Below are positions 1-64,000 of a stretch of 64,000 nucleotides of DNA, one piece after another. A program made the position numbers and the translations under genes. Below the pieces are notes generated by a model that ran no database searches, was not told the DNA's origin, and saw only the letters and a program-made list of their open reading frames with translations. This stretch comes from Acholeplasma hippikon (GTDB taxonomy: Bacteria; Bacillota_I; Bacilli_A; Acholeplasmatales; Acholeplasmataceae): NCBI RefSeq assembly GCF_900660755.1, contig NZ_LR215050.1, forward strand, positions 496,001 through 560,000, in the 5' to 3' direction. How positions within the stretch are numbered: position 1 is the stretch's first letter; each line of letters begins with the position of its first letter.

Positions 1-1
1 C

Positions 2-496
2 AGTATCGCATCTTCTAACTTCTATGATGAGGCAATGAATATCGTATTTATAGGTAACCCTGGTGTTGGTAAGACACATCTAGCAATAGCTATAGGTTAT
101 GAGGTAGCCATTAAAAGAAATAGTGTATATTTTATAAAGTTTAACAAACTGATTAACATATTAAAAAACGCCTATCAAGAAGGCAGTTTCGAAAGAAAAA
201 TCAAACACTTTTTCAAATATAAATTACTGATTATTGATGAAGTAGGATTTAATGAGATATCACCACTAGAATCTAAACTTTTCTTTCAATTAATCGATTT
301 AAGATATTCTAAGCGCTCAACTGTGTTTACTAGTAATATGACATTTGAAAAATGGCCCAATATATTAGGTAATGATGAAATGATTACTAAAGCAATTTTA
401 GATAGAATTCTTCATCACTCTTATCTGTTTAATATCACTGGTAACTCTTATCGTATTAAAGATAAACTTAAATACAATAAAACTGAGGAATCTTAA
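2..496 (+). CDS. istB: IS21-family helper ATPase IstB, 5'-truncated by window edge
   Basis: The frame is open to the left edge, so the first ATG at 35 is internal and the gene begins outside the window. The visible part has a Walker A motif (GNPGVGKT, bases 53-76), a Walker B motif (LLIIDEV), and the sensor-type segment VFTSNMTFEKW followed by the ILDRILHHSYLFNITGNSYR tail typical of IstB/DnaC-like AAA+ proteins. IstB helps the IstA transposase select target DNA. The gene ends about where IstB proteins normally end, so the 3' end looks intact; whether istA lies upstream cannot be seen. A DnaC/DnaI-type helicase loader is the alternative, but the C-terminal sequence fits IstB better. Confidence 0.85.
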   Translation, partial: SIASSNFYDEAMNIVFIGNPGVGKTHLAIAIGYEVAIKRNSVYFIKFNKLINILKNAYQEGSFERKIKHFFKYKLLIIDEVGFNEISPLESKLFFQLIDLRYSKRSTVFTSNMTFEKWPNILGNDEMITKAILDRILHHSYLFNITGNSYRIKDKLKYNKTEES

Positions 497-786
497 CTGC
501 ACACAATTGTACATTCTTAACTTGACATTTATAGAATAGGGTGGACTTATTAGTCCTATTATAAAAGGCTGAAATTTTTGGCGGCTGCAATATCTATAAG
601 CCCTTTCCACCAGTTTTAGAAAAAAGCAAAATTAAGCCCTATTATAATGGAAAAGCGGTAGCATTTATGGCCACCGCAATGTTTCTATTATAGTAGTAAA
701 AATAAACTTAATATTAATCAACTTGATAATAACCAAATATGTAAAAACCAAGTTCACAATACCTAAAATTTTTCCACTACAATGAT
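497..786. other. Non-coding gap holding the probable right end of the IS21-like element
   Basis: No convincing gene is present. Directly after istB comes a short segment with an ACAATTGT palindrome and CTTAACTTGACATTTA, which resembles the DNA that commonly follows istB in IS21 elements (from memory, not checked). The rest holds a long imperfect inverted repeat (GGTGGACTTAT at 540-550 against ATAAG and TCCACC at 596-611) and two related segments listed separately. The exact element boundary cannot be fixed without a second copy. Confidence 0.4.
555..693. repeat. Two imperfect ~50-bp direct repeats downstream of istB
   Basis: Segments 555-600 and 638-693 share CCTATTATAA at the start, a GC-rich core (GGCGGCTGCAAT against GGCCACCGCAAT) and TCTAT near the end. 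The second copy contains the hairpin GCGGT/ACCGC. They may be transposase-binding repeats of the IS21 end, or a small palindromic element. Identity is only moderate. Confidence 0.4.
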
Positions 787-1809
787 TTATATTAGATTTG
801 CTGTTAAATAGACTCTTTTTCTAGTCCTTGTAATTGCAGTGTACATATTCTTAGAATTTAAGGTTTTCCCTAAAATAACAACATCCTCATCAATTGTCAT
901 GCCTTTGGATTTTTTTATAGTATACTTTGGTCCCTTCCAATTATTAATTATTTCTGAAATATTTGCAGTGGCTGATTGATATAATAAGGTTCTTCTAGAG
1001 TCATCAAAATTGATCACTTGATTAATGTTAATAGTACATACACCACCATCACTTTTTGCTCCATATATATCTATTCTCATATTATCTCTAATCCATTTGC
1101 AATTATCATCGGGACATCTGTAACTTTGATTTTTATAATAATGAGGTTCTAAGTTTTCAAACCATTCTCCTCCACCATTAATGTTTTGATAGTCATCGCC
1201 AAGCAAATATAGATTAACATTTGATTCTGCCAATAGTTTTGCAAACCTCTCATGATAACCTTTTAAGTCTTGGGATTCATCTATAATTAAAACATTAAAT
1301 CTATCTTCAATAATATCTTTGATTTTGTCTGCATAATTGTCTAATAAATAATTACATAGGTCACTTCTTAGTTGATCTGTCAAAACTATTTTATCTTTCC
1401 CAAATATATACTTTATAAAATTCAAATTAGGCAATCCATTCATTTGATGTAATTCAATATTCTCTAATCCTAATTCAAAAGAAGTCTTATGAGTTTTATT
1501 ATACAAAAATCCATCACTTTTTATTTTGATATTAGAGACACCTTTCAAGTAAGTAGGAATATTTTCACTTGAAACATATTCAATTTTACCTCCATGAGAG
1601 ATTAATGGAATCAAATCAATTAATTTTGGAATAATATACGATACAAACAGCGAATCAATTGTTTTACTCAAAAAACCTTCATTAGATACTTCATCAACAA
1701 CTTTATTATTAAATGCAAGATATATGCAGTTTTTATTAGAAGTTATTAGCCTTTTAGATTCAGTTGTTTTTCCGCCACCCGCAACAAATTTAATTACTGT
1801 TAAACTCAT
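787..1809 (-). CDS. Compact SF1 (UvrD/viral-type) helicase, partner of the OLD nuclease
   Basis: At 340 residues this is a minimal superfamily 1 helicase. Visible motifs in order: I (VAGGGKTT, 9-16), Ia (IYLAFNNK, 29-36), II (VLIIDESQDL, 173-182), III (LLGDDYQNING, 202-212), IV (SYRCPD, 229-234), V (SKGMTIDEDVVIL, 301-313) and VI (YTAITRTRKRVYL, 323-335). The P-loop and motifs V/VI recall RNA-virus SF1 helicases as much as UvrD, and there is little room for the 1B/2B inserts of UvrD/Rep. The ATG lies inside the end of the upstream OLD gene (20-bp overlap), so the two are translationally coupled. An OLD ATPase-TOPRIM protein followed by an SF1 helicase is the Gabija (GajA-GajB) arrangement, but GajB is near 490 residues. 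Likely role: sensing DNA ends or nucleotides for the nuclease; this is inference. Confidence 0.8.
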   Translation of the reverse strand: MSLTVIKFVAGGGKTTESKRLITSNKNCIYLAFNNKVVDEVSNEGFLSKTIDSLFVSYIIPKLIDLIPLISHGGKIEYVSSENIPTYLKGVSNIKIKSDGFLYNKTHKTSFELGLENIELHQMNGLPNLNFIKYIFGKDKIVLTDQLRSDLCNYLLDNYADKIKDIIEDRFNVLIIDESQDLKGYHERFAKLLAESNVNLYLLGDDYQNINGGGEWFENLEPHYYKNQSYRCPDDNCKWIRDNMRIDIYGAKSDGGVCTININQVINFDDSRRTLLYQSATANISEIINNWKGPKYTIKKSKGMTIDEDVVILGKTLNSKNMYTAITRTRKRVYLTANLI

Positions 1810-3235
1810 TTTCTATCTCCTGAATTATATGCCAGTTAGATAAATCAACGTCGGAATCAATTAGTTTTTCAGCAATAACTGTTTTTTTACCATTTTTTGC
1901 AACAAATATCTCATTATGCGATGATTCTTCTAGTAAACAACAAACTTCATTTGGAATTAATCCTTCTCTATATAAGTCAGATTCCAATGTGTTGTATGTA
2001 GAAATCAATTTTATATTACGATCGTTACAATATTTTTCTAAATTTTTATATCTCTCTGTTGGAGTTAATTGTCCTGATAATAATATATCTGTATCACTGA
2101 TTACTATTACCTTTTTATTCAATAATACAGCTAATTCTATATATGGTTCGAACATAATCCCCGCAACATTAACGATAGTCCAATTTTTTTGCCGTTGCAT
2201 TATATAATTTTTTAGCAATAACTCTTCAGTTATTCCTTCAACTAGGACAATATTATCTCCGAAAATAATTTCACAACGCCCTGGATGTAAAAATTTGCTT
2301 ATTTTTCTTTTGTTTAAATCAGATAGGTTAGTTAATTTGGCACCTGAAATATCTATCAATTCTTCGTTCATCAACTCATTTATAACAATTGGAGAATGAG
2401 TAGTAGCGATTATTTGGACATTATCATTAAATTGTTTTATCTCCCTAAGTAAGTTTCTAAGCAATGCTGGATGTAAGTGATTTTCAATTTCATCGATTAA
2501 AATAATATTATGCTTTTCATCCATAGTATTAAGAATTATATTAGCTATGCTTTTGTATCCAGAACCTATAGAATAATTATGCTCTTTATCTCCATTGACA
2601 ATATAAACTTTTTCATCAGTAATTTTTGGCTCAGTTAATTCAATATCAAAATTTTGATTGAATTTTTCACAAAATTTTTTAAATAAATCAACTTTTGAAA
2701 TCATGGACGATTTGATTCTCTCTTTTGATTCGACCATTAAAGCCGAATATTTATCTTCTGATTCAATAAACTTTGAAATCCCAACAGAAAGCCAATCTGA
2801 ATATAGATCATCAATTCTTACTAATGGGATCATGTATATATTTGGTATCTTTTCTTCCTCTCTTAATATCTCATAATCCACATCTGCATCATTATAAAGT
2901 TTAATTACTTTAATATACTTGCCAGTTTGTGTTTTTCTTACTATTAAAATAAACCCACACTTCTTCCCTTCAGAATCAAAATAGTTTAAACTAGGTATAT
3001 CATTACTAGATAATTTTACCTTTATAATTATCGGATTTGAATCATCGCTATTATAAAAATCTGATTTTCTAACTTTGAAATATTCATTTGTTATTAAAGA
3101 AAAAGCCAATCTTATCCCCTCTAATAAATTTGTTTTACCAGAGTTATTTTTCCCAAAAATTACATTTAATTTTTGATTTAAACTATATTTTCCATTTAGG
3201 TTTCTAAAATTTTGAAATTCAATTTCTTCAATCAT
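1790..3235 (-). CDS. OLD-family ATPase-TOPRIM endonuclease (GajA-like)
   Basis: The N-terminal ABC-type ATPase half has Walker A GKNNSGKT (28-35), a signature-like segment YSIGSGYKSI (221-230), Walker B IILIDEIEN (244-252) and the H-loop ATTHSP (277-282). The C-terminal half is a TOPRIM nuclease with VLVEGITEE (330-338, metal-binding Glu) and VISDTD (378-383, DxD). This is the OLD layout; class 2 OLD proteins sit next to a UvrD-like helicase, as here. At 481 residues it is about 100 shorter than GajA. A Shine-Dalgarno AAGGGGAG lies 7-8 bp before the ATG and a TATAAT box lies about 55 bp upstream. Expected to nick or cut DNA during phage infection; function is inferred from family and neighbours. 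Confidence 0.85.
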   Translation of the reverse strand: MIEEIEFQNFRNLNGKYSLNQKLNVIFGKNNSGKTNLLEGIRLAFSLITNEYFKVRKSDFYNSDDSNPIIIKVKLSSNDIPSLNYFDSEGKKCGFILIVRKTQTGKYIKVIKLYNDADVDYEILREEEKIPNIYMIPLVRIDDLYSDWLSVGISKFIESEDKYSALMVESKERIKSSMISKVDLFKKFCEKFNQNFDIELTEPKITDEKVYIVNGDKEHNYSIGSGYKSIANIILNTMDEKHNIILIDEIENHLHPALLRNLLREIKQFNDNVQIIATTHSPIVINELMNEELIDISGAKLTNLSDLNKRKISKFLHPGRCEIIFGDNIVLVEGITEELLLKNYIMQRQKNWTIVNVAGIMFEPYIELAVLLNKKVIVISDTDILLSGQLTPTERYKNLEKYCNDRNIKLISTYNTLESDLYREGLIPNEVCCLLEESSHNEIFVAKNGKKTVIAEKLIDSDVDLSNWHIIQEIENEFNSN

Positions 3236-3330
3236 GATTTTCTCTCCCCTTATATTTAGATTTTTATTGATTCTTTTTAAACTTAAGGATATTATATTGC
3301 TAATTTAAGTACATTTTTTATACAAAGAAT

Positions 3331-3358
3331 TTGTGTTTTATTTTACTTGGTGTATAAT
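3331..3358 (+). promoter_or_regulatory. Promoter of the candidate structured RNA
   Basis: TTGTGT (3331-3336), 16-bp spacer, TATAAT (3353-3358). The first base of the 8-bp closing helix of the RNA is at 3365, seven bases after the -10 box, which is where transcription should start. Confidence 0.65.
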
Positions 3359-3364
3359 ATATGT

Positions 3365-3455
3365 GAACTAACTTGTGAAGGGTTAAAGCTGGGTTACCGA
3401 ATGGTAGTAGGCATTTGCCGAGAATTCCTTTGCACCTAGGGTTAGTTCTTTTTTA
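3365..3455 (+). ncRNA. Candidate ~85-90-nt structured small RNA in the defence island
   Basis: The sequence begins with GAACTAAC (3365-3372) and ends with its exact complement GTTAGTTC (3441-3448) followed by a T-rich tract, so the closing stem doubles as an intrinsic terminator. Inside it, TGTGAAGG pairs with CCTTTGCA (8 bp with two G-U pairs), and two hairpins follow: GTTACC/GGTAGT around a GAAT loop and GGC/GCC around ATTT. The promoter fits the 5' end exactly. It is divergent from the OLD-helicase pair and its 3' end overlaps, antisense, the last codons of the DUF3644 gene. I do not recognise the family; it is not SRP RNA, which would need the GGTCAGG...GGAAGGAAGCAGC domain. Confidence 0.6.
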
Positions 3456-4467
3456 TTTTCATGAAATCTTTTATTTTTTTGAAGATTTCTTGATCATTAC
3501 AAATATCGTCAATAATTTTTTGTACTAATTCATATGAATAAGTGTAAGACCATCTATTGCCTAATATATGCTTATATGAATATTCAGGTATCTCTTTAAT
3601 ATTGTAAAATAGATTATATAAATTAAATGTATATGTTGTAAAATTGGTCTTGCTCCCATCACTTATAGGTGCAATTTTTATATCTAATTTTAAAAGTTCA
3701 GAATTAACACAATCAAGCACCTGCTTAGTAGATAATGGATGCGAAATTCCAGAATCTATAGGTTTATGAATTACTTTTAATTTTGCATCTTTTGGCGCTG
3801 ATTTACTGATTGTAAAATCAGCTTCATGTGCATTATTAACTTGTTTTACTGTAATTTGATATGTAAATGCCATTGTTTGTGGTATCAAATTGTTATTACT
3901 AGTTTCACTCATTATATATTCTAAGTACCTCTTTGTTGATTCAAATTTGGTATATATTTCTTTATTGTATTTACTTACTAAATTGATTGTATCATGAGGA
4001 GATGGTAAGAACATTGTTATATAATTTGAGGGTAATTTATCATTAATACTTATCTGAAATAATTGATATAATTTGTTGGTATAGTTCATTACACAAGCCA
4101 TAAAAATATCATTAAACATTATTGCATATTCAGGAACAATTAAGTGATTAGCCATATTTCTAAGACCTACAACAGCTTCTAAATTAATTCTTATTGGGTC
4201 TTTAGAATTAGTCATTATTTTTTTAATGGCATCTGTTAATGAAATAGTTCTGTTTTTATTCTTATTCTTATAATAAATCGGTAATTCGCTTTTTAACATG
4301 TGAGCTTTTAATAATAACTCCCATGCATTACATATAAAAAAAGTAAAACCTTCTACTTTATACTTAATTGTAGGTTTATTGTATATCTCGATTCCTAACA
4401 AAAACGACTCTTGACTTTTTTCTACCATCAGTGAAATTAACTTTTCTTTTTCTTTTTTTTGTTCCAT
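3442..4467 (-). CDS. DUF3644-type HEPN-like protein, probable RNase or abortive-infection effector
   Basis: The N-terminal ~120 residues match what I know of DUF3644: VEKSQESFLLGIEIYNKPT, then FFICNAWELLLKAHML, then RTISLTDAIKKI and LRNMANH. The segment R103-N-M-A-N-H108 fits the R-x4-H motif of HEPN ribonucleases, and it lies in the expected place near the end of a helical domain. The rest of the 341 residues is not recognisable. DUF3644 genes are frequent in phage-defence islands. The Shine-Dalgarno is weak (GGGGT), so an internal start at Met14 is possible. The stop codon lies within the terminator helix of the opposite-strand RNA. RNase activity is inference; the motif itself is visible. 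Confidence 0.65.
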   Translation of the reverse strand: MEQKKEKEKLISLMVEKSQESFLLGIEIYNKPTIKYKVEGFTFFICNAWELLLKAHMLKSELPIYYKNKNKNRTISLTDAIKKIMTNSKDPIRINLEAVVGLRNMANHLIVPEYAIMFNDIFMACVMNYTNKLYQLFQISINDKLPSNYITMFLPSPHDTINLVSKYNKEIYTKFESTKRYLEYIMSETSNNNLIPQTMAFTYQITVKQVNNAHEADFTISKSAPKDAKLKVIHKPIDSGISHPLSTKQVLDCVNSELLKLDIKIAPISDGSKTNFTTYTFNLYNLFYNIKEIPEYSYKHILGNRWSYTYSYELVQKIIDDICNDQEIFKKIKDFMKIKKN

Positions 4468-4548
4468 CCATAATACCCCATTTAAACTTAATTATGCATT
4501 TTATGTAATTTATACTAACTTTTCACTATAATAAAAAATGTTTATTAC

Positions 4549-7500
4549 TTATACAATTCCAAAGAATCTCTCGAAAAATTCAAGTAATCTAGCTAATACT
4601 GTTTTACGCTTTTCATCACGATTCCCGCTTCCAAATCTAGATATTGGTGGAAGTATCTTATCGACATCAGTTCCAGTAGTTTTGATACTTCCTGTTTCAA
4701 AAGCAGTAGAGATAAATTTACGAGTCTCAGATTCCTTAAGATTTTCTGTTTCGATAATTTTTTTTATTGCTTTTTCTTTTTCTTCAGCAACATAACTACG
4801 CCATTCATCAAGTACATCATCTACTTCATTTATACCCTTAATAAAGTTTTCAATTAACGCTTTTTTACTTCTCATTTCAGGTGATGAATCTATTGCTTTT
4901 TGAATATTAATTAGTATTTCTTTATCTTCCGAATGTGAATCATGATATTTTTGAACAAGCATTAAAATATAGTCAATATTAATTTCTACTTGTTTAAGTA
5001 GTTCAATTTCAAAAACAACATCATCGGAAACATCAACCGCTTTTCCATCTTTACTTTTATTCTTCCATTCTTCTTTTAGATCTAGATATCTACCACAATA
5101 ATCTTGGAAATCTCTTTCACTAATTAGTTCATTACCACTAAATTCATCAAATGAAGTTAATAAGTTTCTCATACGAAGAATTGAGCCAAATAAAGCAATA
5201 AACTCTTTTTGATATTTTTCTCCAACAAATGAAGGTTGTTCTAATGAGAATGATTCATTAAGTTCATCAATCATATCAACATATCCTTCACGATAAAATC
5301 CATTTTCATCGTGATATCCTTGATAATAATCTTTAAATCCTTTTAGTAATACGATACCACCAGCGTTTTTATCCCCAAACAAAGATATTGCTTCATCAGT
5401 TTTCTTTTGGAGATTTCTAAAGCACACGATATTACCAAATGTCTTAATTGAGTTAAGAATGCGATTAGTTCTTGAGAATGCTTGAATAAGTCCATGCATT
5501 TTTAGATTCTTATCAACCCATAAAGTATTTAAGGTTGTTGCATCAAATCCAGTTAAGAACATGTTTACTACTATGAGTAAATCAAGCTCCTTATTTTTCA
5601 TCCTTAATGATACATCTTTATAATAGTTTTGGAACTTATCACTCGATGTATCATAGTTAGTAGAAAACATCGCATTATAATCCTTAATAGCACCTTCAAG
5701 GAAATCTCTACTTGATTGATCAAGTGATGTAGTATCATCAGGTACTTCTTCATCTAGAATACCATCAGCTTCTTCTTCATTTGCTCCATATGAGTAAATA
5801 AGTCCAATCTTAAGTGCTTTCGCAGGGTTTTCTGCCATTTGTTTTTTAAACTCATTGTAATAAATTTTAGCAGCTTCTATTGAACTTACTGCTAAGATTG
5901 AATTAAAGCCATTAATATAATTGGATTGCTTATTCTCCTTAACTACTTTTCTATCTCTTGCAGAAACTACTTCATTTACATTTGATACAACACTATGCTT
6001 AAAGGATTTTATGTTCCGATAAGTCTTTTGGTCAAAGTGGTCAAGAATGTACTTGGTCACCAGTCTAATTCTCTCTGGATTCATATAAACTTTTTCTCTA
6101 TCAATATCCCATACTTCTTCATCTTCAATATCACCTGGAAGGTCAATTGTCTTAATATAATCAACCCTAAAAGGCAATACATTTTTATCATTAATTGCAT
6201 CCACAATCGTATAAGCATGAAGTTGTTGACCAAACGCTTGTTCAGTAGTTCTTAGTTTTGCATTTTTTTGTACAGTTGAATTAACTGCAAATATTGGTGT
6301 TCCAGTAAATCCAAATAAATGATACTTTTTAAAGTTTTTGGTAATTGCTGCATGCATATCACCAAATTGGCTTCGATGACATTCATCAAAGATAATTACT
6401 ACATGCTTGTTAAATACTTCATGACCTTTATTTTTTTCAATAAAAATAGATAATTTTTGAATTGTAGTAATGATAATCTTTACATTACTATCTTCTAATT
6501 GTTTCTTTAAAATAGCAGTTGATCTATTTGAATTAGCTGCACCTTTTTCAAAGCGATCATATTCTCTCATTGTTTGATAGTCTAGATCTTTTCTATCAAC
6601 AACAAATATAACTTTATCAATGTAAGGAATCTTAGTAGCAAGTCTAGCAGTTTTAAAAGAGGTCAGTGTTTTTCCACTACCTGTGGTATGCCAAATATAT
6701 CCACCGCCTTCAACTGTTCCATATTTCTTGTAATTGTTTGCAATCTCGATTCTATTTAAAATTCTTTCAGTAGCAACAATTTGATATGGTCTCAGGACTA
6801 AAAGCATTTTATCTACAGTGAAGACACAATACTTTGTTAGAATATTAAGTATTGTATGTTTTGAGAAAAATGTTCTAGTAAAGTCAATTAAATCAGGAAT
6901 GATTTTATTATTAGCATCAGCCCAATAAGAAGTAAATTCAAAAGTATTCGATGTTTTTTCCTTCTTAGTCTTATTTTGTGAATCTTTAATATGATTAAAT
7001 CTCGTACTATTTGAATAATATTTTGTATTAGTTCCGTTTGATATCACAAATATTTGAACATAATTAAATAATCCTGATTCTGCCCAGAATGAATCTCTTT
7101 GATATCGATTGATTTGGTTGAATGCTTCTTTAATGGCTACACCACGTCTTTTTAGTTCAACATGAACAAGCGGTAACCCATTCACTAGAATTGTAACATC
7201 GTAACGATTTTCATAACGTCCATCAGTGACTGTGTATTGATTGATTACTTGGAGTTTATTTTTATTGATGTTTGATTTATCAATTAGATTAATATTCTTT
7301 GATGAACCATCATCTTTAATAAGTACTTGACGATAATCTTCTTGGATAATCTTTGTTTTTTCAGCTATACCATCATTGGGATTAGCAAGTCTATGCTTAA
7401 AAAATCTATCCCATTCATCATCACTAAATTGATAATTGTTAAGTATCTCTAATTGTTTTCTTAAATTTTTAATTAGATCCTCTTCATTATGAATTGATAA

Positions 7501-7650
7501 ATATTCATATGATTGTTGGCATAATAGATTAATAAACTCTTTTTCTAGTTCTGCTTCACTTTGATATGAATCCGATTTAGAAACCACAGGTTTATACTCA
7601 GTAACAACAGTAGAATCAGATGATTCAGTAATAATGTTATAGTTTGGCAT
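4549..7650 (-). CDS. hsdR: Type I restriction endonuclease subunit R (type IC-like)
   Basis: At 1033 residues it has the length of EcoR124I HsdR. The N-terminal PD-(D/E)xK nuclease is visible as D151 followed by E165-L-K167 in the segment DVTILVNGLPLVHVELKRRG. The motor follows with Walker A HTTGSGKT (321-328), the DEAD-box variant FDECHRSQFGD (421-431), GFTGTPIF and SRTNRILN (motif VI). HsdR translocates DNA past the bound methylase complex and cuts when translocation stalls. It is the last gene of the operon, one base after hsdS. No frameshift or missing catalytic residue is seen, so the subunit should be active. Confidence 0.95.
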   Translation of the reverse strand: MPNYNIITESSDSTVVTEYKPVVSKSDSYQSEAELEKEFINLLCQQSYEYLSIHNEEDLIKNLRKQLEILNNYQFSDDEWDRFFKHRLANPNDGIAEKTKIIQEDYRQVLIKDDGSSKNINLIDKSNINKNKLQVINQYTVTDGRYENRYDVTILVNGLPLVHVELKRRGVAIKEAFNQINRYQRDSFWAESGLFNYVQIFVISNGTNTKYYSNSTRFNHIKDSQNKTKKEKTSNTFEFTSYWADANNKIIPDLIDFTRTFFSKHTILNILTKYCVFTVDKMLLVLRPYQIVATERILNRIEIANNYKKYGTVEGGGYIWHTTGSGKTLTSFKTARLATKIPYIDKVIFVVDRKDLDYQTMREYDRFEKGAANSNRSTAILKKQLEDSNVKIIITTIQKLSIFIEKNKGHEVFNKHVVIIFDECHRSQFGDMHAAITKNFKKYHLFGFTGTPIFAVNSTVQKNAKLRTTEQAFGQQLHAYTIVDAINDKNVLPFRVDYIKTIDLPGDIEDEEVWDIDREKVYMNPERIRLVTKYILDHFDQKTYRNIKSFKHSVVSNVNEVVSARDRKVVKENKQSNYINGFNSILAVSSIEAAKIYYNEFKKQMAENPAKALKIGLIYSYGANEEEADGILDEEVPDDTTSLDQSSRDFLEGAIKDYNAMFSTNYDTSSDKFQNYYKDVSLRMKNKELDLLIVVNMFLTGFDATTLNTLWVDKNLKMHGLIQAFSRTNRILNSIKTFGNIVCFRNLQKKTDEAISLFGDKNAGGIVLLKGFKDYYQGYHDENGFYREGYVDMIDELNESFSLEQPSFVGEKYQKEFIALFGSILRMRNLLTSFDEFSGNELISERDFQDYCGRYLDLKEEWKNKSKDGKAVDVSDDVVFEIELLKQVEINIDYILMLVQKYHDSHSEDKEILINIQKAIDSSPEMRSKKALIENFIKGINEVDDVLDEWRSYVAEEKEKAIKKIIETENLKESETRKFISTAFETGSIKTTGTDVDKILPPISRFGSGNRDEKRKTVLARLLEFFERFFGIV

Positions 7651-7651
7651 A

Positions 7652-8800
7652 TTAAACCTCCAGTTCTTTAAAAGTTAAAAGTTCATCTCTATAGTATTCG
7701 TATTGGTTTTTTCTGGCTTCTATTTCAGCTGGTATACCACTGGTTAGGTCACTGCAGAGAGTGTCAAAGCGCTCTAAGATAGCCACGATGCGCTCTTGTT
7801 CTTTAAGTGAAGGGACAGGGATTGGATATTTCATAATTGCAGTTTTATCTCCACGAGGCATTTTTGCACCTTTCGCATTTTGCATATTATATACAAAAAA
7901 GTTATCTGATGAAAGAACGAAATATAAATACTTTGGTAAAACAGCTTTTATATCATTTATGTGTATAACAAGAACATCTCCATTTGTTCCGCCTGCGTCC
8001 GTTGCTAACCATATTTTTTTTAGATATGGACGAATATTACCTATGAGTATGTCTCCAATATCATATTTTATTAAACGGCCTTCTAATGGCACGTAGTTTG
8101 ATGTTGTCTTTCCCATCTTATCAGGAAGAAGGTTGTCCACACCAACATATGTCTCCGAATTTACTTCCCTAGCTTCTATACGACTTTTTGTATATCTAGC
8201 GATTTCACCTAAAGTCCTCCACTCTACCTCTTCTCCAAAATTCAACAGTAAATCCCTATAATACTCATACTGCTTTTTTCTTGCTGTAAGCTCTGCTGTA
8301 AGCTCTGCTGTAAGCTCTGCTGTAAGCTCTGTGAAATTGTCTAATATTCTGACAATTTCACGTTGCACCTCTATAGGTGGAACGGGCACAACATAGGATT
8401 CTAAAGTACCTAAAGTTATATATGGAACAGAGCCTTCTTTTTGAAATTTTTGAGCATAATCTCTGAAATCTCGTTTAAAACAATGAAATAAAAACCTAAC
8501 ATTAATATCTTCATTAAAGTCTTTTAATATATATGTTCTCTGATATGCATCAAATTTTCCAATATAGTGCTTTACATCCCCTATATATCCATTACCAGCT
8601 ATTAATAGTGCCTCGCAATCAAAAGAATATGAATCAATTTTATAAGTTTCTTGCGAACATGTAAAAAAGGGATATTTACCGTTATTAACCATGGCATTAG
8701 CATTCAACTTACCAGTTGCAATAGAACATAAATTGCTTATTTTTCTATAGGTAACACCGATAGGACAATATGTTTTTATTAGTTCATCAAGTCTACTCAT
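7652..8800 (-). CDS. hsdS: Type I specificity subunit S with TAEL spacer repeats
   Basis: Two target-recognition domains are separated by a central conserved region and followed by a C-terminal one: ARKKQYEYYRDLLLNF (173-188) and ARKNQYEYYRDELLTF near the end are near-copies, the internal symmetry expected of HsdS. Between the first recognition domain and the central helix lies ELTA repeated four times (158-173). In EcoR124I and its variant, adding one TAEL unit lengthens the spacer of the bipartite target (established for that system). At 382 residues it is full length. It overlaps the end of hsdM by 8 bp. The recognition sequence cannot be read from the protein. Confidence 0.93.
   Translation of the reverse strand: MSRLDELIKTYCPIGVTYRKISNLCSIATGKLNANAMVNNGKYPFFTCSQETYKIDSYSFDCEALLIAGNGYIGDVKHYIGKFDAYQRTYILKDFNEDINVRFLFHCFKRDFRDYAQKFQKEGSVPYITLGTLESYVVPVPPIEVQREIVRILDNFTELTAELTAELTAELTARKKQYEYYRDLLLNFGEEVEWRTLGEIARYTKSRIEAREVNSETYVGVDNLLPDKMGKTTSNYVPLEGRLIKYDIGDILIGNIRPYLKKIWLATDAGGTNGDVLVIHINDIKAVLPKYLYFVLSSDNFFVYNMQNAKGAKMPRGDKTAIMKYPIPVPSLKEQERIVAILERFDTLCSDLTSGIPAEIEARKNQYEYYRDELLTFKELEV
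8283..8330 (-). repeat. hsdS: Four perfect 12-bp tandem repeats inside hsdS
   Basis: The unit GCTGTAAGCTCT (plus strand) occurs at 8283, 8295, 8307 and 8319 without a mismatch and codes ELTA on the minus strand. Gain or loss of a unit keeps the frame and should change the spacing between the two half-sites recognised, as in EcoR124. Perfect identity at DNA level points to recent slippage. Confidence 0.95.
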
Positions 8801-10361
8801 GTTCTATCTCCTTGATGATCTTATCAATTTCTTCTCTTAAGATATTTTCTCTGGCGACTATCTCTTCGATTTCTGCATTAAGTTTTTTTATATCAATTTT
8901 TTCTCTTGTATCTTCTTTAACGACATATGTAGAAACTGAAAGATTATAATCATTGTTTTTTACATCTTCATAAGATGCTACTTTCACCATATAGTCTTTA
9001 TCAGTTCTATCTTTATAAGCTTTAACAATATTTTGAATGTTATCTGGAGTCAATTTGTTATTATTTGTAACTTTAATGAATTCATTTGATGCATCAATAA
9101 ATAAAACATTTGTATCTTTTTTTGATTTCTTTAAAACCATAATACATGTTGCAATGGATGTCCCAAAGAAAAGATTCTCAGGGAGTTGAATAATAGCATC
9201 AACATAATTGTTATCAACTAGATACTTTCTAATTTTTTGTTCTGCTCCTCCACGATACATAATTCCTGGGAAACAAACAATAGATGCAACACCATTAGTC
9301 GAAAGCCAAGCAAGTGAATGCATGATAAAAGCTAAATCTGCTTTTCCTTTTGGTGCTAATACACTTGCTGGTGAAAAACGTGGATCATTAATTAATAATG
9401 GATTATTATCACCTTCCCATTTAACTGAATAAGGTGGATTAGAGACGATTACATCAAAAGGTTCATCATCCCAATGTTTTGGAGCAATTAAAGTATCCTC
9501 ACATGCAATGTTAAATTTATCAAAATCAACATCATGCAAAAACATATTGATACGACAAAGGTTATATGTAGTTATATTTTTCTCTTGACCATAGAAACCT
9601 TGCTTAATATTATCTTTACCTAATAATTTTAATGCTTGAAGAAGTAACGACCCTGATCCACATGCTGGGTCATAAACTTTGTTAACACTTGTTTTATCAA
9701 TGATTGCTAATCTTGTTAGAAGTTCAGACACTTCTTGAGGAGTAAAAAATTCTCCGCCTGATTTACCTGCATTTGAAGCATACATACTCATTAAATATTC
9801 ATATGCGTCTCCAAAAGCATCAATTGTGTTATCTTGATAGTCACCCAGTTTCATATCACCAATGTAATTTAATATTTCGGCTAACTTTTTATTTCTTTTT
9901 TCAACAGTTGATCCAAGTTTATTTGAGTTTACATCGATATCATCAAATAAACCTGTGAAGTCATTTTCAGATTCAGTGCCTTTTGCTGATTCCTCGATAT
10001 GCTTAAACACTCTTTCAAGAGTTTCATTTAAATTTTCATCATTGTATGCATTTGCTCTAACATTACAGAATAGTTCAGATGGGAGAATAAAAAATCCTTT
10101 TGAACTTACTAATCCTTCTCTTGCAACTTCAGCTTCAGCATCTGATAATTTTGCATAATCAAATGATGCATTACCTGCTTCTATTTCACCTTTATTAATA
10201 TATGAAGTAAGATTTTCAGATATATAACGATAAAACATGATACCTAACACATATTGCTTAAAATCCCATCCATCTACTGAGCCTCTTAATTCATTTGCGA
10301 TATTCCAAATTGAGCGATGCAATTCTTCTCTTTCTTGTCCTTTATTAACTTTAATATCCAT
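8793..10361 (-). CDS. hsdM: Type I restriction-modification DNA methyltransferase subunit M
   Basis: The 522 residues match EcoR124I HsdM (520) in length. The helical N-terminal domain (about 10-170) is followed by the gamma-class N6-adenine methyltransferase core: GGEFFTPQEV (202-211), SAM-binding DPACGSGSLL (231-240) and catalytic NPPY (308-311). It methylates the target adenines with two copies around one HsdS, and is also part of the restriction complex. Its ATG overlaps the last base of the upstream XRE gene, and its end overlaps hsdS, so xre-hsdM-hsdS-hsdR is one transcription unit. Confidence 0.95.
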   Translation of the reverse strand: MDIKVNKGQEREELHRSIWNIANELRGSVDGWDFKQYVLGIMFYRYISENLTSYINKGEIEAGNASFDYAKLSDAEAEVAREGLVSSKGFFILPSELFCNVRANAYNDENLNETLERVFKHIEESAKGTESENDFTGLFDDIDVNSNKLGSTVEKRNKKLAEILNYIGDMKLGDYQDNTIDAFGDAYEYLMSMYASNAGKSGGEFFTPQEVSELLTRLAIIDKTSVNKVYDPACGSGSLLLQALKLLGKDNIKQGFYGQEKNITTYNLCRINMFLHDVDFDKFNIACEDTLIAPKHWDDEPFDVIVSNPPYSVKWEGDNNPLLINDPRFSPASVLAPKGKADLAFIMHSLAWLSTNGVASIVCFPGIMYRGGAEQKIRKYLVDNNYVDAIIQLPENLFFGTSIATCIMVLKKSKKDTNVLFIDASNEFIKVTNNNKLTPDNIQNIVKAYKDRTDKDYMVKVASYEDVKNNDYNLSVSTYVVKEDTREKIDIKKLNAEIEEIVARENILREEIDKIIKEIEHE

Positions 10362-10558
10362 TATTCTTTCTCCTCCAAATCAATATTATTTGCTTTACAT
10401 AACTCTACAATTTTTCTTTTGATCTTAGTTGTGGGTTCATGTTTTCCTGTTTCCCATCTATTAATTGATGCAAATGAAACGCCTAAAAGAGCTGCTAACT
10501 CTTCTTGAGTGATGATCAGCTTTTCTCTTATTTCTTTAACTAATTTTTTATAGTTCAT
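10361..10558 (-). CDS. Small XRE-family HTH regulator heading the hsd operon
   Basis: A single helix-turn-helix of the Cro/C1 type fills this 65-residue protein: TQEELAALLGVSFASINRWETGKHEP is the classic recognition unit (17 to about 42). The longer frame would begin at GTG 10567, but that GTG is part of the Shine-Dalgarno AAAGGTG; the ATG at 10558 has the correct spacing and is preferred. C-proteins of this size delay restriction until methylation is established in some R-M systems (known for type II and some type I); such a role here is inference. The nearby 19-bp repeats are candidate binding sites. Confidence 0.85.
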   Translation of the reverse strand: MNYKKLVKEIREKLIITQEELAALLGVSFASINRWETGKHEPTTKIKRKIVELCKANNIDLEEKE

Positions 10559-10595
10559 AATATTCACCTTTTTTGATTGTAAACGTCTTGTAATT

Positions 10596-10604
10596 AGTAT
10601 AGCA
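10596..10604 (-). promoter_or_regulatory. Extended -10 promoter of the xre-hsdMSR operon
   Basis: On the minus strand TGC-TATACT forms an extended -10 box about 38 bp before the xre ATG. No good -35 box lies at 17 bp, which is tolerated with the TGn extension. The promoter lies about 60 bp downstream of the 19-bp repeat array. Confidence 0.55.
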
Positions 10605-10662
10605 CTTTTTTATCAAATCGTCCATAATTTATTAAATAAACTGTCAATTTAAGTCATATTTT

Positions 10663-10758
10663 TCTCAAATAGTTTAAAAAGTATTCAAATCGTTAAATTG
10701 TAGGGTAATCGTTAAAAAGTATTCAAATCGTTAAAAAGTAGGGTAATCGTTAAATAGT
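10663..10758. repeat. Tandem 19-bp repeats upstream of the hsd operon
   Basis: Four units of exactly 19 bp occupy 10683-10758, each containing AATCGTTAAA; units 1 and 3 begin ATTCA and units 2 and 4 begin AGGGT, so the array also reads as two 38-bp units. A degenerate fifth unit precedes it (10663-10682). The fixed spacing of TCGTTAAA suggests a cooperative protein-binding array (operator or iteron-like). It is too short and spacer-less to be CRISPR. Confidence 0.8.
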
Positions 10759-10770
10759 TGATTAGAAAAT

Positions 10771-10816
10771 AAAAAAAAGACCTAATAATAGCCTAAAAAA
10801 TGACTACCACAGGTCT
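10771..10816 (-). terminator. Strong intrinsic terminator, leftward
   Basis: On the minus strand AGACCT (10816-10811) pairs with AGGTCT (10783-10778), the stem continues inward for nine pairs with several G-U, and eight T follow. It shields the hsd promoter region from transcription entering from the lipoprotein side. Confidence 0.8.
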
Positions 10817-10860
10817 CTACAAAACTGGCGAATAGGAGATTTTCCCCTTTCTGCCAAAGA

Positions 10861-10891
10861 AAAAAGGCTTGATAACTATGTATCAAACCTA
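10861..10891 (-). terminator. Second intrinsic terminator, leftward
   Basis: AGGTTTGATA pairs with TATCAAGCCT (10 bp, 6-base loop) followed by six T on the minus strand. It is probably the terminator of the GLUG lipoprotein gene. Confidence 0.75.
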
Positions 10892-10930
10892 TGCATTCAA
10901 TATGTGTTAGAGCGACAATTTTGATACAAT

Positions 10931-10998
10931 TTCGTACCCCCTCAAAAAAGTTCGTACCCTTGTCAGTAAATTTCGTACCCCTGTTATCAATTTTCGTA
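10931..10998. repeat. Phased TTCGTACCC repeats
   Basis: TTCGTACCC begins at 10931, 10951 and 10972, and a shorter TTCGTA at 10993, so the period is 20-21 bp, about two helical turns. Such phasing implies one protein bound on one face of the DNA. Multiple terminal repeats of about this spacing occur at IS21-family ends, so this may be the remnant of an IS end; no transposase gene is attached. Confidence 0.6.
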
Positions 10999-11060
10999 TG
11001 TGTTGTGTTAATTTTTTTGAATATTAATCCTAATACATTTTGATAAGACTGCCATCGTTT

Positions 11061-12197
11061 TTAATACTGAAATCCTACAAGTCCGCACATTTCATTCGTG
11101 TATTGAGCATTTAACTCACCTTCAAAAGAGCAATTTTTAATATAATTATCTAATTTATCATAGTACAAAGGATGGCCAGTATAATGACCAAGTATACCAC
11201 CTGCAAAAATTTTTCCGTTGATTGTTGCTTCCACAGCACAGTCGATTATTTGTGCTTCTTCATAACCGATTCCCGCAATTCCGCCTGAACCACCAAATTT
11301 AGTGGGAGATGTATTATTAACTATCCCTTTAAAATCACATCCTATAATTAGTCCCCTAGAAAATATACCAGTGATACCGCCGGCCACTTTTTGCGAAACA
11401 ACTAAACCATCTACCATGCAATTACGTATCACGCTATTAATTGCGAAACCACAAATCCCTCCTGCACAGAGATCTTGATAATCATCAGTAATATATGACG
11501 ATGTGTTAATGGTAATATTTTCCAAAATTAGACCGTCGATATATGCATCCGCTATTGTCTCAAACAATCCTAAACCTAAATAATTACGATTCGTAGAAGG
11601 AAGATTTATTACCGAATTAATGGCTAGATTTTTTATTTTGTAGCCATCGGGATTAATAAACATTCCTCTAAATCCACCTATCGGATTACCTTCCTCAGAA
11701 TATTCAGCAATCGGTAACCAATTACCAAAATTTTTAAGGTCAATGTCACTTTTTAAAATATATGTACCATCTATATCTTTGCTTATGTCTGCTAAATCTT
11801 GTGCAGTTTTTACTTCTTTCATTTTTGACTGATTAACGACATATACATTAATTGCAATTACAGTTTGTTTTTTCCGTGTATTTTTATCATAAATTGTAGT
11901 TTTTGCATATGCAGTTCCCATACCGACAGCTTCAATTTTGCTTCCTTTCACAGTAAATATGCTTTTATCAGAACTAGTCATTTCAACCTTTTTAATATTT
12001 AGGGCATAATCTTTAAATAATTCGAGAAAGTCTATTTCAATCGTTTCGTTGATGTTTAAAAAGATATTTTCCCGTGTTTCAAAATCCACGCTAATCAAGT
12101 TTTTACTTTCGGTGTAATTCTCACATCCGGCAAGCATTACCATAAACCCAATCAAGAGTATTACTACGCTTATTGTATAAGAAATTCTTCTAAACAT
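11061..12197 (-). CDS. Surface lipoprotein with Ig-like domain and GLUG repeats
   Basis: A signal peptide with lipobox MLAGC puts the lipidated Cys at residue 25. Residues 30-130 resemble a bacterial Ig-like (Big_2) domain (EAVGMGTAYAKTTI). From residue 132 the pattern ADISKDIDGTYILKSDIDL, then GGFRGMF, and repeated GG(I)xG...NC units (GGICGFAINSVIRNC, GGITGIFSRGLIIGC, GGSGGIAGIG, AGGILGHY) are GLUG-type beta-helix repeats known from IgA-protease-like and adhesive surface proteins. It is likely anchored outside the membrane; binding partner unknown. The Shine-Dalgarno AAGGAGG lies 8 bp before ATG. It has no operon partners, and no known enzyme domain is visible. Confidence 0.75.
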   Translation of the reverse strand: MFRRISYTISVVILLIGFMVMLAGCENYTESKNLISVDFETRENIFLNINETIEIDFLELFKDYALNIKKVEMTSSDKSIFTVKGSKIEAVGMGTAYAKTTIYDKNTRKKQTVIAINVYVVNQSKMKEVKTAQDLADISKDIDGTYILKSDIDLKNFGNWLPIAEYSEEGNPIGGFRGMFINPDGYKIKNLAINSVINLPSTNRNYLGLGLFETIADAYIDGLILENITINTSSYITDDYQDLCAGGICGFAINSVIRNCMVDGLVVSQKVAGGITGIFSRGLIIGCDFKGIVNNTSPTKFGGSGGIAGIGYEEAQIIDCAVEATINGKIFAGGILGHYTGHPLYYDKLDNYIKNCSFEGELNAQYTNEMCGLVGFQY

Positions 12198-12737
12198 TTT
12201 CCATTGTCCTCCTTAAATTGTTTTTTATCAAAATATTTGTCTAATGTATTAATAAAATTTTGAATCGTTATATAATAATAAAAAATATTAGATTTAATAT
12301 TTATTATACTTTTTAATATTACAATTTCATTACATATATACCTTCAAAACAAAATCTACATGTAAAACAAGAAGTGGTTCAATAAAAAAACTTGCTAAGA
12401 GTAAATTTATAATTCTTATAAATTTTAAATAGATTATATATCATAATTTATATAAAAAAATTTATTAACGAATACCCAATCACCCTAAAACAACATTGCC
12501 CCACCATAATTTAATCGATTTCAATATCTTTATTTTATCATATTATATTTTTTTGTATCAATTTTAAAATAACTTCTTTTTATGTTTTAAAAATACTGTT
12601 GCTATTTAGATATAAAACTCATGCTTTCGTGTTTTAGATGACCTATCGTGTTTTAATTGAGCCTAAAAATTAAAAAGTCTACAAACCACTTTGATAAAGT
12701 GATTCACAGACTTGCATTTTAGAAAGAAAAAAGGGAT
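12198..12737. other. AT-rich gap between lipoprotein gene and IS
   Basis: About 540 bp with no supportable gene on either strand; very AT-rich with many TATAAT-like boxes, some of which must serve the lipoprotein gene. Near the right end lies a strong leftward terminator (listed separately). Confidence 0.6.
12665..12713 (-). terminator. 18-bp-stem leftward terminator, probably the original tmRNA terminator
   Basis: On the minus strand AAGTCTGTGAATCACTTT pairs along all 18 positions (four G-U) with AAAGTGGTTTGTAGACTT around an ATC loop, followed by a T-rich tail. With the IS removed, it would start about 85 bp after the tmRNA 3' end, with no other gene between. Confidence 0.75.
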
Positions 12738-12821
12738 ATTCTTGAAATAGTAAGATGTTAGTAGACACAAAAAACTACTAGCATCTTTTTTTGTATAATT
12801 TAAGTAAAAGGAGGCATAACT

Positions 12822-13205
12822 ATGGGAAGACCAAAAGGTGTTAAGAATAAGACTGAATCACGATACTGGAGTAAAGAAGCTAAGTATGAATATGTTAAGC
12901 TGGTTCTATCGGGCGAATGTAGTGCACTGGAATTAGGAAGAAAGAATAATATATCTAATGGAATGATTTCAACATGGGTCAGAAAATATAATGAAGGTGG
13001 CATAGATGCACTAGAGAATAAGAGAAAGCCAGGGAATCCACTTTCTAAATTTATGCTAAAGAAAAACCTAACAGAATTAGAACAACTCCAATATGAAAAC
13101 ATGAAATTAAGAATAGAGAATGAACGTTTAAAAAAAGGATACACAACCGAGGAGGTGATGGAAATAAAGTTAAGAAGAAAATCCAAAGCGAATACGAAAT
13201 CATAG
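12822..13205 (+). CDS. IS3-family transposase OrfA
   Basis: 127 residues: an N-terminal helix-turn-helix (YVKLVLSGECSALELGRKNNISNGMISTWVRKY) binds the IS ends, followed by a leucine-zipper-like C-terminal helix (LEQLQYENMKLRIENERLKK) for dimerisation. Strong Shine-Dalgarno AAGGAGG. The A7G run at 13130-13137 allows a -1 shift into orfB to make the OrfAB transposase. Confidence 0.92.
   Translation: MGRPKGVKNKTESRYWSKEAKYEYVKLVLSGECSALELGRKNNISNGMISTWVRKYNEGGIDALENKRKPGNPLSKFMLKKNLTELEQLQYENMKLRIENERLKKGYTTEEVMEIKLRRKSKANTKS
13130..13137 (+). other. Slippery sequence for OrfAB -1 frameshift
   Basis: A run of seven A followed by G lies near the 3' end of orfA. Reading from here in the -1 frame is open through to the orfB ATG at 13223 and on to 14059, as in IS150-type elements. 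Confidence 0.75.
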
Positions 13206-13222
13206 CTTTATTAAGTAAAGAA

Positions 13223-14059
13223 ATGAATATTGAAAATTTATGTATATATATGGGTGTATCACGATCAGGATATTATAAATGGATAAAAAGAAAAGGTACC
13301 TTAAACAGGTACCAAATTAACAGATTATGGTTAATCGAAGAAATCAAAGAAAGTTATAAGAAGCATAAAGTATGGGGTTATAAACATAGAGCGGAGCATA
13401 TTAGGAATAAAACAAAACGATACTTTTCAGACCTTTTATGCCATCAGTGCTGTAAATTATTAGGTATTCGTTCAAAAGCAAGAATGAAGCGCCACAAGTC
13501 CGGAAAAGAACACGAGATATATCCTAATTTACTACATGATTTTCATACAAGTCGTCCATTTGAGAAAGTATGTACAGATACAACAATACTAACGCATAAA
13601 AGTGGTAAATATGACTGGAATCTATATATTGATTTATTTGATCATACGATTATATCTTACGATATTAGACGCAGTAATTATGGTGCAAGTCCTTCAAATC
13701 ACTATACAGCTGCAAAAAACTTTTTAAGACAAAAACAAAAAAGAGGATATATGAACCTTGACACGATTGTGCATTCTGATCAAGGAGCAATATATACCTC
13801 AAGAGGATTCAACTCTTTATTTAATCATACCATAAAAAGATCAATGTCGAGAATAGCAACCCCTACAGATAATCCAATTATTGAATCCCTAAATGGTTGG
13901 ATCAAAGATGAACTTAAATATGACTATAATTTTTATCACAGTGATAATCCATTAGAGATTATAAAAAAGTATGTTGAGTATTTCAATAATGAAAGATTAG
14001 CATACTCATTAAGATATAAAACCCCAATACAGTATAGAACTGAATTGAGGTTTAAATAA
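13223..14059 (+). CDS. IS3-family transposase OrfB (DDE integrase domain)
   Basis: An HTH_21-type region (KESYKKHKVWGYKHRAEHI) precedes the rve integrase core with the DDE triad: first Asp in VCTDTTIL, second in HSDQGAIYTS, Glu in NPIIESLNGWIKDEL (spacing typical of IS3). The C-terminal YFNNERLAYSLRYKTPIQYR segment is diagnostic for the family. The frame is open upstream of the ATG to the slippery site, so the working product is probably the OrfAB fusion. No stop or frameshift, in contrast to the second copy. Confidence 0.94.
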   Translation: MNIENLCIYMGVSRSGYYKWIKRKGTLNRYQINRLWLIEEIKESYKKHKVWGYKHRAEHIRNKTKRYFSDLLCHQCCKLLGIRSKARMKRHKSGKEHEIYPNLLHDFHTSRPFEKVCTDTTILTHKSGKYDWNLYIDLFDHTIISYDIRRSNYGASPSNHYTAAKNFLRQKQKRGYMNLDTIVHSDQGAIYTSRGFNSLFNHTIKRSMSRIATPTDNPIIESLNGWIKDELKYDYNFYHSDNPLEIIKKYVEYFNNERLAYSLRYKTPIQYRTELRFK

Positions 14060-14153
14060 TTTTTTATGTCTACAAAGTATTGACTACTTCAATTCTCCCT
14101 ATTTTCGTATTCTATAAGGACGATACAATTGTATCAACACTATTGTGCTAATA

Positions 14154-14498
14154 TGGTGGAGCTGAGGGGAGTCGAACCCCTGTACGAAATTGATCTTCTA
14201 TTATAATCTACATGTTTAGTCAATTTAATAATTTAATACGTGTCTAGTAAATTGACAAAATTAACACGTACGAGCCGAGTATTGATTCTTTCGATAACCT
14301 AGGCATATTAACGAGTATACCCTACTTTCTGAGGCTAGCTAATATCGTAGGTAAATATTAGGTCGCCACGCTTAGACTATTATGCTAATGCGTAATTATA
14401 AGAATTGTTTCCGGTTATTTTAACCTCGCGTTTTTAACAGCGCTACCTGTACATGCATACAATAGATTCCTAACCCCGGCGAATCCATAAACAGCCCC
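14154..14498 (-). ncRNA. ssrA: Transfer-messenger RNA (tmRNA)
   Basis: The 5' end GGGGCTG pairs with CAGCTCC before an encoded ACCA 3' end, and the T arm reads GGGGTTCGACTCCCC, giving the alanyl-tRNA-like domain. The tag frame (14412 down to 14383) is GGA AAC AAT TCT TAT AAT TAC GCA TTA GCA then TAA TAG, so the proteolysis tag is A-GNNSYNYALA, ending in the usual ALA. It rescues stalled ribosomes. The start is set by the acceptor stem; the promoter lies upstream, so a short 5' leader is cut off by RNase P. The IS sits 63 bp past the 3' end. Confidence 0.95.
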
Positions 14499-14512
14499 GT
14501 TGTTATACTTAT

Positions 14513-14541
14513 ATTATACTTCAAAATCACTATCTTTACAA
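14513..14541 (-). promoter_or_regulatory. tmRNA promoter
   Basis: TTGTAA (14536-14541), 17-bp spacer, TATAAT (14513-14518), reading left. Transcription would start about 7 bp before the mature tmRNA 5' end. Confidence 0.6.
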
Positions 14542-14543
14542 TG

Positions 14544-14570
14544 AAAAAAAGACTTGCAAAGGCAAGTCTT
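14544..14570 (-). terminator. Terminator of the 60-residue gene
   Basis: GACTTGC pairs with GCAAGTC around a short loop, followed by T7, overlapping the stop codon of the upstream gene on the minus strand. Confidence 0.85.
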
Positions 14571-14752
14571 TATTCATACATTTTGAATAAGCATTCTTTT
14601 GCAAAGTCTACAGTGTTATCATCAGCTTCGATCACACACATGATGTATTCTAATAAACCTGCTTCTTTGCTGAATTCATCCTTCTTATAAACCTCTTTAA
14701 GGCGATTTTCAACAGCCTCTCTAATTACTAATAGTTTATCTTTTGTGCTCAT
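14570..14752 (-). CDS. Small acidic helical protein, function unknown
   Basis: 60 residues, predicted mostly alpha-helical, with no signal peptide or membrane segment. A good Shine-Dalgarno (AAAGGAGA, 6 bp before ATG) and a dedicated terminator show that it is a real gene. I do not recognise the family. It is monocistronic and lies between tmRNA and an ECF transporter gene. Confidence 0.75.
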   Translation of the reverse strand: MSTKDKLLVIREAVENRLKEVYKKDEFSKEAGLLEYIMCVIEADDNTVDFAKECLFKMYE

Positions 14753-14895
14753 AATGTTTCTCCTTTATTTAATTTTTTAGCATCGTTTTTTACACTTATA
14801 GTTTACCTAATTAAATAAAGTTTTGCAAAGAAAGTTATAATTTACAATGAAAATGTGTGAAAAGTTTCATTATCTTACATTTAAAATTTTTAGAA

Positions 14896-14920
14896 TAAAA
14901 AAATACCCATAACGGGTATT
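14896..14920 (-). terminator. Terminator of the ECF S-component gene
   Basis: AATACCC pairs with GGGTATT (5-base loop) followed by T-rich sequence on the minus strand; it abuts the stop codon at 14920. Confidence 0.8.
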
Positions 14921-15711
14921 TATGCTGAATGTTTTTTTGTTTTTCTTTGTAGTTGTGGTAATTGTCTTAATGCAATATAAATTGGTGTTCCAATCACTGC
15001 AGCTGCTAATGCTTCAATTAGTCCATTGCTTGCTGCAACTCCTAAAATTACAGGAACAGCATCGCCAAAACTCATTTCAAAAAAATCTGAGAATAATACT
15101 ACTGCTGTTAAAACAAGTACAGTATGTACTAAGGTACCTACAATGAAACTTGAAGATACATATAATTCTTTTTCGTTATTTTTAACTGTTAAATAAATAT
15201 AGAAGGCAACAAATGCTAAGGCAAATACAGATGCAATTAACGTTACTACGATCATCGTAGTTTCATTAGTAACGCCACCATTAATAGCAATTTGTCTAGC
15301 TCCAAATACAGTTGCTATAATTGCAATAATTGATACAAGCAAGACAACTAAATAGTTACCATTTTTAATCTTACTTAATTTTTGTAATCCTTGGAAAACA
15401 CCCCAAGCAGCAACACCAAATAGTGCTCTAGGTAAGACGGATACTAATGGGTTATGGAAAGCTAGATCGAATGCAGTTGCACCATACATGTATGAAGCAA
15501 TTAACGAACCCAATCCAAATATTACCCCAAGAATAAATCCATATCTAGGTTTTAAAATAAAAATACCAATCATTGTAGGAATATGTACTAATGTAATTGC
15601 AACCCCAGGTAAAATCGTTAAGAATCCTAGCTGTTGAACAAGTGACATCATTAAAATAATCGCTACAAAGACACTGGTAAGTGTTATGTCAAATATTTCA
15701 GTTTTTTTCAT
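14920..15711 (-). CDS. ECF transporter S component, substrate unknown
   Basis: 263 residues with about six hydrophobic helices; the N-terminal part (MSLVQQLGFLTILPGVAITLVHIPTMIG, then LKPRYGFILGVIFGLGSL and FHNPLVSVLPRALFG) has the ECF_trnsprt (PF12822) layout of vitamin-binding S subunits. These bind the substrate and work with a shared EcfA1A2T module, not found in this window. The C-terminal 100 residues are a second hydrophobic region with a polar tail RQLPQLQRKTKK. A different S component (thiT) lies at 57.6 kb. Shine-Dalgarno AAAGGAG. The substrate cannot be named from sequence; a small leader hairpin upstream may be regulatory. Confidence 0.75.
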   Translation of the reverse strand: MKKTEIFDITLTSVFVAIILMMSLVQQLGFLTILPGVAITLVHIPTMIGIFILKPRYGFILGVIFGLGSLIASYMYGATAFDLAFHNPLVSVLPRALFGVAAWGVFQGLQKLSKIKNGNYLVVLLVSIIAIIATVFGARQIAINGGVTNETTMIVVTLIASVFALAFVAFYIYLTVKNNEKELYVSSSFIVGTLVHTVLVLTAVVLFSDFFEMSFGDAVPVILGVAASNGLIEALAAAVIGTPIYIALRQLPQLQRKTKKHSA

Positions 15712-15729
15712 TTCTTTTTCTCCTTTTTA

Positions 15730-15763
15730 GGCCCAATGGGTCCCGTAAGCAGTTTTGATTATA
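15730..15763 (-). promoter_or_regulatory. Promoter -10 and short GC-rich leader hairpin of the ECF gene
   Basis: TATAAT (15758-15763) is followed by a ~45-nt leader containing GGACCC-ATT-GGGCC (one bulge), an unusually GC-rich hairpin for this genome, ending ten bases before the start-codon region with its Shine-Dalgarno. It may be a translational switch; I could not fit it to preQ1-I or another known class. Confidence 0.4.
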
Positions 15764-15860
15764 TCAAAAGAATTTATAAATTACTATTATATTACATAAA
15801 ATTATCAAAAAAATTTATGATTAACATGATTAGAAAAAGTTGAATTTAATCCTTCAAACT

Positions 15861-16253
15861 TCATTTAATAAGCAACTTATAATGTCTAAGTTTTTCAGCA
15901 ATCATCTCATCTAGTGATTTCGTATATTTATAGACATACTTTGTTAATAAATCTAATGATTTAAAAATATTTTCTTTATTTTTTTGACTTAAAATAAGTT
16001 CTTTTAGCGCTTGTAGGAAGTATTTTTCATATTTGATTTCATGTTTTAGTAACTCATCTATTTGCATAATATATTCATTTAAGTTTTTATCAAAATGATT
16101 TAAAATCTCATCCTTTAACTTGCTATAACTTGAAAAATCATAAGGACCAAATATTTCATTAATCCATACGATAAAATCTTTATCATTTAACTTTTTAAAC
16201 TCATTTTTATACACACGATCAATATTTAGATCAGCAAAAATATTTTTCTTCAT
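15861..16253 (-). CDS. Hypothetical protein, helical, unknown function
   Basis: 131 residues from the ATG at 16253, which has Shine-Dalgarno GAGGT at 6 bp. The longer frame from 16304 would start inside the terminator of the upstream gene and is rejected. The protein is Lys/Glu/Leu-rich and almost entirely helical, without signal peptide or membrane segment. I do not recognise it. It follows the amidohydrolase gene but is separated from it by a terminator. Confidence 0.65.
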   Translation of the reverse strand: MKKNIFADLNIDRVYKNEFKKLNDKDFIVWINEIFGPYDFSSYSKLKDEILNHFDKNLNEYIMQIDELLKHEIKYEKYFLQALKELILSQKNKENIFKSLDLLTKYVYKYTKSLDEMIAEKLRHYKLLIK

Positions 16254-16276
16254 CTTATACCTCGATTTCATTATAT

Positions 16277-16302
16277 AAAAAAGGTGTTGGAAAACCAACA
16301 CC
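16277..16302 (-). terminator. Terminator of the M20 amidohydrolase gene
   Basis: GGTGTTGG pairs perfectly with CCAACACC around TTTT, followed by T6 on the minus strand. Confidence 0.88.
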
Positions 16303-16306
16303 AAAG

Positions 16307-17437
16307 TTATTTAAATAAGTTTAATTTTTTTGAAACTCGAATATAAAAATTCAATCCATTAACTAATACTTTTTCATCAAAGTTGAATTTATTATTATGC
16401 AAAGGATAGATAAAATCTTTTTCTACATTTTTAGTTCCAATAAATGAAAATATACCTGGCACTTCTTTTTGGTAATATGCAAAGTCTTCGCTAAATGTAT
16501 AAGCATTTTCCAATTTATATTCATTTTCTTCAAACGATGATTTTACTAATTCAAATAATGTTTTATCATTATTAACTGCTGGATAATATTCTTTAAAGAT
16601 AAAGCCATCATATTCAACATTGAATTGTTCTTTATTGGCATGAACTGTTTTTAAAATTTGTGACTTTAACGTTTCAAAAACTTCATCGGTAAACGCTCTA
16701 ACTGTACCTGTGATTTTTACTTCATTTGCTATAATATTTTCAGCCTCACCACCATTAATAGTACCAATTGTGATAACAGCAGGATCAAATGGATTAATGT
16801 TACGACTTACAATTTGATGGAGACCTACAACTAAGTTGGATGCTGCTAAAATTGCATCTACGCCTTGATGTGGTTGTGCTCCATGTGCACTCTTACCTTT
16901 AATGATGAATTCAAGCTCGGCATTTCTTGCTAAGAATGGTCCTTCTTTAATACCGATTAATCCTTCTTCTAGTCCAGGAAATAAATGCAAGCCAAATATT
17001 TTAGTTACATTATAATCTTTTAAAGCACCCTCTTTAATCATTACCTCAGCACCACCTGGTCCTTCTTCTGCAGGCTGAAAAATAAAGACGATAGATTCAT
17101 TTAATAATTCTTGTTTACTTACATATTCAGCAAAACCTAATAACATTGCTGTATGTCCATCATGACCACATGCATGCATTTTACCTTCATGTTTAGATTT
17201 AAATGGAACATCACACATTTCAGTTACAGGTAAGGCATCCATATCTGCACGAAATGCAACTGCACGATTAAGTTTTCCTTTTTTAAAAGCGACCAACCCA
17301 GTTTTAGCATTTACTTTTGGTTCATAGCCAAAAGAGATTAATTTTTCTTTCACATATGCACTTGTTTTCTCTAAATCAAAACCTAGTTCTGGTATTTGAT
17401 GTAAGTCTCTTCTATACTGTGTAAGTTTTTCTAACAT
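16307..17437 (-). CDS. M20-family amidohydrolase (N-acyl-amino-acid or hippurate hydrolase type)
   Basis: 376 residues. Metal site segments are RADMDALP (63-70) and HACGHDGH (88-95), followed by FQPAEEGPGGAEVMI and the dimerisation domain with KGKSAHGAQPHQGVDAI; the last metal ligand is in the C-terminal HNNKF segment. This is the HipO/YkuR/AmhX group, which removes acyl or acetyl groups from amino acids, cytosolic, binding two divalent metals. N-acetyl-diaminopimelate deacetylase is an unlikely alternative because mollicutes lack peptidoglycan. Monocistronic; substrate not determinable from sequence. Confidence 0.88.
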   Translation of the reverse strand: MLEKLTQYRRDLHQIPELGFDLEKTSAYVKEKLISFGYEPKVNAKTGLVAFKKGKLNRAVAFRADMDALPVTEMCDVPFKSKHEGKMHACGHDGHTAMLLGFAEYVSKQELLNESIVFIFQPAEEGPGGAEVMIKEGALKDYNVTKIFGLHLFPGLEEGLIGIKEGPFLARNAELEFIIKGKSAHGAQPHQGVDAILAASNLVVGLHQIVSRNINPFDPAVITIGTINGGEAENIIANEVKITGTVRAFTDEVFETLKSQILKTVHANKEQFNVEYDGFIFKEYYPAVNNDKTLFELVKSSFEENEYKLENAYTFSEDFAYYQKEVPGIFSFIGTKNVEKDFIYPLHNNKFNFDEKVLVNGLNFYIRVSKKLNLFK

Positions 17438-17523
17438 CGTAAAATCCTCAAATCTTTTTTATTTTCATAATATAAAACCATTCTAACACTAAATTAAAAC
17501 ATGTCAATGTTTAACCTAATAAT

Positions 17524-17545
17524 AAAAAAGGATGAGTTAACATCC
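17524..17545 (-). terminator. Terminator of the 5'-nucleotidase gene
   Basis: GGATG pairs with CATCC around GTTAAC-containing loop, followed by T6 on the minus strand, five bases after the stop codon. Confidence 0.75.
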
Positions 17546-17549
17546 ATTT

Positions 17550-19256
17550 TTAAAACTCTAAATAAGACTCTTTTTTATTAATGAAAGTAATTGATACTAA
17601 CTGAGTCAATGTAACTCGGTTTTCCATATTCCAATTTAAGTAGCCCATCTCTTTTTGAAGTTCAACATTTTCAACAAACATATCTAATATAGTTAAACCA
17701 GTATACTTCACATCAAGCCCTGCTTTTAAGATTGAACTGCCACCATATATATAATCGTTAGTTGCAACCACATAGTATTTGTTTGGGTCTATATTATTTT
17801 GGTTTAAACCTGTTTTAAAAGTATTTGCATTTCCACTTAAAACATAATTTAAATTTCTACCTAAAATTTTAACTGTAACTACTGTATTATCAAATGGTGA
17901 AATTTGGAACAGTTTAGAGTAACTCATACCTTCACCTTGACTAATATCATCTCTTGTTCCACCAAAGTTATGAATAGCTACATCAGCATTCGTTTTTTCA
18001 AGCATTAAATCAGTGATAAAATAAGCAACTTCATCTCTTGAATAATATTTACTTGAATAAAGAATTGGTTCATACAATGGTTCGATTTCTTCATGATAGA
18101 AATCAACCTTTTCTTTTACTTTTGGATGTTCAGTATTTAATCTAGGTTCATTATATTTATTTAAGTTAATTGCTTCTTTTACTTTTACACCATTTTTTTG
18201 ATCATAACTTAACACAAGTTTTCCTAGGTAAGTGCCATTTGCTCCAGATTGAATCACAGGTTTACCATTTACATATCTTACATAATTATAATGTGTATGA
18301 CCATTAAACACAGCATCAACTGTTTGATTACCAGTAAAACGTGTAACTGCTTCATTATATTGTGAACTATCTTGGTGATTCACCGCAATCACAATATCAG
18401 CACCTTCGTTTGTTCTCACATGTTCTGCTAACTTTTGTGTACGTTCAACCGGATCTATAAAAATGTATTTTTCAACTCTTGTAAAGGAAATACTTGATTC
18501 TAAACCATAACCAATCGTTCCAATTACTGCAATCTTTAATCCTTGTTTATTAATGATTGTGTATTCACCCATATCATCAATTAGTTTGTAGGTATTTTTA
18601 TCATAAATATTTGCACCTAAAATTGGGTAATTTGCTTGAAGTTCATTTTCGCCATTAAAATAAGGCATAATTACTTCTTCAAAGCCCCAATCAAATTCAT
18701 GATTACCTACAACGAAGGCATCTAATTTCATATCATTTAAAATATCAATTACAGACGCACCATCATAATAATTTGAAATAATTTGACCTTGCAATAAATC
18801 CCCGCCACCTAAAAATAAAGTTTCATCTGGCTTATTTGTTTTATCCGTTAAAACAACGTTGGCAATACTTGCTAAACCCATACTCGAACCATCTGCTAAA
18901 ACTGCCCCATGTAAGTCATTAATATAATAGAACGTAAATTCAGCGTTTTCAGGTTTATTAGGGTTACTATCAATAAATTTCGCAAATAAATATAAATCAC
19001 TAGTAACCGGATCAACAAAATCATATTTTGTTGAAAAATCTAAATCTAAATACCAGCCTTTAAACTCATAATTATCTTTACTTGGACTTTGAGGCTCTAA
19101 AGCAATTTTTCCAGCAACAATGGTTTGTTCTAAATAAGTTTTATAATCAACCATGTATGTTATTTTAAAAGTTTCTTTTTCTTCTTCGGTTTTAAAACAA
19201 GAAACCAGTATAACCATACTTATGATAATCATAAAACCTGTTAATATTTTTTTCAT
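17550..19256 (-). CDS. 5'-nucleotidase/UshA-type lipoprotein with N-terminal beta-grasp repeat
   Basis: A signal peptide with lipobox LVSC gives a lipid-anchored Cys20. Residues 30-95 are a Listeria/Bacteroides-type (Flg_new, InlB B-repeat) unit ending FKGWYLDLDF...LYLFAKF. The metallophosphatase follows with DLHG (114-117), GGDLLQG, VGNHEFDWG, NHQD and NGHTH, then the 5'-nucleotidase C-terminal domain (VAIHNFGGTRDDI, FQISPFDNTVV). It should hydrolyse extracellular nucleotides to nucleosides for uptake. It follows guaC by 34 bp with no terminator between, so both may be co-transcribed, linking nucleotide scavenging to purine interconversion. Confidence 0.88.
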   Translation of the reverse strand: MKKILTGFMIIISMVILVSCFKTEEEKETFKITYMVDYKTYLEQTIVAGKIALEPQSPSKDNYEFKGWYLDLDFSTKYDFVDPVTSDLYLFAKFIDSNPNKPENAEFTFYYINDLHGAVLADGSSMGLASIANVVLTDKTNKPDETLFLGGGDLLQGQIISNYYDGASVIDILNDMKLDAFVVGNHEFDWGFEEVIMPYFNGENELQANYPILGANIYDKNTYKLIDDMGEYTIINKQGLKIAVIGTIGYGLESSISFTRVEKYIFIDPVERTQKLAEHVRTNEGADIVIAVNHQDSSQYNEAVTRFTGNQTVDAVFNGHTHYNYVRYVNGKPVIQSGANGTYLGKLVLSYDQKNGVKVKEAINLNKYNEPRLNTEHPKVKEKVDFYHEEIEPLYEPILYSSKYYSRDEVAYFITDLMLEKTNADVAIHNFGGTRDDISQGEGMSYSKLFQISPFDNTVVTVKILGRNLNYVLSGNANTFKTGLNQNNIDPNKYYVVATNDYIYGGSSILKAGLDVKYTGLTILDMFVENVELQKEMGYLNWNMENRVTLTQLVSITFINKKESYLEF

Positions 19257-19290
19257 TTTTTCTCCTATTTTTGATTATCTGAAACCATTG

Positions 19291-20268
19291 TTAAATTGTA
19301 TCTCCATTAAAGATTGAATTTTTAACAATAACATAATCAACTTTAGTAATTGCTTCTAAATCTTTACCACCAGCATATGAAATACTTGATTGTAAGTCTT
19401 GTTCCATTTCTTTTAATGTATCTTGAATCTTACCTTTGTGAGGAATTAAAATTTTCTTACCTTCAACATTAACTTTAGCACCTTTTTGGTATTCAGATGC
19501 TGAACCAAAATATTCTTTGAATAATTGTTCACCAACTGGGATTGTTTTACCTGGTGATTCTTCATGTCCAGCAAATAAGTAACCAATCATAATCATGGTT
19601 GCACCAAATCTAATTGATTTAGCGATATCCCCATGTGTTCTTACACCACCATCAGCAATAATTGGTTTTCTTGCTGCTTTTGCACAACGCGCTAATGCAG
19701 CTAACTGCCAACCACCTGTACCAAATCCTGTTTTAATTTTAGTAATACATACTTTACCTGGACCAACACCAACCTTAGTTGCATCTGCACCAGCATTTTC
19801 TAATTCTCTAACTGCTTCTGGTGTTGCAACATTACCTGCAATAACAAATGTTTCAGGTAAATGTTTTTTTAGGTGGTGAATCATATCAATCACTTGATCA
19901 GAATGACCATGCGCAATATCAATTGTTACATAATCAGGTTTTAACCCTAATTTAGCCATTTCTTCAACAAATTCATATTCTTTATCCTTCACACCAACCG
20001 AAATAGATGTGTATAGCCCTAATTCATTCATCTTTTGAATGAAAGGAATTCTTCCTGCTTCATCAAAACGGTGCATGATATAGAAATAACCGTTTTGCGC
20101 TAACCAAATCGCTAGTTTCTCATCAATAATTGTTGCCATGTTAGCTGGAACTACTGGTAATTTAAACCTTCTATTACCAAATTCTACGGTTGTGTCACAC
20201 TCACTTCTACTTTTTACTATACATTTAGAAGGAATTAGTTGTATATCTTCATAATCAAATACTTGCAT
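19291..20268 (-). CDS. guaC: GMP reductase
   Basis: 325 residues of the IMPDH/GMPR barrel without CBS domains. [20 protein letters not shown] holds the catalytic Cys174, and [19 protein letters not shown] is the phosphate-binding part. It matches the short bacterial GuaC type ([17 protein letters not shown]-terminus) rather than IMP dehydrogenase. The enzyme reduces GMP to IMP with NADPH, letting the cell make adenine nucleotides from salvaged guanine. Shine-Dalgarno AAGGAGAGAG. First gene of a probable two-gene unit with the nucleotidase. Confidence 0.93.
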
Positions 20269-20326
20269 CGTTTCTCTCTCTCCTTTTATTTTTTTGAACC
20301 AAAATTATGATATCACATTAACTGAT

Positions 20327-20360
20327 AAAATTAAAAGGAAAGTAACTATCAATTACTTCC
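20327..20360 (-). terminator. Terminator of the acyl-ACP thioesterase gene
   Basis: GGAAGTAA pairs with TTACTTTCC (one bulge), then TTTTAATTTT on the minus strand; it overlaps the stop codon. Confidence 0.7.
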
Positions 20361-21069
20361 CTTTCCTAAATTCAACAATAACATTCAAGTTATTTTCATC
20401 ATCATAAAAATATATTATATATCCATTATCTACTACATATGTTTTTAATGTCATTACATCTAAATAATTAAATGCATATTTATACTCACATACTAATGTA
20501 TCAAATTCAAAATCAAACGGTAATTGATTATATGCAAACTCAACATAGAAGGCATTATTTAAATGATTATAATAATCTAAATGAGAAGCTTCAACAACTT
20601 GTTTTGATTCCTTCACAAACTTTTGATTACGATCTAAATTAATTTTTCTGCCTTCATAATGCATTGGATGTTTTGTGCTTGAAGTGATTGCTTCAATCAC
20701 ATCAAGTGGTAATCGATACGGTGTTAATGTGTCCATGCTAATAAATGAACCTAAGCAATATGATTCAACTATAATCTCGTTATTTTTTCCATAAACTAAC
20801 GAATTTCTATATCCTAAAAAAGGTTTAGTATCGTATGGAAAAGTTACTAAAGTTAATGCATCATTATAGACTGGCCATTTCTTTATATGAACATAGCGGT
20901 AATTTAATAAAATACCTACATTATTTTCTTTTGATAGTGCCGAAAGTGGCTCTATAGACTCAATATGAGACCCTTCTAAGTCTTGAATGACATCTATTAA
21001 GTCTTTGATTCTAATATGGTTATGAAAGCCAATTTCTGATGCTTTAACCACTCGGTTTTCTTTATACAT
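20353..21069 (-). CDS. Acyl-ACP thioesterase (FAT family)
   Basis: 238 residues from ATG 21069, chosen because Shine-Dalgarno AAGGAG lies 7 bp upstream; the longer frame to 21135 covers the promoter. Two hot-dog domains are recognisable: ASEIGFHNHIRIKDLI and LGYRNSLVYG in the first, ASHLDYYNHLNNAFYVEF (catalytic Asn/His region of PF01643) in the second. It frees fatty acids from acyl-carrier protein. Acholeplasma makes its own saturated fatty acids, so this is a plausible last step before lipid assembly; pathway partners are not in the window. Confidence 0.82.
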   Translation of the reverse strand: MYKENRVVKASEIGFHNHIRIKDLIDVIQDLEGSHIESIEPLSALSKENNVGILLNYRYVHIKKWPVYNDALTLVTFPYDTKPFLGYRNSLVYGKNNEIIVESYCLGSFISMDTLTPYRLPLDVIEAITSSTKHPMHYEGRKINLDRNQKFVKESKQVVEASHLDYYNHLNNAFYVEFAYNQLPFDFEFDTLVCEYKYAFNYLDVMTLKTYVVDNGYIIYFYDDENNLNVIVEFRKGK

Positions 21070-21088
21070 ATGCATACTCCTTAATACC

Positions 21089-21117
21089 ATTATACTTTTT
21101 TTCACACATCTTTGAAA
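21089..21117 (-). promoter_or_regulatory. Promoter of the acyl-ACP thioesterase gene
   Basis: TTTCAA (21112-21117), 17 bp, TATAAT (21089-21094), reading left, 20 bp before the chosen ATG; this supports the shorter start. Confidence 0.6.
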
Positions 21118-21177
21118 GGATATGTAATTTTTCAAAAAAATGTGATACCATATTATTATTGAAAGGAAGCCTCAACC

Positions 21178-21546
21178 ATGAAATTTTTACTTAGACTTGT
21201 TTTTAACAGATTAATCCTATCATTATTAATTATCTTATTCTTCGCACTAGATTATAATTTTGTTAAATTAAATCCTGTCCAATATTATGCATTTGAAAAG
21301 CCAGTTGTTGCGGCTACTGAATACTATGAAATTGAATTAGGTGAAGCCAAATTCTATGTTCATATTGCTTATGATAACGAAAGAATACACTTAGTTCCAA
21401 CAAATGAAGTTCCAAGTTCTTCTTTAACATTAAATAAACCTATCATCTCATGGTATTACTACGGTTTAGCTTTAGCATTAGCTAATATTATTCCATTTGG
21501 ATTTTTCTTCAAATCTAATAAGAAAAAAGATAAGAAAAAACGTTAA
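21178..21546 (+). CDS. Small membrane protein, unknown function
   Basis: 122 residues with a transmembrane helix near each end (about 8-25 and 92-112), a ~65-residue loop between them predicted outside, and a highly basic C-terminal tail KKKDKKKR inside. Shine-Dalgarno GAAAGGAAG. It is divergent from the thioesterase gene with ~100 bp between. I do not recognise the family. A decayed IS copy begins 19 bp after its stop codon and may have removed its terminator. Confidence 0.7.
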   Translation: MKFLLRLVFNRLILSLLIILFFALDYNFVKLNPVQYYAFEKPVVAATEYYEIELGEAKFYVHIAYDNERIHLVPTNEVPSSSLTLNKPIISWYYYGLALALANIIPFGFFFKSNKKKDKKKR

Positions 21547-21596
21547 AATTTAAAAAGGACATAATGAAGTAGTCAGTACTTTGTAGACATAAAAAA

Positions 21597-22433
21597 TTAT
21601 CTAAACCCTAATTCAGTTCTATACTGTATTGGGGTTTTATATTTTAATGAGTATGCGAGTCTTTCATTATTAAAATATGCTACATACTTTTTAATAATTT
21701 CTAATGGTTTATCACTATGATAAAAATCATAATCATATTTAAGTTCGTCTTTAATCCAACCATTAAGTGATTCAACAATTGGATTATCTGTAGGGGTTGC
21801 TATTCTCGACATTGATCTTTTTATGGTATGATTAAATAAAGAGTTGAAGCCTCTTGAGGTATATATTGCTCCTTGATCAGAGTGCACAATCGTGTCAAGG
21901 TTCATATATCCTCTTTTTTCTTTTTCATCTATAAAGTTTTTTGCAGCATTATAATGATTTATTGGACTTAAACCATAATTACTGCGTCTTATATCGTAGG
22001 CTATAATTGTATTATCGAATAAATCAATATATAGATTCCAGTCATATTTACCACTTTTATGAGTGAGTATTGTTGTATCTGTACATACTTTCTCAAATGG
22101 ACGACTTGCATCAAAATCATGTAGTAAATTTGGATAAATCTCATGTTCTTTTCCAGCCTTGTGTCGCTTTATTCTTGCTTTTGAACGAATACCTAATAAC
22201 TTACAACACTTATGACATAAAAGATCTGAAAAGTATCAATTTGTTTTATCTCTAATATACGATGCTCTATGTTTATATCCCCATATCTTATGTTTAACAT
22301 AAGTTTCTTTAATTTCTTCTATTAACCATAATCTATTTGCTTGGTATCTGTTTATGATACCTTTTCTTTTTACCCATTTATAATATCCAGAACGCGATAC
22401 ACTCATATATAGACATAAGCTTTCAATATTCAT
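21597..22433 (-). pseudogene. IS3 OrfB with one internal stop
   Basis: The frame matches intact OrfB throughout (NIESLCLYMSVSRSGYYKW at the start, NERLAYSLKYKTPIQYRTEL at the end), but a TGA at 22236-22238 replaces the Arg codon of RNKTKRYF. Downstream of that stop the frame is open to 21597, so only one lesion kills the gene. DDE residues are retained in the remaining part. Confidence 0.93.
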
Positions 22434-22450
22434 TTCTTTACTTAATAAAT

Positions 22451-22834
22451 CTATGATTTCGTATTCACTTTGGATTGTCTTTTTAATTTTATTTCCATCA
22501 CCTCCTCGGTTGTGTATCCTTTTTTTAAACGTTCATTCTCTATTCTTAATTTCATATTTTCATATTGAAGTTGTTCTAATTCTGAGAGTTTTTTCTTACG
22601 ACTGAATTTAGTTAGTGGGTTTCCTGGTTTTCTTTTATTCTATAATGCCTCTATTCCACCTTCATTATATTTTCTAATCCAGTTTGATATCATTCCATGA
22701 GATACATTATTTTTTCTTCCTAGTTCCATGGCACTATATTCACCCGATAGAACCAGCTTAACATATTTATATTTTGCTTCTTTACTCCAGTAACGTGATT
22801 CAGTTTTATTCTTAACACCTTTGGGTCTTCCCAT
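22451..22834 (-). pseudogene. IS3 OrfA with one internal stop
   Basis: The sequence matches OrfA of the intact copy, but GAG has become TAG at 22640-22642 (after GGIEAL). The HTH part remains readable (64 residues); a truncated OrfA could still bind IS ends and act as an inhibitor, which is speculation. Confidence 0.92.
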
Positions 22835-22926
22835 TAATTGTTCCTCCTGATAAATAAATTATACAAAAAAGATGCTAGTAGTTTTTTGTGTCTACTAACA
22901 TCTTACTATTTCAATAAGTCTTTTTT

Positions 22927-23901
22927 TTATTTGATTTTGTATTTAACTTTGTTTAAATCAGCAATTTCTTTCACGCCTAGAATAACCATAATCTTCTTTA
23001 AATCGTAAATAAATTTATTGATTATTTCTACTGCTTCTTCATAATCTAATTTATATAAATTTAAGAAAAATTTAGACATACCTACTGCTTTTGCTCCTAA
23101 GACTAAAGATTTAATAACATCAAGTGGATTTCTAATACCTCCTGATGCATAAATATTTAAATCTTTTTCATTTTTTAATTGAATTAATATATCTGCAGTA
23201 TCTAAACTAAAATCTTCTAAATAACTATAATCGTCTTTACCTCGTTTGGTTTCAATTTCTAAGAAGTTAGTGCCACCACTTCCAGCAACATCAATGTTTT
23301 TCACGCCTAATGTTTTCAACTTATTAATTGTTTTTTGACTCAAACCCATACCAACCTGTTTAACAACTACAGGCTTATCTAAGCCATTAACAATAGACTT
23401 AATATTTTCACTCCACTTTGTGAAATCTCTATCACCTTCAGGCATGACTAACTCTTGTACCAAATTAAGGTGAATACTTAATGCATTAGCATCAATCATT
23501 GTTATTGCTCTTTTAGCATCTTCTAATTGATAGTTTGGGTTAATATTGCCAACTAAAATTCCTTTGTGATTTAATCTTGTTACTTTAAATGAATCCTCAA
23601 AATTAGAATCCTTTAAAGCAATAGATTGACTTCCTGTAACCATAGGAATGTTAAAGTGACTAGCTAATTTAGATAAGAATTCATTAATTTGATGTGCTTT
23701 TTCTGATCCACCTGTCATGGCATTGATATAAATCGGATAAGAAATTTCATATCCTAGATAACTAGATTTTAAATTAACATCATTTACGCCAAAATCAGGT
23801 AAATCTGTTGATTCTAATACAATATCATCAAATCGATTAGCTTTTTCTTTTTGTAGAAGTGCTAACCTAATATGATCATCTTTTCTACTACTACTCATCA
23901 T
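22927..23901 (-). CDS. fni: Type 2 isopentenyl-diphosphate delta-isomerase
   Basis: 324 residues of the FMN-dependent type: RKDDHIRLAL near the N-terminus, INAMTGGS, HLNLVQELVMPEGDRDF (Gln/Glu and Asn of the active site), KQVGMGLS and AGSGGTNF. It interconverts isopentenyl and dimethylallyl diphosphate using FMN and NADPH. It is the last gene of the mevalonate operon, overlapping the phosphomevalonate kinase gene by 11 bp. Only 13 bp separate its stop codon from the inserted IS, so its native terminator may be displaced. Confidence 0.95.
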   Translation of the reverse strand: MMSSSRKDDHIRLALLQKEKANRFDDIVLESTDLPDFGVNDVNLKSSYLGYEISYPIYINAMTGGSEKAHQINEFLSKLASHFNIPMVTGSQSIALKDSNFEDSFKVTRLNHKGILVGNINPNYQLEDAKRAITMIDANALSIHLNLVQELVMPEGDRDFTKWSENIKSIVNGLDKPVVVKQVGMGLSQKTINKLKTLGVKNIDVAGSGGTNFLEIETKRGKDDYSYLEDFSLDTADILIQLKNEKDLNIYASGGIRNPLDVIKSLVLGAKAVGMSKFFLNLYKLDYEEAVEIINKFIYDLKKIMVILGVKEIADLNKVKYKIK

Positions 23902-24931
23902 AACTCCAAACTTTCATTTCAAGCGGAAACAATTTCGCATCTTCCCATGCTTTAAATAAATCTATCTTATTTTCTATTTGATTTAAAATTGCAAACCCAC
24001 AGTCACCAAATCCTGCGCCAGATGATTTAGCTAAATACCCAAAACTTTCTGCAATCTCAATCATTTTTTTAAATGGTTCTGATTCAATAATAATACCAGC
24101 TTCATTTTCTAATTCTTGAAGCATCTCACGATAAACCTTCACCATATGTTTCATTGTGTAATAATCATTTCTAATCAATGCTTCTTTAAATTGTGTAACA
24201 ACTAAATAAGTTTTATTTAAGAAGTTTTGATACCAAGGACTGTTATTAAGCTTTAAAACCTTCTCAGTATATGTTTTTGTTGACATTGATAGTCCACTAA
24301 AACAAATTGCCAGTTCCATTTTTGGGTGATCTAATTTTTCAATTTTCAATTGTGGCCAAGTTGATTCCATAAATTCATCAATTTGACCTTTTTTATTTAA
24401 TACCCAAACTAAATCATAACGTTTATAATGAACCCAACCACCATATATAGAGGCTGCAAGTTCACCACCACTTGTGACATCATTAATTTCTATTTGTGCT
24501 AAAACGGAAAGTTTGAATAAATCCAACTCCGTAAAATCAACATGGTGATACCTTAAAATTCCTTTGATAATTGCGATAATAACTGCACCTGATGAACCTA
24601 AGCCATATTTCTTATGGTCTTGATTCGTTAACTCTGATTCTAAAGTAATGCGATAAATTGATGGAATAACCTTTTTATACTTTAAGTACATATGAGCTAC
24701 ATAGATTGCTGCCTTAGCATGTTGTAATGAGTCATACATTAAAACAGGCATCTTCTCAGACATCATCCATTTGAAACGCCCCATTTCAGAAGAGAATTCA
24801 TAGTCAGTTGCTGCTTCAATTTGCAAATTAACAAACTTATCAATCGCAACTAAAACAGCCTCATTACCAGACTTTAATATTGAATATTCGCCAATAATAT
24901 ATAATTTCCCAGGAATTTTTAGTGTTATCAA
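23891..24931 (-). CDS. mvaK2: Phosphomevalonate kinase
   Basis: 346 residues of the GHMP kinase fold: N-terminal substrate segment KIPGKLYIIGEYSILKSGNEAV, ATP loop YGLGSSGAVIIAI, and C-terminal AKSSGAGFGDCG. The length and IPGKLYIIGEYS start distinguish it from mevalonate kinase. It phosphorylates phosphomevalonate to the diphosphate. Overlaps mvaD by ATGA and fni by 11 bp, so translation is coupled. Confidence 0.93.
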   Translation of the reverse strand: MITLKIPGKLYIIGEYSILKSGNEAVLVAIDKFVNLQIEAATDYEFSSEMGRFKWMMSEKMPVLMYDSLQHAKAAIYVAHMYLKYKKVIPSIYRITLESELTNQDHKKYGLGSSGAVIIAIIKGILRYHHVDFTELDLFKLSVLAQIEINDVTSGGELAASIYGGWVHYKRYDLVWVLNKKGQIDEFMESTWPQLKIEKLDHPKMELAICFSGLSMSTKTYTEKVLKLNNSPWYQNFLNKTYLVVTQFKEALIRNDYYTMKHMVKVYREMLQELENEAGIIIESEPFKKMIEIAESFGYLAKSSGAGFGDCGFAILNQIENKIDLFKAWEDAKLFPLEMKVWSYDE

Positions 24932-25875
24932 ATGATTTTAGCTCCTTCCCCTTTGTAACATACTGTTACCTTAGCTAACTTCTCATAACTACCAATGACA
25001 TCTTTAATATACTCTTTTTTAGTTAAAATCTTTACATTTGGACCGGCATCCATTGTTGCATATACTGGGAATCCTTGTCCTCTTAATTTTTCAGTTAAAT
25101 CAATAATTTTAAATGATTGATCGGTCAAATAATCAATGCCATCTTCTTGCATGTAATAATGCATTAACATCGCATGAGATTCAGCGATTCCACCAACTGT
25201 GTCAAAATCATCATTGATAAATGCTTCTTTGATTTGTTCAATGAAATCATTCGTATTTTCAATCCAATCATTTTTATTTTCTTCATTTTTAGTAAGTTCT
25301 AGCATAGCATCTCTTGATGATATTTTTTTCTCGCGATCATCAACCATACAAACTAAGACTGCCATATCTTCAAATCCATTAAATGGTTCAGCATATGAAG
25401 ATAAGTGATCATACCCTTCATTCCAAAATGCAAATCCACCATATATTGAACGAGCAGCTGAACCACTACCCAATCTAGCAAGACTTGATAGTTCTTTTTC
25501 ACTCAAATCAATACCATAAGCTCTAGTAGCCGCTAATGCTAATGCAGCAAATGCACTTGAACTTGATGCAACTCCTGCTTTTTTAGGGACATAGTTTTCT
25601 GATTCAATCATTGCATAATAAGGAATATTATACATTTGTCTAATTTTTGATAGATACTTTGTCACTCTTTCATATTCAGGACCAGTAATATATCTTTGGT
25701 CGATATATAATTGGTCTTCTATTAATTCTTTCTTATAATGAACGGTTGTTTTCGTATAAAACTTATCTAATGTGAAACTTAAAGATGATGTTAAAGGTAA
25801 ATTTAATTCAATATCTTTTTTACCCCAATATTTGATTAATGCGATATTTACGTGTGCTTTTGCGGTTGCCTTCAT
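24928..25875 (-). CDS. mvaD: Diphosphomevalonate decarboxylase
   Basis: 315 residues: AKAHVNIALIKYWGKKD and PLTSSLSFTLD at the N-terminus, ATP loop AGVASSSSAFAALA, and GSGSAARSIYGGFAFW with the conserved Arg/Ser of the decarboxylase. ATMDAGPNVKIL near the end carries the catalytic Asp. It makes isopentenyl diphosphate with ATP. The gene starts within the end of mvaK1 (4-bp overlap). Confidence 0.95.
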   Translation of the reverse strand: MKATAKAHVNIALIKYWGKKDIELNLPLTSSLSFTLDKFYTKTTVHYKKELIEDQLYIDQRYITGPEYERVTKYLSKIRQMYNIPYYAMIESENYVPKKAGVASSSSAFAALALAATRAYGIDLSEKELSSLARLGSGSAARSIYGGFAFWNEGYDHLSSYAEPFNGFEDMAVLVCMVDDREKKISSRDAMLELTKNEENKNDWIENTNDFIEQIKEAFINDDFDTVGGIAESHAMLMHYYMQEDGIDYLTDQSFKIIDLTEKLRGQGFPVYATMDAGPNVKILTKKEYIKDVIGSYEKLAKVTVCYKGEGAKII

Positions 25876-26813
25876 ATAATAATTTCCTTCAAGTCATAAA
25901 ACCATGTGTTATCTGCACCAACTTGTTTTAAAGCATCAGAAATTAAAATTGCTTGTTCAGTATGCTTAGCAAGAGCAATCATACAACCACCCTTACCGCC
26001 ACCTGTTAACTTAGCACCAAGTGCACCATTAGCTAAAGCTACTTCTACTAATTTTTCTAATTTTTCATCTGATACATTAATACTTCTTAACAATTGGTGT
26101 GCTTCAGTCATTGCTAAACCAAGTCTAATAACCTCATTGTTTTCTAAATATATTTTTGCTTCATTTGTTAATTGTTCTAATCTATCCATAACTGGGTTAA
26201 CAACAGTTGGATTTTCATTCCAAAGTCTTTTGACTTCGCTAACTGCTTCTTTAGTTAATCCTTTAACCCCAGTATCAGCAACAATTAAAACTGCATCCAT
26301 TTTTAATTCAATGACGCTTTTTCCTAAATCTTTTTGATAAAACACTGCTTTTCCAGATGCAATTGTTGTAGAATCTAGTCCACTTGGATTTAAGTGGTGA
26401 ATTTGTTCAGCAATATCTACAAAGTGATTTAATCTATCTTGTGTTAATTGAACATCAAATGCATCAAACAATGATCGAACAACTGCAATAGATACAGCTG
26501 CTGATGAACCCAATCCTCTTTGCGCAGGCAAATTAGATTCAATTTTGATGTGAATATTTTTAAATGGCTGATTTAAATATACTAAAACAATATTAATTAA
26601 TTGTTTAATTCCAAACAATACGTCCGGTGCTTCTTCTAAATTCCCTTTAAAGTAAATACAATCTATTGTAATTGGTGCATCAGTTTTATACACTTTTGAT
26701 GAAATTTGTGCTTGATTAAAAGGAAGTGCAATGGCAGGTTTACCATAAACAACTGAGTGTTCACCAATTAATATGATTTTGCCACTAGCGACCCCTAATC
26801 CTAAATCGTCCAT
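25872..26813 (-). CDS. mvaK1: Mevalonate kinase
   Basis: 313 residues of the GHMP family: GKIILIGEHSVVYGKPAIALP, ATP loop AQRGLGSSAAVSIAVVR, LNPSGLDSTTIASG with the catalytic Asp, and AKLTGGGKGGCMIAL. First gene of the operon; a TATAAT box lies about 40 bp upstream and the Shine-Dalgarno is weak. The operon makes the C5 isoprenoid units needed for carotenoids, undecaprenyl carriers and tRNA modification; acholeplasmas are known to make carotenoids. HMG-CoA synthase and reductase are not in the window. Confidence 0.94.
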   Translation of the reverse strand: MDDLGLGVASGKIILIGEHSVVYGKPAIALPFNQAQISSKVYKTDAPITIDCIYFKGNLEEAPDVLFGIKQLINIVLVYLNQPFKNIHIKIESNLPAQRGLGSSAAVSIAVVRSLFDAFDVQLTQDRLNHFVDIAEQIHHLNPSGLDSTTIASGKAVFYQKDLGKSVIELKMDAVLIVADTGVKGLTKEAVSEVKRLWNENPTVVNPVMDRLEQLTNEAKIYLENNEVIRLGLAMTEAHQLLRSINVSDEKLEKLVEVALANGALGAKLTGGGKGGCMIALAKHTEQAILISDALKQVGADNTWFYDLKEIII

Positions 26814-26895
26814 AAAACTTTCGCTCGCTTTCTATCTATCATTATATCATAATATGATACAATGAAAATAGTTAACAATTGAAAGGAATTTATAT

Positions 26896-27399
26896 ATGGC
26901 TGACATATTATTAAAATTAAGAGTTAAGAATTTTGGAGAAATGAAAATTGAATTATATCCTGAAATTGTACCAAACACAGTTGCTAATTTTGTGGATTAT
27001 GTTGAATCTAAATTCTTCAATGGCTTAATTTTCCATAGAATCATCAAAAACTTTATGATTCAAGGTGGTGGTGGGGTTGAAAAGAAACGCCCTATCAAAG
27101 GTGAATTCACTGCGAATGGATTCAAAAATGAATTAAAACACACTAAGGGTGTCATTTCTATGGCTAGAACAAGTGACCCTAATTCAGCGACTTCTCAATT
27201 CTTTATTATGCATAAAGATGCTCCACATTTAGATGGACAATATGCTGCATTTGGTAAAGTTATTGAAGGTTTAGAAATCATTGATAAGATTGCTACTGTT
27301 AGAACAGATTATTATGACAAACCTTACGAAAATGTAGTTATTGAATCATTTGAAGTTATTGAAAAAAACGTAGATTTACCTAAAGTCCAATACGTATGA
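26896..27399 (+). CDS. ppiB: Cyclophilin-type peptidyl-prolyl cis-trans isomerase
   Basis: 167 residues; VANFVDYVESKFFNGLIFHRIIKNFMIQGG is the cyclophilin core with the active-site FHR, followed by GVISMARTSDPNSATSQFFI and YAAFGKVIEG. No signal peptide, so it acts in the cytosol on proline bonds during folding. Shine-Dalgarno GAAAGGAA. Its stop overlaps the start of the pseudouridine kinase gene by ATGA, so it heads a three-gene operon. Confidence 0.93.
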   Translation: MADILLKLRVKNFGEMKIELYPEIVPNTVANFVDYVESKFFNGLIFHRIIKNFMIQGGGGVEKKRPIKGEFTANGFKNELKHTKGVISMARTSDPNSATSQFFIMHKDAPHLDGQYAAFGKVIEGLEIIDKIATVRTDYYDKPYENVVIESFEVIEKNVDLPKVQYV

Positions 27400-28274
27400 A
27401 GAAAATAGTTGTCATTGGTGGTACCAATATCGATTTATTAGCACACACCTTTGATCAAGTGGTTTTAGAAGATTCAAATCCGGGATATATCAATAAATCA
27501 TTTGGTGGAGTTGCTAGGAACATTGCAGAAAATCTCGCTAGATTAGGTATGGATGTAACACTACTTACGGCGTTAGGTAAAGATGCAATGAGTTTTGTTT
27601 CTTTAGCAAAAAGAATTAACTTAAAGTTAAGTTATCAACAAATCAGTCAAACACCTACTTATCTTGCAGTTCATAATAAAAATGGTGAAATGGTTGTTGC
27701 AGTATCTGCAATGGAAGAGTTTGAAAAATTGAATGAGAATTTTATCTTAAAGCATTCTAAACTTATTGAAGATGCTGATATTGTTGTTTTAGATGCTAAT
27801 TTAAGTGAAAGTGCACTTTCATTTTTGTTTAAAAACTATAAGAAAACTTATTATGTAGATTTAATCAGTTCGCATAAAGCCTATAAATTCTTACCTTATA
27901 TTTCAAAAATTCATACATTAAAAATTAATGAAGTTGAAGGAAAAAAAATTTCTAATAAAGAAAATCCATATGATATTGGGCAAGAATTATTAAACCAAGG
28001 TTTAAAGAGCGTATATTTAACACTTGGAAAAAATGGGGCTTATAATTTCACAAATAAGCAAACTGATTTTTATCAGAAATCATTTGAATCTAAGATGCAA
28101 AATGATACTGGTGCTGGAGATGCGTTTTTTGCTGGAGTCATTTTTGCTGAACAAGAGAACATTAATCCATTGAAAACAGGAACAATTCTAGCTCACATGA
28201 CACTTCAAACAAAAGATACAGTCAATAAAAAAATTAAACCTAGCTTAGTCATGAGTTTAGTTAAGGAGAAATAA
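27396..28274 (+). CDS. psuK: PfkB-family kinase, probable pseudouridine kinase
   Basis: 292 residues of ribokinase fold: [10 protein letters not shown] at the N-terminus, [28 protein letters not shown], and the C-terminal signature [15 protein letters not shown] with the catalytic Asp. Alone it could be any PfkB sugar kinase, but the next gene, two bases on, is psuG; the pair phosphorylates pseudouridine and then splits the phosphate into uracil and ribose 5-phosphate. Assignment is therefore by context plus family. Confidence 0.88.
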
Positions 28275-28275
28275 T

Positions 28276-29187
28276 ATGAATCAATATATTGATATTCATC
28301 CTAGAGTTTTAAAAGCTATTCGTAACAACGAACCAGTCGTTGCATTAGAATCTACCATTATCTCTCATGGTATGCCTTATCCACAAAATGTAGAGATGGC
28401 TTTATCCGTTGAAAAAATAATTGAAAATGAAGGTGCAGTACCTGCTACAATTGCGATTATTGATGGTCGTATTAAAGTTGGTTTAACTCCTGATGAAATT
28501 ACTAAATTAGCTCAATTAAAAAATGTTTTAAAAGTATCTAAGCGTGATTTCGGTTACTGTATTTCAAAAAAATATAATGGAGCAACAACTGTTTCTGCTA
28601 CCATGCTTGTTGCATCAATGGTAGGAATCAAAGTATTTGCTACTGGTGGTATTGGTGGTGTTCACCGTGATGCCCAACAAACATTTGATATCTCAAGAGA
28701 TTTAGAAGAACTTGCTAATGAAAATGTTTGTGTTGTATGTGCTGGTGCAAAATCAATTCTAGATTTAAACTTAACTTTAGAATATTTAGAAACAAAAGGC
28801 GTTGAAATCATTGGTTATCAAACAGATGAACTTCCAGCATTCTACACTAGAGAATCCGGATTACATGTTGATTATCAATTAGATACTCCTGAAGAAGTTG
28901 CTAAATTAATTCACGTTAAATGGTCTTTAGGACTAAAAGGTGGTATTGTTGTAGCAAATCCAATTTCTAAATTATATTCAATGGATAAATCTATAATTGA
29001 TCAAGAAATTGAAAAAGCACTTCTTCTTGCTAAAGAAAACAATATTAAAGGTAAAGAAATTACACCTTTCTTATTAAGTAAGATTAAAGCACTTACAGAA
29101 GGCAAGAGTTTAGATGCTAATATTCAACTTGTTTATAATAATGCAAAATTAGCTGCACAAATTGCAGTTTGTTATGAAAAATTATGA
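28276..29187 (+). CDS. psuG: Pseudouridine-5'-phosphate glycosidase
   Basis: 303 residues closely following the PsuG pattern: [39 protein letters not shown], and [22 protein letters not shown] (metal and phosphate site). It cleaves the C-C glycosidic bond of pseudouridine 5'-phosphate. Ends in TGA, one of the clear cases showing that TGA is a stop here. The operon lets the cell reuse pseudouridine from RNA turnover. Confidence 0.95.
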
Positions 29188-29209
29188 TTAAATTTTCATG
29201 CATTATCAT

Positions 29210-29238
29210 TTGATATTATTTATTTGCTGTGATAAAAT
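29210..29238 (+). promoter_or_regulatory. Promoter of the yybP-ykoY riboswitch and P-type ATPase
   Basis: TTGATA (29210-29215), 17 bp, TAAAAT (29233-29238) preceded by TG. Transcription should start about 29245, just before the riboswitch. Confidence 0.7.
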
Positions 29239-29244
29239 TAATAC

Positions 29245-29336
29245 CGATAGAAGGGGAGTAGTTTCCCAAAAATTAATCGTCAATACGGTCTAAAAGACCC
29301 GGTTAATTTTCAAGTTGAACTTGTAACGAGACCTTC
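29245..29336 (+). promoter_or_regulatory. yybP-ykoY (manganese) riboswitch
   Basis: The leader has GAAGGGGAGTAG near its 5' end and AACGAGACCTTC at its 3' end, so GAAGG and CCTTC close the P1 helix; GGTCTAAAAGACC forms an inner hairpin. These are the conserved elements of the yybP-ykoY aptamer, which binds Mn2+ (known for Lactococcus yoaB and Bacillus mntP). A terminator follows directly, so Mn2+ should relieve termination. Confidence 0.85.
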
Positions 29337-29374
29337 AAGACCATTTACTGGTTTTGATGGTCTTTATTTTTTGA
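29337..29374 (+). terminator. Riboswitch-controlled terminator
   Basis: AAGACCAT pairs with ATGGTCTT (8 bp, 12-base loop) followed by TATTTTTT, between the aptamer and the ATPase Shine-Dalgarno GAGGAGG. Confidence 0.85.
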
Positions 29375-29394
29375 AAAATATATGAGGAGGAAAC

Positions 29395-32112
29395 ATGAAA
29401 AAAATATATCAACTATCAACTGATGAAATCCTAAAAGAATTAGGAACATCAAACCAAGGTTTATCTACTGAAGAGGCTAGTAAGCGTCTTTCAACAAACG
29501 GTAAGAATAAACTTGATGAAGCAAAAAAGAGACATTTTATTTTAAGGTTCTTAGATCAATTCAAAGACTTCATGGTAATTGTTTTATTAGTTGCTGCTGC
29601 TATTTCATTTATTGCTGCAATTTTAGAAAACAAAATGACTGAAACCTTTGAAGGGGTATTAATTCTAGCAATCGTTGTCATCAACGCTTTATTAGGGTTA
29701 ATGCAAGAAGCTAAAGCGGAAAAGGCTTTAGAATCAATTAAAAAAATGTCAGCACCACATGCTACAGTTATTCGTGATGGTAAAGAAGTTGTCTTAGATG
29801 TAGAAGACATTGTTGTTGGTGACATCATTGTCTTACAAGCCGGCGACTATATACCTGCTGACGTTAGGATCATTCAATCTGTAAACTTAAAAGCTGATGA
29901 ATCTGCTTTAACCGGTGAACCAGTCCCAGTTGAAAAGATTACTGATGCAATTCATAAAGATGAAGTCCCTCTTGGCGATAGGGTCAACTTAGGTTTCATG
30001 AGTACAGTTGTTACTTATGGACGCGGGTTAGCTGTTGTAACTTCTGTTGGTATGCAAACTGAAATCGGTAAAATTGCTGAAATGTTATCAAATACAGAAA
30101 CTGAAGAAACACCACTTCAAAAGAGTATCGCTCAATTAGGAAAAACATTAGCAATTATTGCTTTTATTATCGTAGGTGTAATTTTTGCAATCCAAATTAT
30201 TACAGCTTTAGTTAAGGGCGTTAGTCCTGACTGGTTAGAAGCATTTATGAGTTCAGTTGCCTTAGCGGTTGCTGCAATTCCTGAAGGCTTACCTGCTATT
30301 ATCACAATTGTTCTATCACTTGGTATGACAAATCTAGTTAAACAAAGAGCAATCATGAGAACATTACCAGCAGTTGAAACTTTAGGTTCAACATCAATTA
30401 TTTGTTCAGATAAAACAGGTACATTAACTCAAAACGTGATGACAATTACTGATACTTATTTATATCAACAAAACGATAAAGTAAGCGACTTAAAATCAGT
30501 TGAAGGTTCTTTAAAGAAATTAGTTGATTTTGGTGTATTATGTAATGATACAAAAGTTCGAGTTAAAGATGATAAATTCTTAAAAATTGGTGATCCAACT
30601 GAAATTGCTTTAACGGACCTTGCAATTAACACAGGATTCAATCCACTTGATATACTTGCAAACTTCCCAAGAGTACATGAATTACCATTCGACTCAAACC
30701 GCAAATTAATGACAACAGTTCATGAAATCGATGGTAAATTCGTTTCTATTACAAAAGGTGCTCCAGATATTGTCTTATCACGTTCTGTATCATATGAAGT
30801 TAATGGTCATGTTGAAACAATCAATGATAAAGTATCTAATGTTTATTTAACTGAAAACAATAATATGGCTGATAGAGCTTTACGCGTATTAGCAGTTGCT
30901 TATAAAGTATTTGATAAAAATACTGATATTACAAAACTATTACACACTGAATTAGAAAATGATTTAACAATGCTAGGTTTAGTTGGTATGATTGACCCAG
31001 CAAGACCTGAAGTAAAAGATGCTATCGTAGAAACTAAACGTGCTGGAATCACTACAATCATGATTACTGGTGACCATAAAAACACTGCTGTTGCAATCGC
31101 AACTGAATTAGGTATTTTAGAAAATGGTCATTTAGCAATTACAGGTAAAGAATTAGATCAAATGTCTGATGAGGAGTTTGATGCTAAATTATCTCAAATT
31201 AGAGTTTATGCACGTGTATCACCAGAAAATAAAGTTAGAATTGTTACTGCTTGGAAAAAAACTGGTTTAATTGTAGCGATGACTGGCGATGGTGTTAACG
31301 ATGCGCCATCAATCAAAAAAGCTGATATCGGTATTGCAATGGGTATTACAGGTACTGAAGTTGCTAAGGGTGCGGCTGATATGATTCTTACAGATGATAA
31401 CTTCGCAACAATTGTTGGTGCTGTATCAGAAGGTCGTGCAATCTTCGCAAATATTAAAAAGGCAATTCACTTCTTACTTTCATGTAATATCGGCGAAATT
31501 GTTACCATTTTATTAGGCGTTACATTAGGTTTAGCATTGTTCCCAAATGTTGAAAATTTAGTCATTTTAAGTGCTGTACAAATTCTTTGGGTTAACCTAG
31601 TAACTGACTCATTCATGGCAATTGCAATCGGTTTAGATCCTAAAGAACCTGATATTATGAACTACCCTCCACGTGATAATTCTAAATCAATCTTTGCTGA
31701 TGGTTTAGGATTTAGAATTGGATGGCAAGGAATTATGATTGGTTCATTAACTTTTGCTGCATTCTTTATCGGATATAACATTGCACCTGCTGATCATGAA
31801 TTAATCCATGCGCAAACATTAACATTCATGGTATTATCAATTTCTCAATTATTCCATTCATTTAACGTTCGTTCAGAAAAATATTCAATCTTCCAATTAA
31901 AACCAAATAAATACTTAATTATGGCGTTCTTTGGCTGTTTAGCACTTCAATTAGTGACTGTATTTGTTCCAGCAATTGCTGAAAATGTGTTTAAAGTTGA
32001 TGATGTTCATTATTGGAGATTTATTGATTGGATGGTCGTGATTGGATTATCAATCACACCTTTAGTTGTTGTAGAAATTCAAAAGCTTATTAAACGTTTT
32101 TTAAATAAATAA
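29395..32112 (+). CDS. P-type cation ATPase (Ca2+/Mn2+ type), probable Mn2+ exporter
   Basis: 905 residues with the P2A layout: N-terminal cation-ATPase domain (5-75), helices M1-M2 (about 55-105), actuator motif LTGEPV (172-177), M4 with PEGLP (296-300), phosphorylation site CSDKTGTLT with D339, nucleotide domain with KGAP, hinge GDGVNDAPSIKKADIG, and M5-M10 including WVNLVTDSFMAIAIGLD. Similar enzymes are annotated as calcium ATPases, but the Mn2+ riboswitch upstream argues for manganese export, as with Lactococcus YoaB. Monocistronic, with a terminator right after the stop. Confidence 0.92.
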   Translation: MKKIYQLSTDEILKELGTSNQGLSTEEASKRLSTNGKNKLDEAKKRHFILRFLDQFKDFMVIVLLVAAAISFIAAILENKMTETFEGVLILAIVVINALLGLMQEAKAEKALESIKKMSAPHATVIRDGKEVVLDVEDIVVGDIIVLQAGDYIPADVRIIQSVNLKADESALTGEPVPVEKITDAIHKDEVPLGDRVNLGFMSTVVTYGRGLAVVTSVGMQTEIGKIAEMLSNTETEETPLQKSIAQLGKTLAIIAFIIVGVIFAIQIITALVKGVSPDWLEAFMSSVALAVAAIPEGLPAIITIVLSLGMTNLVKQRAIMRTLPAVETLGSTSIICSDKTGTLTQNVMTITDTYLYQQNDKVSDLKSVEGSLKKLVDFGVLCNDTKVRVKDDKFLKIGDPTEIALTDLAINTGFNPLDILANFPRVHELPFDSNRKLMTTVHEIDGKFVSITKGAPDIVLSRSVSYEVNGHVETINDKVSNVYLTENNNMADRALRVLAVAYKVFDKNTDITKLLHTELENDLTMLGLVGMIDPARPEVKDAIVETKRAGITTIMITGDHKNTAVAIATELGILENGHLAITGKELDQMSDEEFDAKLSQIRVYARVSPENKVRIVTAWKKTGLIVAMTGDGVNDAPSIKKADIGIAMGITGTEVAKGAADMILTDDNFATIVGAVSEGRAIFANIKKAIHFLLSCNIGEIVTILLGVTLGLALFPNVENLVILSAVQILWVNLVTDSFMAIAIGLDPKEPDIMNYPPRDNSKSIFADGLGFRIGWQGIMIGSLTFAAFFIGYNIAPADHELIHAQTLTFMVLSISQLFHSFNVRSEKYSIFQLKPNKYLIMAFFGCLALQLVTVFVPAIAENVFKVDDVHYWRFIDWMVVIGLSITPLVVVEIQKLIKRFLNK

Positions 32113-32123
32113 TCTTAACAATT

Positions 32124-32159
32124 AACCATATATCTATTAATTAGGTATATGGTTTTTTT
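32124..32159 (+). terminator. Terminator of the P-type ATPase gene
   Basis: AACCATATA pairs with TATATGGTT, followed by T7. Confidence 0.85.
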
Positions 32160-32171
32160 ATGTTTGTTAAA

Positions 32172-32199
32172 TAAAAAAAACCACCTAGTAATAGGTGGT
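32172..32199 (-). terminator. Terminator of rnpB
   Basis: ACCACCTA and TAGGTGGT form an 8-bp stem followed by T8 on the minus strand, six bases after the mature 3' end. Confidence 0.88.
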
Positions 32200-32204
32200 C
32201 AAAT

Positions 32205-32563
32205 GAAATTCAAGTGTGCATAAGCCATGTTCTGTAGAAGATAAATCTTCTTGTGACTATTAATCTCAGGGTTTACCTGCAAGTTATACATTGCTGTACT
32301 TCTCGTGCCCCTACCAAATTTGGGTTGCTAGCTTGAGGGGTTTACCGCGTTTCATCCTATATATTTCTATATAGACTCGTCTCTGTGGCACGTTAAGATG
32401 CTTGTTCATAGTTTCCCTTAGAATGTTGCATCGCCGTTACGATTACTCGTACCCAGAGTTATTTATTCCTCTGGCACAAACACTACATACCACGAGGGTA
32501 TGTGCTAGCATGGACTTTCCTAACAAACACGAAGTTTGCTCAGTCACCTTCCACTTAAATTCC
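32205..32563 (-). ncRNA. rnpB: RNase P RNA (M1 RNA)
   Basis: About 359 nt. The 5' end AATTTAAGTG pairs with 3' CACTTGAATT as helix P1. Conserved stretches include GAAGGTGACTGAGC near the 5' end, GGAAAGTCCATGCTAGCACA (CR-I region) and ACAGAACATGGCTTA at the 3' end (CR-V). It is the catalytic RNA for tRNA and tmRNA 5' processing. It lies 24 bp after pnp on the same strand, with a TGATAAAAT extended -10 box of its own in the gap. Confidence 0.93.
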
Positions 32564-32586
32564 AATTTATTTTATCATATTATTGA

Positions 32587-34734
32587 TTAGATTGCGTCTT
32601 TTCTTGATAAGTCAACGCGACCTTTTTCATCAATCTTAATTACTTTAACGATGATTTGATCTCCAACTGCAACTTTACCTTCTAATGTTTCAGTTCTTTC
32701 TTTATCCCATTTAGAGATATGTACTAGACCTTCTGTTCCTGGGAAGATTTCAGCGAATACACCTTGGATTTTCTTACCATCTTTATCCATTAATAAGCGC
32801 GTAACTTTAGCTTCGTAGATTTCTCCAACTTTAGCTTCTCTTACTAAGTTTAAGATATGTTCAGCTGCTTTATTGATCCATTCTGAATCTTGGTGCATAA
32901 TCATTACACGACCATCTTGTTCAATGTCAATCTTAACATTGTTATGATCTTCAATGATTTGAGTAATAATCTTACCACCTGAACCAATGACATCACGAAT
33001 CTTATCAGGATTAATCTTAATCATTTTAACTTTTGGAGCATTCTTAGATACTTCTGGTCTAACTTCAGAAATTGTTCCATTCATGTGTTCTAAGATATGT
33101 AAGCGTCCTAAACGAGCTTGTTCAAGTGCTTCTTCCATAATTTCTTTTGTAATACCTGTAATCTTAATATCCATTTGTAAAGCAGTGATACCATCTTTTG
33201 TACCAGCAACTTTGAAGTCCATATCTCCTTCATGGTCTTCCATACCTTGGATATCAGATAAAATTGTATAGTGTTCGCCTTCTTTAATTAAACCCATCGC
33301 GATACCAGCAACTGGAGCCTTAATTGGAACACCAGCAGCCATTAAAGCCATTGTACCAACACAGATTGTAGCTTGAGATGAAGAACCATTTGATTCTAAG
33401 ATTTCAGATACAACACGAATTGAGTATGGGAACTCTTCTTCTGAAGGTAAAACTTGTAATAATGCTCTTTCGCCTAAAGCACCATGACCGATTTCACGAC
33501 GTCCTGGCGCACCATATCTTCCAGTTTCACCAACTGAGAATGGAGGGAAATTATAATGTAACATGAAGCGTTTAGATACTTCTTCAGTTTCTAAACCATC
33601 AATAATTTGGTTTTCACCTAATGAACCTAATGTCACAATACCTAAAGCTTGAGTTTGTCCACGAGTGAATAATGCTGATCCGTGTGTTCTTGGTAATATA
33701 TCTACTCTTGAACTTAATGGACGAATTTCATCAACTTTTCTTCCATCTGGTCTAACTTTATCTTCAGTAATTAATCTTCTAACTTCCTTTGTAACAATAC
33801 CATCTAAAACTTGATTAACTTGTTTTAAATATTTTTTAGATGCTTCAGAGTCAAATACTTTAACGCCATCGATTTCTTTCCAGAAACTTACTTTAGCAAA
33901 GTGTTCTAAAGTTTCCGCTTTAATTTCATCGATTGCAGCATATCTTTCTAATTTATCAAAGATTGATACAGCTTTTACTAATCTTTCTTCAGCATAGGCT
34001 TTAACATCATTTGAGATTTGTTCGTCAATTTTAACTAATTCAGGGATGAATTTTTCTACACCAACTGCAGCTTTAATTGTTTCTTGGAATGCGCATAATT
34101 CTTTAATTGCTTCATGTCCAAATAAAATAGCCCCTAACATGTCAGCTTCGCTTACTTGTTTAGCACCAGCTTCAACCATGTTAATCGCTTCTTTTGTACC
34201 AGCGATTGTTAAATCGATATCTGATAACTCTTGTTGTTCAGGTGTTGGGTTAATAATGTATTCACCATTAACACGTCCAACATTCACTCCAGCAATAGGT
34301 CCTAAGAAAGGAATGTTTGAAATTTCTAATGCTAATGAAGAACCTAACATTGCAGCCATTGAGCTTGGAACGTTTGGATCTGCTGATAATACAGTATTTA
34401 CGATTTGTACTTCATGACGATAACCTTCATCAAACATCGGTCTGATTGGTCTGTCAATTAATCTTGAAACTAATGTTTCATGTTCAGAAGGTCTACCTTC
34501 TCTTCTTAAGAATCCTCCAGGAATCTTACCTGCAGCGTATAACTTTTCTTGATAAATTACCATTAATGGGAAAAAGTCAGCTGGCGTATCTGATACTTTT
34601 GCAACAGCTGTTGATAATACCACAGTGTCACCATAATAGACTACAACAGCACCATGTGCTTGTTTAGCCATTTCTCCAACTTCAACACGAATTGTATTAC
34701 CGTGGAAAGCTGTTTCAAATGTTTGCTTTGACAT
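32587..34734 (-). CDS. pnp: Polynucleotide phosphorylase
   Basis: 715 residues: two RNase PH domains (about 1-220 and 310-540; catalytic segment [23 protein letters not shown]), KH domain ([15 protein letters not shown], 556 onward) and C-terminal S1 domain ([33 protein letters not shown]). It degrades RNA 3' to 5' with phosphate and is a core part of the mRNA decay machinery together with RNase J, encoded at 55-57 kb. Monocistronic after the rpsO terminator. Confidence 0.96.
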
Positions 34735-34841
34735 ATAAAATCTCCTTCATTTTATATTTATGTTCTTTTATTTTCATATTGCCTTAACTATTATATCATT
34801 TATTTAAATAAATGGAGAATAAAATCATATTATGTAAAATA

Positions 34842-34864
34842 AAAAAAACTCCAAATGGAGTTTT
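34842..34864 (-). terminator. Terminator of rpsO
   Basis: AAAACTCC pairs with GGAGTTTT around AAAT, followed by a T-run on the minus strand, two bases after the rpsO stop. Confidence 0.85.
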
Positions 34865-34866
34865 CT

Positions 34867-35136
34867 TTATCTTCTTAATCCTAATTCGCTGATTAATGCT
34901 GCGTAACGTGCTGAGTCAGTATTCTTTAAATACTTAAGTAAGTTACGTCTACGACCAATCTTCATGAATAAACCACGTTTTGAGTGGAAGTCATGAATAT
35001 GAGTTTGTAAGTGTTCGTTTAATTCATTGATTTCATGAGTTAAAATTGCGATTTGAACTTCTGGTGAACCAGTGTCTCCTGCAAAACGTGCGAACTTTTC
35101 AACGATTGCTTTTTTTGCTTCTTTGTTTAATGCCAT
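34867..35136 (-). CDS. rpsO: 30S ribosomal protein S15
   Basis: 89 residues; [60 protein letters not shown] is the S15 core that binds 16S rRNA helix 22. Shine-Dalgarno AGGAGG. A structured leader upstream suggests autoregulation. rpsO next to pnp is a common bacterial order. Confidence 0.97.
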
Positions 35137-35157
35137 TTTTATTTCCTCCTATGTCTC

Positions 35158-35206
35158 GTATAGCTAAAGACTTTAGTCTGGCTTCACTAAGCCCTCGCTA
35201 TCGACC
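35158..35206 (-). promoter_or_regulatory. S15 mRNA leader, three-way junction
   Basis: On the minus strand GATAGC and GCTAT close a junction holding two hairpins, GGCTT-AGTG-AAGCC and AGACT-AA-AGTCT, directly before the Shine-Dalgarno. Firmicute rpsO leaders fold into a three-way junction bound by S15 to repress translation; the sequence here fits that plan. Confidence 0.65.
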
Positions 35207-35287
35207 TGAATTATCTTATCATACTATAATTCTAAAATCAAGGATTTTTACACTTTTTGTTAAAAATTGTGTGATTTTATAGAATAA

Positions 35288-35611
35288 TTAAATTTTAATA
35301 AATTGATCCACGTTTAAAATAAAGACTGTTGCTCCGCCAACTGATACTTCCATTGGCAATGCTGAAAATGCACCAAACTCATTAACGATTGTATTTGGAA
35401 CAATTTTATTTCTAGTCTTTGAATATTTTTCGATAATATCTAAAACCTCTGGAACCTTTTCATCGTTAACCCCAATTAAGAAAGTTTGGTTACCTTCACG
35501 TAAGAATCCGCCTTTAGTAGCTAATCTAGTTGAAAAGAATTTTTCATTAATAAGTCCTTTTTGAACTTTGTTTGCGTCATCATTTGAAACAATTGCAATA
35601 ATCATTTTCAT
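35288..35611 (-). CDS. darA: Cyclic-di-AMP receptor, PII-like (DarA/PstA)
   Basis: 107 residues. MKMIIAIVSNDDANKVQKGLINEKFFSTRLATKGGFL is the DarA start, with the T-loop region and VNEFGAFSALPMEVSVGGATVFILNVD near the end. Homologues are trimers that bind c-di-AMP at the subunit interfaces. The presence implies c-di-AMP signalling in this organism. Shine-Dalgarno AGGAGGT; the gene starts within the last bases of ribF. Confidence 0.9.
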   Translation of the reverse strand: MKMIIAIVSNDDANKVQKGLINEKFFSTRLATKGGFLREGNQTFLIGVNDEKVPEVLDIIEKYSKTRNKIVPNTIVNEFGAFSALPMEVSVGGATVFILNVDQFIKI

Positions 35612-36546
35612 ATGAGGTTACCTCCTAATATCTTTATTTTACCATAACTTAAAGAATTTTTAGATAGTTGAATTGTTTCTTCAACATCTTTTTTAATTTG
35701 GTCAATTAATGCATCCAAATTGTCGAATTTTACTTCATCTCTAAGGTAGTGTTCAAAGTAAATTGTAATCTCTTTTTGATATAAATCACCATCATAATCA
35801 ATGATAAATACTTCTAAACGTTTGCTTGAAGAATAGTTAAGTGTTGGGTTATGACCTAGGTTTGCACAACCTAAAAACATTTTACCGTCAATAAGGACTT
35901 TAACCGCATAGATACCAACTTTTGGTAAATAGTAATTTTTGTAATCAATATTCGCAGTTGGAAATCCAATTAAGCGTCCGACCTTGTCTCCGTGCACAAC
36001 CTCACCGTGAATGTTATAGGTTCTATTCAACAATTTTGATGCTAATGAAATATTTGCTTGATCAAGTAATTGTTTAATATAAGTTGTTGAAACTCTTGTA
36101 TTTTTATAGAGTAAATCTTCAACCAAATCTACTTCAAAATGCTTCTCTAAGTCAGTTACATTTCCTTGTCCGCGATATGCAAACTTAAAGTCTCTACCAA
36201 TAACTAATCTCTTTACATTTATTTTCTTTAAAAAGTTAATAAAATCATCAACTGATAATTTAGAAAAATCAGGGGTAAAGTTAATGATAAAGAAATAGTC
36301 CATTCCCATTTTTTCTAAAAAGTTAGCTTTATCATGATCATCCATTAATGTTGGTATGACAGTTTTTGTAATTACAGATACCGGATGTGGTGAAAATGTC
36401 ATCGCTGCTGATTTTGTATCTTTATATTTTTTAGTCATCTTCATGATATTTTGGTGGCCAATATGAACACCATCAAAATTACCAATGGCAAGTGTTAATG
36501 GTTCGTTATTTGTTATATTTTGATAATTGTCATGGAATAATTTCAT
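35608..36546 (-). CDS. ribF: Bifunctional riboflavin kinase / FAD synthetase
   Basis: 312 residues from ATG 36546; a GTG two codons earlier is adjacent to the Shine-Dalgarno AAGGAG and is rejected. FMN adenylyltransferase domain with AIGNFDGVHIGHQNIM and FSPHP (1-160), then riboflavin kinase domain with GRLIGFPTANIDY and GIYAVKV. It makes FMN and FAD from imported riboflavin. Lies between truB and darA with short gaps. Confidence 0.94.
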   Translation of the reverse strand: MKLFHDNYQNITNNEPLTLAIGNFDGVHIGHQNIMKMTKKYKDTKSAAMTFSPHPVSVITKTVIPTLMDDHDKANFLEKMGMDYFFIINFTPDFSKLSVDDFINFLKKINVKRLVIGRDFKFAYRGQGNVTDLEKHFEVDLVEDLLYKNTRVSTTYIKQLLDQANISLASKLLNRTYNIHGEVVHGDKVGRLIGFPTANIDYKNYYLPKVGIYAVKVLIDGKMFLGCANLGHNPTLNYSSSKRLEVFIIDYDGDLYQKEITIYFEHYLRDEVKFDNLDALIDQIKKDVEETIQLSKNSLSYGKIKILGGNLI

Positions 36547-36555
36547 ATGCACTCC

Positions 36556-37392
36556 TTAGAATAAGTATAGTGGTCTAAACTTATCCTTTTCTTTTTCATA
36601 ATATGCAATCTTATTGTTTTTATCATCAACAACAATAAATGGTGTATCTAATGTCGTTTGACGTTCATCCAAGTAAACACCATTTTTCACTAACTTAATC
36701 ATATAATCATTAAGTTTAACTTCACGAACGCCACTAAATAATTCATTGTCTGTTATTAAATCATCTAATGAAACTTCATCAATTGTTTTAGCATCTTTTA
36801 AATGATAATTTCCGATTGTTAAGCGATTTAACGTACTTAATGCTGCATAAGTATTTAATTTATAACCTAGGTCTCTAGCTAAGCTTCTAATATAAGTCCC
36901 TTTAGAAACTTCAGCAATGAAGTGATAATTTTCTTCATTTATTAAATCAAAGTTATAAATGTTAACTAATCTGGTTTTAAGTTCTAATGTTTTTCCTTGT
37001 CTTGCTGCTTCATATGACTTCATACCACCTACTTTGATTGCTGAATATAATGGTGGCATTTGTTCATAGGAAGGTATAAAACTATGCATTTTTTCTTTTA
37101 ATGTGTTAATGGTAAAGTTTGCTTCTTTTTCTAAAATAACTTCACCAGTAAAGTCATTCGTGTCAAATTCTTTACCGAAGATTAAGTTACCTTCATAAGA
37201 CTTATCTAAATCATCAAATAAGAATGCAAGTTTGGTTGCTTTCCCAATCAATAAGATTAAAAGTCCAGTGGCAAAAGGATCTAATGTTCCAGTATGACCT
37301 ACTTTATCTAAATTAAGTTTTCTTTTGACCTTATAGACAACATCGTGACTTGTTAATCCTTTAGGTTTATTTATTAATAAAATTCCGTTCAT
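36556..37392 (-). CDS. truB: tRNA pseudouridine-55 synthase
   Basis: 278 residues: GILLINKPKGLTSHDVVYKVKR and VGHTGTLDPFATGLLILLIGKATK with the catalytic Asp, then PPLYSAIKVGGMKSYEAARQG and GTYIRSLARDLG. It modifies U55 in the T loop of tRNAs. truB followed by ribF is the usual Firmicute order. Confidence 0.95.
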   Translation of the reverse strand: MNGILLINKPKGLTSHDVVYKVKRKLNLDKVGHTGTLDPFATGLLILLIGKATKLAFLFDDLDKSYEGNLIFGKEFDTNDFTGEVILEKEANFTINTLKEKMHSFIPSYEQMPPLYSAIKVGGMKSYEAARQGKTLELKTRLVNIYNFDLINEENYHFIAEVSKGTYIRSLARDLGYKLNTYAALSTLNRLTIGNYHLKDAKTIDEVSLDDLITDNELFSGVREVKLNDYMIKLVKNGVYLDERQTTLDTPFIVVDDKNNKIAYYEKEKDKFRPLYLF

Positions 37393-37431
37393 ATGTAATT
37401 TCTTTCTTGTTCAATATATATAATTATACAA

Positions 37432-37455
37432 GAAAAAAGGCTTTTATTAAAAGCC
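37432..37455 (-). terminator. Terminator of trxA
   Basis: GGCTTTTAATAAAAGCC hairpin followed by T6 on the minus strand. Confidence 0.85.
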
Positions 37456-37463
37456 TATTTTTT

Positions 37464-37772
37464 TTATTGATGTTCTGCTAACCATTCAAGTAATTTTTCA
37501 CGTGGTTGATAACCTGATGCACGTGATACTTCAACACCGTCTTTGTAAAGAACTAATGTAGGAACGGCTCTAATTCCTGTGTCAATTGCTTGTTTACGGA
37601 ATTCATCGATATCAACTTTTACAAATTTAGTGTCAGTTTTTTCTGTTGAGATTTCTTCTAATACTGGCATTAACATTTTACATGGTCCACACCAAGTAGC
37701 GAAATAATCAACTAATACTAAACCTTTTTGACTAACTAAGTCTTTGTAGTCTTCACCTTTATACTGTTGCAT
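37464..37772 (-). CDS. trxA: Thioredoxin
   Basis: 102 residues with the active site WCGPCK (28-33) in VDYFATWCGPCKMLMPVLEE and the cis-Pro loop VPTLVLYKDG. A cytosolic dithiol reductant; plausible electron donor for the methionine sulfoxide reductase encoded at 44 kb. Monocistronic or last gene after mutS2 (71-bp gap). Confidence 0.96.
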   Translation of the reverse strand: MQQYKGEDYKDLVSQKGLVLVDYFATWCGPCKMLMPVLEEISTEKTDTKFVKVDIDEFRKQAIDTGIRAVPTLVLYKDGVEVSRASGYQPREKLLEWLAEHQ

Positions 37773-37843
37773 AAGATGCCTCCTTATCTTTTCTACTTAT
37801 ATTATAACTTCAATATGTCTTTTAAGCAAAGGAAATGAAACCA

Positions 37844-40153
37844 CTAAAGCGTGATAACAGTCACACCATTTAAGCCTTCGCCTTCTTGTCCGTATCTGTG
37901 TGATTTTATGTAAGGTGACTTCTTTATATAGTCATGAACAGCTTTTCTAATTGCACCTGTTCCAAACCCGTGAATCACACGAATATATGGCATATTTAAG
38001 AGTAATGCATCATCAATTGCCTTATCCATTAACTCTTTAACTTCTTCATATCTAACCCCGCGTAAATCTAGTTCAAATGAAGCATTTTTTTGAATTTTCT
38101 CTTCACTTTTTCTAATTAGTGGCGTTTTTTTAACTTTAGTTTCTTTCTTTATTTCAACTTTTCTAAGGTCTGCTTTTTCAAAACTTAAATCAAATTGTCC
38201 TAAAGATACAAAATATTTATCACCTTTTATTTTAGTGACAACACCTTGTTGGTTATAACTTTTAATGTAAACTGTATCATCTACATTAATGTTTTCATCA
38301 ACTACTTCTTCTTTGACTTCATGTTTTTGATTAATTTTACCCTTAACTTTTGCAGCTTCAGGTTTTGATAAACTTTCTTTTTTAGATAGTTCATCAATTA
38401 AATCCATTAATTCTGATTTTAGTTTTTGATATTTTTTCTCTTCTTTTTGTTTAACTTTTTCGATTGCTTCTTCTTTTTTCAGTTCTAAAGCTTCTAATTT
38501 TTCACGATAAAGTTTAATTTCTTTTTCTAATGTTTCATTCTTCAATTGAACTTCATCTTTTAAGTTCATGATTTCATTTTGTTCAATGCTTAATTTTTCT
38601 AAGCTTTTTGCTAGGTTTGTTTGTCTACCGCCTAAAAGTTCTCTAGCGTGTTTAATCACGTCTTTTTGGAGTCCTAAGCGCTCAGCGATTGAAATTGCAT
38701 GCGATGAACCTGAAACCCCTAATTGGAGTTTATAAAGCGGCTTTAATGTTTCTTGATCAAATGCTACACTCGCAGTTAAAATATCGTCATGTTCATAAGC
38801 ATATAGTTTTAACTCCGAATAGTGAGTTGTCACCATCATACGAACAGCCTTATCTTTTCGTAATTTTTCAATGATGGCAATTGCTAAACTTACCCCTTCA
38901 ATCGGGTCTGTGCCACTACCAATTTCATCAAGTAAAATGAGGGATGAACCATATACTTCATCTAACATCTTTTTAATCTTTGTTAGATGTGATGAGAATG
39001 TTGATAAGCTTTGCTGGATGGATTGTTCATCTCCAATATCAGCAAATACATATTTAAATAAACTCATTTTGCTGCCATAATTTACTGGAACTAAAATACC
39101 TGATTGTAACATTAACGTTAATAACCCAACTGTTTTTAACGCTACAGTCTTACCACCTGTGTTAGGACCCGTAATCATTAAAACTGGTTGTTCTGGATTA
39201 ATCTTAACATCAATAGGGACAACAATTTCTTTATTTAATAATGGATGGCGAGCCTTTAAGATATCAATTAAACCCTCTTCATTGATTTCAGGTAAAATCG
39301 CATCTATTTCTTTAGCATAAAGCGATTTAGCATGATAAATATCTAAGTCAATAAATGATTCCATTTGTACTGCTAAAGAATCTTTAAAAGGTTTTATTGA
39401 TTTTGTTAATTGGGTGAGAATTTTATTAATTTCATTTGTTTCTAATTGCGTAAGGTATTCAATATCCTGTGTGACTTGTCTAATATCATCTGGTTCAATA
39501 TAAACAGTTTGCTTAGAAGCAGATACATCATGAATAACCCCTTTAACTTTATGCTTATATGATTCTTTTACAGGTATTGCATAACGCCCTGCACGCATGA
39601 CAATTAAACTTTCATTTAAATAACTTGCATATTTACTTAAAACCTCAGAGAGTAGTTTTTCCAAAATCTTAGTTTTTGTGCGTAAACTCTTTCTAATATC
39701 ATTTAATGTAGGTGATGCATGGTCAAAAATCTCATTATTTTCAGATATAATTTGATTGATTTCATTTAATACTTCTTTATGATGAGGTAGTTTAACCAAG
39801 TATTGATAAGTCATTAAATCTGAATTGTCGAACTGAATACGATAATTCTCGAAAGATTTCTCCATTAAGACATATCTTTTTATTTGAATAAATTCATCAA
39901 TATTTAACTGTAAACGAGAACCTAACATATTGATTGTTTCAAGGTGATCAAAGTCATCCACAAATGGCATTCTACCATACTTAGTCAATAGACTTAGAAT
40001 CTCATTACTAAAGGATAAATCATGCTTTATATTATCATAATTATCACTTGGTACTAATGCTAAAATTCGTTCACGAGAATTTTTTGCATGTGTGTAGTTA
40101 GCTATGATTTCTAAGATGTAATTAAGTTCTAAAATTTTAGTTGAGAATCCCAT
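37844..40153 (-). CDS. mutS2: MutS2 family ATPase/endonuclease
   Basis: 769 residues: MutS core and lever domains (1-300), ATPase with Walker A GPNTGGKT (329-336), DEIGSGTDPIEG (Walker B) and TTHYSELK, a charged coiled coil (about 520-600), and a C-terminal Smr domain (LDLRGVRYEEV and HGFGTGAIRKAVHDY). It lacks the mismatch-binding N-terminal domain of MutS. Family members act in recombination control and in splitting collided ribosomes; which applies here is not visible. Confidence 0.94.
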   Translation of the reverse strand: MGFSTKILELNYILEIIANYTHAKNSRERILALVPSDNYDNIKHDLSFSNEILSLLTKYGRMPFVDDFDHLETINMLGSRLQLNIDEFIQIKRYVLMEKSFENYRIQFDNSDLMTYQYLVKLPHHKEVLNEINQIISENNEIFDHASPTLNDIRKSLRTKTKILEKLLSEVLSKYASYLNESLIVMRAGRYAIPVKESYKHKVKGVIHDVSASKQTVYIEPDDIRQVTQDIEYLTQLETNEINKILTQLTKSIKPFKDSLAVQMESFIDLDIYHAKSLYAKEIDAILPEINEEGLIDILKARHPLLNKEIVVPIDVKINPEQPVLMITGPNTGGKTVALKTVGLLTLMLQSGILVPVNYGSKMSLFKYVFADIGDEQSIQQSLSTFSSHLTKIKKMLDEVYGSSLILLDEIGSGTDPIEGVSLAIAIIEKLRKDKAVRMMVTTHYSELKLYAYEHDDILTASVAFDQETLKPLYKLQLGVSGSSHAISIAERLGLQKDVIKHARELLGGRQTNLAKSLEKLSIEQNEIMNLKDEVQLKNETLEKEIKLYREKLEALELKKEEAIEKVKQKEEKKYQKLKSELMDLIDELSKKESLSKPEAAKVKGKINQKHEVKEEVVDENINVDDTVYIKSYNQQGVVTKIKGDKYFVSLGQFDLSFEKADLRKVEIKKETKVKKTPLIRKSEEKIQKNASFELDLRGVRYEEVKELMDKAIDDALLLNMPYIRVIHGFGTGAIRKAVHDYIKKSPYIKSHRYGQEGEGLNGVTVITL

Positions 40154-40209
40154 AAACTAACCTCCTTCTTTAAAAAATGGTATAATATATATTAGAAAAG
40201 GTGAATAAA

Positions 40210-41067
40210 TTGAAAAATTATACAATGACCTTATCCAGTCAACAAATGGATACACTAAAGGAACTTTATAAAAATAACTTATTAAAGGTTACACAACCTT
40301 ATATTTATTTTGTTGCTCAACATAATGATACTCGAATTAGTGCTTTTACATCAGGTAAAGTTCTTCTTCAAGGTGATGAAATCAACTCTGAACTTGTGAC
40401 AATCAAGTCTTTATTAAAGATAACTGATTATGCTGCAATTGGTTCAGATGAAGTTGGAACTGGAGATGTATTTGGTCCAATTGTTGTTTGTACTGCCTAT
40501 ACTTCTGTTGAAGATTTAGCCTATCTAGAAAGTTTAAATGTACGTGATTCAAAATCAATGACAAATAAAGAAATCATTAAAATCGCTCCACTTATTGCGA
40601 AAAGAATTACACACTCACTTGTTATTCTTTCACCTGATAAGTTTAATGAAAAAACAAATCAAGGTTTCAATCTTAACAAAATCAAAGCACTCTTACACAA
40701 CCACATGATCATTAAGACAACTTCTAAAGTTGTTGAATCAGTACCTGTGATTTTAGACCAATTTTGTCTACCATCACACTACTTCAATTATCTTAAGGAT
40801 GAAAAACTTATCTATCGTGATATTGAATTCCATACAAAAGCAGAATCAGTTCACTTATCAGTTGCTGCCGCATCAATTATTGCGCGTTATGCATTCTTAG
40901 TTAAGATGCATGAACTTTCTAAAAAACTTGGAATGAGTTTAAAACTTGGTGCAGGAAAAGAAGTCGATGAACAAATCAAGGAAATCTATGATACACATGG
41001 CATCCAAGTCTTAAACGAAGTTGCAAAAATGAATTTCAAAAATGTTACTAAACAAAATTTAGTTTAA
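40210..41067 (+). CDS. rnhC: Ribonuclease HIII
   Basis: The RNase H core has IGSDEVGTGDVFGPIVV (first acidic residues DE), RDSKSMTN, LDQF and AAASIIARYAFL; the ~75-residue N-terminal TBP-like substrate-binding domain marks HIII rather than HII. The longest frame begins at GTG 40201, but that GTG belongs to the Shine-Dalgarno AAAAGGTG; TTG at 40210 has the right spacing and is preferred (285 residues). It removes RNA from RNA-DNA hybrids. The 3' end overlaps the convergent rluD-like gene by 9 bp. Confidence 0.92.
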   Translation: MKNYTMTLSSQQMDTLKELYKNNLLKVTQPYIYFVAQHNDTRISAFTSGKVLLQGDEINSELVTIKSLLKITDYAAIGSDEVGTGDVFGPIVVCTAYTSVEDLAYLESLNVRDSKSMTNKEIIKIAPLIAKRITHSLVILSPDKFNEKTNQGFNLNKIKALLHNHMIIKTTSKVVESVPVILDQFCLPSHYFNYLKDEKLIYRDIEFHTKAESVHLSVAAASIIARYAFLVKMHELSKKLGMSLKLGAGKEVDEQIKEIYDTHGIQVLNEVAKMNFKNVTKQNLV

Positions 41068-41955
41068 AGTTTCTAAGAATTTTTTAAATCCTTCAGGCAA
41101 TGGCACTTCAAAAGTCATTGCTTTTTTTGTTATCGGATGGGTAAATTGTAACTTATATGCATGTAACATTTGACCATCATCTACCGGTAGTGGTTTAATA
41201 CCATATAATGGATCACCTACGATTGGGTGCCCTATATATTCCATATGAACCCTAATTTGATGCGTACGACCTGTTTCAAGGTTACACTCAATTAAAGCAT
41301 ATTTACGATAGTTTTTAATAACCTCAAAATGCGTTACAGCATGTTTTCCGTCCTTAACCACAGCATTTTTTGTTCTATGTTTTGGATCTCTACCAATCGG
41401 TGCATTAATTGTACCTTTTTTGTTTTGAATAGCACCCGTAACTAAAGCAATATAACTTCTCTTAATATCATGGTTTGCTAAATCTTTAGCTAAAATTTGG
41501 TGAGCTTCATTGGTTTTAGCAACCATTAATAAACCAGTCGTATCTTTATCAATTCTGTGTAAAATACCTGGACGATTCACACCATTAATATCACTTAAAT
41601 TATCTTCTAATTCGTGTAATAAACCATGTACTAACGTGTTATCTCGGTATGTGTTAGATGGATGAACAACTAATCCTTTTGGTTTATTAATAACTAACAA
41701 ATAGTCATCTTCATAAACAATATCTAGTTTCATATCAACCGGTGTTAAATCTAAGTCTTTAGCTTCAGGAATATTAACTGAAATAATATCTCCTGCCTTT
41801 AAGATATAACCCGGTTTAACTGTTAAACTATTGACTAAAATGTCGCCTTCTTTAATTAACTTAGTTATATAAGTTCTTGTTAGTTCTAAATTTTCAACCA
41901 AATAATGGTCTAATCTTTTATTTTCTGATAGATTTACTTCTAATGTTTTATTCAT
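41059..41955 (-). CDS. RluD-family 23S rRNA pseudouridine synthase
   Basis: 298 residues: N-terminal S4 domain (NKRLDHYLVENLELTRTYITKLIKEGDILVN), then the catalytic region with GILHRIDKDTTGLLMVAK (Asp nucleophile) and LIECNLETGRTHQIRVHMEYIGHPIVGDPLYG. RluD type by motif; the exact uridine target is not determinable. It starts in the end of lspA, the usual lspA-rluD neighbourhood (YlyB in Bacillus). Confidence 0.92.
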   Translation of the reverse strand: MNKTLEVNLSENKRLDHYLVENLELTRTYITKLIKEGDILVNSLTVKPGYILKAGDIISVNIPEAKDLDLTPVDMKLDIVYEDDYLLVINKPKGLVVHPSNTYRDNTLVHGLLHELEDNLSDINGVNRPGILHRIDKDTTGLLMVAKTNEAHQILAKDLANHDIKRSYIALVTGAIQNKKGTINAPIGRDPKHRTKNAVVKDGKHAVTHFEVIKNYRKYALIECNLETGRTHQIRVHMEYIGHPIVGDPLYGIKPLPVDDGQMLHAYKLQFTHPITKKAMTFEVPLPEGFKKFLETLN

Positions 41956-42442
41956 GTTCTTCAGTCTCTTGTTTCTTTTTCTTTTTTAGGGTATCTAGAA
42001 TCATGACATCTACAAATAACAGCACAATACCTGTAATTAAAATGACATCTGCTAGATTAAATATTGTATTTCCTACAATTGGTAAAAATGGCATTTGACA
42101 GTAATCAATTACGTACCCTAAAAGTAATCGATCAATTCCATTTCCTAATGTGCCAGCAATTAAAAAGACAAAGGATAGTGTGTAAACCTTTTTAGTTTTA
42201 AAGTTACTTGTTGCTAAAAAATATCCAAATGCCCCTAAGGCAATCAAGGTTACAATAAAGAAAAATACAGATTGTCCTTGTAACATACCAAATGATGCAC
42301 CATAGTTTCTCGTGTTACTAAACTTTAAAACACCTTCAATAATAACTTTTGTTTCATTTAATTCAAAAATACTTACAAAGTATCTTTTAATCCCAAAGTC
42401 TAATAAAACTAAAAAGACAATTAACGCAATCGATAAAATCAT
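41948..42442 (-). CDS. lspA: Lipoprotein signal peptidase (signal peptidase II)
   Basis: 164 residues with four membrane helices; NTRNYGASFGML, then GTLGNGIDRLLLGYVIDY with D113 and FNLADV with D132 as the catalytic Asp pair (19 apart). It cleaves signal peptides of lipoproteins such as those at 11-12 and 17-19 kb. The C-terminal tail KKKKKQETEEHE is unusually charged. Overlaps both neighbours by a few bases. Confidence 0.94.
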   Translation of the reverse strand: MILSIALIVFLVLLDFGIKRYFVSIFELNETKVIIEGVLKFSNTRNYGASFGMLQGQSVFFFIVTLIALGAFGYFLATSNFKTKKVYTLSFVFLIAGTLGNGIDRLLLGYVIDYCQMPFLPIVGNTIFNLADVILITGIVLLFVDVMILDTLKKKKKQETEEHE

Positions 42443-42816
42443 AATAACACTCCTATATATGTAATAATTGCTAACCCAAGAATTAAAGTAATAAATTCAT
42501 AAACTATCGTATGAACAATAATTATTGCATGTACTTTAAATTTAGCCTCACCATATTTTACCTTTAAAATATAATATTTTAAATAAATTATTAAAAAAAT
42601 CATGAACAAAGTTAAAAATAACATCAAAAACATTGCTGGATAAATCAAATAATTAAATAAATAAAGGTGTCCTATAATCAAGTATATTGGTAAAAAGATA
42701 AAAATATTTAAAAGAATTGACCATAAAACAGAGAATAATCTCTTCTTTTTATCAATTGTTTTTAACATTTTTAACTGCTCTTTAAAAGTAATAAAAAGGT
42801 TACTCAAATATTTCAT
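42439..42816 (-). CDS. Small integral membrane protein, unknown
   Basis: 125 residues, about three to four hydrophobic helices after a basic N-terminus (QLKMLKTIDKKKRL). I do not recognise a family. It overlaps lspA by 4 bp and the YlbL-like protease gene by 17 bp, so it is surely translated as part of the operon. Confidence 0.7.
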   Translation of the reverse strand: MKYLSNLFITFKEQLKMLKTIDKKKRLFSVLWSILLNIFIFLPIYLIIGHLYLFNYLIYPAMFLMLFLTLFMIFLIIYLKYYILKVKYGEAKFKVHAIIIVHTIVYEFITLILGLAIITYIGVLL

Positions 42817-43765
42817 AAATAACCTCTATTGCTTCATAAATATTCTCTACTTGATACATGTTAATTTTTGAACTTAAATGTTTAACTTCATCATATTGTG
42901 ATTTAGGTAAAATAAAGTGTTTTGCACCTTGGTCAAGTGCACCATATATTTTTTGTTCTAAACCACCGATTCTACCAACTAAAAAATCATGTCGAATCGT
43001 TCCAGTTCCAACAATAATTTCATCAATTTTATCATAGTTTATTAAACTAAAATATACAGATAAAGTGTACATCATGCCTGCTGATGGTCCAGAGATTAAA
43101 ACACTTTGTCCTGGAATTGTGAATTTTGGAGAACTATTTTTAATCTCATATTTAGGATAAAAACTAAAAACAGGATTATTTTCTTTAACAAAATTAACAT
43201 CAATAATTTTTTCAAATCTTTTAATTTTTAAATACATCTCTTGTTTGGAATTAAAGTAACTTAACATACTCGCATGATCTACGAACTTTTTTCCATCAAT
43301 CTCCATGATTAAATCACCAATTTCTAAATTGGTGTATTTACGCTCACGGTAATCAATAATCATACCTAAGTAGTCATAATCAATAGAAATTGTTGAATCC
43401 ACTTCATTTGCTAATGTAAATGCTGTAATGATTGATTGTTCAAAACTTGCCTGTTTTTGAATAATGCCTCTTCGACTATTTTCTGTTAATGTTAGTTGTC
43501 TGATATAGGGACTTATTTCTTCTACACTCATTCTTGGATTCAATTCATAGATCATTCTTCCAAACGCAGTAATTTGATTTGTACTTAAGACACTCACTGA
43601 ATATAAATTATTTGTTGTGTTACTACCTTCAATTAAAATCATGTCATTTGTACTTTTAATACCATAAGGCGAAGTCACTGAATAATTTGTTGGAATTATT
43701 AAGGCTAGCATCAAATAGATGTAAGGGAAAAAAAGTATCGCAAAAATCTTTTTTAACTTACTCAT
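42800..43765 (-). CDS. YlbL-like membrane protease (PDZ plus Lon-type domain)
   Basis: 321 residues: one N-terminal membrane helix (8-26), a PDZ domain (about 130-195: NLEIGDLIMEIDGKKF) and a C-terminal Lon proteolytic domain with S228 in ISGPSAGMMY and K272 in GGLEQKIYGA as Ser-Lys dyad, then GAKHFILPK. Related proteins (YlbL, SepM) cleave membrane or secreted substrates outside the cell. Substrate unknown. Confidence 0.88.
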   Translation of the reverse strand: MSKLKKIFAILFFPYIYLMLALIIPTNYSVTSPYGIKSTNDMILIEGSNTTNNLYSVSVLSTNQITAFGRMIYELNPRMSVEEISPYIRQLTLTENSRRGIIQKQASFEQSIITAFTLANEVDSTISIDYDYLGMIIDYRERKYTNLEIGDLIMEIDGKKFVDHASMLSYFNSKQEMYLKIKRFEKIIDVNFVKENNPVFSFYPKYEIKNSSPKFTIPGQSVLISGPSAGMMYTLSVYFSLINYDKIDEIIVGTGTIRHDFLVGRIGGLEQKIYGALDQGAKHFILPKSQYDEVKHLSSKINMYQVENIYEAIEVIYEIFE

Positions 43766-44228
43766 TTAAAGTGATTTCTTCCATTTTTATCTGGCGGTAT
43801 TTAATACCTGCAGCTTCCATTATTTTGAATGATGCTACATTGAAATCTTTTCCTTCATCTTTATTTGATACATAAACAATTTCTTTAATACCTGATTGAG
43901 CGATTAATTTCATACATTCATTACAAGGAAATAAAGTAACATATATTGTTGAACCTTTAAGGTTTTGAGTTGAATTCAAAATTGCATTTGCTTCTGCGTG
44001 AACAACATAAGGGTATTTAGTTTCTAAGAAACTCCCTTCTTTTTCCCAAGCAAAACTAGAATCATCCAATCCTTTAGGTAAGCCATTATAGCCAATACCT
44101 ACGATTCTTTTTTCTTCATTTACAATACATGCTCCAACCTGTGTTGAAGGGTCTTTAGAGCGTAGCGCTGAAAGCTTTGCTACGCCCATAAAGTAAGTGT
44201 CCCATGAAATATAATCTTTTCTCTTCAT
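43758..44228 (-). CDS. comEB: Deoxycytidylate deaminase (ComEB type)
   Basis: 156 residues: zinc motif HAEANAIL and PCNECMK, with KDPSTQVGACIV at the N-terminus typical of dCMP deaminases. It converts dCMP to dUMP for thymidylate synthesis. The name comEB reflects family, not competence. ATGA-type overlap with msrA. Confidence 0.92.
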   Translation of the reverse strand: MKRKDYISWDTYFMGVAKLSALRSKDPSTQVGACIVNEEKRIVGIGYNGLPKGLDDSSFAWEKEGSFLETKYPYVVHAEANAILNSTQNLKGSTIYVTLFPCNECMKLIAQSGIKEIVYVSNKDEGKDFNVASFKIMEAAGIKYRQIKMEEITLNE

Positions 44229-44722
44229 TTTTTCTCATCCTCTTTGGCTAAAGATAAATCCACATGACAGTATCCTGTAGGATTTTTGTCTAAATAGTCT
44301 TGATGATACGCTTCAGCTAAATAATAGTTTGTTAATGGTTCGACTGAAACCACAATCTTTTTATCATATTTAGCTTGCTCTTTATTAATATATTCAATCG
44401 CTTTTTCTTTTGTTTCTTCATCTAGATAATAAATTCCACTACGGTATTGAACACCAACATCATGACCTTGACGGTTTAATGTTGTCGGATCAATAATTCT
44501 AAAAAAGTGTTCAAAAATTTTATCTAAGTTTGTTTCATTCTCATCATAAAGAATCTCAACTGCTTCAGCATGTGTGGCAACGCCATCACAAACTTCCCTG
44601 TAAGTTGGATTTTCTTTGTTCCCATTTGCATAACCACAAGATGTATCTAAGACACCTTTGATTTGTTTGAAATATGCCTCTACTCCCCAAAAACATCCGC
44701 CAGCGAGTATAATTTTTTTCAT
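44225..44722 (-). CDS. msrA: Peptide methionine-S-sulfoxide reductase A
   Basis: 165 residues with catalytic GGCFWGVEAYF (Cys11 region), THAEAVEILYD, and YHQDYLDKNPTGYC near the end. It repairs oxidised methionine using thioredoxin. Overlaps aspS and comEB by 4 bp each. Confidence 0.95.
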   Translation of the reverse strand: MKKIILAGGCFWGVEAYFKQIKGVLDTSCGYANGNKENPTYREVCDGVATHAEAVEILYDENETNLDKIFEHFFRIIDPTTLNRQGHDVGVQYRSGIYYLDEETKEKAIEYINKEQAKYDKKIVVSVEPLTNYYLAEAYHQDYLDKNPTGYCHVDLSLAKEDEKK

Positions 44723-46419
44723 CGTACTTTAATACCTAACTCGATAAATTGTTTTTCATCTGCTGGAGATGGAGCTTGAGTCATTAAGTCTCTAGCTGAT
44801 TGTGTTTTAGGGAATGCAACAACATCTTTAATGTTATCAGTCTTAGTTGCAAGCATTGTGATTCTGTCTAATCCAAAGGCAATACCACCATGTGGAGGTG
44901 TACCATAACTTAAGGCTTCTAAGAAGAATCCAAATTTACCTGTAAGTTTCTCTTCTGTAAATCCTAACTTATCAAACATTAATTGTTGAACTTGTTGGTT
45001 GTGGATTCTAATTGAACCTCCACCAATTTCATAACCATTCCATACAGCATCGTATGCCTTAGCTAAACATGTTGCAGGATTATTTCTTAATTCTTCAACT
45101 GATTGAGGTGCAGTGAATGGATGGTGACGTGCATAGAATCTATCTTCTTCTTTTCTGTATTCTAATAATGGGAAGTCTACAACCCAAAGTAGCGCTTCTT
45201 TATTAGGGTCAATCATATTTAAGTCTTTAGCTAATTCTTTTCTTAATGCACCACAGGCATTTGTTGCATCTTCATAAGTACCTGTAACAAAGAAATATGT
45301 AAATCCATCTTGTAATTCAATACCTTCAACAAATTTTGCAATTGAACCTGATACGACACCATTTTCTTTTTTAAGGTATGCTAATGCATCACCGTGATTT
45401 TGTTTAACAATTTCAGTTGCTCTATCAAAGTATTTTCTTGTAAAGATTGCATTATTTGAAACTTTAAATCCACGAATAACTTCTTTACCTTTAAATACTG
45501 GCACATCATGACCAACAAATAATTCATTAAAGTTTTCAATGAATAATTCATAACGTAAGTCTGGTTTATCTGAACCATACTTATCAAATGCTTCAGCATA
45601 AGGCATTCTTTGTAATGGTAAGACTAATTCTTTCCCCATTGCCTTAAAGATATTTGATAAGACTTTTTCACCCACATTTAGAATATCTTCTTGTTCAACA
45701 AATGATGCTTCAATATCGATTTGAGTGAACTCTAATTGTCTATCTGCTCTTAAGTCTTCATCTCTAAAGCATCTAGCAACTTGGAAGTACTTTTCAAATC
45801 CAGCAATCATGTATAATTGTTTGAATTGTTGAGGAGATTGTGCAAGTGCGTAAACTTCTCCATGATATAAACGAGAAGGTACTAAGAATTCTTTTGCTCC
45901 TTCTGGAGTAGATTTCACCATATAAGGTGTTTCTAATTCTGGGAATCCTAAATCTAATAAAGCAGAACGAATAGCTTGTGTAATTTTACTTCTTTCAAGT
46001 AAATACTTTTGTGAAGCCGGTCTTCTTAAGTCTAAATAACGGTATTTTAATCTTACTTCCTCAGAAATATTATTTTGATCATCACTAATTGTAATTGGTG
46101 TTGGGTTTGCAGTATTGATAATCACTAAATTAGATACTTCAACTTCAATTTCTCCAGTTAAAATATTCTTATTTTTAGATTCTCTTTCAATAACTACACC
46201 TTCAACTTCAATCACGTATTCGCTCTTGATTTCTGAAGCGATTTGATAGAATGAGCTTTCAGGTTTTACTAATAATTGTGTAATTCCAAATTTATCTCTT
46301 AAATCAATAAAGATTAATCCACCAAGATTTCTTTTTTTGTTAACCCAACCTTTTAAGGCAACCTTTTCTCCAAGGTTTTTAAGGGTTAGTTCATTGTTAT
46401 TGTGCGTATATTTGAACAT
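44719..46419 (-). CDS. aspS: Aspartyl-tRNA synthetase
   Basis: 566 residues of class II: N-terminal OB anticodon domain (GWVNKKRNLGGLIFIDLRD), motif 2 with FRDEDLRADRQLEFTQIDIEASF, bacterial GAD insertion (about 280-410), and motif 3 GIAFGLDRI. Follows hisS by one base in the T-box controlled operon. Confidence 0.96.
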   Translation of the reverse strand: MFKYTHNNNELTLKNLGEKVALKGWVNKKRNLGGLIFIDLRDKFGITQLLVKPESSFYQIASEIKSEYVIEVEGVVIERESKNKNILTGEIEVEVSNLVIINTANPTPITISDDQNNISEEVRLKYRYLDLRRPASQKYLLERSKITQAIRSALLDLGFPELETPYMVKSTPEGAKEFLVPSRLYHGEVYALAQSPQQFKQLYMIAGFEKYFQVARCFRDEDLRADRQLEFTQIDIEASFVEQEDILNVGEKVLSNIFKAMGKELVLPLQRMPYAEAFDKYGSDKPDLRYELFIENFNELFVGHDVPVFKGKEVIRGFKVSNNAIFTRKYFDRATEIVKQNHGDALAYLKKENGVVSGSIAKFVEGIELQDGFTYFFVTGTYEDATNACGALRKELAKDLNMIDPNKEALLWVVDFPLLEYRKEEDRFYARHHPFTAPQSVEELRNNPATCLAKAYDAVWNGYEIGGGSIRIHNQQVQQLMFDKLGFTEEKLTGKFGFFLEALSYGTPPHGGIAFGLDRITMLATKTDNIKDVVAFPKTQSARDLMTQAPSPADEKQFIELGIKVR

Positions 46420-46420
46420 G

Positions 46421-47683
46421 TTATAATAACTCCTTGAGTTTATTTACTAACTCTTCTTTTCTAATTTTTATTTGTTCTTCTGTTGAAGTATTCTTTAGGT
46501 TAACAACACCTTCATTTACTTCATTTTCTCCTATAATCACTAAGAATTTGGCACGATGATTAAGTGCTTCTTTAAGTTGTGATTTGAAGTTTTTATTTGT
46601 ATAATTTAAATCTGATGAGAATCCATGAACTCTTAATTCATTTTGCAAGTTAAATGCTAAATCTTTAGATTTTTCATCGAATGTAACAAAGAATGCATCT
46701 AAACTTGGTTCAGGAGCAAGTTCTCTTCCTTCAATTTCTAAAGCATTTAATAAGCGTTCCATACCAAAAGCAAATCCAATACCAGGTGTTTTTGGACCAC
46801 CTAATTCAGAAACTAAATTGTCATAGCGTCCGCCACCACCTAAAGCATTTTGCGAACCGAATCCTTCAATCTCTGCTTGGATTTCAAATACAATGTGTGA
46901 ATAGTAATCTAATCCACGAACTAGCTTTCTATCAAGCGCATAAGGGATTTTTGCTTGATCAAGTAAACGTGTAATCGTTTCAAAACTATTTCTTGATTCT
47001 TCATCTAAATACTCTAATGGAAGTGGTGCATTTTTTGTGATTTCTTTATCTACTGGAACCTTAGAATCTAAAATTCTTAGTGGATTCTTTTCAAGTCTTA
47101 CTTGAGAATCTTCACTTAATTGATCCTTATATGGTAATAAGTAGTTATATAATGCTTCTTTATATGCTGCTTTTGATGCATCATTACCAAGTGAGTTAAT
47201 TTTAACAACAACACCTTTTAAGCCTAATCCGCGAATTGTTTCATAAGCTAATGCTAATACTTCAGCATCTAAATAAGGATTATTAGTCCCTAATGCTTCC
47301 ACACCAAATTGCATGAATTGTCTAAAACGACCTTTTTGAGGGCGTTCATATCTGAAATTCGGTCCAATATAAAATAATTTAGTTAAATCATTTTGAGCAT
47401 ATAATTTATTTTCAATAAAACTTCTAATAACCCCCGCAGTTCCTTCTGGACGCAGTGTAAGATTTCTATCACCTTTATCTTTAAAATTATATGTTTCTTT
47501 TGTAACCATATCCGATCCTTCATTTTCTCTGTGGAAGACATCTGAATATTCCATAATTGGTGTTCTAATTTCTTTATAATTAAATTTTCTAAATAGTTCT
47601 CTCGCATATGATTCTAATGCAACCCATCTTTTAGATTCATTAGGTAATACATCATATGTTCCTTTAACTTTGACTTGACTCAT
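46421..47683 (-). CDS. hisS: Histidyl-tRNA synthetase
   Basis: 420 residues: KGTYDVLPNES at the N-terminus, motif 2 with LRPEGTAGVIRSFIE and FRYERPQKGRFRQF, histidine motif LVRGLDYYSHIVFEI, motif 3 GIGFAFGMERLL, and a C-terminal anticodon domain. Second gene after the T-box, overlapping the acetyltransferase gene by 4 bp. Confidence 0.96.
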   Translation of the reverse strand: MSQVKVKGTYDVLPNESKRWVALESYARELFRKFNYKEIRTPIMEYSDVFHRENEGSDMVTKETYNFKDKGDRNLTLRPEGTAGVIRSFIENKLYAQNDLTKLFYIGPNFRYERPQKGRFRQFMQFGVEALGTNNPYLDAEVLALAYETIRGLGLKGVVVKINSLGNDASKAAYKEALYNYLLPYKDQLSEDSQVRLEKNPLRILDSKVPVDKEITKNAPLPLEYLDEESRNSFETITRLLDQAKIPYALDRKLVRGLDYYSHIVFEIQAEIEGFGSQNALGGGGRYDNLVSELGGPKTPGIGFAFGMERLLNALEIEGRELAPEPSLDAFFVTFDEKSKDLAFNLQNELRVHGFSSDLNYTNKNFKSQLKEALNHRAKFLVIIGENEVNEGVVNLKNTSTEEQIKIRKEELVNKLKELL

Positions 47684-48225
47684 TTAAAATTCTCCTTTGT
47701 TAAGTAATACCATTTTGACGGATCAGTTTGACCTGTAAATCTGTTATACGCTCTTTCATAATCCGTTTTTTCAAAAATAAAACCATTTTTCTTAATAACT
47801 TGTTCACTTGCAACATTGTCAACTGCATGACCAATCACAATTTTATCAAAACTATGGTACCAGAATGAAACTTCTAATAATTTTCTTAATGCTTCTGTCA
47901 TGATTCCTTTACCCCAATAATGTTTATTTAGGGCATATCCAATTTCATAAACACCATCACTTACTTTTGTGTGAATATCAATAGTTCCAATCATCTTGTT
48001 TTTTTCTAAATCAATGATTGCATAACCAACTGGCAATCCGCGGTCAGGTCGTGATAAAAAGAACTTCTTAATTGAGGCAACCGCTTCAGATTCATCAACA
48101 TATGGTCCCCAACTTAAAAACTTTACAACATCCATGTCTGAACCATATTCAAACATATCTTTAGCATCGGATACTTCAATATCTCTTAGCATGTAATTTT
48201 TAAAATAAATAACTGGTTGCTTCAT
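47680..48225 (-). CDS. GNAT acetyltransferase (RimJ/RimL-like)
   Basis: 181 residues: EIGYALNKHYWGKGIMTEALRKLLEVSF contains the acetyl-CoA loop, and GHAVDNVASEQVIKKNGFIFE is the typical RimJ-type C-terminal pattern. It is unusual as the first gene between a T-box and hisS-aspS; it may acetylate a ribosomal or translation protein, or an aminoacyl compound. Substrate unknown. Confidence 0.85.
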   Translation of the reverse strand: MKQPVIYFKNYMLRDIEVSDAKDMFEYGSDMDVVKFLSWGPYVDESEAVASIKKFFLSRPDRGLPVGYAIIDLEKNKMIGTIDIHTKVSDGVYEIGYALNKHYWGKGIMTEALRKLLEVSFWYHSFDKIVIGHAVDNVASEQVIKKNGFIFEKTDYERAYNRFTGQTDPSKWYYLTKENFK

Positions 48226-48249
48226 TTAATACATCCTTTCTTATAAAAA

Positions 48250-48440
48250 AAACCGTCCTTAAATATGCTAAGGACGATCTAAATCGCGGTGCCACCTTAG
48301 TTCCAGTTGCCTGGCCCTCAAAAGTTTTATGGTTTCAAAAGTTGTCCCATGATTTTCCATTTCCAGTCTTTCACCTATCACTGGTCGCTATCAAAATTCC
48401 CAATCATTTCTTCTTTATCATTAACCTATTAACTTATTAA
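48250..48440 (-). promoter_or_regulatory. T-box leader (with terminator) of the GNAT-hisS-aspS operon
   Basis: The T-box sequence AAGGTGGCACCGCG (48298-48285) is followed by terminator CGTCCTTA/TTAAGGACG with T8. Upstream, CCAGT/ACTGG forms the distal part of stem I and GGTT/AACC its base. In the 3' strand of stem I, both CAT (His) and GAC (Asp) occur close together, so the specifier could be either; both fit, because the operon has hisS and aspS. Uncharged tRNA stabilises the antiterminator. Confidence 0.92.
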
Positions 48441-48503
48441 TAATATTACCATTTTTAGAGCGTATAGTCAATAAAATACGGCTAAACTCCTTATTGTTTT
48501 TAA

Positions 48504-48525
48504 CAAAAAAAGGCTTATAAAAGCC
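48504..48525 (-). terminator. Terminator of the permease-dtd-rel-apt cluster
   Basis: GGCTTTTATAAGCC hairpin followed by T7 on the minus strand, just after the permease stop. Confidence 0.82.
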
Positions 48526-48527
48526 TC

Positions 48528-49607
48528 TTAAAGTTTTGAGTTAAAGTCTTTTAGACGATTTTTAATATCTTGTTTGTAATAATTCATTGTAACTTCAAAC
48601 ACAACTTGTACTGGAACTGATAAAATTGCTCCAATAATGCCGAAGAATGCTTGACCAAGTAAAACAAATGAAATGGTGGCAATCGGATTTAAACGTAGCT
48701 TTGTTTGATATATTTTTGGATTAATTACATAAGCATCTAATTGTGGGAATACAATTGTAAATATTGCTAACCCAATCATACCATATGCTGCATTTGGTAC
48801 AGTCATGATAATCACTGCAGTAAATAGTATTGAGAAATAACCTCCAAAATAAGGAATAAGTGATAAAATTGCCGCAACAATTGCAACCAATGGCACAAAT
48901 GCTAAGAATTCAGGGAAGAAAATCGATAAGATTAGCATTAATCCACCATATTCTAGTGCTTGAATACCTGCAATAATTACTTCTGCCCACAGATAATTGG
49001 TTAATTCTCTATCTAATTGGCGAACAAATTGAAATGCTTTTGGTTTTAATGTATCTTCTAAATACTCTTTAATTTCTTTTTTAATTCTTGGAAAGGTTAA
49101 TAAGAAAATAATTCCTACTACAACAATAACCGCACTGTTAATAATTGCTTGCCAAACACTTTCTACTGTCCCTCCACTAGCAGTGAAGAAATTAGAAATT
49201 TTATTTACTAGATCTTGAACAAAGTCTTTTGCATAACTTGTAACACCAGATGTATCTACATTTAGAATGGTCCCAATTTGTTCCATAATACGCTCAACCC
49301 CAATGGTTAAGTCACCAATATTATCTACAGCCGGTTTCAAAATGCCAAATACTAAGTAAATAAAGAATCCAACAATGAGTGAATAAACAAAGATAATACC
49401 TAACCAACGAGGAATCTTACGCTTTTGTAAGAAAGTAAGTGTTGGATTTAATATATATGCCAGTGTGAAGGCAATAATTAATGGTAATAACGCTGTTAAA
49501 GCTTTAAATATAAAACGGTCAACACTTGGCCATATGAAAATCATGATAACAATTATCATTAGTAAAATAAGAATATTCAACAATCTCGTGTTTAACTTAT
49601 TTTTCAT
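48528..49607 (-). CDS. AI-2E family (PerM/YtvI-like) permease
   Basis: 359 residues with about eight membrane helices; LNPTLTFLQKRKIPRWLGIIFVY near the N-terminus, SLIPYFGGYFSI and YVINPKIYQTKLRLNPIATISFVLLGQ near the end are the family pattern. The family includes exporters and Na+/H+ antiporters; no specific substrate can be read. First member after dtd (1-bp gap). Confidence 0.85.
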   Translation of the reverse strand: MKNKLNTRLLNILILLMIIVIMIFIWPSVDRFIFKALTALLPLIIAFTLAYILNPTLTFLQKRKIPRWLGIIFVYSLIVGFFIYLVFGILKPAVDNIGDLTIGVERIMEQIGTILNVDTSGVTSYAKDFVQDLVNKISNFFTASGGTVESVWQAIINSAVIVVVGIIFLLTFPRIKKEIKEYLEDTLKPKAFQFVRQLDRELTNYLWAEVIIAGIQALEYGGLMLILSIFFPEFLAFVPLVAIVAAILSLIPYFGGYFSILFTAVIIMTVPNAAYGMIGLAIFTIVFPQLDAYVINPKIYQTKLRLNPIATISFVLLGQAFFGIIGAILSVPVQVVFEVTMNYYKQDIKNRLKDFNSKL

Positions 49608-49608
49608 A

Positions 49609-50049
49609 TTACTCCAATTCGTAAAGTAAATTTAATGGACCATCATATTCAGCTTGAATGATCATATGAGCACCAAATTGTCCTGTTTGAACGCGGTGTC
49701 CAAGTTTTCTTAAACATTCAACAAAGTGAAGATAAATTGGAAGTGCTTGATCACCTTTTGCAGCTTTTGTAAAGCTTGGACGATTATTGTTTGAAGCATC
49801 CCCATAGAGTGTAAACTGTGAAACGACTAAGATTTCTTGCGTCTTAGGATCTAACTTTAAGTTCATTTTACCATCTTCATCATGAATTAATCTCATGGTA
49901 TTCAATTTATTTGCACATTTTTCTGCTAATGCTAAAGTATCTGTGTCTTTTACACCAAAGTAAACAATATACCCGCTGCCAATATTTGCAATTTCTTTTC
50001 CTTCGACTTCTAGTTTTGCATGATTCACTCTTGCAACTAACATCCTCAT
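49609..50049 (-). CDS. dtd: D-aminoacyl-tRNA deacylase
   Basis: 146 residues: MRMLVARVNHAKLEV start, SQFTLYGDASNNNRPSF (SQxTL active-site motif) and NLLYELE end; the Gly-cisPro-type motif is seen as GQFGAHMII. It removes D-amino acids from tRNA. The ATG overlaps the rel stop codon (ATGA); rel-dtd is a common Firmicute pair. Confidence 0.95.
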   Translation of the reverse strand: MRMLVARVNHAKLEVEGKEIANIGSGYIVYFGVKDTDTLALAEKCANKLNTMRLIHDEDGKMNLKLDPKTQEILVVSQFTLYGDASNNNRPSFTKAAKGDQALPIYLHFVECLRKLGHRVQTGQFGAHMIIQAEYDGPLNLLYELE

Positions 50050-52220
50050 CTAATTTCACGCTCCACATAGTAAACTTGAGGCACTTTATGAAGGTTTACG
50101 ATTAACGTTTCTAATTCTTCTATGCGGTTAAGCGAAACTTTCATTTTAATAATTGATTCTAAATTAGCATTAGATACTGCTGAAATTTCAGCAATTGTAA
50201 TGCCTTGTGCATTTGCAACTTGAATTAAATCTGTTAATAAACTATTTCTAGCTGTGCCAATAATCTTTAACCATGTTGCATATTTTCTCGTTAAATTCGT
50301 TCCCCAATAAGCTGGGATAAATCTATTTCGGTCATATTCTTTAATATTTGTACAGTGTTCAGCGTGTACAACAATACCACTACCCTTAGTGACATACCCT
50401 AAGATTTTATCTCCTGGGACTGGTGTACAGCAGTTTGCCAGCTTAATTTGAGGATTTGTTAACCCTTCAACTACAACCCCTGTATCAGAAGTTGCAATAA
50501 GTTGACGTGCTGTTCGCTCCATTTGTCTTTGAATAAATGCATCTTTATTCTCTTCTGGTGCAAGTTTGTTTGCTACTGCTTTAACTGAAACGTTACCTTT
50601 ACCAATTTCAGCATATAATGATTCTAAATCAGTAATACCATTTTTCTCAAAATTCTTTTGAGCCCACTCATCTGTAAGTTCATATTCTTTTTTAAGATTT
50701 GTTAATTCTCTATCTAAAGCTTCCTTACCAGATTGAACTGTATTCTCATAATTTTCTTTATTAATAAATCCTTTAATCTTATGACGTGCGTGTGGGCTTT
50801 TCGCTATTTTCAACCAGTCTTCACTTGGACCAGAAGAGTTTTTATTTGTCTTGATTGCAACAACATCACCAGTTTGTAAGGTATGATCTAAAGTGACAAT
50901 TCTGCCATTAACCGTTGCTCCAACCATACGATGACCTACATCTGTATGAATGCGGTATGCAAAGTCAATCGGTGTAGAACCTGCAGGTAATTCAACTACT
51001 TCACCTTTGGGTGTAAATACATAAACGTTTGCTGAGAAAATATCTGTTTTAATGGTGTCAACAAACTCTTGCGAGCTGTTTTGTTTATCATCTGTATCTT
51101 CAGTCAGCTTTAATAAATCCGCATACCATTTTAAACGTTGAGCAATTTCAAATTGTTCTTTTTCTTTAGAATAAACTTTGTTTTCTTTATATGCCCAATG
51201 CGCAGCAATCCCATTTTCTGCAACCATATCCATCTCATGTGTTCTAATTTGCACTTCAAATAATGTACCATCTGAATGTAGAACTGTTGTATGTAATGAT
51301 TGATAAAGGTTTGGTTTTGGAACTGCAATATAGTCTTTAAAACGTTTAGGAATTGGTGTGAAGTGCGCGTGGATAATACCTAATGTTTGATAACATGTTT
51401 CTACTTTATCGACAATAATTCTTACTGCTAATAAATCATAAATATCCTCAAAACTTCTACCTGAGTTAACCATCTTTTTGTAAATTGAGTAAATATTTTT
51501 AATTCTACCCTTAATCTCAAAATCAACGATATGAGCCTCTCCAAATAGTTGTTTGATATATTCAATGACATTACTAATTGAATTTTCACGTTCTTCACGC
51601 TTTGTCTTCACTAAGTTAGATACTTTATAATACATTGTAGGATCAACATATCGTAATGAACGATCCTCTAATTCTGCTTTCCATCTGAAAAGACCGAGTC
51701 TATGTGCAATTGGTGCATAAATATCTAAAGTTTCTTGTGCTATTCTTACTTGCTTTTCTGGAATCATAGAATCAAGTGTTCTCATATTATGCATTCTATC
51801 TGAGATCTTGATTAAGACTACACGAATATCTTTTGCCATTGCAAGTAACATTTTTTGCTGATTGTCTGTTTGGGTTGATTGATTAAATGAGATTTTTTCT
51901 AATTTTGTAACCCCATCTACTAATGATGCAATATCTTTACCAAATTGTTTTTCTAATTCAGCTAATGTTAAATCTGTATCTTCTACTGTATCATGCAAAA
52001 GAGCAGCGACCAAGGTATTTGGTCCTGCTTCGATTTCTGCTAAGATTCTCGCTACCGCAACTGGATGCGTAATATATGGTTCTCCACTCTTACGCATTTG
52101 TCCTAAGTGTTTTTCTTTTGCAAGTAGATATGCTTTGGTAATTAAATTGATGTTTTCTTCTTTTTTGATATAGTGCGAAATATCATCGATGAGCGCTTGG
52201 TAAAGTGCATCATTTATCAA
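50046..52220 (-). CDS. rel: RelA/SpoT-type (p)ppGpp synthetase/hydrolase
   Basis: About 724 residues: hydrolase HD domain (THPVAVA with His55, ALLHDTVEDTD with H79-D80), synthetase domain (RFKDYIAVPKPN, 296-307; FEVQIRT), TGS domain (VFTPKGEVVELPAGSTPIDFAYRIH) and C-terminal ACT domain. Both catalytic halves look intact. The longest frame starts at GTG 52229, but this is part of Shine-Dalgarno AAAGGGTG; TTG 52220 is preferred. Co-transcribed with apt upstream (25 bp). Confidence 0.94.
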   Translation of the reverse strand: MINDALYQALIDDISHYIKKEENINLITKAYLLAKEKHLGQMRKSGEPYITHPVAVARILAEIEAGPNTLVAALLHDTVEDTDLTLAELEKQFGKDIASLVDGVTKLEKISFNQSTQTDNQQKMLLAMAKDIRVVLIKISDRMHNMRTLDSMIPEKQVRIAQETLDIYAPIAHRLGLFRWKAELEDRSLRYVDPTMYYKVSNLVKTKREERENSISNVIEYIKQLFGEAHIVDFEIKGRIKNIYSIYKKMVNSGRSFEDIYDLLAVRIIVDKVETCYQTLGIIHAHFTPIPKRFKDYIAVPKPNLYQSLHTTVLHSDGTLFEVQIRTHEMDMVAENGIAAHWAYKENKVYSKEKEQFEIAQRLKWYADLLKLTEDTDDKQNSSQEFVDTIKTDIFSANVYVFTPKGEVVELPAGSTPIDFAYRIHTDVGHRMVGATVNGRIVTLDHTLQTGDVVAIKTNKNSSGPSEDWLKIAKSPHARHKIKGFINKENYENTVQSGKEALDRELTNLKKEYELTDEWAQKNFEKNGITDLESLYAEIGKGNVSVKAVANKLAPEENKDAFIQRQMERTARQLIATSDTGVVVEGLTNPQIKLANCCTPVPGDKILGYVTKGSGIVVHAEHCTNIKEYDRNRFIPAYWGTNLTRKYATWLKIIGTARNSLLTDLIQVANAQGITIAEISAVSNANLESIIKMKVSLNRIEELETLIVNLHKVPQVYYVEREIR

Positions 52221-52245
52221 TATAATCACCCTTTCTTATTGTTTT

Positions 52246-52758
52246 TTAATAATGAATTAAAGTTTTAACGTCATAACCCTTTAATAATTCTCTACCTTTT
52301 AAGTCGTCTAATTCAATTAAGAATGCTAAACCGACAACTTCTCCACCTAGTTTTTCAACTAATTGGATTGCTGCATTCATTGTTCCACCTGTTGCAAGTA
52401 AATCATCGATGATTACAACTTTATCTCCTGGTTTAACAGCATCACTGTGAAGTGATAGTGAATTTGAACCATATTCTAAATCATAAGATACAGTTACTGA
52501 CTCTCTAGGTAATTTACCTGGTTTTCTAACAGGAGCGAAACCGATACCTAAATTAACGGCAACAGGGCATCCAAAGATGAATCCTCTTGCTTCTGGTCCA
52601 ACGATTAATGTTGCACCTTTTTCTTTAGCGAATTGGCTAAATTGATCTGCAGCATACTTGTATGCTTCTCCATCTAACATTAAAGGTGTGATATCTCTAA
52701 ATAAAATACCTTCTTTTGGGAAATTTTCTACTGCTGCGATATAATTTTTTAAGTCCAT
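52246..52758 (-). CDS. apt: Adenine phosphoribosyltransferase
   Basis: 170 residues: [32 protein letters not shown] and the PRPP loop [17 protein letters not shown]. Converts adenine plus PRPP to AMP. First gene of a run with rel, dtd and the permease; apt-rel adjacency is known in Firmicutes. Confidence 0.96.
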
Positions 52759-52870
52759 GTCTAAACTCCTTCAAAAAAATAGCCGTTTTGGCTTGCATAA
52801 ATATTCTATAATATTTACGCGTTTTTTACAATGATATTAAATGGTATAATGATTATAGGATGTGATAATT

Positions 52871-54103
52871 ATGGAACCACTAGCAAGTAGAATGCGTCCA
52901 AAAAAATTAACTGAAGTCTTTGGACAAGACCATTTAATTGGATTGGATGGCGTATTAACAAAAATGCTTGAAAGAAAAACATGGTTAAGTTTTATCCTTT
53001 ATGGCCCTCCAGGGACAGGTAAAACGACCATAGCTAAATTATTTAGTGAAGAAAGTGGATTGGACACTTATTTTTTCAATGCCTCTACAGATAATAAAGC
53101 AAAACTTAAAGATATTTTAGATATGACTGCATATCATGATGTCTTAATTGTTGTCGATGAAATTCATCGTATGAAAACCGATATTCAAGATTATCTTTTG
53201 CCTTTCTTAGAAAATGGCAAAGCCATCATGATTGGTATGACAACATTAAATCCTTACCAAAGTATTAATTTAGCCATTCGTTCACGCTGTCATTTATACG
53301 AAATAAAATCTTTATCTGATGAAGATATTAAAAAGGCTCTATTTAAGGGATTAAGTCAATTAGATGTTGATTTTAAACTCTCAGAAGATGCGATTCAATC
53401 CATCATCCGTTCTTCAAATCATGAAATTCGCTCTGCATTAAATTTACTAGAAAGTGCATCATTAATTTTAAATGATGGTGATGTCTTAACATCTAATATG
53501 GTTCGTCGATTAGCTGGTAAGCCACAGTTATCATTAGATGATGGTGAAGATCATTTCTATGAGATGTTATCAGCACTTCAAAAATCTATACGTGGTTCTG
53601 ATGTTGATGCAGCGCTACATTATTTAGCAAGATTAATCACTTTAGGTGATTTAGAATCTATCATTAGAAGATTACTAGTTATTAGTTATGAGGATATTGG
53701 ACTAGCTAATCCAACAATGAGTCAAAAAGTATATACTGCTTGCATGACTGCAAAAATGTTAGGATTTCCTGAAGCACGAATTCCTCTTGCAACAGTTGTT
53801 GTTGATATGGCAATTAGTCCTAAATCTAATACCGCATACGCAGCATTAGATGAAGCTCTCACTGATTTCCAAAATGGAATAACTGGAGATATCCCTAAAC
53901 ATGTAGATAATAAATATTTAAAAGCCCACCCTGAGGCTTATCATTATCCACATAATGATCCAAACTCACTTAATTCAGAAAAATACTTACCTGAAAAAAT
54001 AATTAATAAGCGTTACTATAAACCTAAAACAGAATCAGCATATGAAAAAGCATTATCTGATAGAAAAGATTTAATCGATAAAATTAAAGGGTATAAAAAA
54101 TAA
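52871..54103 (+). CDS. rarA: Replication-associated recombination protein RarA/MgsA
   Basis: 410 residues from ATG 52871 (a GTG three codons earlier follows AGGAT by one base and is less likely). MEPLASRMRPKKLTEVFGQDHLIG is the family start; Walker A GPPGTGKT, Walker B VVDEIHRM, sensor 1 GMTTLNP, Arg-finger region RSRC, and the C-terminal tetramerisation domain with HVDNKYLKAHPEAYHYPHNDP. A clamp-loader-like AAA+ protein at stalled forks. Confidence 0.94.
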   Translation: MEPLASRMRPKKLTEVFGQDHLIGLDGVLTKMLERKTWLSFILYGPPGTGKTTIAKLFSEESGLDTYFFNASTDNKAKLKDILDMTAYHDVLIVVDEIHRMKTDIQDYLLPFLENGKAIMIGMTTLNPYQSINLAIRSRCHLYEIKSLSDEDIKKALFKGLSQLDVDFKLSEDAIQSIIRSSNHEIRSALNLLESASLILNDGDVLTSNMVRRLAGKPQLSLDDGEDHFYEMLSALQKSIRGSDVDAALHYLARLITLGDLESIIRRLLVISYEDIGLANPTMSQKVYTACMTAKMLGFPEARIPLATVVVDMAISPKSNTAYAALDEALTDFQNGITGDIPKHVDNKYLKAHPEAYHYPHNDPNSLNSEKYLPEKIINKRYYKPKTESAYEKALSDRKDLIDKIKGYKK

Positions 54104-54127
54104 TGGTTGCATGATGCAACCATTTTT
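54103..54127 (+). terminator. Terminator of rarA
   Basis: ATGGTTGC pairs with GCAACCAT, followed by T5, directly at the stop codon. Confidence 0.82.
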
Positions 54128-54153
54128 ATATGATGTATTTACTAATTAAAGAT

Positions 54154-54179
54154 AAAACCACCTTTTAAAAGGTGGTTTT
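54154..54179. terminator. Bidirectional terminator between rarA and namA
   Basis: AAAACCACCTTTT and AAAAGGTGGTTTT form a 13-bp perfect palindrome. It serves the leftward namA gene, whose stop is at 54178, and backs up the rarA terminator. Confidence 0.8.
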
Positions 54180-55167
54180 AACTTTGTTTTTTACCCCTGA
54201 TATACTGTTCTGGCCATTCAATTTCTGTTTCATTTAATAAAAAGAATGGTTCTCTTAATAATTTTCTACCAAAATATATTAAGTCAGCTTCTTCTTGATT
54301 TAATGTATTTTCAGCTAGTTTTATTTCATCAATTAAACCACCAGCAATCACTGGAAGTCCAGTAAGTGATTTAATCGTTTTGGCATAACCTAATTGATAT
54401 CCTGGATAATCATTTACTTTGGTTAAAATAGTTCCTCCGCTTGATACGTGAACTAAATCAATATCCGACTTGATTTCATTTAATACACTAGCCCAAACTT
54501 CAGGTGTAAGGCCGTTTTCGTCATATTCATATGCTGTTATTCTAAGTTGTAGTACTTTATCTTTTGGCCAGTATTTTTTAACTTCTTTTATTATATTTTT
54601 TAAGAATAACGTACGGTCTTGATATATATCTTTACGTTTATTTGCTAAAGGCGACATAAACTGATTAATCAAATAGCCGTGCGCACCATGAATTTCAAGT
54701 GCATCAAAACCTGCTTCATTGGCACGACGTGCAGCAGCACCAAAGGCTTTAATAATATCATTAATTTCATCAATTGAAAGTTCATTTGGAACTGGATAAT
54801 TGCCAAATGCTATTGCACTTGGTGCTACTGATGGTAAAATTTTAGATTTTCTTCCAGCGTGATTAATTTGTATGGCTACTTTTGTACCATATTTATGTAG
54901 TTCAGTAACTAATGATTTAAAATCCGGAATAAAATCATCACTCCAAACTCCTAAATCTTGATCAGTAATTCTTCCTCCTGGTAGAACGCCTGTAGATTCA
55001 ATGATAATGTAACCCACACCACCAACTGCACGCATTAGATAATGTGCTTTATGAAACGCCGTTAAATGTCCACTTTTATCAAATGATGAATACATACACA
55101 TAGGTGGCATGACCACTCTATTTTTTAAGTTTAAATTTTTCAAATTAAATTGTTCTAATAATTTCAT
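54178..55167 (-). CDS. namA: NADPH dehydrogenase, Old Yellow Enzyme (YqjM type)
   Basis: 329 residues: NLNLKNRVVMPPMCMYSS with Cys25-26 region typical of the YqjM class, QINHAGRKSKI, FDALEIHGAHGYLINQFMSPLANKR (His-xx-His/Asn substrate site) and VIAGGLI, YFGRKLLREPFF for FMN. It reduces activated double bonds with FMN and NADPH. Physiological substrate unknown. Monocistronic. Confidence 0.9.
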   Translation of the reverse strand: MKLLEQFNLKNLNLKNRVVMPPMCMYSSFDKSGHLTAFHKAHYLMRAVGGVGYIIIESTGVLPGGRITDQDLGVWSDDFIPDFKSLVTELHKYGTKVAIQINHAGRKSKILPSVAPSAIAFGNYPVPNELSIDEINDIIKAFGAAARRANEAGFDALEIHGAHGYLINQFMSPLANKRKDIYQDRTLFLKNIIKEVKKYWPKDKVLQLRITAYEYDENGLTPEVWASVLNEIKSDIDLVHVSSGGTILTKVNDYPGYQLGYAKTIKSLTGLPVIAGGLIDEIKLAENTLNQEEADLIYFGRKLLREPFFLLNETEIEWPEQYIRGKKQS

Positions 55168-55202
55168 CTTTTACCACCTTCATTATTATTTTAATCTTTT
55201 AA

Positions 55203-55230
55203 GAAAAAAACTCAAGTTATGCTTGAGTTT
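55203..55230 (-). terminator. Terminator of the RNase J gene
   Basis: AACTCAAG pairs with CTTGAGTT, followed by a T-run on the minus strand; overlaps the last codons. Confidence 0.85.
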
Positions 55231-56914
55231 TTGCTTCTTTCAATTCTGTTGAAATAATGACTGGAATAGTAATAGGTTTTCTTCTTGTTTCACTATATAA
55301 GTACTTAGCTATTTCTTCTCTAACTTCTGCTTTGTAGTCATTCCAGTTAATATATTTGCTCTTTAAATGCTTATCTGATACTTTATCAAAGATAATTTTT
55401 ACTTCTTCTAAAATGTTTTGACTTTCTGATGTGTAGACAAATCCTTTAGATATGATTTCTACATTACCTAAGACTTTCTTTTGTTTAGGATCAACATTGG
55501 CGATAACTAATAAGACACCGTCTGCAGCAAGTAATTCTCTATCACGCATAACATAGTCATTTACATCGCCAATGGCTGTACCATCAATTAGAATATCACC
55601 GGTTTTGATTTCTTGCTTAGATACATATGCATCTTTACCATCCATAAAGTAAACTGAATCGCCATTATCTAATAAGAAGATATCTGATTCTTTATAACCT
55701 AAGTTTTCAGACAGAGTTTTTACGCCATATTGGTGACGATATTCACCAATAGTAGGAATTATATATTTTGGTCTTAATAGATTAATCATCATCTTAATTT
55801 CTTCTGCTGTTGCATGTGCACTTGATAATAAACGCTTATCAATCATTTTGATTTGTGCTTCAGAGCGATATAATACATCTAATGTTCTAGCAGCCATTTT
55901 TTCCGTACCAGGAACTGGTGCAGTCATAATTAAGATCGTATCATTTTCATTGATGTGGATCAGTCTATCTTGTTTTTTGCACATTCTTTGAAGCATATAG
56001 AATGGTTCATGACGATTACCTGTCACTAAACATACTAAGTTATTTGCATCATTTTTATTTTTTTCATCTATGAATCGAAGATTTGTTAAAGCTTCTTTGG
56101 GAATATTTAAATATCCTTTTTCAATAGCAATATCAACAATTCTTTGTGCACGACGACCAATGATGGCAATCTTCTTATGATGGTTTAATGAAATATCAAT
56201 GACTCTTTGAATCTTTTGAAGGTCTGATGAGAAAAGCGATACAATAATTCTTCCCTCAGCGTTTGCATAAACTGAGTTAATCTTATGGGTTAAATTATCT
56301 TGGATTCCACCATCTTGAACAAGGGTTGAACCAAGTGATTCAGTTAGCAATGCAATCACATTCTTTTGTGATAGTTCATTAATTTTTTGGAAGTCTGTTT
56401 GATACTTTGGATCTCCATTTTGAACAAATGTAAAGTCTGAAGTATAAACAATGACACCATCCATTGTATGCACCGCTATTCCAACTGACTCTGGAATTGA
56501 GTGTGTAGTTGAGAAGAAAGTAATTTTAACATTACCTGCTTTAATAATTGAATTTTTATCAATAATATTTAATTTTAATGTATCAAGATCATAATTCTTT
56601 TCTTTTAATGAATCTTTCACAATATCCATTGTAAAAGGTGTTGCGTATACCGGAACATTTAATTCATTAAGGATATGTGGAAGGGCTCCAATATGGTCTT
56701 CATGGGCATGCGTTAAAAAAATCCCCTTAATGCGATCTTTAATTCCAATCAGCATTCTAAAGTTAGGAATAATTTCATCGACTCCATATAATTCTTGAGT
56801 TGGGTACTTTAAGCCGGCATCTAAAATAAAGTATTGTTTATCTACATCTAAAACATACATATTTTTTCCGTTTTCACCTAGTCCGCCTAAAGCAAAAAAA
56901 CGTATTTCACTCAC
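55217..56914 (-). CDS. rnjA: Ribonuclease J
   Basis: 565 residues: metallo-beta-lactamase core with THAHEDHIGALPHIL, TSDFTF, the beta-CASP domain with SSDLQKIQRV, SAHATAEEIKMMINLLRPKYIIPTIGEYRHQY, and the C-terminal domain. It has 5'-3' exonuclease and endonuclease activity in mRNA decay and rRNA processing. J1 versus J2 cannot be assigned firmly because only one copy is in view. Confidence 0.93.
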   Translation of the reverse strand: MSEIRFFALGGLGENGKNMYVLDVDKQYFILDAGLKYPTQELYGVDEIIPNFRMLIGIKDRIKGIFLTHAHEDHIGALPHILNELNVPVYATPFTMDIVKDSLKEKNYDLDTLKLNIIDKNSIIKAGNVKITFFSTTHSIPESVGIAVHTMDGVIVYTSDFTFVQNGDPKYQTDFQKINELSQKNVIALLTESLGSTLVQDGGIQDNLTHKINSVYANAEGRIIVSLFSSDLQKIQRVIDISLNHHKKIAIIGRRAQRIVDIAIEKGYLNIPKEALTNLRFIDEKNKNDANNLVCLVTGNRHEPFYMLQRMCKKQDRLIHINENDTILIMTAPVPGTEKMAARTLDVLYRSEAQIKMIDKRLLSSAHATAEEIKMMINLLRPKYIIPTIGEYRHQYGVKTLSENLGYKESDIFLLDNGDSVYFMDGKDAYVSKQEIKTGDILIDGTAIGDVNDYVMRDRELLAADGVLLVIANVDPKQKKVLGNVEIISKGFVYTSESQNILEEVKIIFDKVSDKHLKSKYINWNDYKAEVREEIAKYLYSETRRKPITIPVIISTELKEAKTQA

Positions 56915-57059
56915 AATAAATCTATCCTTTCTGAACCGTTTATTAGTTATACTAATTATAGCATATTATCACTTATTACGTGAAAAAAATGTTTTCATAT
57001 TTTTATTATTAGTCATTTTTACTTAATTATCTTATAATAATTATACGAGGTGTTTACGC

Positions 57060-57635
57060 ATGTTAGGATATCCAACCAAAAAGAAAACTCAACCAAAAGT
57101 AGTTAACATGGCAAATCTAGGAATGACTTTAGAAAGCGATATTGAAGCAACAAATCAATATTACTTAACCCATAATATCGCTGTTATTCATAAAAAGCCA
57201 ACACCAATTCAGGTTGTTAATGTTAGTTACCCAGCACGTAATAAGGCTAAAATTACTGAGGCTTATTATCGTACGCCTTCAACAACAGACTTTAATGGAT
57301 TATATAAAGGCAAATACATTGATTTTGATGCGAAAGAAACCAACTCAAAGACTTCTTTCCCACTAGCAAACGTTCATGAACACCAAATTATCCATCTAAA
57401 TGATGTTAATAATCACGGTGGTATTGCTTTTTTGATTGTTGGTTGGAAGATCTACAACGAATATTATTTATTACCATTTAAAGATTTAAAAATATTTTGG
57501 GATGAATCAAGAAATGGTGGTAGAAAATCTATTCCATATGATTTTTTTAAAGAAAAAGGAATTACCATTCCTTTCTCATATCAACCTCGATTAGATTATT
57601 TAAAAGCTATTGACATATTATTGGGCCAAGTTTAA
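57060..57635 (+). CDS. recU: Holliday junction resolvase RecU
   Basis: 191 residues: GMTLESDIEATNQYY, IDFDAKETNSKTSFPLANVHEHQ (catalytic Asp-Glu-x-Lys nuclease core) and GIAFLIVGWK. It resolves recombination junctions and acts with RuvAB. Shine-Dalgarno is weak (ACGAGGTG). Its 3' end overlaps the convergent thiT by 18 bp. Confidence 0.92.
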   Translation: MLGYPTKKKTQPKVVNMANLGMTLESDIEATNQYYLTHNIAVIHKKPTPIQVVNVSYPARNKAKITEAYYRTPSTTDFNGLYKGKYIDFDAKETNSKTSFPLANVHEHQIIHLNDVNNHGGIAFLIVGWKIYNEYYLLPFKDLKIFWDESRNGGRKSIPYDFFKEKGITIPFSYQPRLDYLKAIDILLGQV

Positions 57636-58247
57636 TTGGCCTTTTATTATCTTTAATTGTCTAAAGGACAATAAAACAATCACATTAATTGTTATAAAAG
57701 TTGTTAATGTATAAATCATATTATATATACCTGAATAGATAAATGCGCTATTATTTACACTCTCTAATAAGTTATTTGTCCATTCGTTACTTGTTGCATA
57801 GGATGCCCATAATAAAGCACCAACAATTGTTGAACTTAACCATCTTACCATTAATGCGACAAATGATCCTAAAACAAAGTGTAATCTTTTATCTAAACTT
57901 TGTCTAAATAAGCCGGTTAAACCTAGCGCACCAAATGCAATCATATAGTCTAACATAAAAACTGTTACTGCTTCTTTTAAGTCACTAGCAAAATACGCTA
58001 ATGCATAACCATCTAAAAAGAAAGTTAACAGTCCATATACAACTGCACCAAGTATACCGTATCTTGGACCTACAAATATACCAATCATCATGACAGGTAA
58101 TAAACTAATGTTAAATAATCTGCCACCTAAAGGCATCGATAAATTTAACCCTGGGATTAACCCCGTAATGATATCTAATGCGACTGCAATCGCAAGTAAT
58201 GTAGATACTAGAACTATTTTTCTAATACCATTGATGTTTCTATTCAT
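57618..58247 (-). CDS. thiT: Thiamine ECF transporter S component
   Basis: 209 residues with six hydrophobic helices; VPVMM-like segment ISLLPVMMIGIFVGPRYGILGAVVYGLL and FMLDYMIAFGALGL match ThiT. The TPP riboswitch in its leader confirms the substrate. It binds thiamine with high affinity and shares the EcfA1A2T energising module with other S components such as the one at 15 kb. No other thiamine genes are near. Confidence 0.93.
   Translation of the reverse strand: MNRNINGIRKIVLVSTLLAIAVALDIITGLIPGLNLSMPLGGRLFNISLLPVMMIGIFVGPRYGILGAVVYGLLTFFLDGYALAYFASDLKEAVTVFMLDYMIAFGALGLTGLFRQSLDKRLHFVLGSFVALMVRWLSSTIVGALLWASYATSNEWTNNLLESVNNSAFIYSGIYNMIYTLTTFITINVIVLLSFRQLKIIKGQLNLAQ
57624..57650 (+). 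terminator. Terminator of recU, within the thiT 3' end
   Basis: GGCCAA pairs with TTGGCC around GTTTAA, then TTTTATTAT; it overlaps the last codons of both convergent genes. Confidence 0.7.
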
Positions 58248-58266
58248 TCTTTTTCCTCCTAGAAAA

Positions 58267-58296
58267 TAAAAAAATTTCCTTGGGGTACCAAAGAAA
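58267..58296 (-). terminator. TPP-riboswitch terminator
   Basis: TTTCTTTGG pairs with CCAAGGAAA (loop TACC), followed by T7 on the minus strand, between aptamer and thiT start. Confidence 0.88.
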
Positions 58297-58316
58297 AGTG
58301 AACGTTAAAAGATATA

Positions 58317-58405
58317 ACTTTCCCTCCGCTGGTATAACCCAGATCAGGTTTGCGGGTCGATTATGAATTAAATCCTCTCAGCCAATCTATTTGACTCCCC
58401 GAAGT
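58317..58405 (-). promoter_or_regulatory. TPP riboswitch (THI element)
   Basis: On the minus strand: ACTTCGGGGAGTC, GGCTGAGAGGAT, ACCCGCAAACCTGATCTGGGTTATACCAGCGGAGGGAA are the conserved THI-box blocks, in order. With TPP bound the following terminator forms and thiT is off. Confidence 0.97.
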
Positions 58406-58549
58406 GATCGTATTTATTATAACAAAGTACCCTAATTAACTCAAATTATTCGCTTTTATAAACATCAAATAACTAAAAATAATTTAAAATAATTTCATTG
58501 ACATTTATGATAATTTAAACTATAATTTAATTGTAAGGAGTGAGAAAAT

Positions 58550-58930
58550 ATGAGTATAGTATGGTTTAATGAAAAGCCAAAAGAAATTGTTGTAACACTT
58601 ACACCTGTAAATATTACAATCAACAAATCAGGATCTCAATTATTTGAGACTGCTTATCAGGTTATGTTGGGCTATGATTCTACAAATCAGTTGATGCTAA
58701 TCAAGCCACTTTCTAAGGATGAGGTCCTAAGAGGCGACATTCCTGAACATGCGCGTTATAATATAAGTATCAATTCATCATATGGAAGAATTGCAAATAA
58801 GGCTTTCATCACAAAAATAATTCAATTATTCAACTTAGAGTTAAATGATAAGGGTTCTAAATTTAAAGCCGTTTGGAAACCAGGTCAGCAATTACTTGAA
58901 GTGAATTTAAAGGAGGTTGTTAAATTATGA
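58550..58930 (+). CDS. Hypothetical protein, first gene of the NfeD-SPFH operon
   Basis: 126 residues, soluble, mixed alpha/beta, no signal peptide. Shine-Dalgarno AAGGAG. I do not recognise the family. It overlaps the nfeD gene by 4 bp, so it is translated with it and may be an accessory of the membrane microdomain proteins; this is inference from position only. Confidence 0.7.
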   Translation: MSIVWFNEKPKEIVVTLTPVNITINKSGSQLFETAYQVMLGYDSTNQLMLIKPLSKDEVLRGDIPEHARYNISINSSYGRIANKAFITKIIQLFNLELNDKGSKFKAVWKPGQQLLEVNLKEVVKL

Positions 58931-59361
58931 CAGCATATATGCCATGGGTTTGGCTAATTGTCTTTTTAATTATGGTTGGTCTTGAAATGGCTACTGCAGA
59001 ATTCGTAAGTCTTTGGTTTGCAATCTCTGCAATTCCAACAATTATTATTGCCGCCATCTTCCCTAATAATGTCTGGCTTCAAGTCTTAGTCTTCTTCGGT
59101 GTTGGATTCATCTTATTACTCGCAACTCGTCCAATAGCGATTAAATACTTTAGAAAAAATATTATTTCAACAAATGTTGATTCTTATATTGGCAAAACAG
59201 CAATCGTTATTAAAGAAATATCAGATTCAAATCGTGGTTTAGTAACGTTTGAAAACAAAGAATGGACAGCTATTTCATCTGATACGATTTTAGTTGGTGA
59301 AAAAGTAAGAATTCTTGCAATAGAGGGTAATAAATTTATCGTTACAAAAATAGAAAATTAA
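58927..59361 (+). CDS. NfeD-family membrane protein
   Basis: 144 residues: three hydrophobic helices (about 8-27, 34-46, 50-68) followed by a soluble OB-fold domain (GKTAIVIKEISDSNRGLVTFENKEWTA...EKVRILAIEGNKFIV). The short NfeD type pairs with SPFH proteins, as here. It anchors or modulates the SPFH oligomer. Confidence 0.9.
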   Translation: MTAYMPWVWLIVFLIMVGLEMATAEFVSLWFAISAIPTIIIAAIFPNNVWLQVLVFFGVGFILLLATRPIAIKYFRKNIISTNVDSYIGKTAIVIKEISDSNRGLVTFENKEWTAISSDTILVGEKVRILAIEGNKFIVTKIEN

Positions 59362-59377
59362 AAAAGGAGAATATGTT

Positions 59378-60304
59378 ATGCCAACTGCATTAATTATTTT
59401 AATTATTATCTTCGCTGTTATAGCGATTATTCTAATCTCAGGAATTAGAGTTGTAAATCAAACAACAAAATACGTTGTCGAAAGAATGGGTGCTTACCAT
59501 AAAACATGGGGCGTAGGTATTCACTGGTTAATTCCATTTATTGATAGAGTAGCTACTGTTGTTACTTTAAAGGAACAGGTTAAAGACTTTGACCCTCAAG
59601 CAGTTATTACAAAAGATAATGTTACAATGCAAATTGATACAATTGTCTTCTTCCAAGTAACTGACCCTAAACTATATGCATATGGGGTTGATAATCCAAT
59701 CTTTGCAATCGAATCACTATCTGCTACTACATTACGTAATATCATTGGGGAATTAGATTTAGATGCTACATTAACTTCTCGTGATATTATTAACGAGAAA
59801 ATGCGTCAAATTTTAGATGAAGCAACTGATCCATGGGGAATCAAAGTAACTCGTGTTGAAGTTAAAAATATTATTCCACCAAAAGATATTCGTGAAGCAA
59901 TGGAAAAACAAATGCGTGCTGAACGTGAACGTCGTCAAACAATCTTAATTGCTGAAGGGGAAAAACGTGCTCAAATCTTACAAGCAGAAGGTTTTAGTGA
60001 ATCAACAGTTTTAAGAGCTGAGGCAGCAAAACGCGAAGCTATTTTAAAGGCTGAAGCTGAGGCTGAAGCAATCTTTAAAACTAAAGAAGCTGAAGCATTA
60101 GGTATTAAGTTAATTAAAGAAGCTGCTGCTGATGATGCAGTACTTAAGATTAAAGCATTCGAAGCATTAGCTAAAGTTGCTGATGGCCAATCAACTAAGA
60201 TTATTGTTCCATCTAATTTAGCAGATTTAGCAGGTACAGTTACTGCCTTAGCTGAAGTTGCACAAACAAAAACAACTAAAAAAAATACATCAAATAATCA
60301 ATAA
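59378..60304 (+). CDS. SPFH/stomatin-like membrane protein (QmcA type)
   Basis: 308 residues: N-terminal membrane helix (3-23), SPFH domain (VVNQTTKYVVERMGAYHKTWGVGIHWLIPFIDRV to about 190), then a long Ala/Glu/Lys coiled coil (GEKRAQILQAEG, AEAEAEAIFKTKEAEA) and a C-terminal segment. It forms large ring oligomers in membrane microdomains. Last gene of the operon, with a terminator after it. Confidence 0.92.
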   Translation: MPTALIILIIIFAVIAIILISGIRVVNQTTKYVVERMGAYHKTWGVGIHWLIPFIDRVATVVTLKEQVKDFDPQAVITKDNVTMQIDTIVFFQVTDPKLYAYGVDNPIFAIESLSATTLRNIIGELDLDATLTSRDIINEKMRQILDEATDPWGIKVTRVEVKNIIPPKDIREAMEKQMRAERERRQTILIAEGEKRAQILQAEGFSESTVLRAEAAKREAILKAEAEAEAIFKTKEAEALGIKLIKEAAADDAVLKIKAFEALAKVADGQSTKIIVPSNLADLAGTVTALAEVAQTKTTKKNTSNNQ

Positions 60305-60312
60305 CAACAAAA

Positions 60313-60343
60313 AAGCACTTCATGAAGAAGTGCTTATTTTTTT
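60313..60343. terminator. Bidirectional terminator between the SPFH and M42 genes
   Basis: AAGCACTT pairs with AAGTGCTT (8 bp), with T-runs on both strands. Confidence 0.85.
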
Positions 60344-61379
60344 AGTATAAAATTTCGTTTACTGATTTTTCATTTAAAGCTTCTAATACTTTAGTTAATA
60401 ATTTAACTGTGTTTTCTAAATCCCTTAAATCAACAATTGATGTATGAGAATGAATGTTTCTTGCTGGAATACCAATAAATAATGAGGCTGCTCCATTTTT
60501 AGCAACATGCATTTGTGATGCATCTGTGTTTCCAAATGTCATATATGATTCTTGGAAAGGAATATTGTTTTTTCTAGCAATTTCAATAACAAAGTTTCTT
60601 AATCCATGATGTGCAATTAATCCCGCATCATAAACATAGATTTGCGGACCCTTCCCTAATTCGTTACCTTCTTTATCGCCACCAGGTACATCAAATCCTG
60701 CACCACAGTCAACCGCAATTGCAATATCAGGTTCTACCATATATGCACTTGTTTTTGCACCCTTAATACCAACTTCTTCTTGTACAGTAAATGCAGCATA
60801 GAATTCATTACTTAATTTATTAATCTTTTCAAATAATTCCATGACTACAGCAACACCAGCACGGTTATCTAATGCCTTTGCTAGCACTCGATTTTGATTT
60901 AAAACTTGGAATTCTGTGTATGGAGTAACCATTGCACCAACATGCACCCCAGCTTTTAATGCTTCTTCATCAGAGGTGAATCCAGCATCTAAATAAAGAT
61001 CCGTTACACTTACTGCTTTACTCTTTTGATCAGGAGACATAGTAAGTAACGGTCTAGTCGCTGAGATTGCTCTAATTGGACCGTTTTTAGTTGAGATGGT
61101 CCATTGTTGGTGTAACATGTTTAATGATGTAAAACCACCAACAGTTTGGAATTTAATAAATCCTTCTTTCGTAATTTTTGTAACAATCAGACCGATTTCA
61201 TCCATATGTGCCGAGATTAATACTTTAGGACCCTTACCTTTTTTATATATAACAGATCCTAAATTATCCTTCACATACTCACCTGTTAATTTAGATTGTA
61301 TGTATGTTGATACTTCCTTTTCGTTTGAAGGAATACCATTTAATGTTGTGAGATCTTTTAATAAATTAACTAAGCTCAA
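60342..61379 (-). CDS. M42-family aminopeptidase
   Basis: About 345 residues: SAHMDEIGLIVTKI (first metal His/Asp), KALDNRAGVAVVMEL, TVQEEVGIKGAK (Glu base), VDCGAGFDVPG, and HSHTSIVDLRDLENTVKL. Tetrahedral M42 enzymes (glutamyl aminopeptidase/PepA, FrvX) process short peptides. GTG at 61388 is part of Shine-Dalgarno AGGTG, so TTG 61379 is the preferred start. Follows the small membrane protein gene with an 9-18 bp gap. Confidence 0.9.
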   Translation of the reverse strand: MSLVNLLKDLTTLNGIPSNEKEVSTYIQSKLTGEYVKDNLGSVIYKKGKGPKVLISAHMDEIGLIVTKITKEGFIKFQTVGGFTSLNMLHQQWTISTKNGPIRAISATRPLLTMSPDQKSKAVSVTDLYLDAGFTSDEEALKAGVHVGAMVTPYTEFQVLNQNRVLAKALDNRAGVAVVMELFEKINKLSNEFYAAFTVQEEVGIKGAKTSAYMVEPDIAIAVDCGAGFDVPGGDKEGNELGKGPQIYVYDAGLIAHHGLRNFVIEIARKNNIPFQESYMTFGNTDASQMHVAKNGAASLFIGIPARNIHSHTSIVDLRDLENTVKLLTKVLEALNEKSVNEILY

Positions 61380-61397
61380 ATCGTTCACCTATTTTTC

Positions 61398-62000
61398 TTA
61401 TTTTTCTTTCTTTTTCTTTTCTTCTTTTACTTCTTTTTCTTTTTTAGTTACCTTTGGTAATTTATACGCTTTAATAGCTAAAATGATTGCGACAACAACG
61501 AATAATGCAACAATTAATAATGTGATTAAGAATGGAATATTAATTGATTTACTATCTAATAATAACCCACCAAATACAGCAATTAAAATATAGAGTAAGA
61601 ATAAATAGTTTTTAATTTTCTTCGAACCAAATCTGTCAACAACTAAATGAACAGTTGCATGAAGCATAAATAATAACCCTACCCATTGATTAATCGGCAA
61701 TGTGTTTGAACTTAGTGAATCAATAAATTCAGGAAGAATAAACCCTAATAATGCCACTAAAAAGACAACAACAATCTCAGTTAAAAATAACCATCTAAAT
61801 TTATCTTTACTCTTCATAAAGTTAGGTAATAGAAGGTAGGTCCCACCTACTAATAAGAGAACACCTGTTACCACTTTATCAAAATTTATGCCAAACAAAT
61901 CATTTGTTACTGGTGTCGCAAATAATACACCAACAATTAGGCTAAGTGCTGCTAATACATAAAAAAATATTGCTTTTCCTGATAATACTTTCTTTTCCAT
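61398..62000 (-). CDS. Hypothetical membrane protein (six helices)
   Basis: 200 residues, six hydrophobic helices in three pairs and a strongly charged C-terminal tail (KVTKKEKEVKEEKKKKEK). The pattern resembles DUF308/HdeD-type membrane proteins but I cannot name it. Shine-Dalgarno AAGGGGA. Probably co-transcribed with the M42 peptidase gene that follows. Confidence 0.7.
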   Translation of the reverse strand: MEKKVLSGKAIFFYVLAALSLIVGVLFATPVTNDLFGINFDKVVTGVLLLVGGTYLLLPNFMKSKDKFRWLFLTEIVVVFLVALLGFILPEFIDSLSSNTLPINQWVGLLFMLHATVHLVVDRFGSKKIKNYLFLLYILIAVFGGLLLDSKSINIPFLITLLIVALFVVVAIILAIKAYKLPKVTKKEKEVKEEKKKKEK

Positions 62001-62049
62001 ATTTTAATTCCCCTTTTACTAAAATTATAACAAATTTTTGTAAAATAAA

Positions 62050-62199
62050 AACCCAGAAAGCGGTGAGAATCTGTTAAGTACAGGTGGGAACTTCCTTTTC
62101 GCTTACATCGGGATTCCAAATTAATGGCGTTCAACACACAGTAAACGTTTAAGATCCCATTCTCATAAATATGGGTTCCACCGGTTGCTTCCTAGGCAC
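62050..62199 (-). ncRNA. Abundant-type small RNA of ~146 nt, class unassigned (6S-like rod?)
   Basis: A near-consensus promoter ends about 7 bp before the first stem. CCTAGGAAGC (62196-62187) pairs with GCTTTCTGGG (62061-62052), 10 bp, followed by TTTTTATTTT, so closing stem and terminator coincide. Inside, ACCGGTGGAA pairs with TTCCCACCTGT (one mismatch, one bulge) and CCCAT/ATGGG forms a hairpin. No Shine-Dalgarno-plus-ORF is present. A long closing stem with inner bubble recalls 6S RNA, but 146 nt is short and the identity is unproven. Confidence 0.65.
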
Positions 62200-62203
62200 T
62201 TAT

Positions 62204-62232
62204 AATTTACATCTAATAGACCCTTTTGTCAA
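62204..62232 (-). promoter_or_regulatory. Strong promoter of the 62-kb small RNA
   Basis: TTGACA (62227-62232, perfect -35), 17 bp, TAAATT (62204-62209), reading left. It overlaps the region just after the galU stop, and no protein gene starts downstream before 62000. Confidence 0.75.
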
Positions 62233-62241
62233 GTCTTATGT

Positions 62242-63111
62242 TTATTTGTTAACCTTACTTTTAAGTAATGCACTAACTTCTTCACTTAAGTCAGGACGGT
62301 CTAAAGCAAAGTCAATGATAGCTTCAATGTATCCAACTTTTGATCCAATATCATATCGTTTACCTTCCATATCAAGTGAGTAAACTTCTTCATCATTCAT
62401 TAATTTTAAGATTGAATCTGTTAATTGAATCTCACCACCAGCACCACGTTCTTGTGTTTCAAGTAATTCAAAAATTCTTGGTGTTAAAATATAGCGACCA
62501 GAGATTGCTGAGTTTGATGGTGCTTTACCTTGAGGTTTTTCTACAACCCCTTTTAATTTAATTACATTTGAACCATCTTGGTTTTCACTCGGAATACAAA
62601 TACCATAACGTTTTGTTTCACTATCAGGCACATTTTGTGTTCCAACAATTGATGCCCCTTTTAATTCATATGCATCAATTAATTGACGCAAAGCAGGTTT
62701 AATTTTCGAAACATAAACATCATCTCCTAATAAGACTGCAAATGTTTCATTGCCTACAAATGATTTTGCTTGTAAGACCGCATGTCCTAAGCCTAATTGT
62801 TCATGTTGAATCACATAAGACATCTTTACGCCTTTTGAGCATTCTTGAACTAATTTTAAATCATCTAGTTTATTTTTATCAATTAAGAATTTTTCTAGTT
62901 CTGCATTTGACTCAAAATAACCACCGATTGATGTTTTATTTTCAGAAATAACTAGTAAAATTTCTTCAACCCCTGATTGAACTGCTTCTTCAACAATATA
63001 TGATAAAGCAGGACGATCAATAATCGGTAACATTTCCTTTGGTACAGATTTTGTAATTGGTAAGAATCTTGTTCCCCATCCTGCAGCTGGAATAACAGCT
63101 TTTTTAATCAT
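62242..63111 (-). CDS. galU: UTP-glucose-1-phosphate uridylyltransferase
   Basis: 289 residues from ATG 63111 (Shine-Dalgarno GAAGGAG at 9 bp; the upstream ATG 63129 overlaps it). AGWGTRFLPITKSVPKEMLPIIDRP is the nucleotide-binding start, then GLGHAVLQAK, LLGDD and VEKPQGKAPSNSAISGRYILTP. It makes UDP-glucose for glycolipids (mono- and diglucosyl-diacylglycerol are major lipids in acholeplasmas) or capsule. Overlaps the preceding gene by 8 bp. Confidence 0.95.
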   Translation of the reverse strand: MIKKAVIPAAGWGTRFLPITKSVPKEMLPIIDRPALSYIVEEAVQSGVEEILLVISENKTSIGGYFESNAELEKFLIDKNKLDDLKLVQECSKGVKMSYVIQHEQLGLGHAVLQAKSFVGNETFAVLLGDDVYVSKIKPALRQLIDAYELKGASIVGTQNVPDSETKRYGICIPSENQDGSNVIKLKGVVEKPQGKAPSNSAISGRYILTPRIFELLETQERGAGGEIQLTDSILKLMNDEEVYSLDMEGKRYDIGSKVGYIEAIIDFALDRPDLSEEVSALLKSKVNK

Positions 63112-64000
63112 GCTTAAAATCTCCTTCATAATATACTAATATTCTCACATAAGTTGCTCGGTAAATCATTGCATTTAAAAGTACATCTCTTATCTTCTGT
63201 TCCATTAAGAATTTTGAATTTGTTGTTTTAACAGATACTCTTGCGGCGTAATACTGATTTGTATCAAACTCTTCCATTCTTGCTACATAATATTGCTTAC
63301 TCAAGGCTTCAATATCCTCAAGATTTTTAAATGAGAAGATGATTGATACAATTAATTCTTTTTGATAAATACTTAAATCATCTAATAATTCTGATAACTT
63401 TAATGCTCTTGCTACAATATATTCAGTCTTATGGAAAAATGTCATTTCATAAGTTTGTTTATATTTATCTTCATAAATACTACTATCAACTTTTGTTGAA
63501 AAGAGTCCTTCCAAGAAGATAATAAATTTATTTGCTTTTCTATAATCTTTTGTATAAAACTCAGTATAGAGTTCTATATTTTTTCCATTAAATGTATAAG
63601 CTGTAATCATAAAATGTTTACAGTTAGCATAAAATAAAATATCTTTTAATTTTCTTTCGAAATTTTTTAAATCAGATTTGAATCTATAGATACCAACTAA
63701 CGTGTAAGTTTCATTATACACAAAAGGCTCGTAAAATTCATTAGCATAAACATATCTTTTATCTGCTGGGTCATAATATTCATATGCATTATAATCTACA
63801 ATCTTTAGTGAATTGATTTTATCAAATATTAAATACCCAATTCCCATTAAGGTAATTGCAATTGATAAGAAAAGTTTTGAATAAAATGCTAGACCAATCA
63901 TATTAATTAAAAAGATGATTGGAATAAAGGTAAAGGTTATTGACACCCTTATCATTGCGGTAAATCCACTCTTCATTAAAATAAATGCTAAAACGAACAT
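63104..64000 (-). CDS. Hypothetical membrane protein, probably truncated by the window edge
   Basis: 298 residues in view; the frame begins at the last base of the window, so the true start may be further right. Three hydrophobic segments (about 1-10, 20-40, 42-60) precede a ~235-residue cytosolic domain rich in Tyr, Phe and Lys (NEFYEPFVYNETYTLVGIYRF, EFYTKDYRKANKFIIFLEG). I do not recognise the family. Overlaps galU by 8 bp, so both are co-translated. Confidence 0.65.
   Translation of the reverse strand: MFVLAFILMKSGFTAMIRVSITFTFIPIIFLINMIGLAFYSKLFLSIAITLMGIGYLIFDKINSLKIVDYNAYEYYDPADKRYVYANEFYEPFVYNETYTLVGIYRFKSDLKNFERKLKDILFYANCKHFMITAYTFNGKNIELYTEFYTKDYRKANKFIIFLEGLFSTKVDSSIYEDKYKQTYEMTFFHKTEYIVARALKLSELLDDLSIYQKELIVSIIFSFKNLEDIEALSKQYYVARMEEFDTNQYYAARVSVKTTNSKFLMEQKIRDVLLNAMIYRATYVRILVYYEGDFKHD

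What the first reader, a model, noticed from the sequence alone, without database searches (positions are those of the whole stretch)
62050..62232. Strongly promoted ~146-nt RNA downstream of galU
A perfect TTGACA, 17-bp spacer, a 10-bp closing helix that doubles as terminator, and inner helices show an independent RNA gene. I could not match it to SRP, tmRNA, RNase P or a T-box; a short 6S RNA is the best guess.
Basis: partly seen in the sequence, partly recalled or inferred. Interest (0 to 1): 0.5.

Follow-up and report, generated by a model that had tools for sequence, protein, structure and literature searches.

The report
Divergent short 6S RNA in Acholeplasma
This is a small RNA gene that looks like a shortened, strongly diverged 6S RNA, the molecule many bacteria use to imitate a promoter and hold back RNA polymerase, and the standard database model does not recognise it in this bacterium or its relatives.

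Summary
The minus strand carries TTGACA, a 17-nt spacer, TAAATT and a ~150-nt RNA (about 62199-62045) closed by a 10-bp helix before a T run. Rfam's 6S model covers the RNA full length but far below its cut-off (16.5 vs 46.4 bits) and misses it genome-wide. A covariance model built from homologues finds it in 75 of 101 relatives and 106 of 395 genomes of the class. Outside the order, 31 of 32 genomes with listed matches of both models have them at one place and strand, 22 over Rfam's cut-off; the exception has two 6S-like loci. Covariation is strong (28 of 36 pairs with two-sided changes), and the apical signature aligns with E. coli ssrS. SRP RNA, RNase P and tmRNA lie elsewhere. None of 11 genomes of a reduced, phytoplasma-like genus matches. 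Polymerase binding and pRNA synthesis are inferred. New member of a known kind, notable mainly for hiding below the Rfam threshold.

The parts
62227..62232 (-). -35 hexamer TTGACA
   Evidence: exact in 36 of 49 distinct homologues
62204..62209 (-). -10 hexamer TAAATT, 17 nt from the -35
   Evidence: TAAATT is the commonest -10 (21 of 49), spacer 17 nt in 46 of 49
62045..62199 (-). 6S-like RNA, about 150 nt; start estimated at 62199-62195 from the -10, end at the T run
   Evidence: R1 and R2 match G000:C1:558045-558199 minus, 113.7 and 114.4 bits
62187..62196 (-). P1 closing stem, 5' arm CCUAGGAAGC
   Evidence: 10 pairs, 96.9% of cells paired, 7 pairs with two-sided changes
62052..62061 (-). 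P1 closing stem, 3' arm GCUUUCUGGG, also the terminator stem
   Evidence: T run at 62043-62051
62175..62182 (-). P2 5' arm GGUGGAAC, next to the central bubble
   Evidence: 95.0% of cells paired; GGAACCCA nearly invariant
62062..62071 (-). P2 3' arm GAUUCUCACC with one bulged U
62159..62174 (-). 5' strand of the central bubble
   Evidence: unpaired in the conserved structure
62171..62184 (-). predicted pRNA template; U at 62171 aligns with U44 of E. coli ssrS; pRNA would read as the + strand from 62171 to 62184
   Evidence: alignment; U44 as the E. coli start is recalled; prediction, uncertain by 1-3 nt
62071..62083 (-). 3' strand hairpin CUGU-ACUUA-ACAG in the central bubble
   Evidence: stem of 4 bp or more in 39 of 49 homologues against 22.2 +/- 3.0 in shuffled segments; no covariation for one fixed hairpin
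62151..62158 (-). P3 5' arm GGGAUCUU
   Evidence: helix 3: all 7 pairs with two-sided changes, 85.0% paired
62086..62093 (-). P3 3' arm AAGUUCCC
62141..62147 (-). P4 5' arm CGUUUAC
   Evidence: helix 4: all 6 pairs with two-sided changes, 93.5% paired
62100..62106 (-). P4 3' arm GUAAGCG
62112..62132 (-). P5/P6 apical hairpin GAACGCC...GGAAUC, the strongest 6S signature
   Evidence: helices 5 and 6; aligned to RF00013 and to E. coli ssrS
62043..62051 (-). T run of the intrinsic terminator

Best explanation
A single-copy gene for a compact, diverged 6S (SsrS) RNA with its own promoter and terminator. Shown by sequence comparison: it is homologous to 6S RNA and keeps its rod shape (closing stem, open central bubble, apical arm with the same asymmetric internal loops). 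Inferred from the known mechanism of 6S RNA: the rod mimics an open promoter, binds RNA polymerase carrying the main sigma factor and holds back transcription when cells slow down. When nucleotides return, polymerase copies a short pRNA starting near 62171 across the invariant GGAACCC element. The pRNA displaces helix P2, the freed 3' strand can fold into its own hairpin, and the RNA is released.
For: RF00013 aligns to the whole RNA (positions 1-187 of 187) at 16.5 bits on the right strand. In 4 of 17 homologue loci scanned it scores 21.8-27.7 bits at the homologue. Eight of the 9 weak RF00013 matches among 101 genomes lie at the place that R1 finds (searches compared by eye; four of these eight loci were in R1's own alignment, four were not). 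Outside the order, 31 of the 32 genomes with listed matches of both R1 and RF00013 have them at the same place and strand, 22 over Rfam's cut-off. The exception, G254, has two loci that both models recognise. R2 finds 28 of 30 loci over the RF00013 cut-off at E <= 0.1 (tallied by eye). R3, made without the four rows that RF00013 had brought in, finds 10 of those 30 at E <= 0.01 and 21 at E <= 1 (tallied by eye). Covariation over 49 distinct sequences: 218 cells changed on both sides against 58.8 +/- 6.5 shuffled, and 93.1% paired against at most 46.0% when slid. The signature CC.A, GUG.GAA.GCC, GGAA.CC.A, CCCAC aligns from the window to E. coli ssrS with few departures. One match in the own genome.
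Against: RF00013's gathering score is not reached by the window RNA (16.5 of 46.4) or by any of 101 genomes, and RF00013 gives nothing at E <= 10 in the own genome. R1, R2 and R3 do not match E. coli 6S (L136) at their thresholds. R2 misses 2 of 30 reference 6S loci (L086, L087). The minimum-energy fold of the window RNA (-43.1) is not the 6S structure (-33.8), though the latter is the covarying one. The 3' hairpin has no covariation support and is weak in several members of the genus. No expression, polymerase binding or pRNA data exist here.
Confidence: 0.93

Rival explanations
1. A cis-acting leader or attenuator of the gene downstream (the 200-aa membrane protein or the M42 peptidase), or a 3' element of galU.
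For: In 18 of 24 named loci an M42 peptidase gene is among the first two reading frames downstream on the same strand, often within tens of bases. galU is the neighbour upstream here, in 3 of 24 named loci and in 8 of 25 further loci.
Against: The downstream gene changes between lineages (DEAD-box helicase in L068, Fic protein in L072) and in the window a 200-aa gene lies between RNA and peptidase, while the RNA keeps promoter, terminator and structure. The RNA ends in its own terminator stem. It is homologous to a trans-acting family.
Confidence: 0.03
2. A polymerase-binding relative that works like Ms1 (binds core enzyme without sigma), or otherwise differs from classic 6S in target.
For: It is shorter than the 187 positions of RF00013 and below its cut-off. 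Ms1 is described as structurally related to 6S while binding the core enzyme (PMC9130861, abstract and passages).
Against: Ms1 is known from Actinobacteria (PMC9130861, passages). The window RNA keeps the 6S signatures and an invariant element at the expected pRNA template. Its closest over-cut-off relatives are 6S.
Confidence: 0.03
3. Another housekeeping RNA (SRP RNA, RNase P, tmRNA) or a T-box.
For: Size and own promoter are compatible with SRP RNA.
Against: SRP RNA lies at G000:C1:1031284-1031377 over its cut-off (49.5 bits). RNase P and tmRNA lie at 32216-32555 and 14154-14498. No T-box match was reported. R2 and R3 do not match the SRP locus.
Confidence: 0.01

Closest known systems
6S / SsrS RNA (Rfam RF00013), as in E. 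coli ssrS and Bacillus subtilis 6S-1
   Same: Closing stem, central bubble, apical arm with the same asymmetric loops; signature GUG.GAA.GCC / GGAA.CC / CCCAC; covarying rod; own promoter; one copy here.
   Different: About 150 nt against 183 in E. coli; closing arm reduced to a 10-bp stem that is also the terminator; sequence too far from the Rfam model to reach its cut-off.
6S RNAs of distant genomes of the same class over the RF00013 cut-off (e.g. G389, G263, G169)
   Same: Matched at the same place by both the Acholeplasma-derived model and RF00013; these three matches are about 150-170 nt long.
   Different: P1 and P2 sequences differ; neighbouring genes differ.
Ms1 RNA of Actinobacteria
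   Same: RNA related to 6S that binds RNA polymerase (PMC9130861, abstract and passages seen).
   Different: Binds the core enzyme, known from Actinobacteria; no direct comparison was made here.

Membership tests
6S / SsrS RNA | rod with closing stem, large central bubble and apical arm | tested here: met
   covariation on 49 distinct homologues, six helices 85.0-96.9% paired; the window RNA's minimum-energy fold differs
6S / SsrS RNA | conserved sequence at the bubble edges and apical loops | tested here: met
   columns invariant from the window to E. coli ssrS; alignment to RF00013
6S / SsrS RNA | homology to accepted members | tested here: met
   31 of 32 shared places, 22 over the cut-off; check without RF00013-derived rows
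6S / SsrS RNA | Rfam gathering score of RF00013 (a database criterion, not a biological feature) | tested here: not met
   16.5 of 46.4 bits; 0 of 101 genomes over it; no match in the own genome at E <= 10
6S / SsrS RNA | independent gene with promoter and terminator | tested here: met
   by sequence only, no expression data
6S / SsrS RNA | 3' strand hairpin or collapse helix that can form after pRNA synthesis | tested here: inconclusive
   enriched over shuffled segments, no covariation
6S / SsrS RNA | binds sigma-loaded RNA polymerase | not testable with these tools
   needs co-purification
6S / SsrS RNA | template for pRNA synthesis | not testable with these tools
   predicted start at 62171 from the alignment; needs small-RNA sequencing
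SRP RNA (RF00169/RF01854) | match of the family model at this locus | tested here: not met
   no match here; SRP RNA at C1:1031254-1031431
RNase P (RF00011) and tmRNA (RF00023) | match of the family model at this locus | tested here: not met
   found elsewhere in the window
cis-regulatory leader | constant association with one downstream gene | tested here: not met
   downstream genes vary
Ms1 RNA | binds RNA polymerase core without sigma | not testable with these tools
   needs co-purification

The most novel reading that the evidence does not exclude
The order around Acholeplasma carries its own compact 6S lineage that annotation by the Rfam cut-off misses entirely, kept in the larger-genome lineages and lost in the genome-reduced, phytoplasma-like genus. 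The polymerase-mimic brake would then have been discarded on the way to obligate life in hosts.
Probability: 0.5. Interest if true: 0.5.

Novelty: new member of a known kind. Interest (0 to 1): 0.4.

Why it matters
6S RNA is a global regulator, and annotation that relies on the Rfam cut-off would report it absent from this whole group: 0 of 101 genomes pass it. The group-specific models recover it in 82 of 101 (75, 7 more at E <= 1.1e-4, which re-searched 25 of the 26 misses). Acholeplasma would offer a small 6S RNA in a small genome for work on the minimal promoter mimic. The contrast with the reduced genus (0 of 11) makes loss of 6S in host-dependent lineages testable.

Tried and rejected
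Minimum-energy folding alone misled: it pairs UGAGAAU with AUUCUCA across the bubble, which is not conserved among relatives (alignment). It might be a collapsed form, but that was not pursued.

RF00013 alone fails: no match in the own genome and 0 of 101 genomes over the cut-off. One of its 9 weak matches (G013, L032) is not at the R1 place and looks like chance.

The first alignment A1 used 23 of the 35 loci then held. Left out: L003 and L019 (missed by my pattern, later in A2), L017 (contig end), L023 and L026 (duplicates), L027, L029, L035 (divergent, later in A2), L024 and L025 (chance words of 20-22 nt), L032 (chance), L034 (short match). Four A1 rows (L028, L030, L031, L033) had been found through RF00013, so R1 is not fully independent of it; R3 was made without them and still finds reference 6S loci. 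R3 also gave one short match outside a 6S place (L085:1193-1224, E 0.044); R2 gave the same one. A2 was made from 52 loci that I chose among those held, not from all matches.

In one search the 37 R1 matches inside the order were left out before the count, and the RF00013 table was cut, so 32 is a lower bound of the genomes with both.

Rfam evalue scans gave microRNA, lncRNA and scaRNA matches of 10-14 bits to this stretch, rejected as chance. Phage records: no match. Literature: '6S RNA' with Acholeplasma, Tenericutes, Mollicutes, phytoplasma, and Mycoplasma with ssrS, and two wider searches (listings seen) showed no report of 6S RNA in this group. Passages of PMC8632094 and PMC3831623 were read: the first treats another Acholeplasma motif; the second discusses E. 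coli 6S and says no anti-sigma protein homologues were found in OY-M phytoplasma. The main survey of 6S RNA (Wehner et al. 2014, doi 10.4161/rna.29894) is not held, so it may already list candidates here.

Full report
What was claimed and what is there. The finding describes a promoter, a closing helix that is also a terminator, and inner helices downstream of galU. All are present, on the minus strand: TTGACA at 62232-62227, 17 nt, TAAATT at 62209-62204, then a ~150-nt RNA ending in a 10-bp helix (62196-62187 with 62061-62052) and a T run (62051-62043). galU (62242-63129, minus; Pfam NTP_transferase and best NCBIfam match galU, just under that model's cut-off) ends just upstream. The fold is somewhat better than shuffled sequence (z -2.53).

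Where it occurs. The window is G000:C1:496001-560000 of a 1.47-Mb genome. blastn with the region matches 25 of 101 genomes, the own one included, two of them (G083, G100) by chance words only. A scan of named genomes with a motif of the RNA gave 24 contigs, among them Acholeplasma laidlawii QMP CG1-1743, Acholeplasma granularum ATCC 19168 and Peloplasma aerotolerans; the other titles are mostly uncultured Acholeplasmataceae, Tenericutes, Mycoplasmatota and Bacillota.

Conservation and structure. 23 homologues were aligned (A1) and a covariance model with a hand-set structure was built (R1). R1 finds the RNA in 75 of 101 genomes, with a single match in all but one of them (G080 has two). 52 matches realigned to the model (A2; 49 distinct) give 93.1% of cells paired, 28 of 36 pairs with two-sided changes and 218 such cells, against 58.8 +/- 6.5 after shuffling; sliding the partners by 1-3 columns drops pairing to 33.2-46.0%. 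The shuffles ignore relatedness, but the slid controls keep it; A2 was fitted to a near-identical structure, which favours it. The element GGAACCCA at the edge of the bubble is nearly invariant.

Family. Rfam's 6S model spans the RNA but scores 16.5 bits against a cut-off of 46.4, and a search of the whole genome with RF00013 reports nothing. In the 101 genomes RF00013 gives 9 weak matches, none over the cut-off; 8 of the 9 lie where R1 finds the RNA. In 395 genomes of the class R1 matches 106 and RF00013 matches 152 at E <= 1, 102 over the cut-off. Of the 69 R1 matches outside the order, 32 genomes also have a listed RF00013 match; 31 are at the same place and strand, 22 of them over the cut-off. 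In the exception, G254, each model had picked a different one of two loci that both recognise. R2, built from A2, recovers 28 of 30 reference loci at E <= 0.1 (misses L086 and L087). R3, built without the four rows found through RF00013, recovers 10 of 30 at E <= 0.01 and 21 at E <= 1. None of the models reaches E. coli ssrS, but a plain alignment places the same invariant letters in it. I conclude that the RNA is homologous to 6S.

Exclusions. SRP RNA is at C1:1031284-1031377 (49.5 bits, over the cut-off; the large-SRP model matches the same place below its cut-off). RNase P and tmRNA are elsewhere in the window. A cis-regulatory role is unlikely: the upstream ~490-aa protein gene is near in 23 of 24 named loci and M42 peptidase downstream in 18 of 24, but in more distant relatives the downstream gene changes, while galU is the upstream neighbour in 8 of 25 there. 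Promoter and spacer are kept.

Mechanism. Shown: a conserved rod with an open bubble, a promoter and a terminator. Inferred from 6S biology (PMC12005410, passages; PMC8414754, passages and section 11): promoter mimicry, binding of sigma-loaded polymerase, pRNA synthesis and release. The U at 62171 aligns with position 44 of E. coli ssrS (that U44 is the E. coli start is recalled), so the pRNA should read AUGGGUUCCACC from the + strand at 62171. Most relatives have A instead of U there, so the start may shift by 1-3 nt. The 3' strand can form a hairpin of 4 bp or more in 39 of 49 sequences against 22.2 +/- 3.0 in shuffled segments. One fixed four-pair hairpin shows no covariation, so this step is suggestive only.

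Loss in a reduced genus. R1 gives no match in the 11 genomes of genus g8 (0.5-0.9 Mb, completeness 90-99), and R2 with laxer filters gives only E >= 0.5, while the same search recovers 7 of the other 14 re-searched genomes at E <= 1.1e-4. Size and family position suggest phytoplasmas; no call names them. Divergence beyond reach is not excluded.

Novelty. It is a new member of a known kind: short, and below the Rfam cut-off throughout the 101 genomes. My literature searches found no report of it, but the main 6S survey is not held.

Noticed in passing
window 14154-14498 (-): tmRNA by Rfam (155.1 bits), although ARAGORN reported no tRNA or tmRNA in the window.
   Followed up: no
window 32216-32555 (-): RNase P RNA of class B (237.7 bits).
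   Followed up: no
window 58304-58411 (-): TPP riboswitch (70.3 bits) just upstream of a 209-aa membrane protein gene (57618-58247), probably a thiamine transporter subunit (name by inference).
   Followed up: no
window 63104-64000 (-): A protein cut by the window end (298 aa seen) with no Pfam or NCBIfam match has a relative upstream of the 6S-like RNA in 23 of 24 named loci, with galU between in 3.
   Followed up: partly
L162 and L163 (genome G254): Two separate 6S-like loci in one genome, both recognised by RF00013 and R2, like the paralogues 6S-1 and 6S-2 of Bacillus subtilis.
   Followed up: partly
genus g8 genomes (G014, G027, G036, G042, G046, G050, G052, G054, G056, G058, G060): No convincing match of R1 or R2 in this reduced-genome genus of the same family; probable loss of 6S RNA.
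   Followed up: partly
L096 and L104: A ThiF-family gene lies directly downstream of over-cut-off 6S RNAs in these distant genomes; from memory, B. subtilis 6S-1 has a ThiF-family neighbour too.
   Followed up: no
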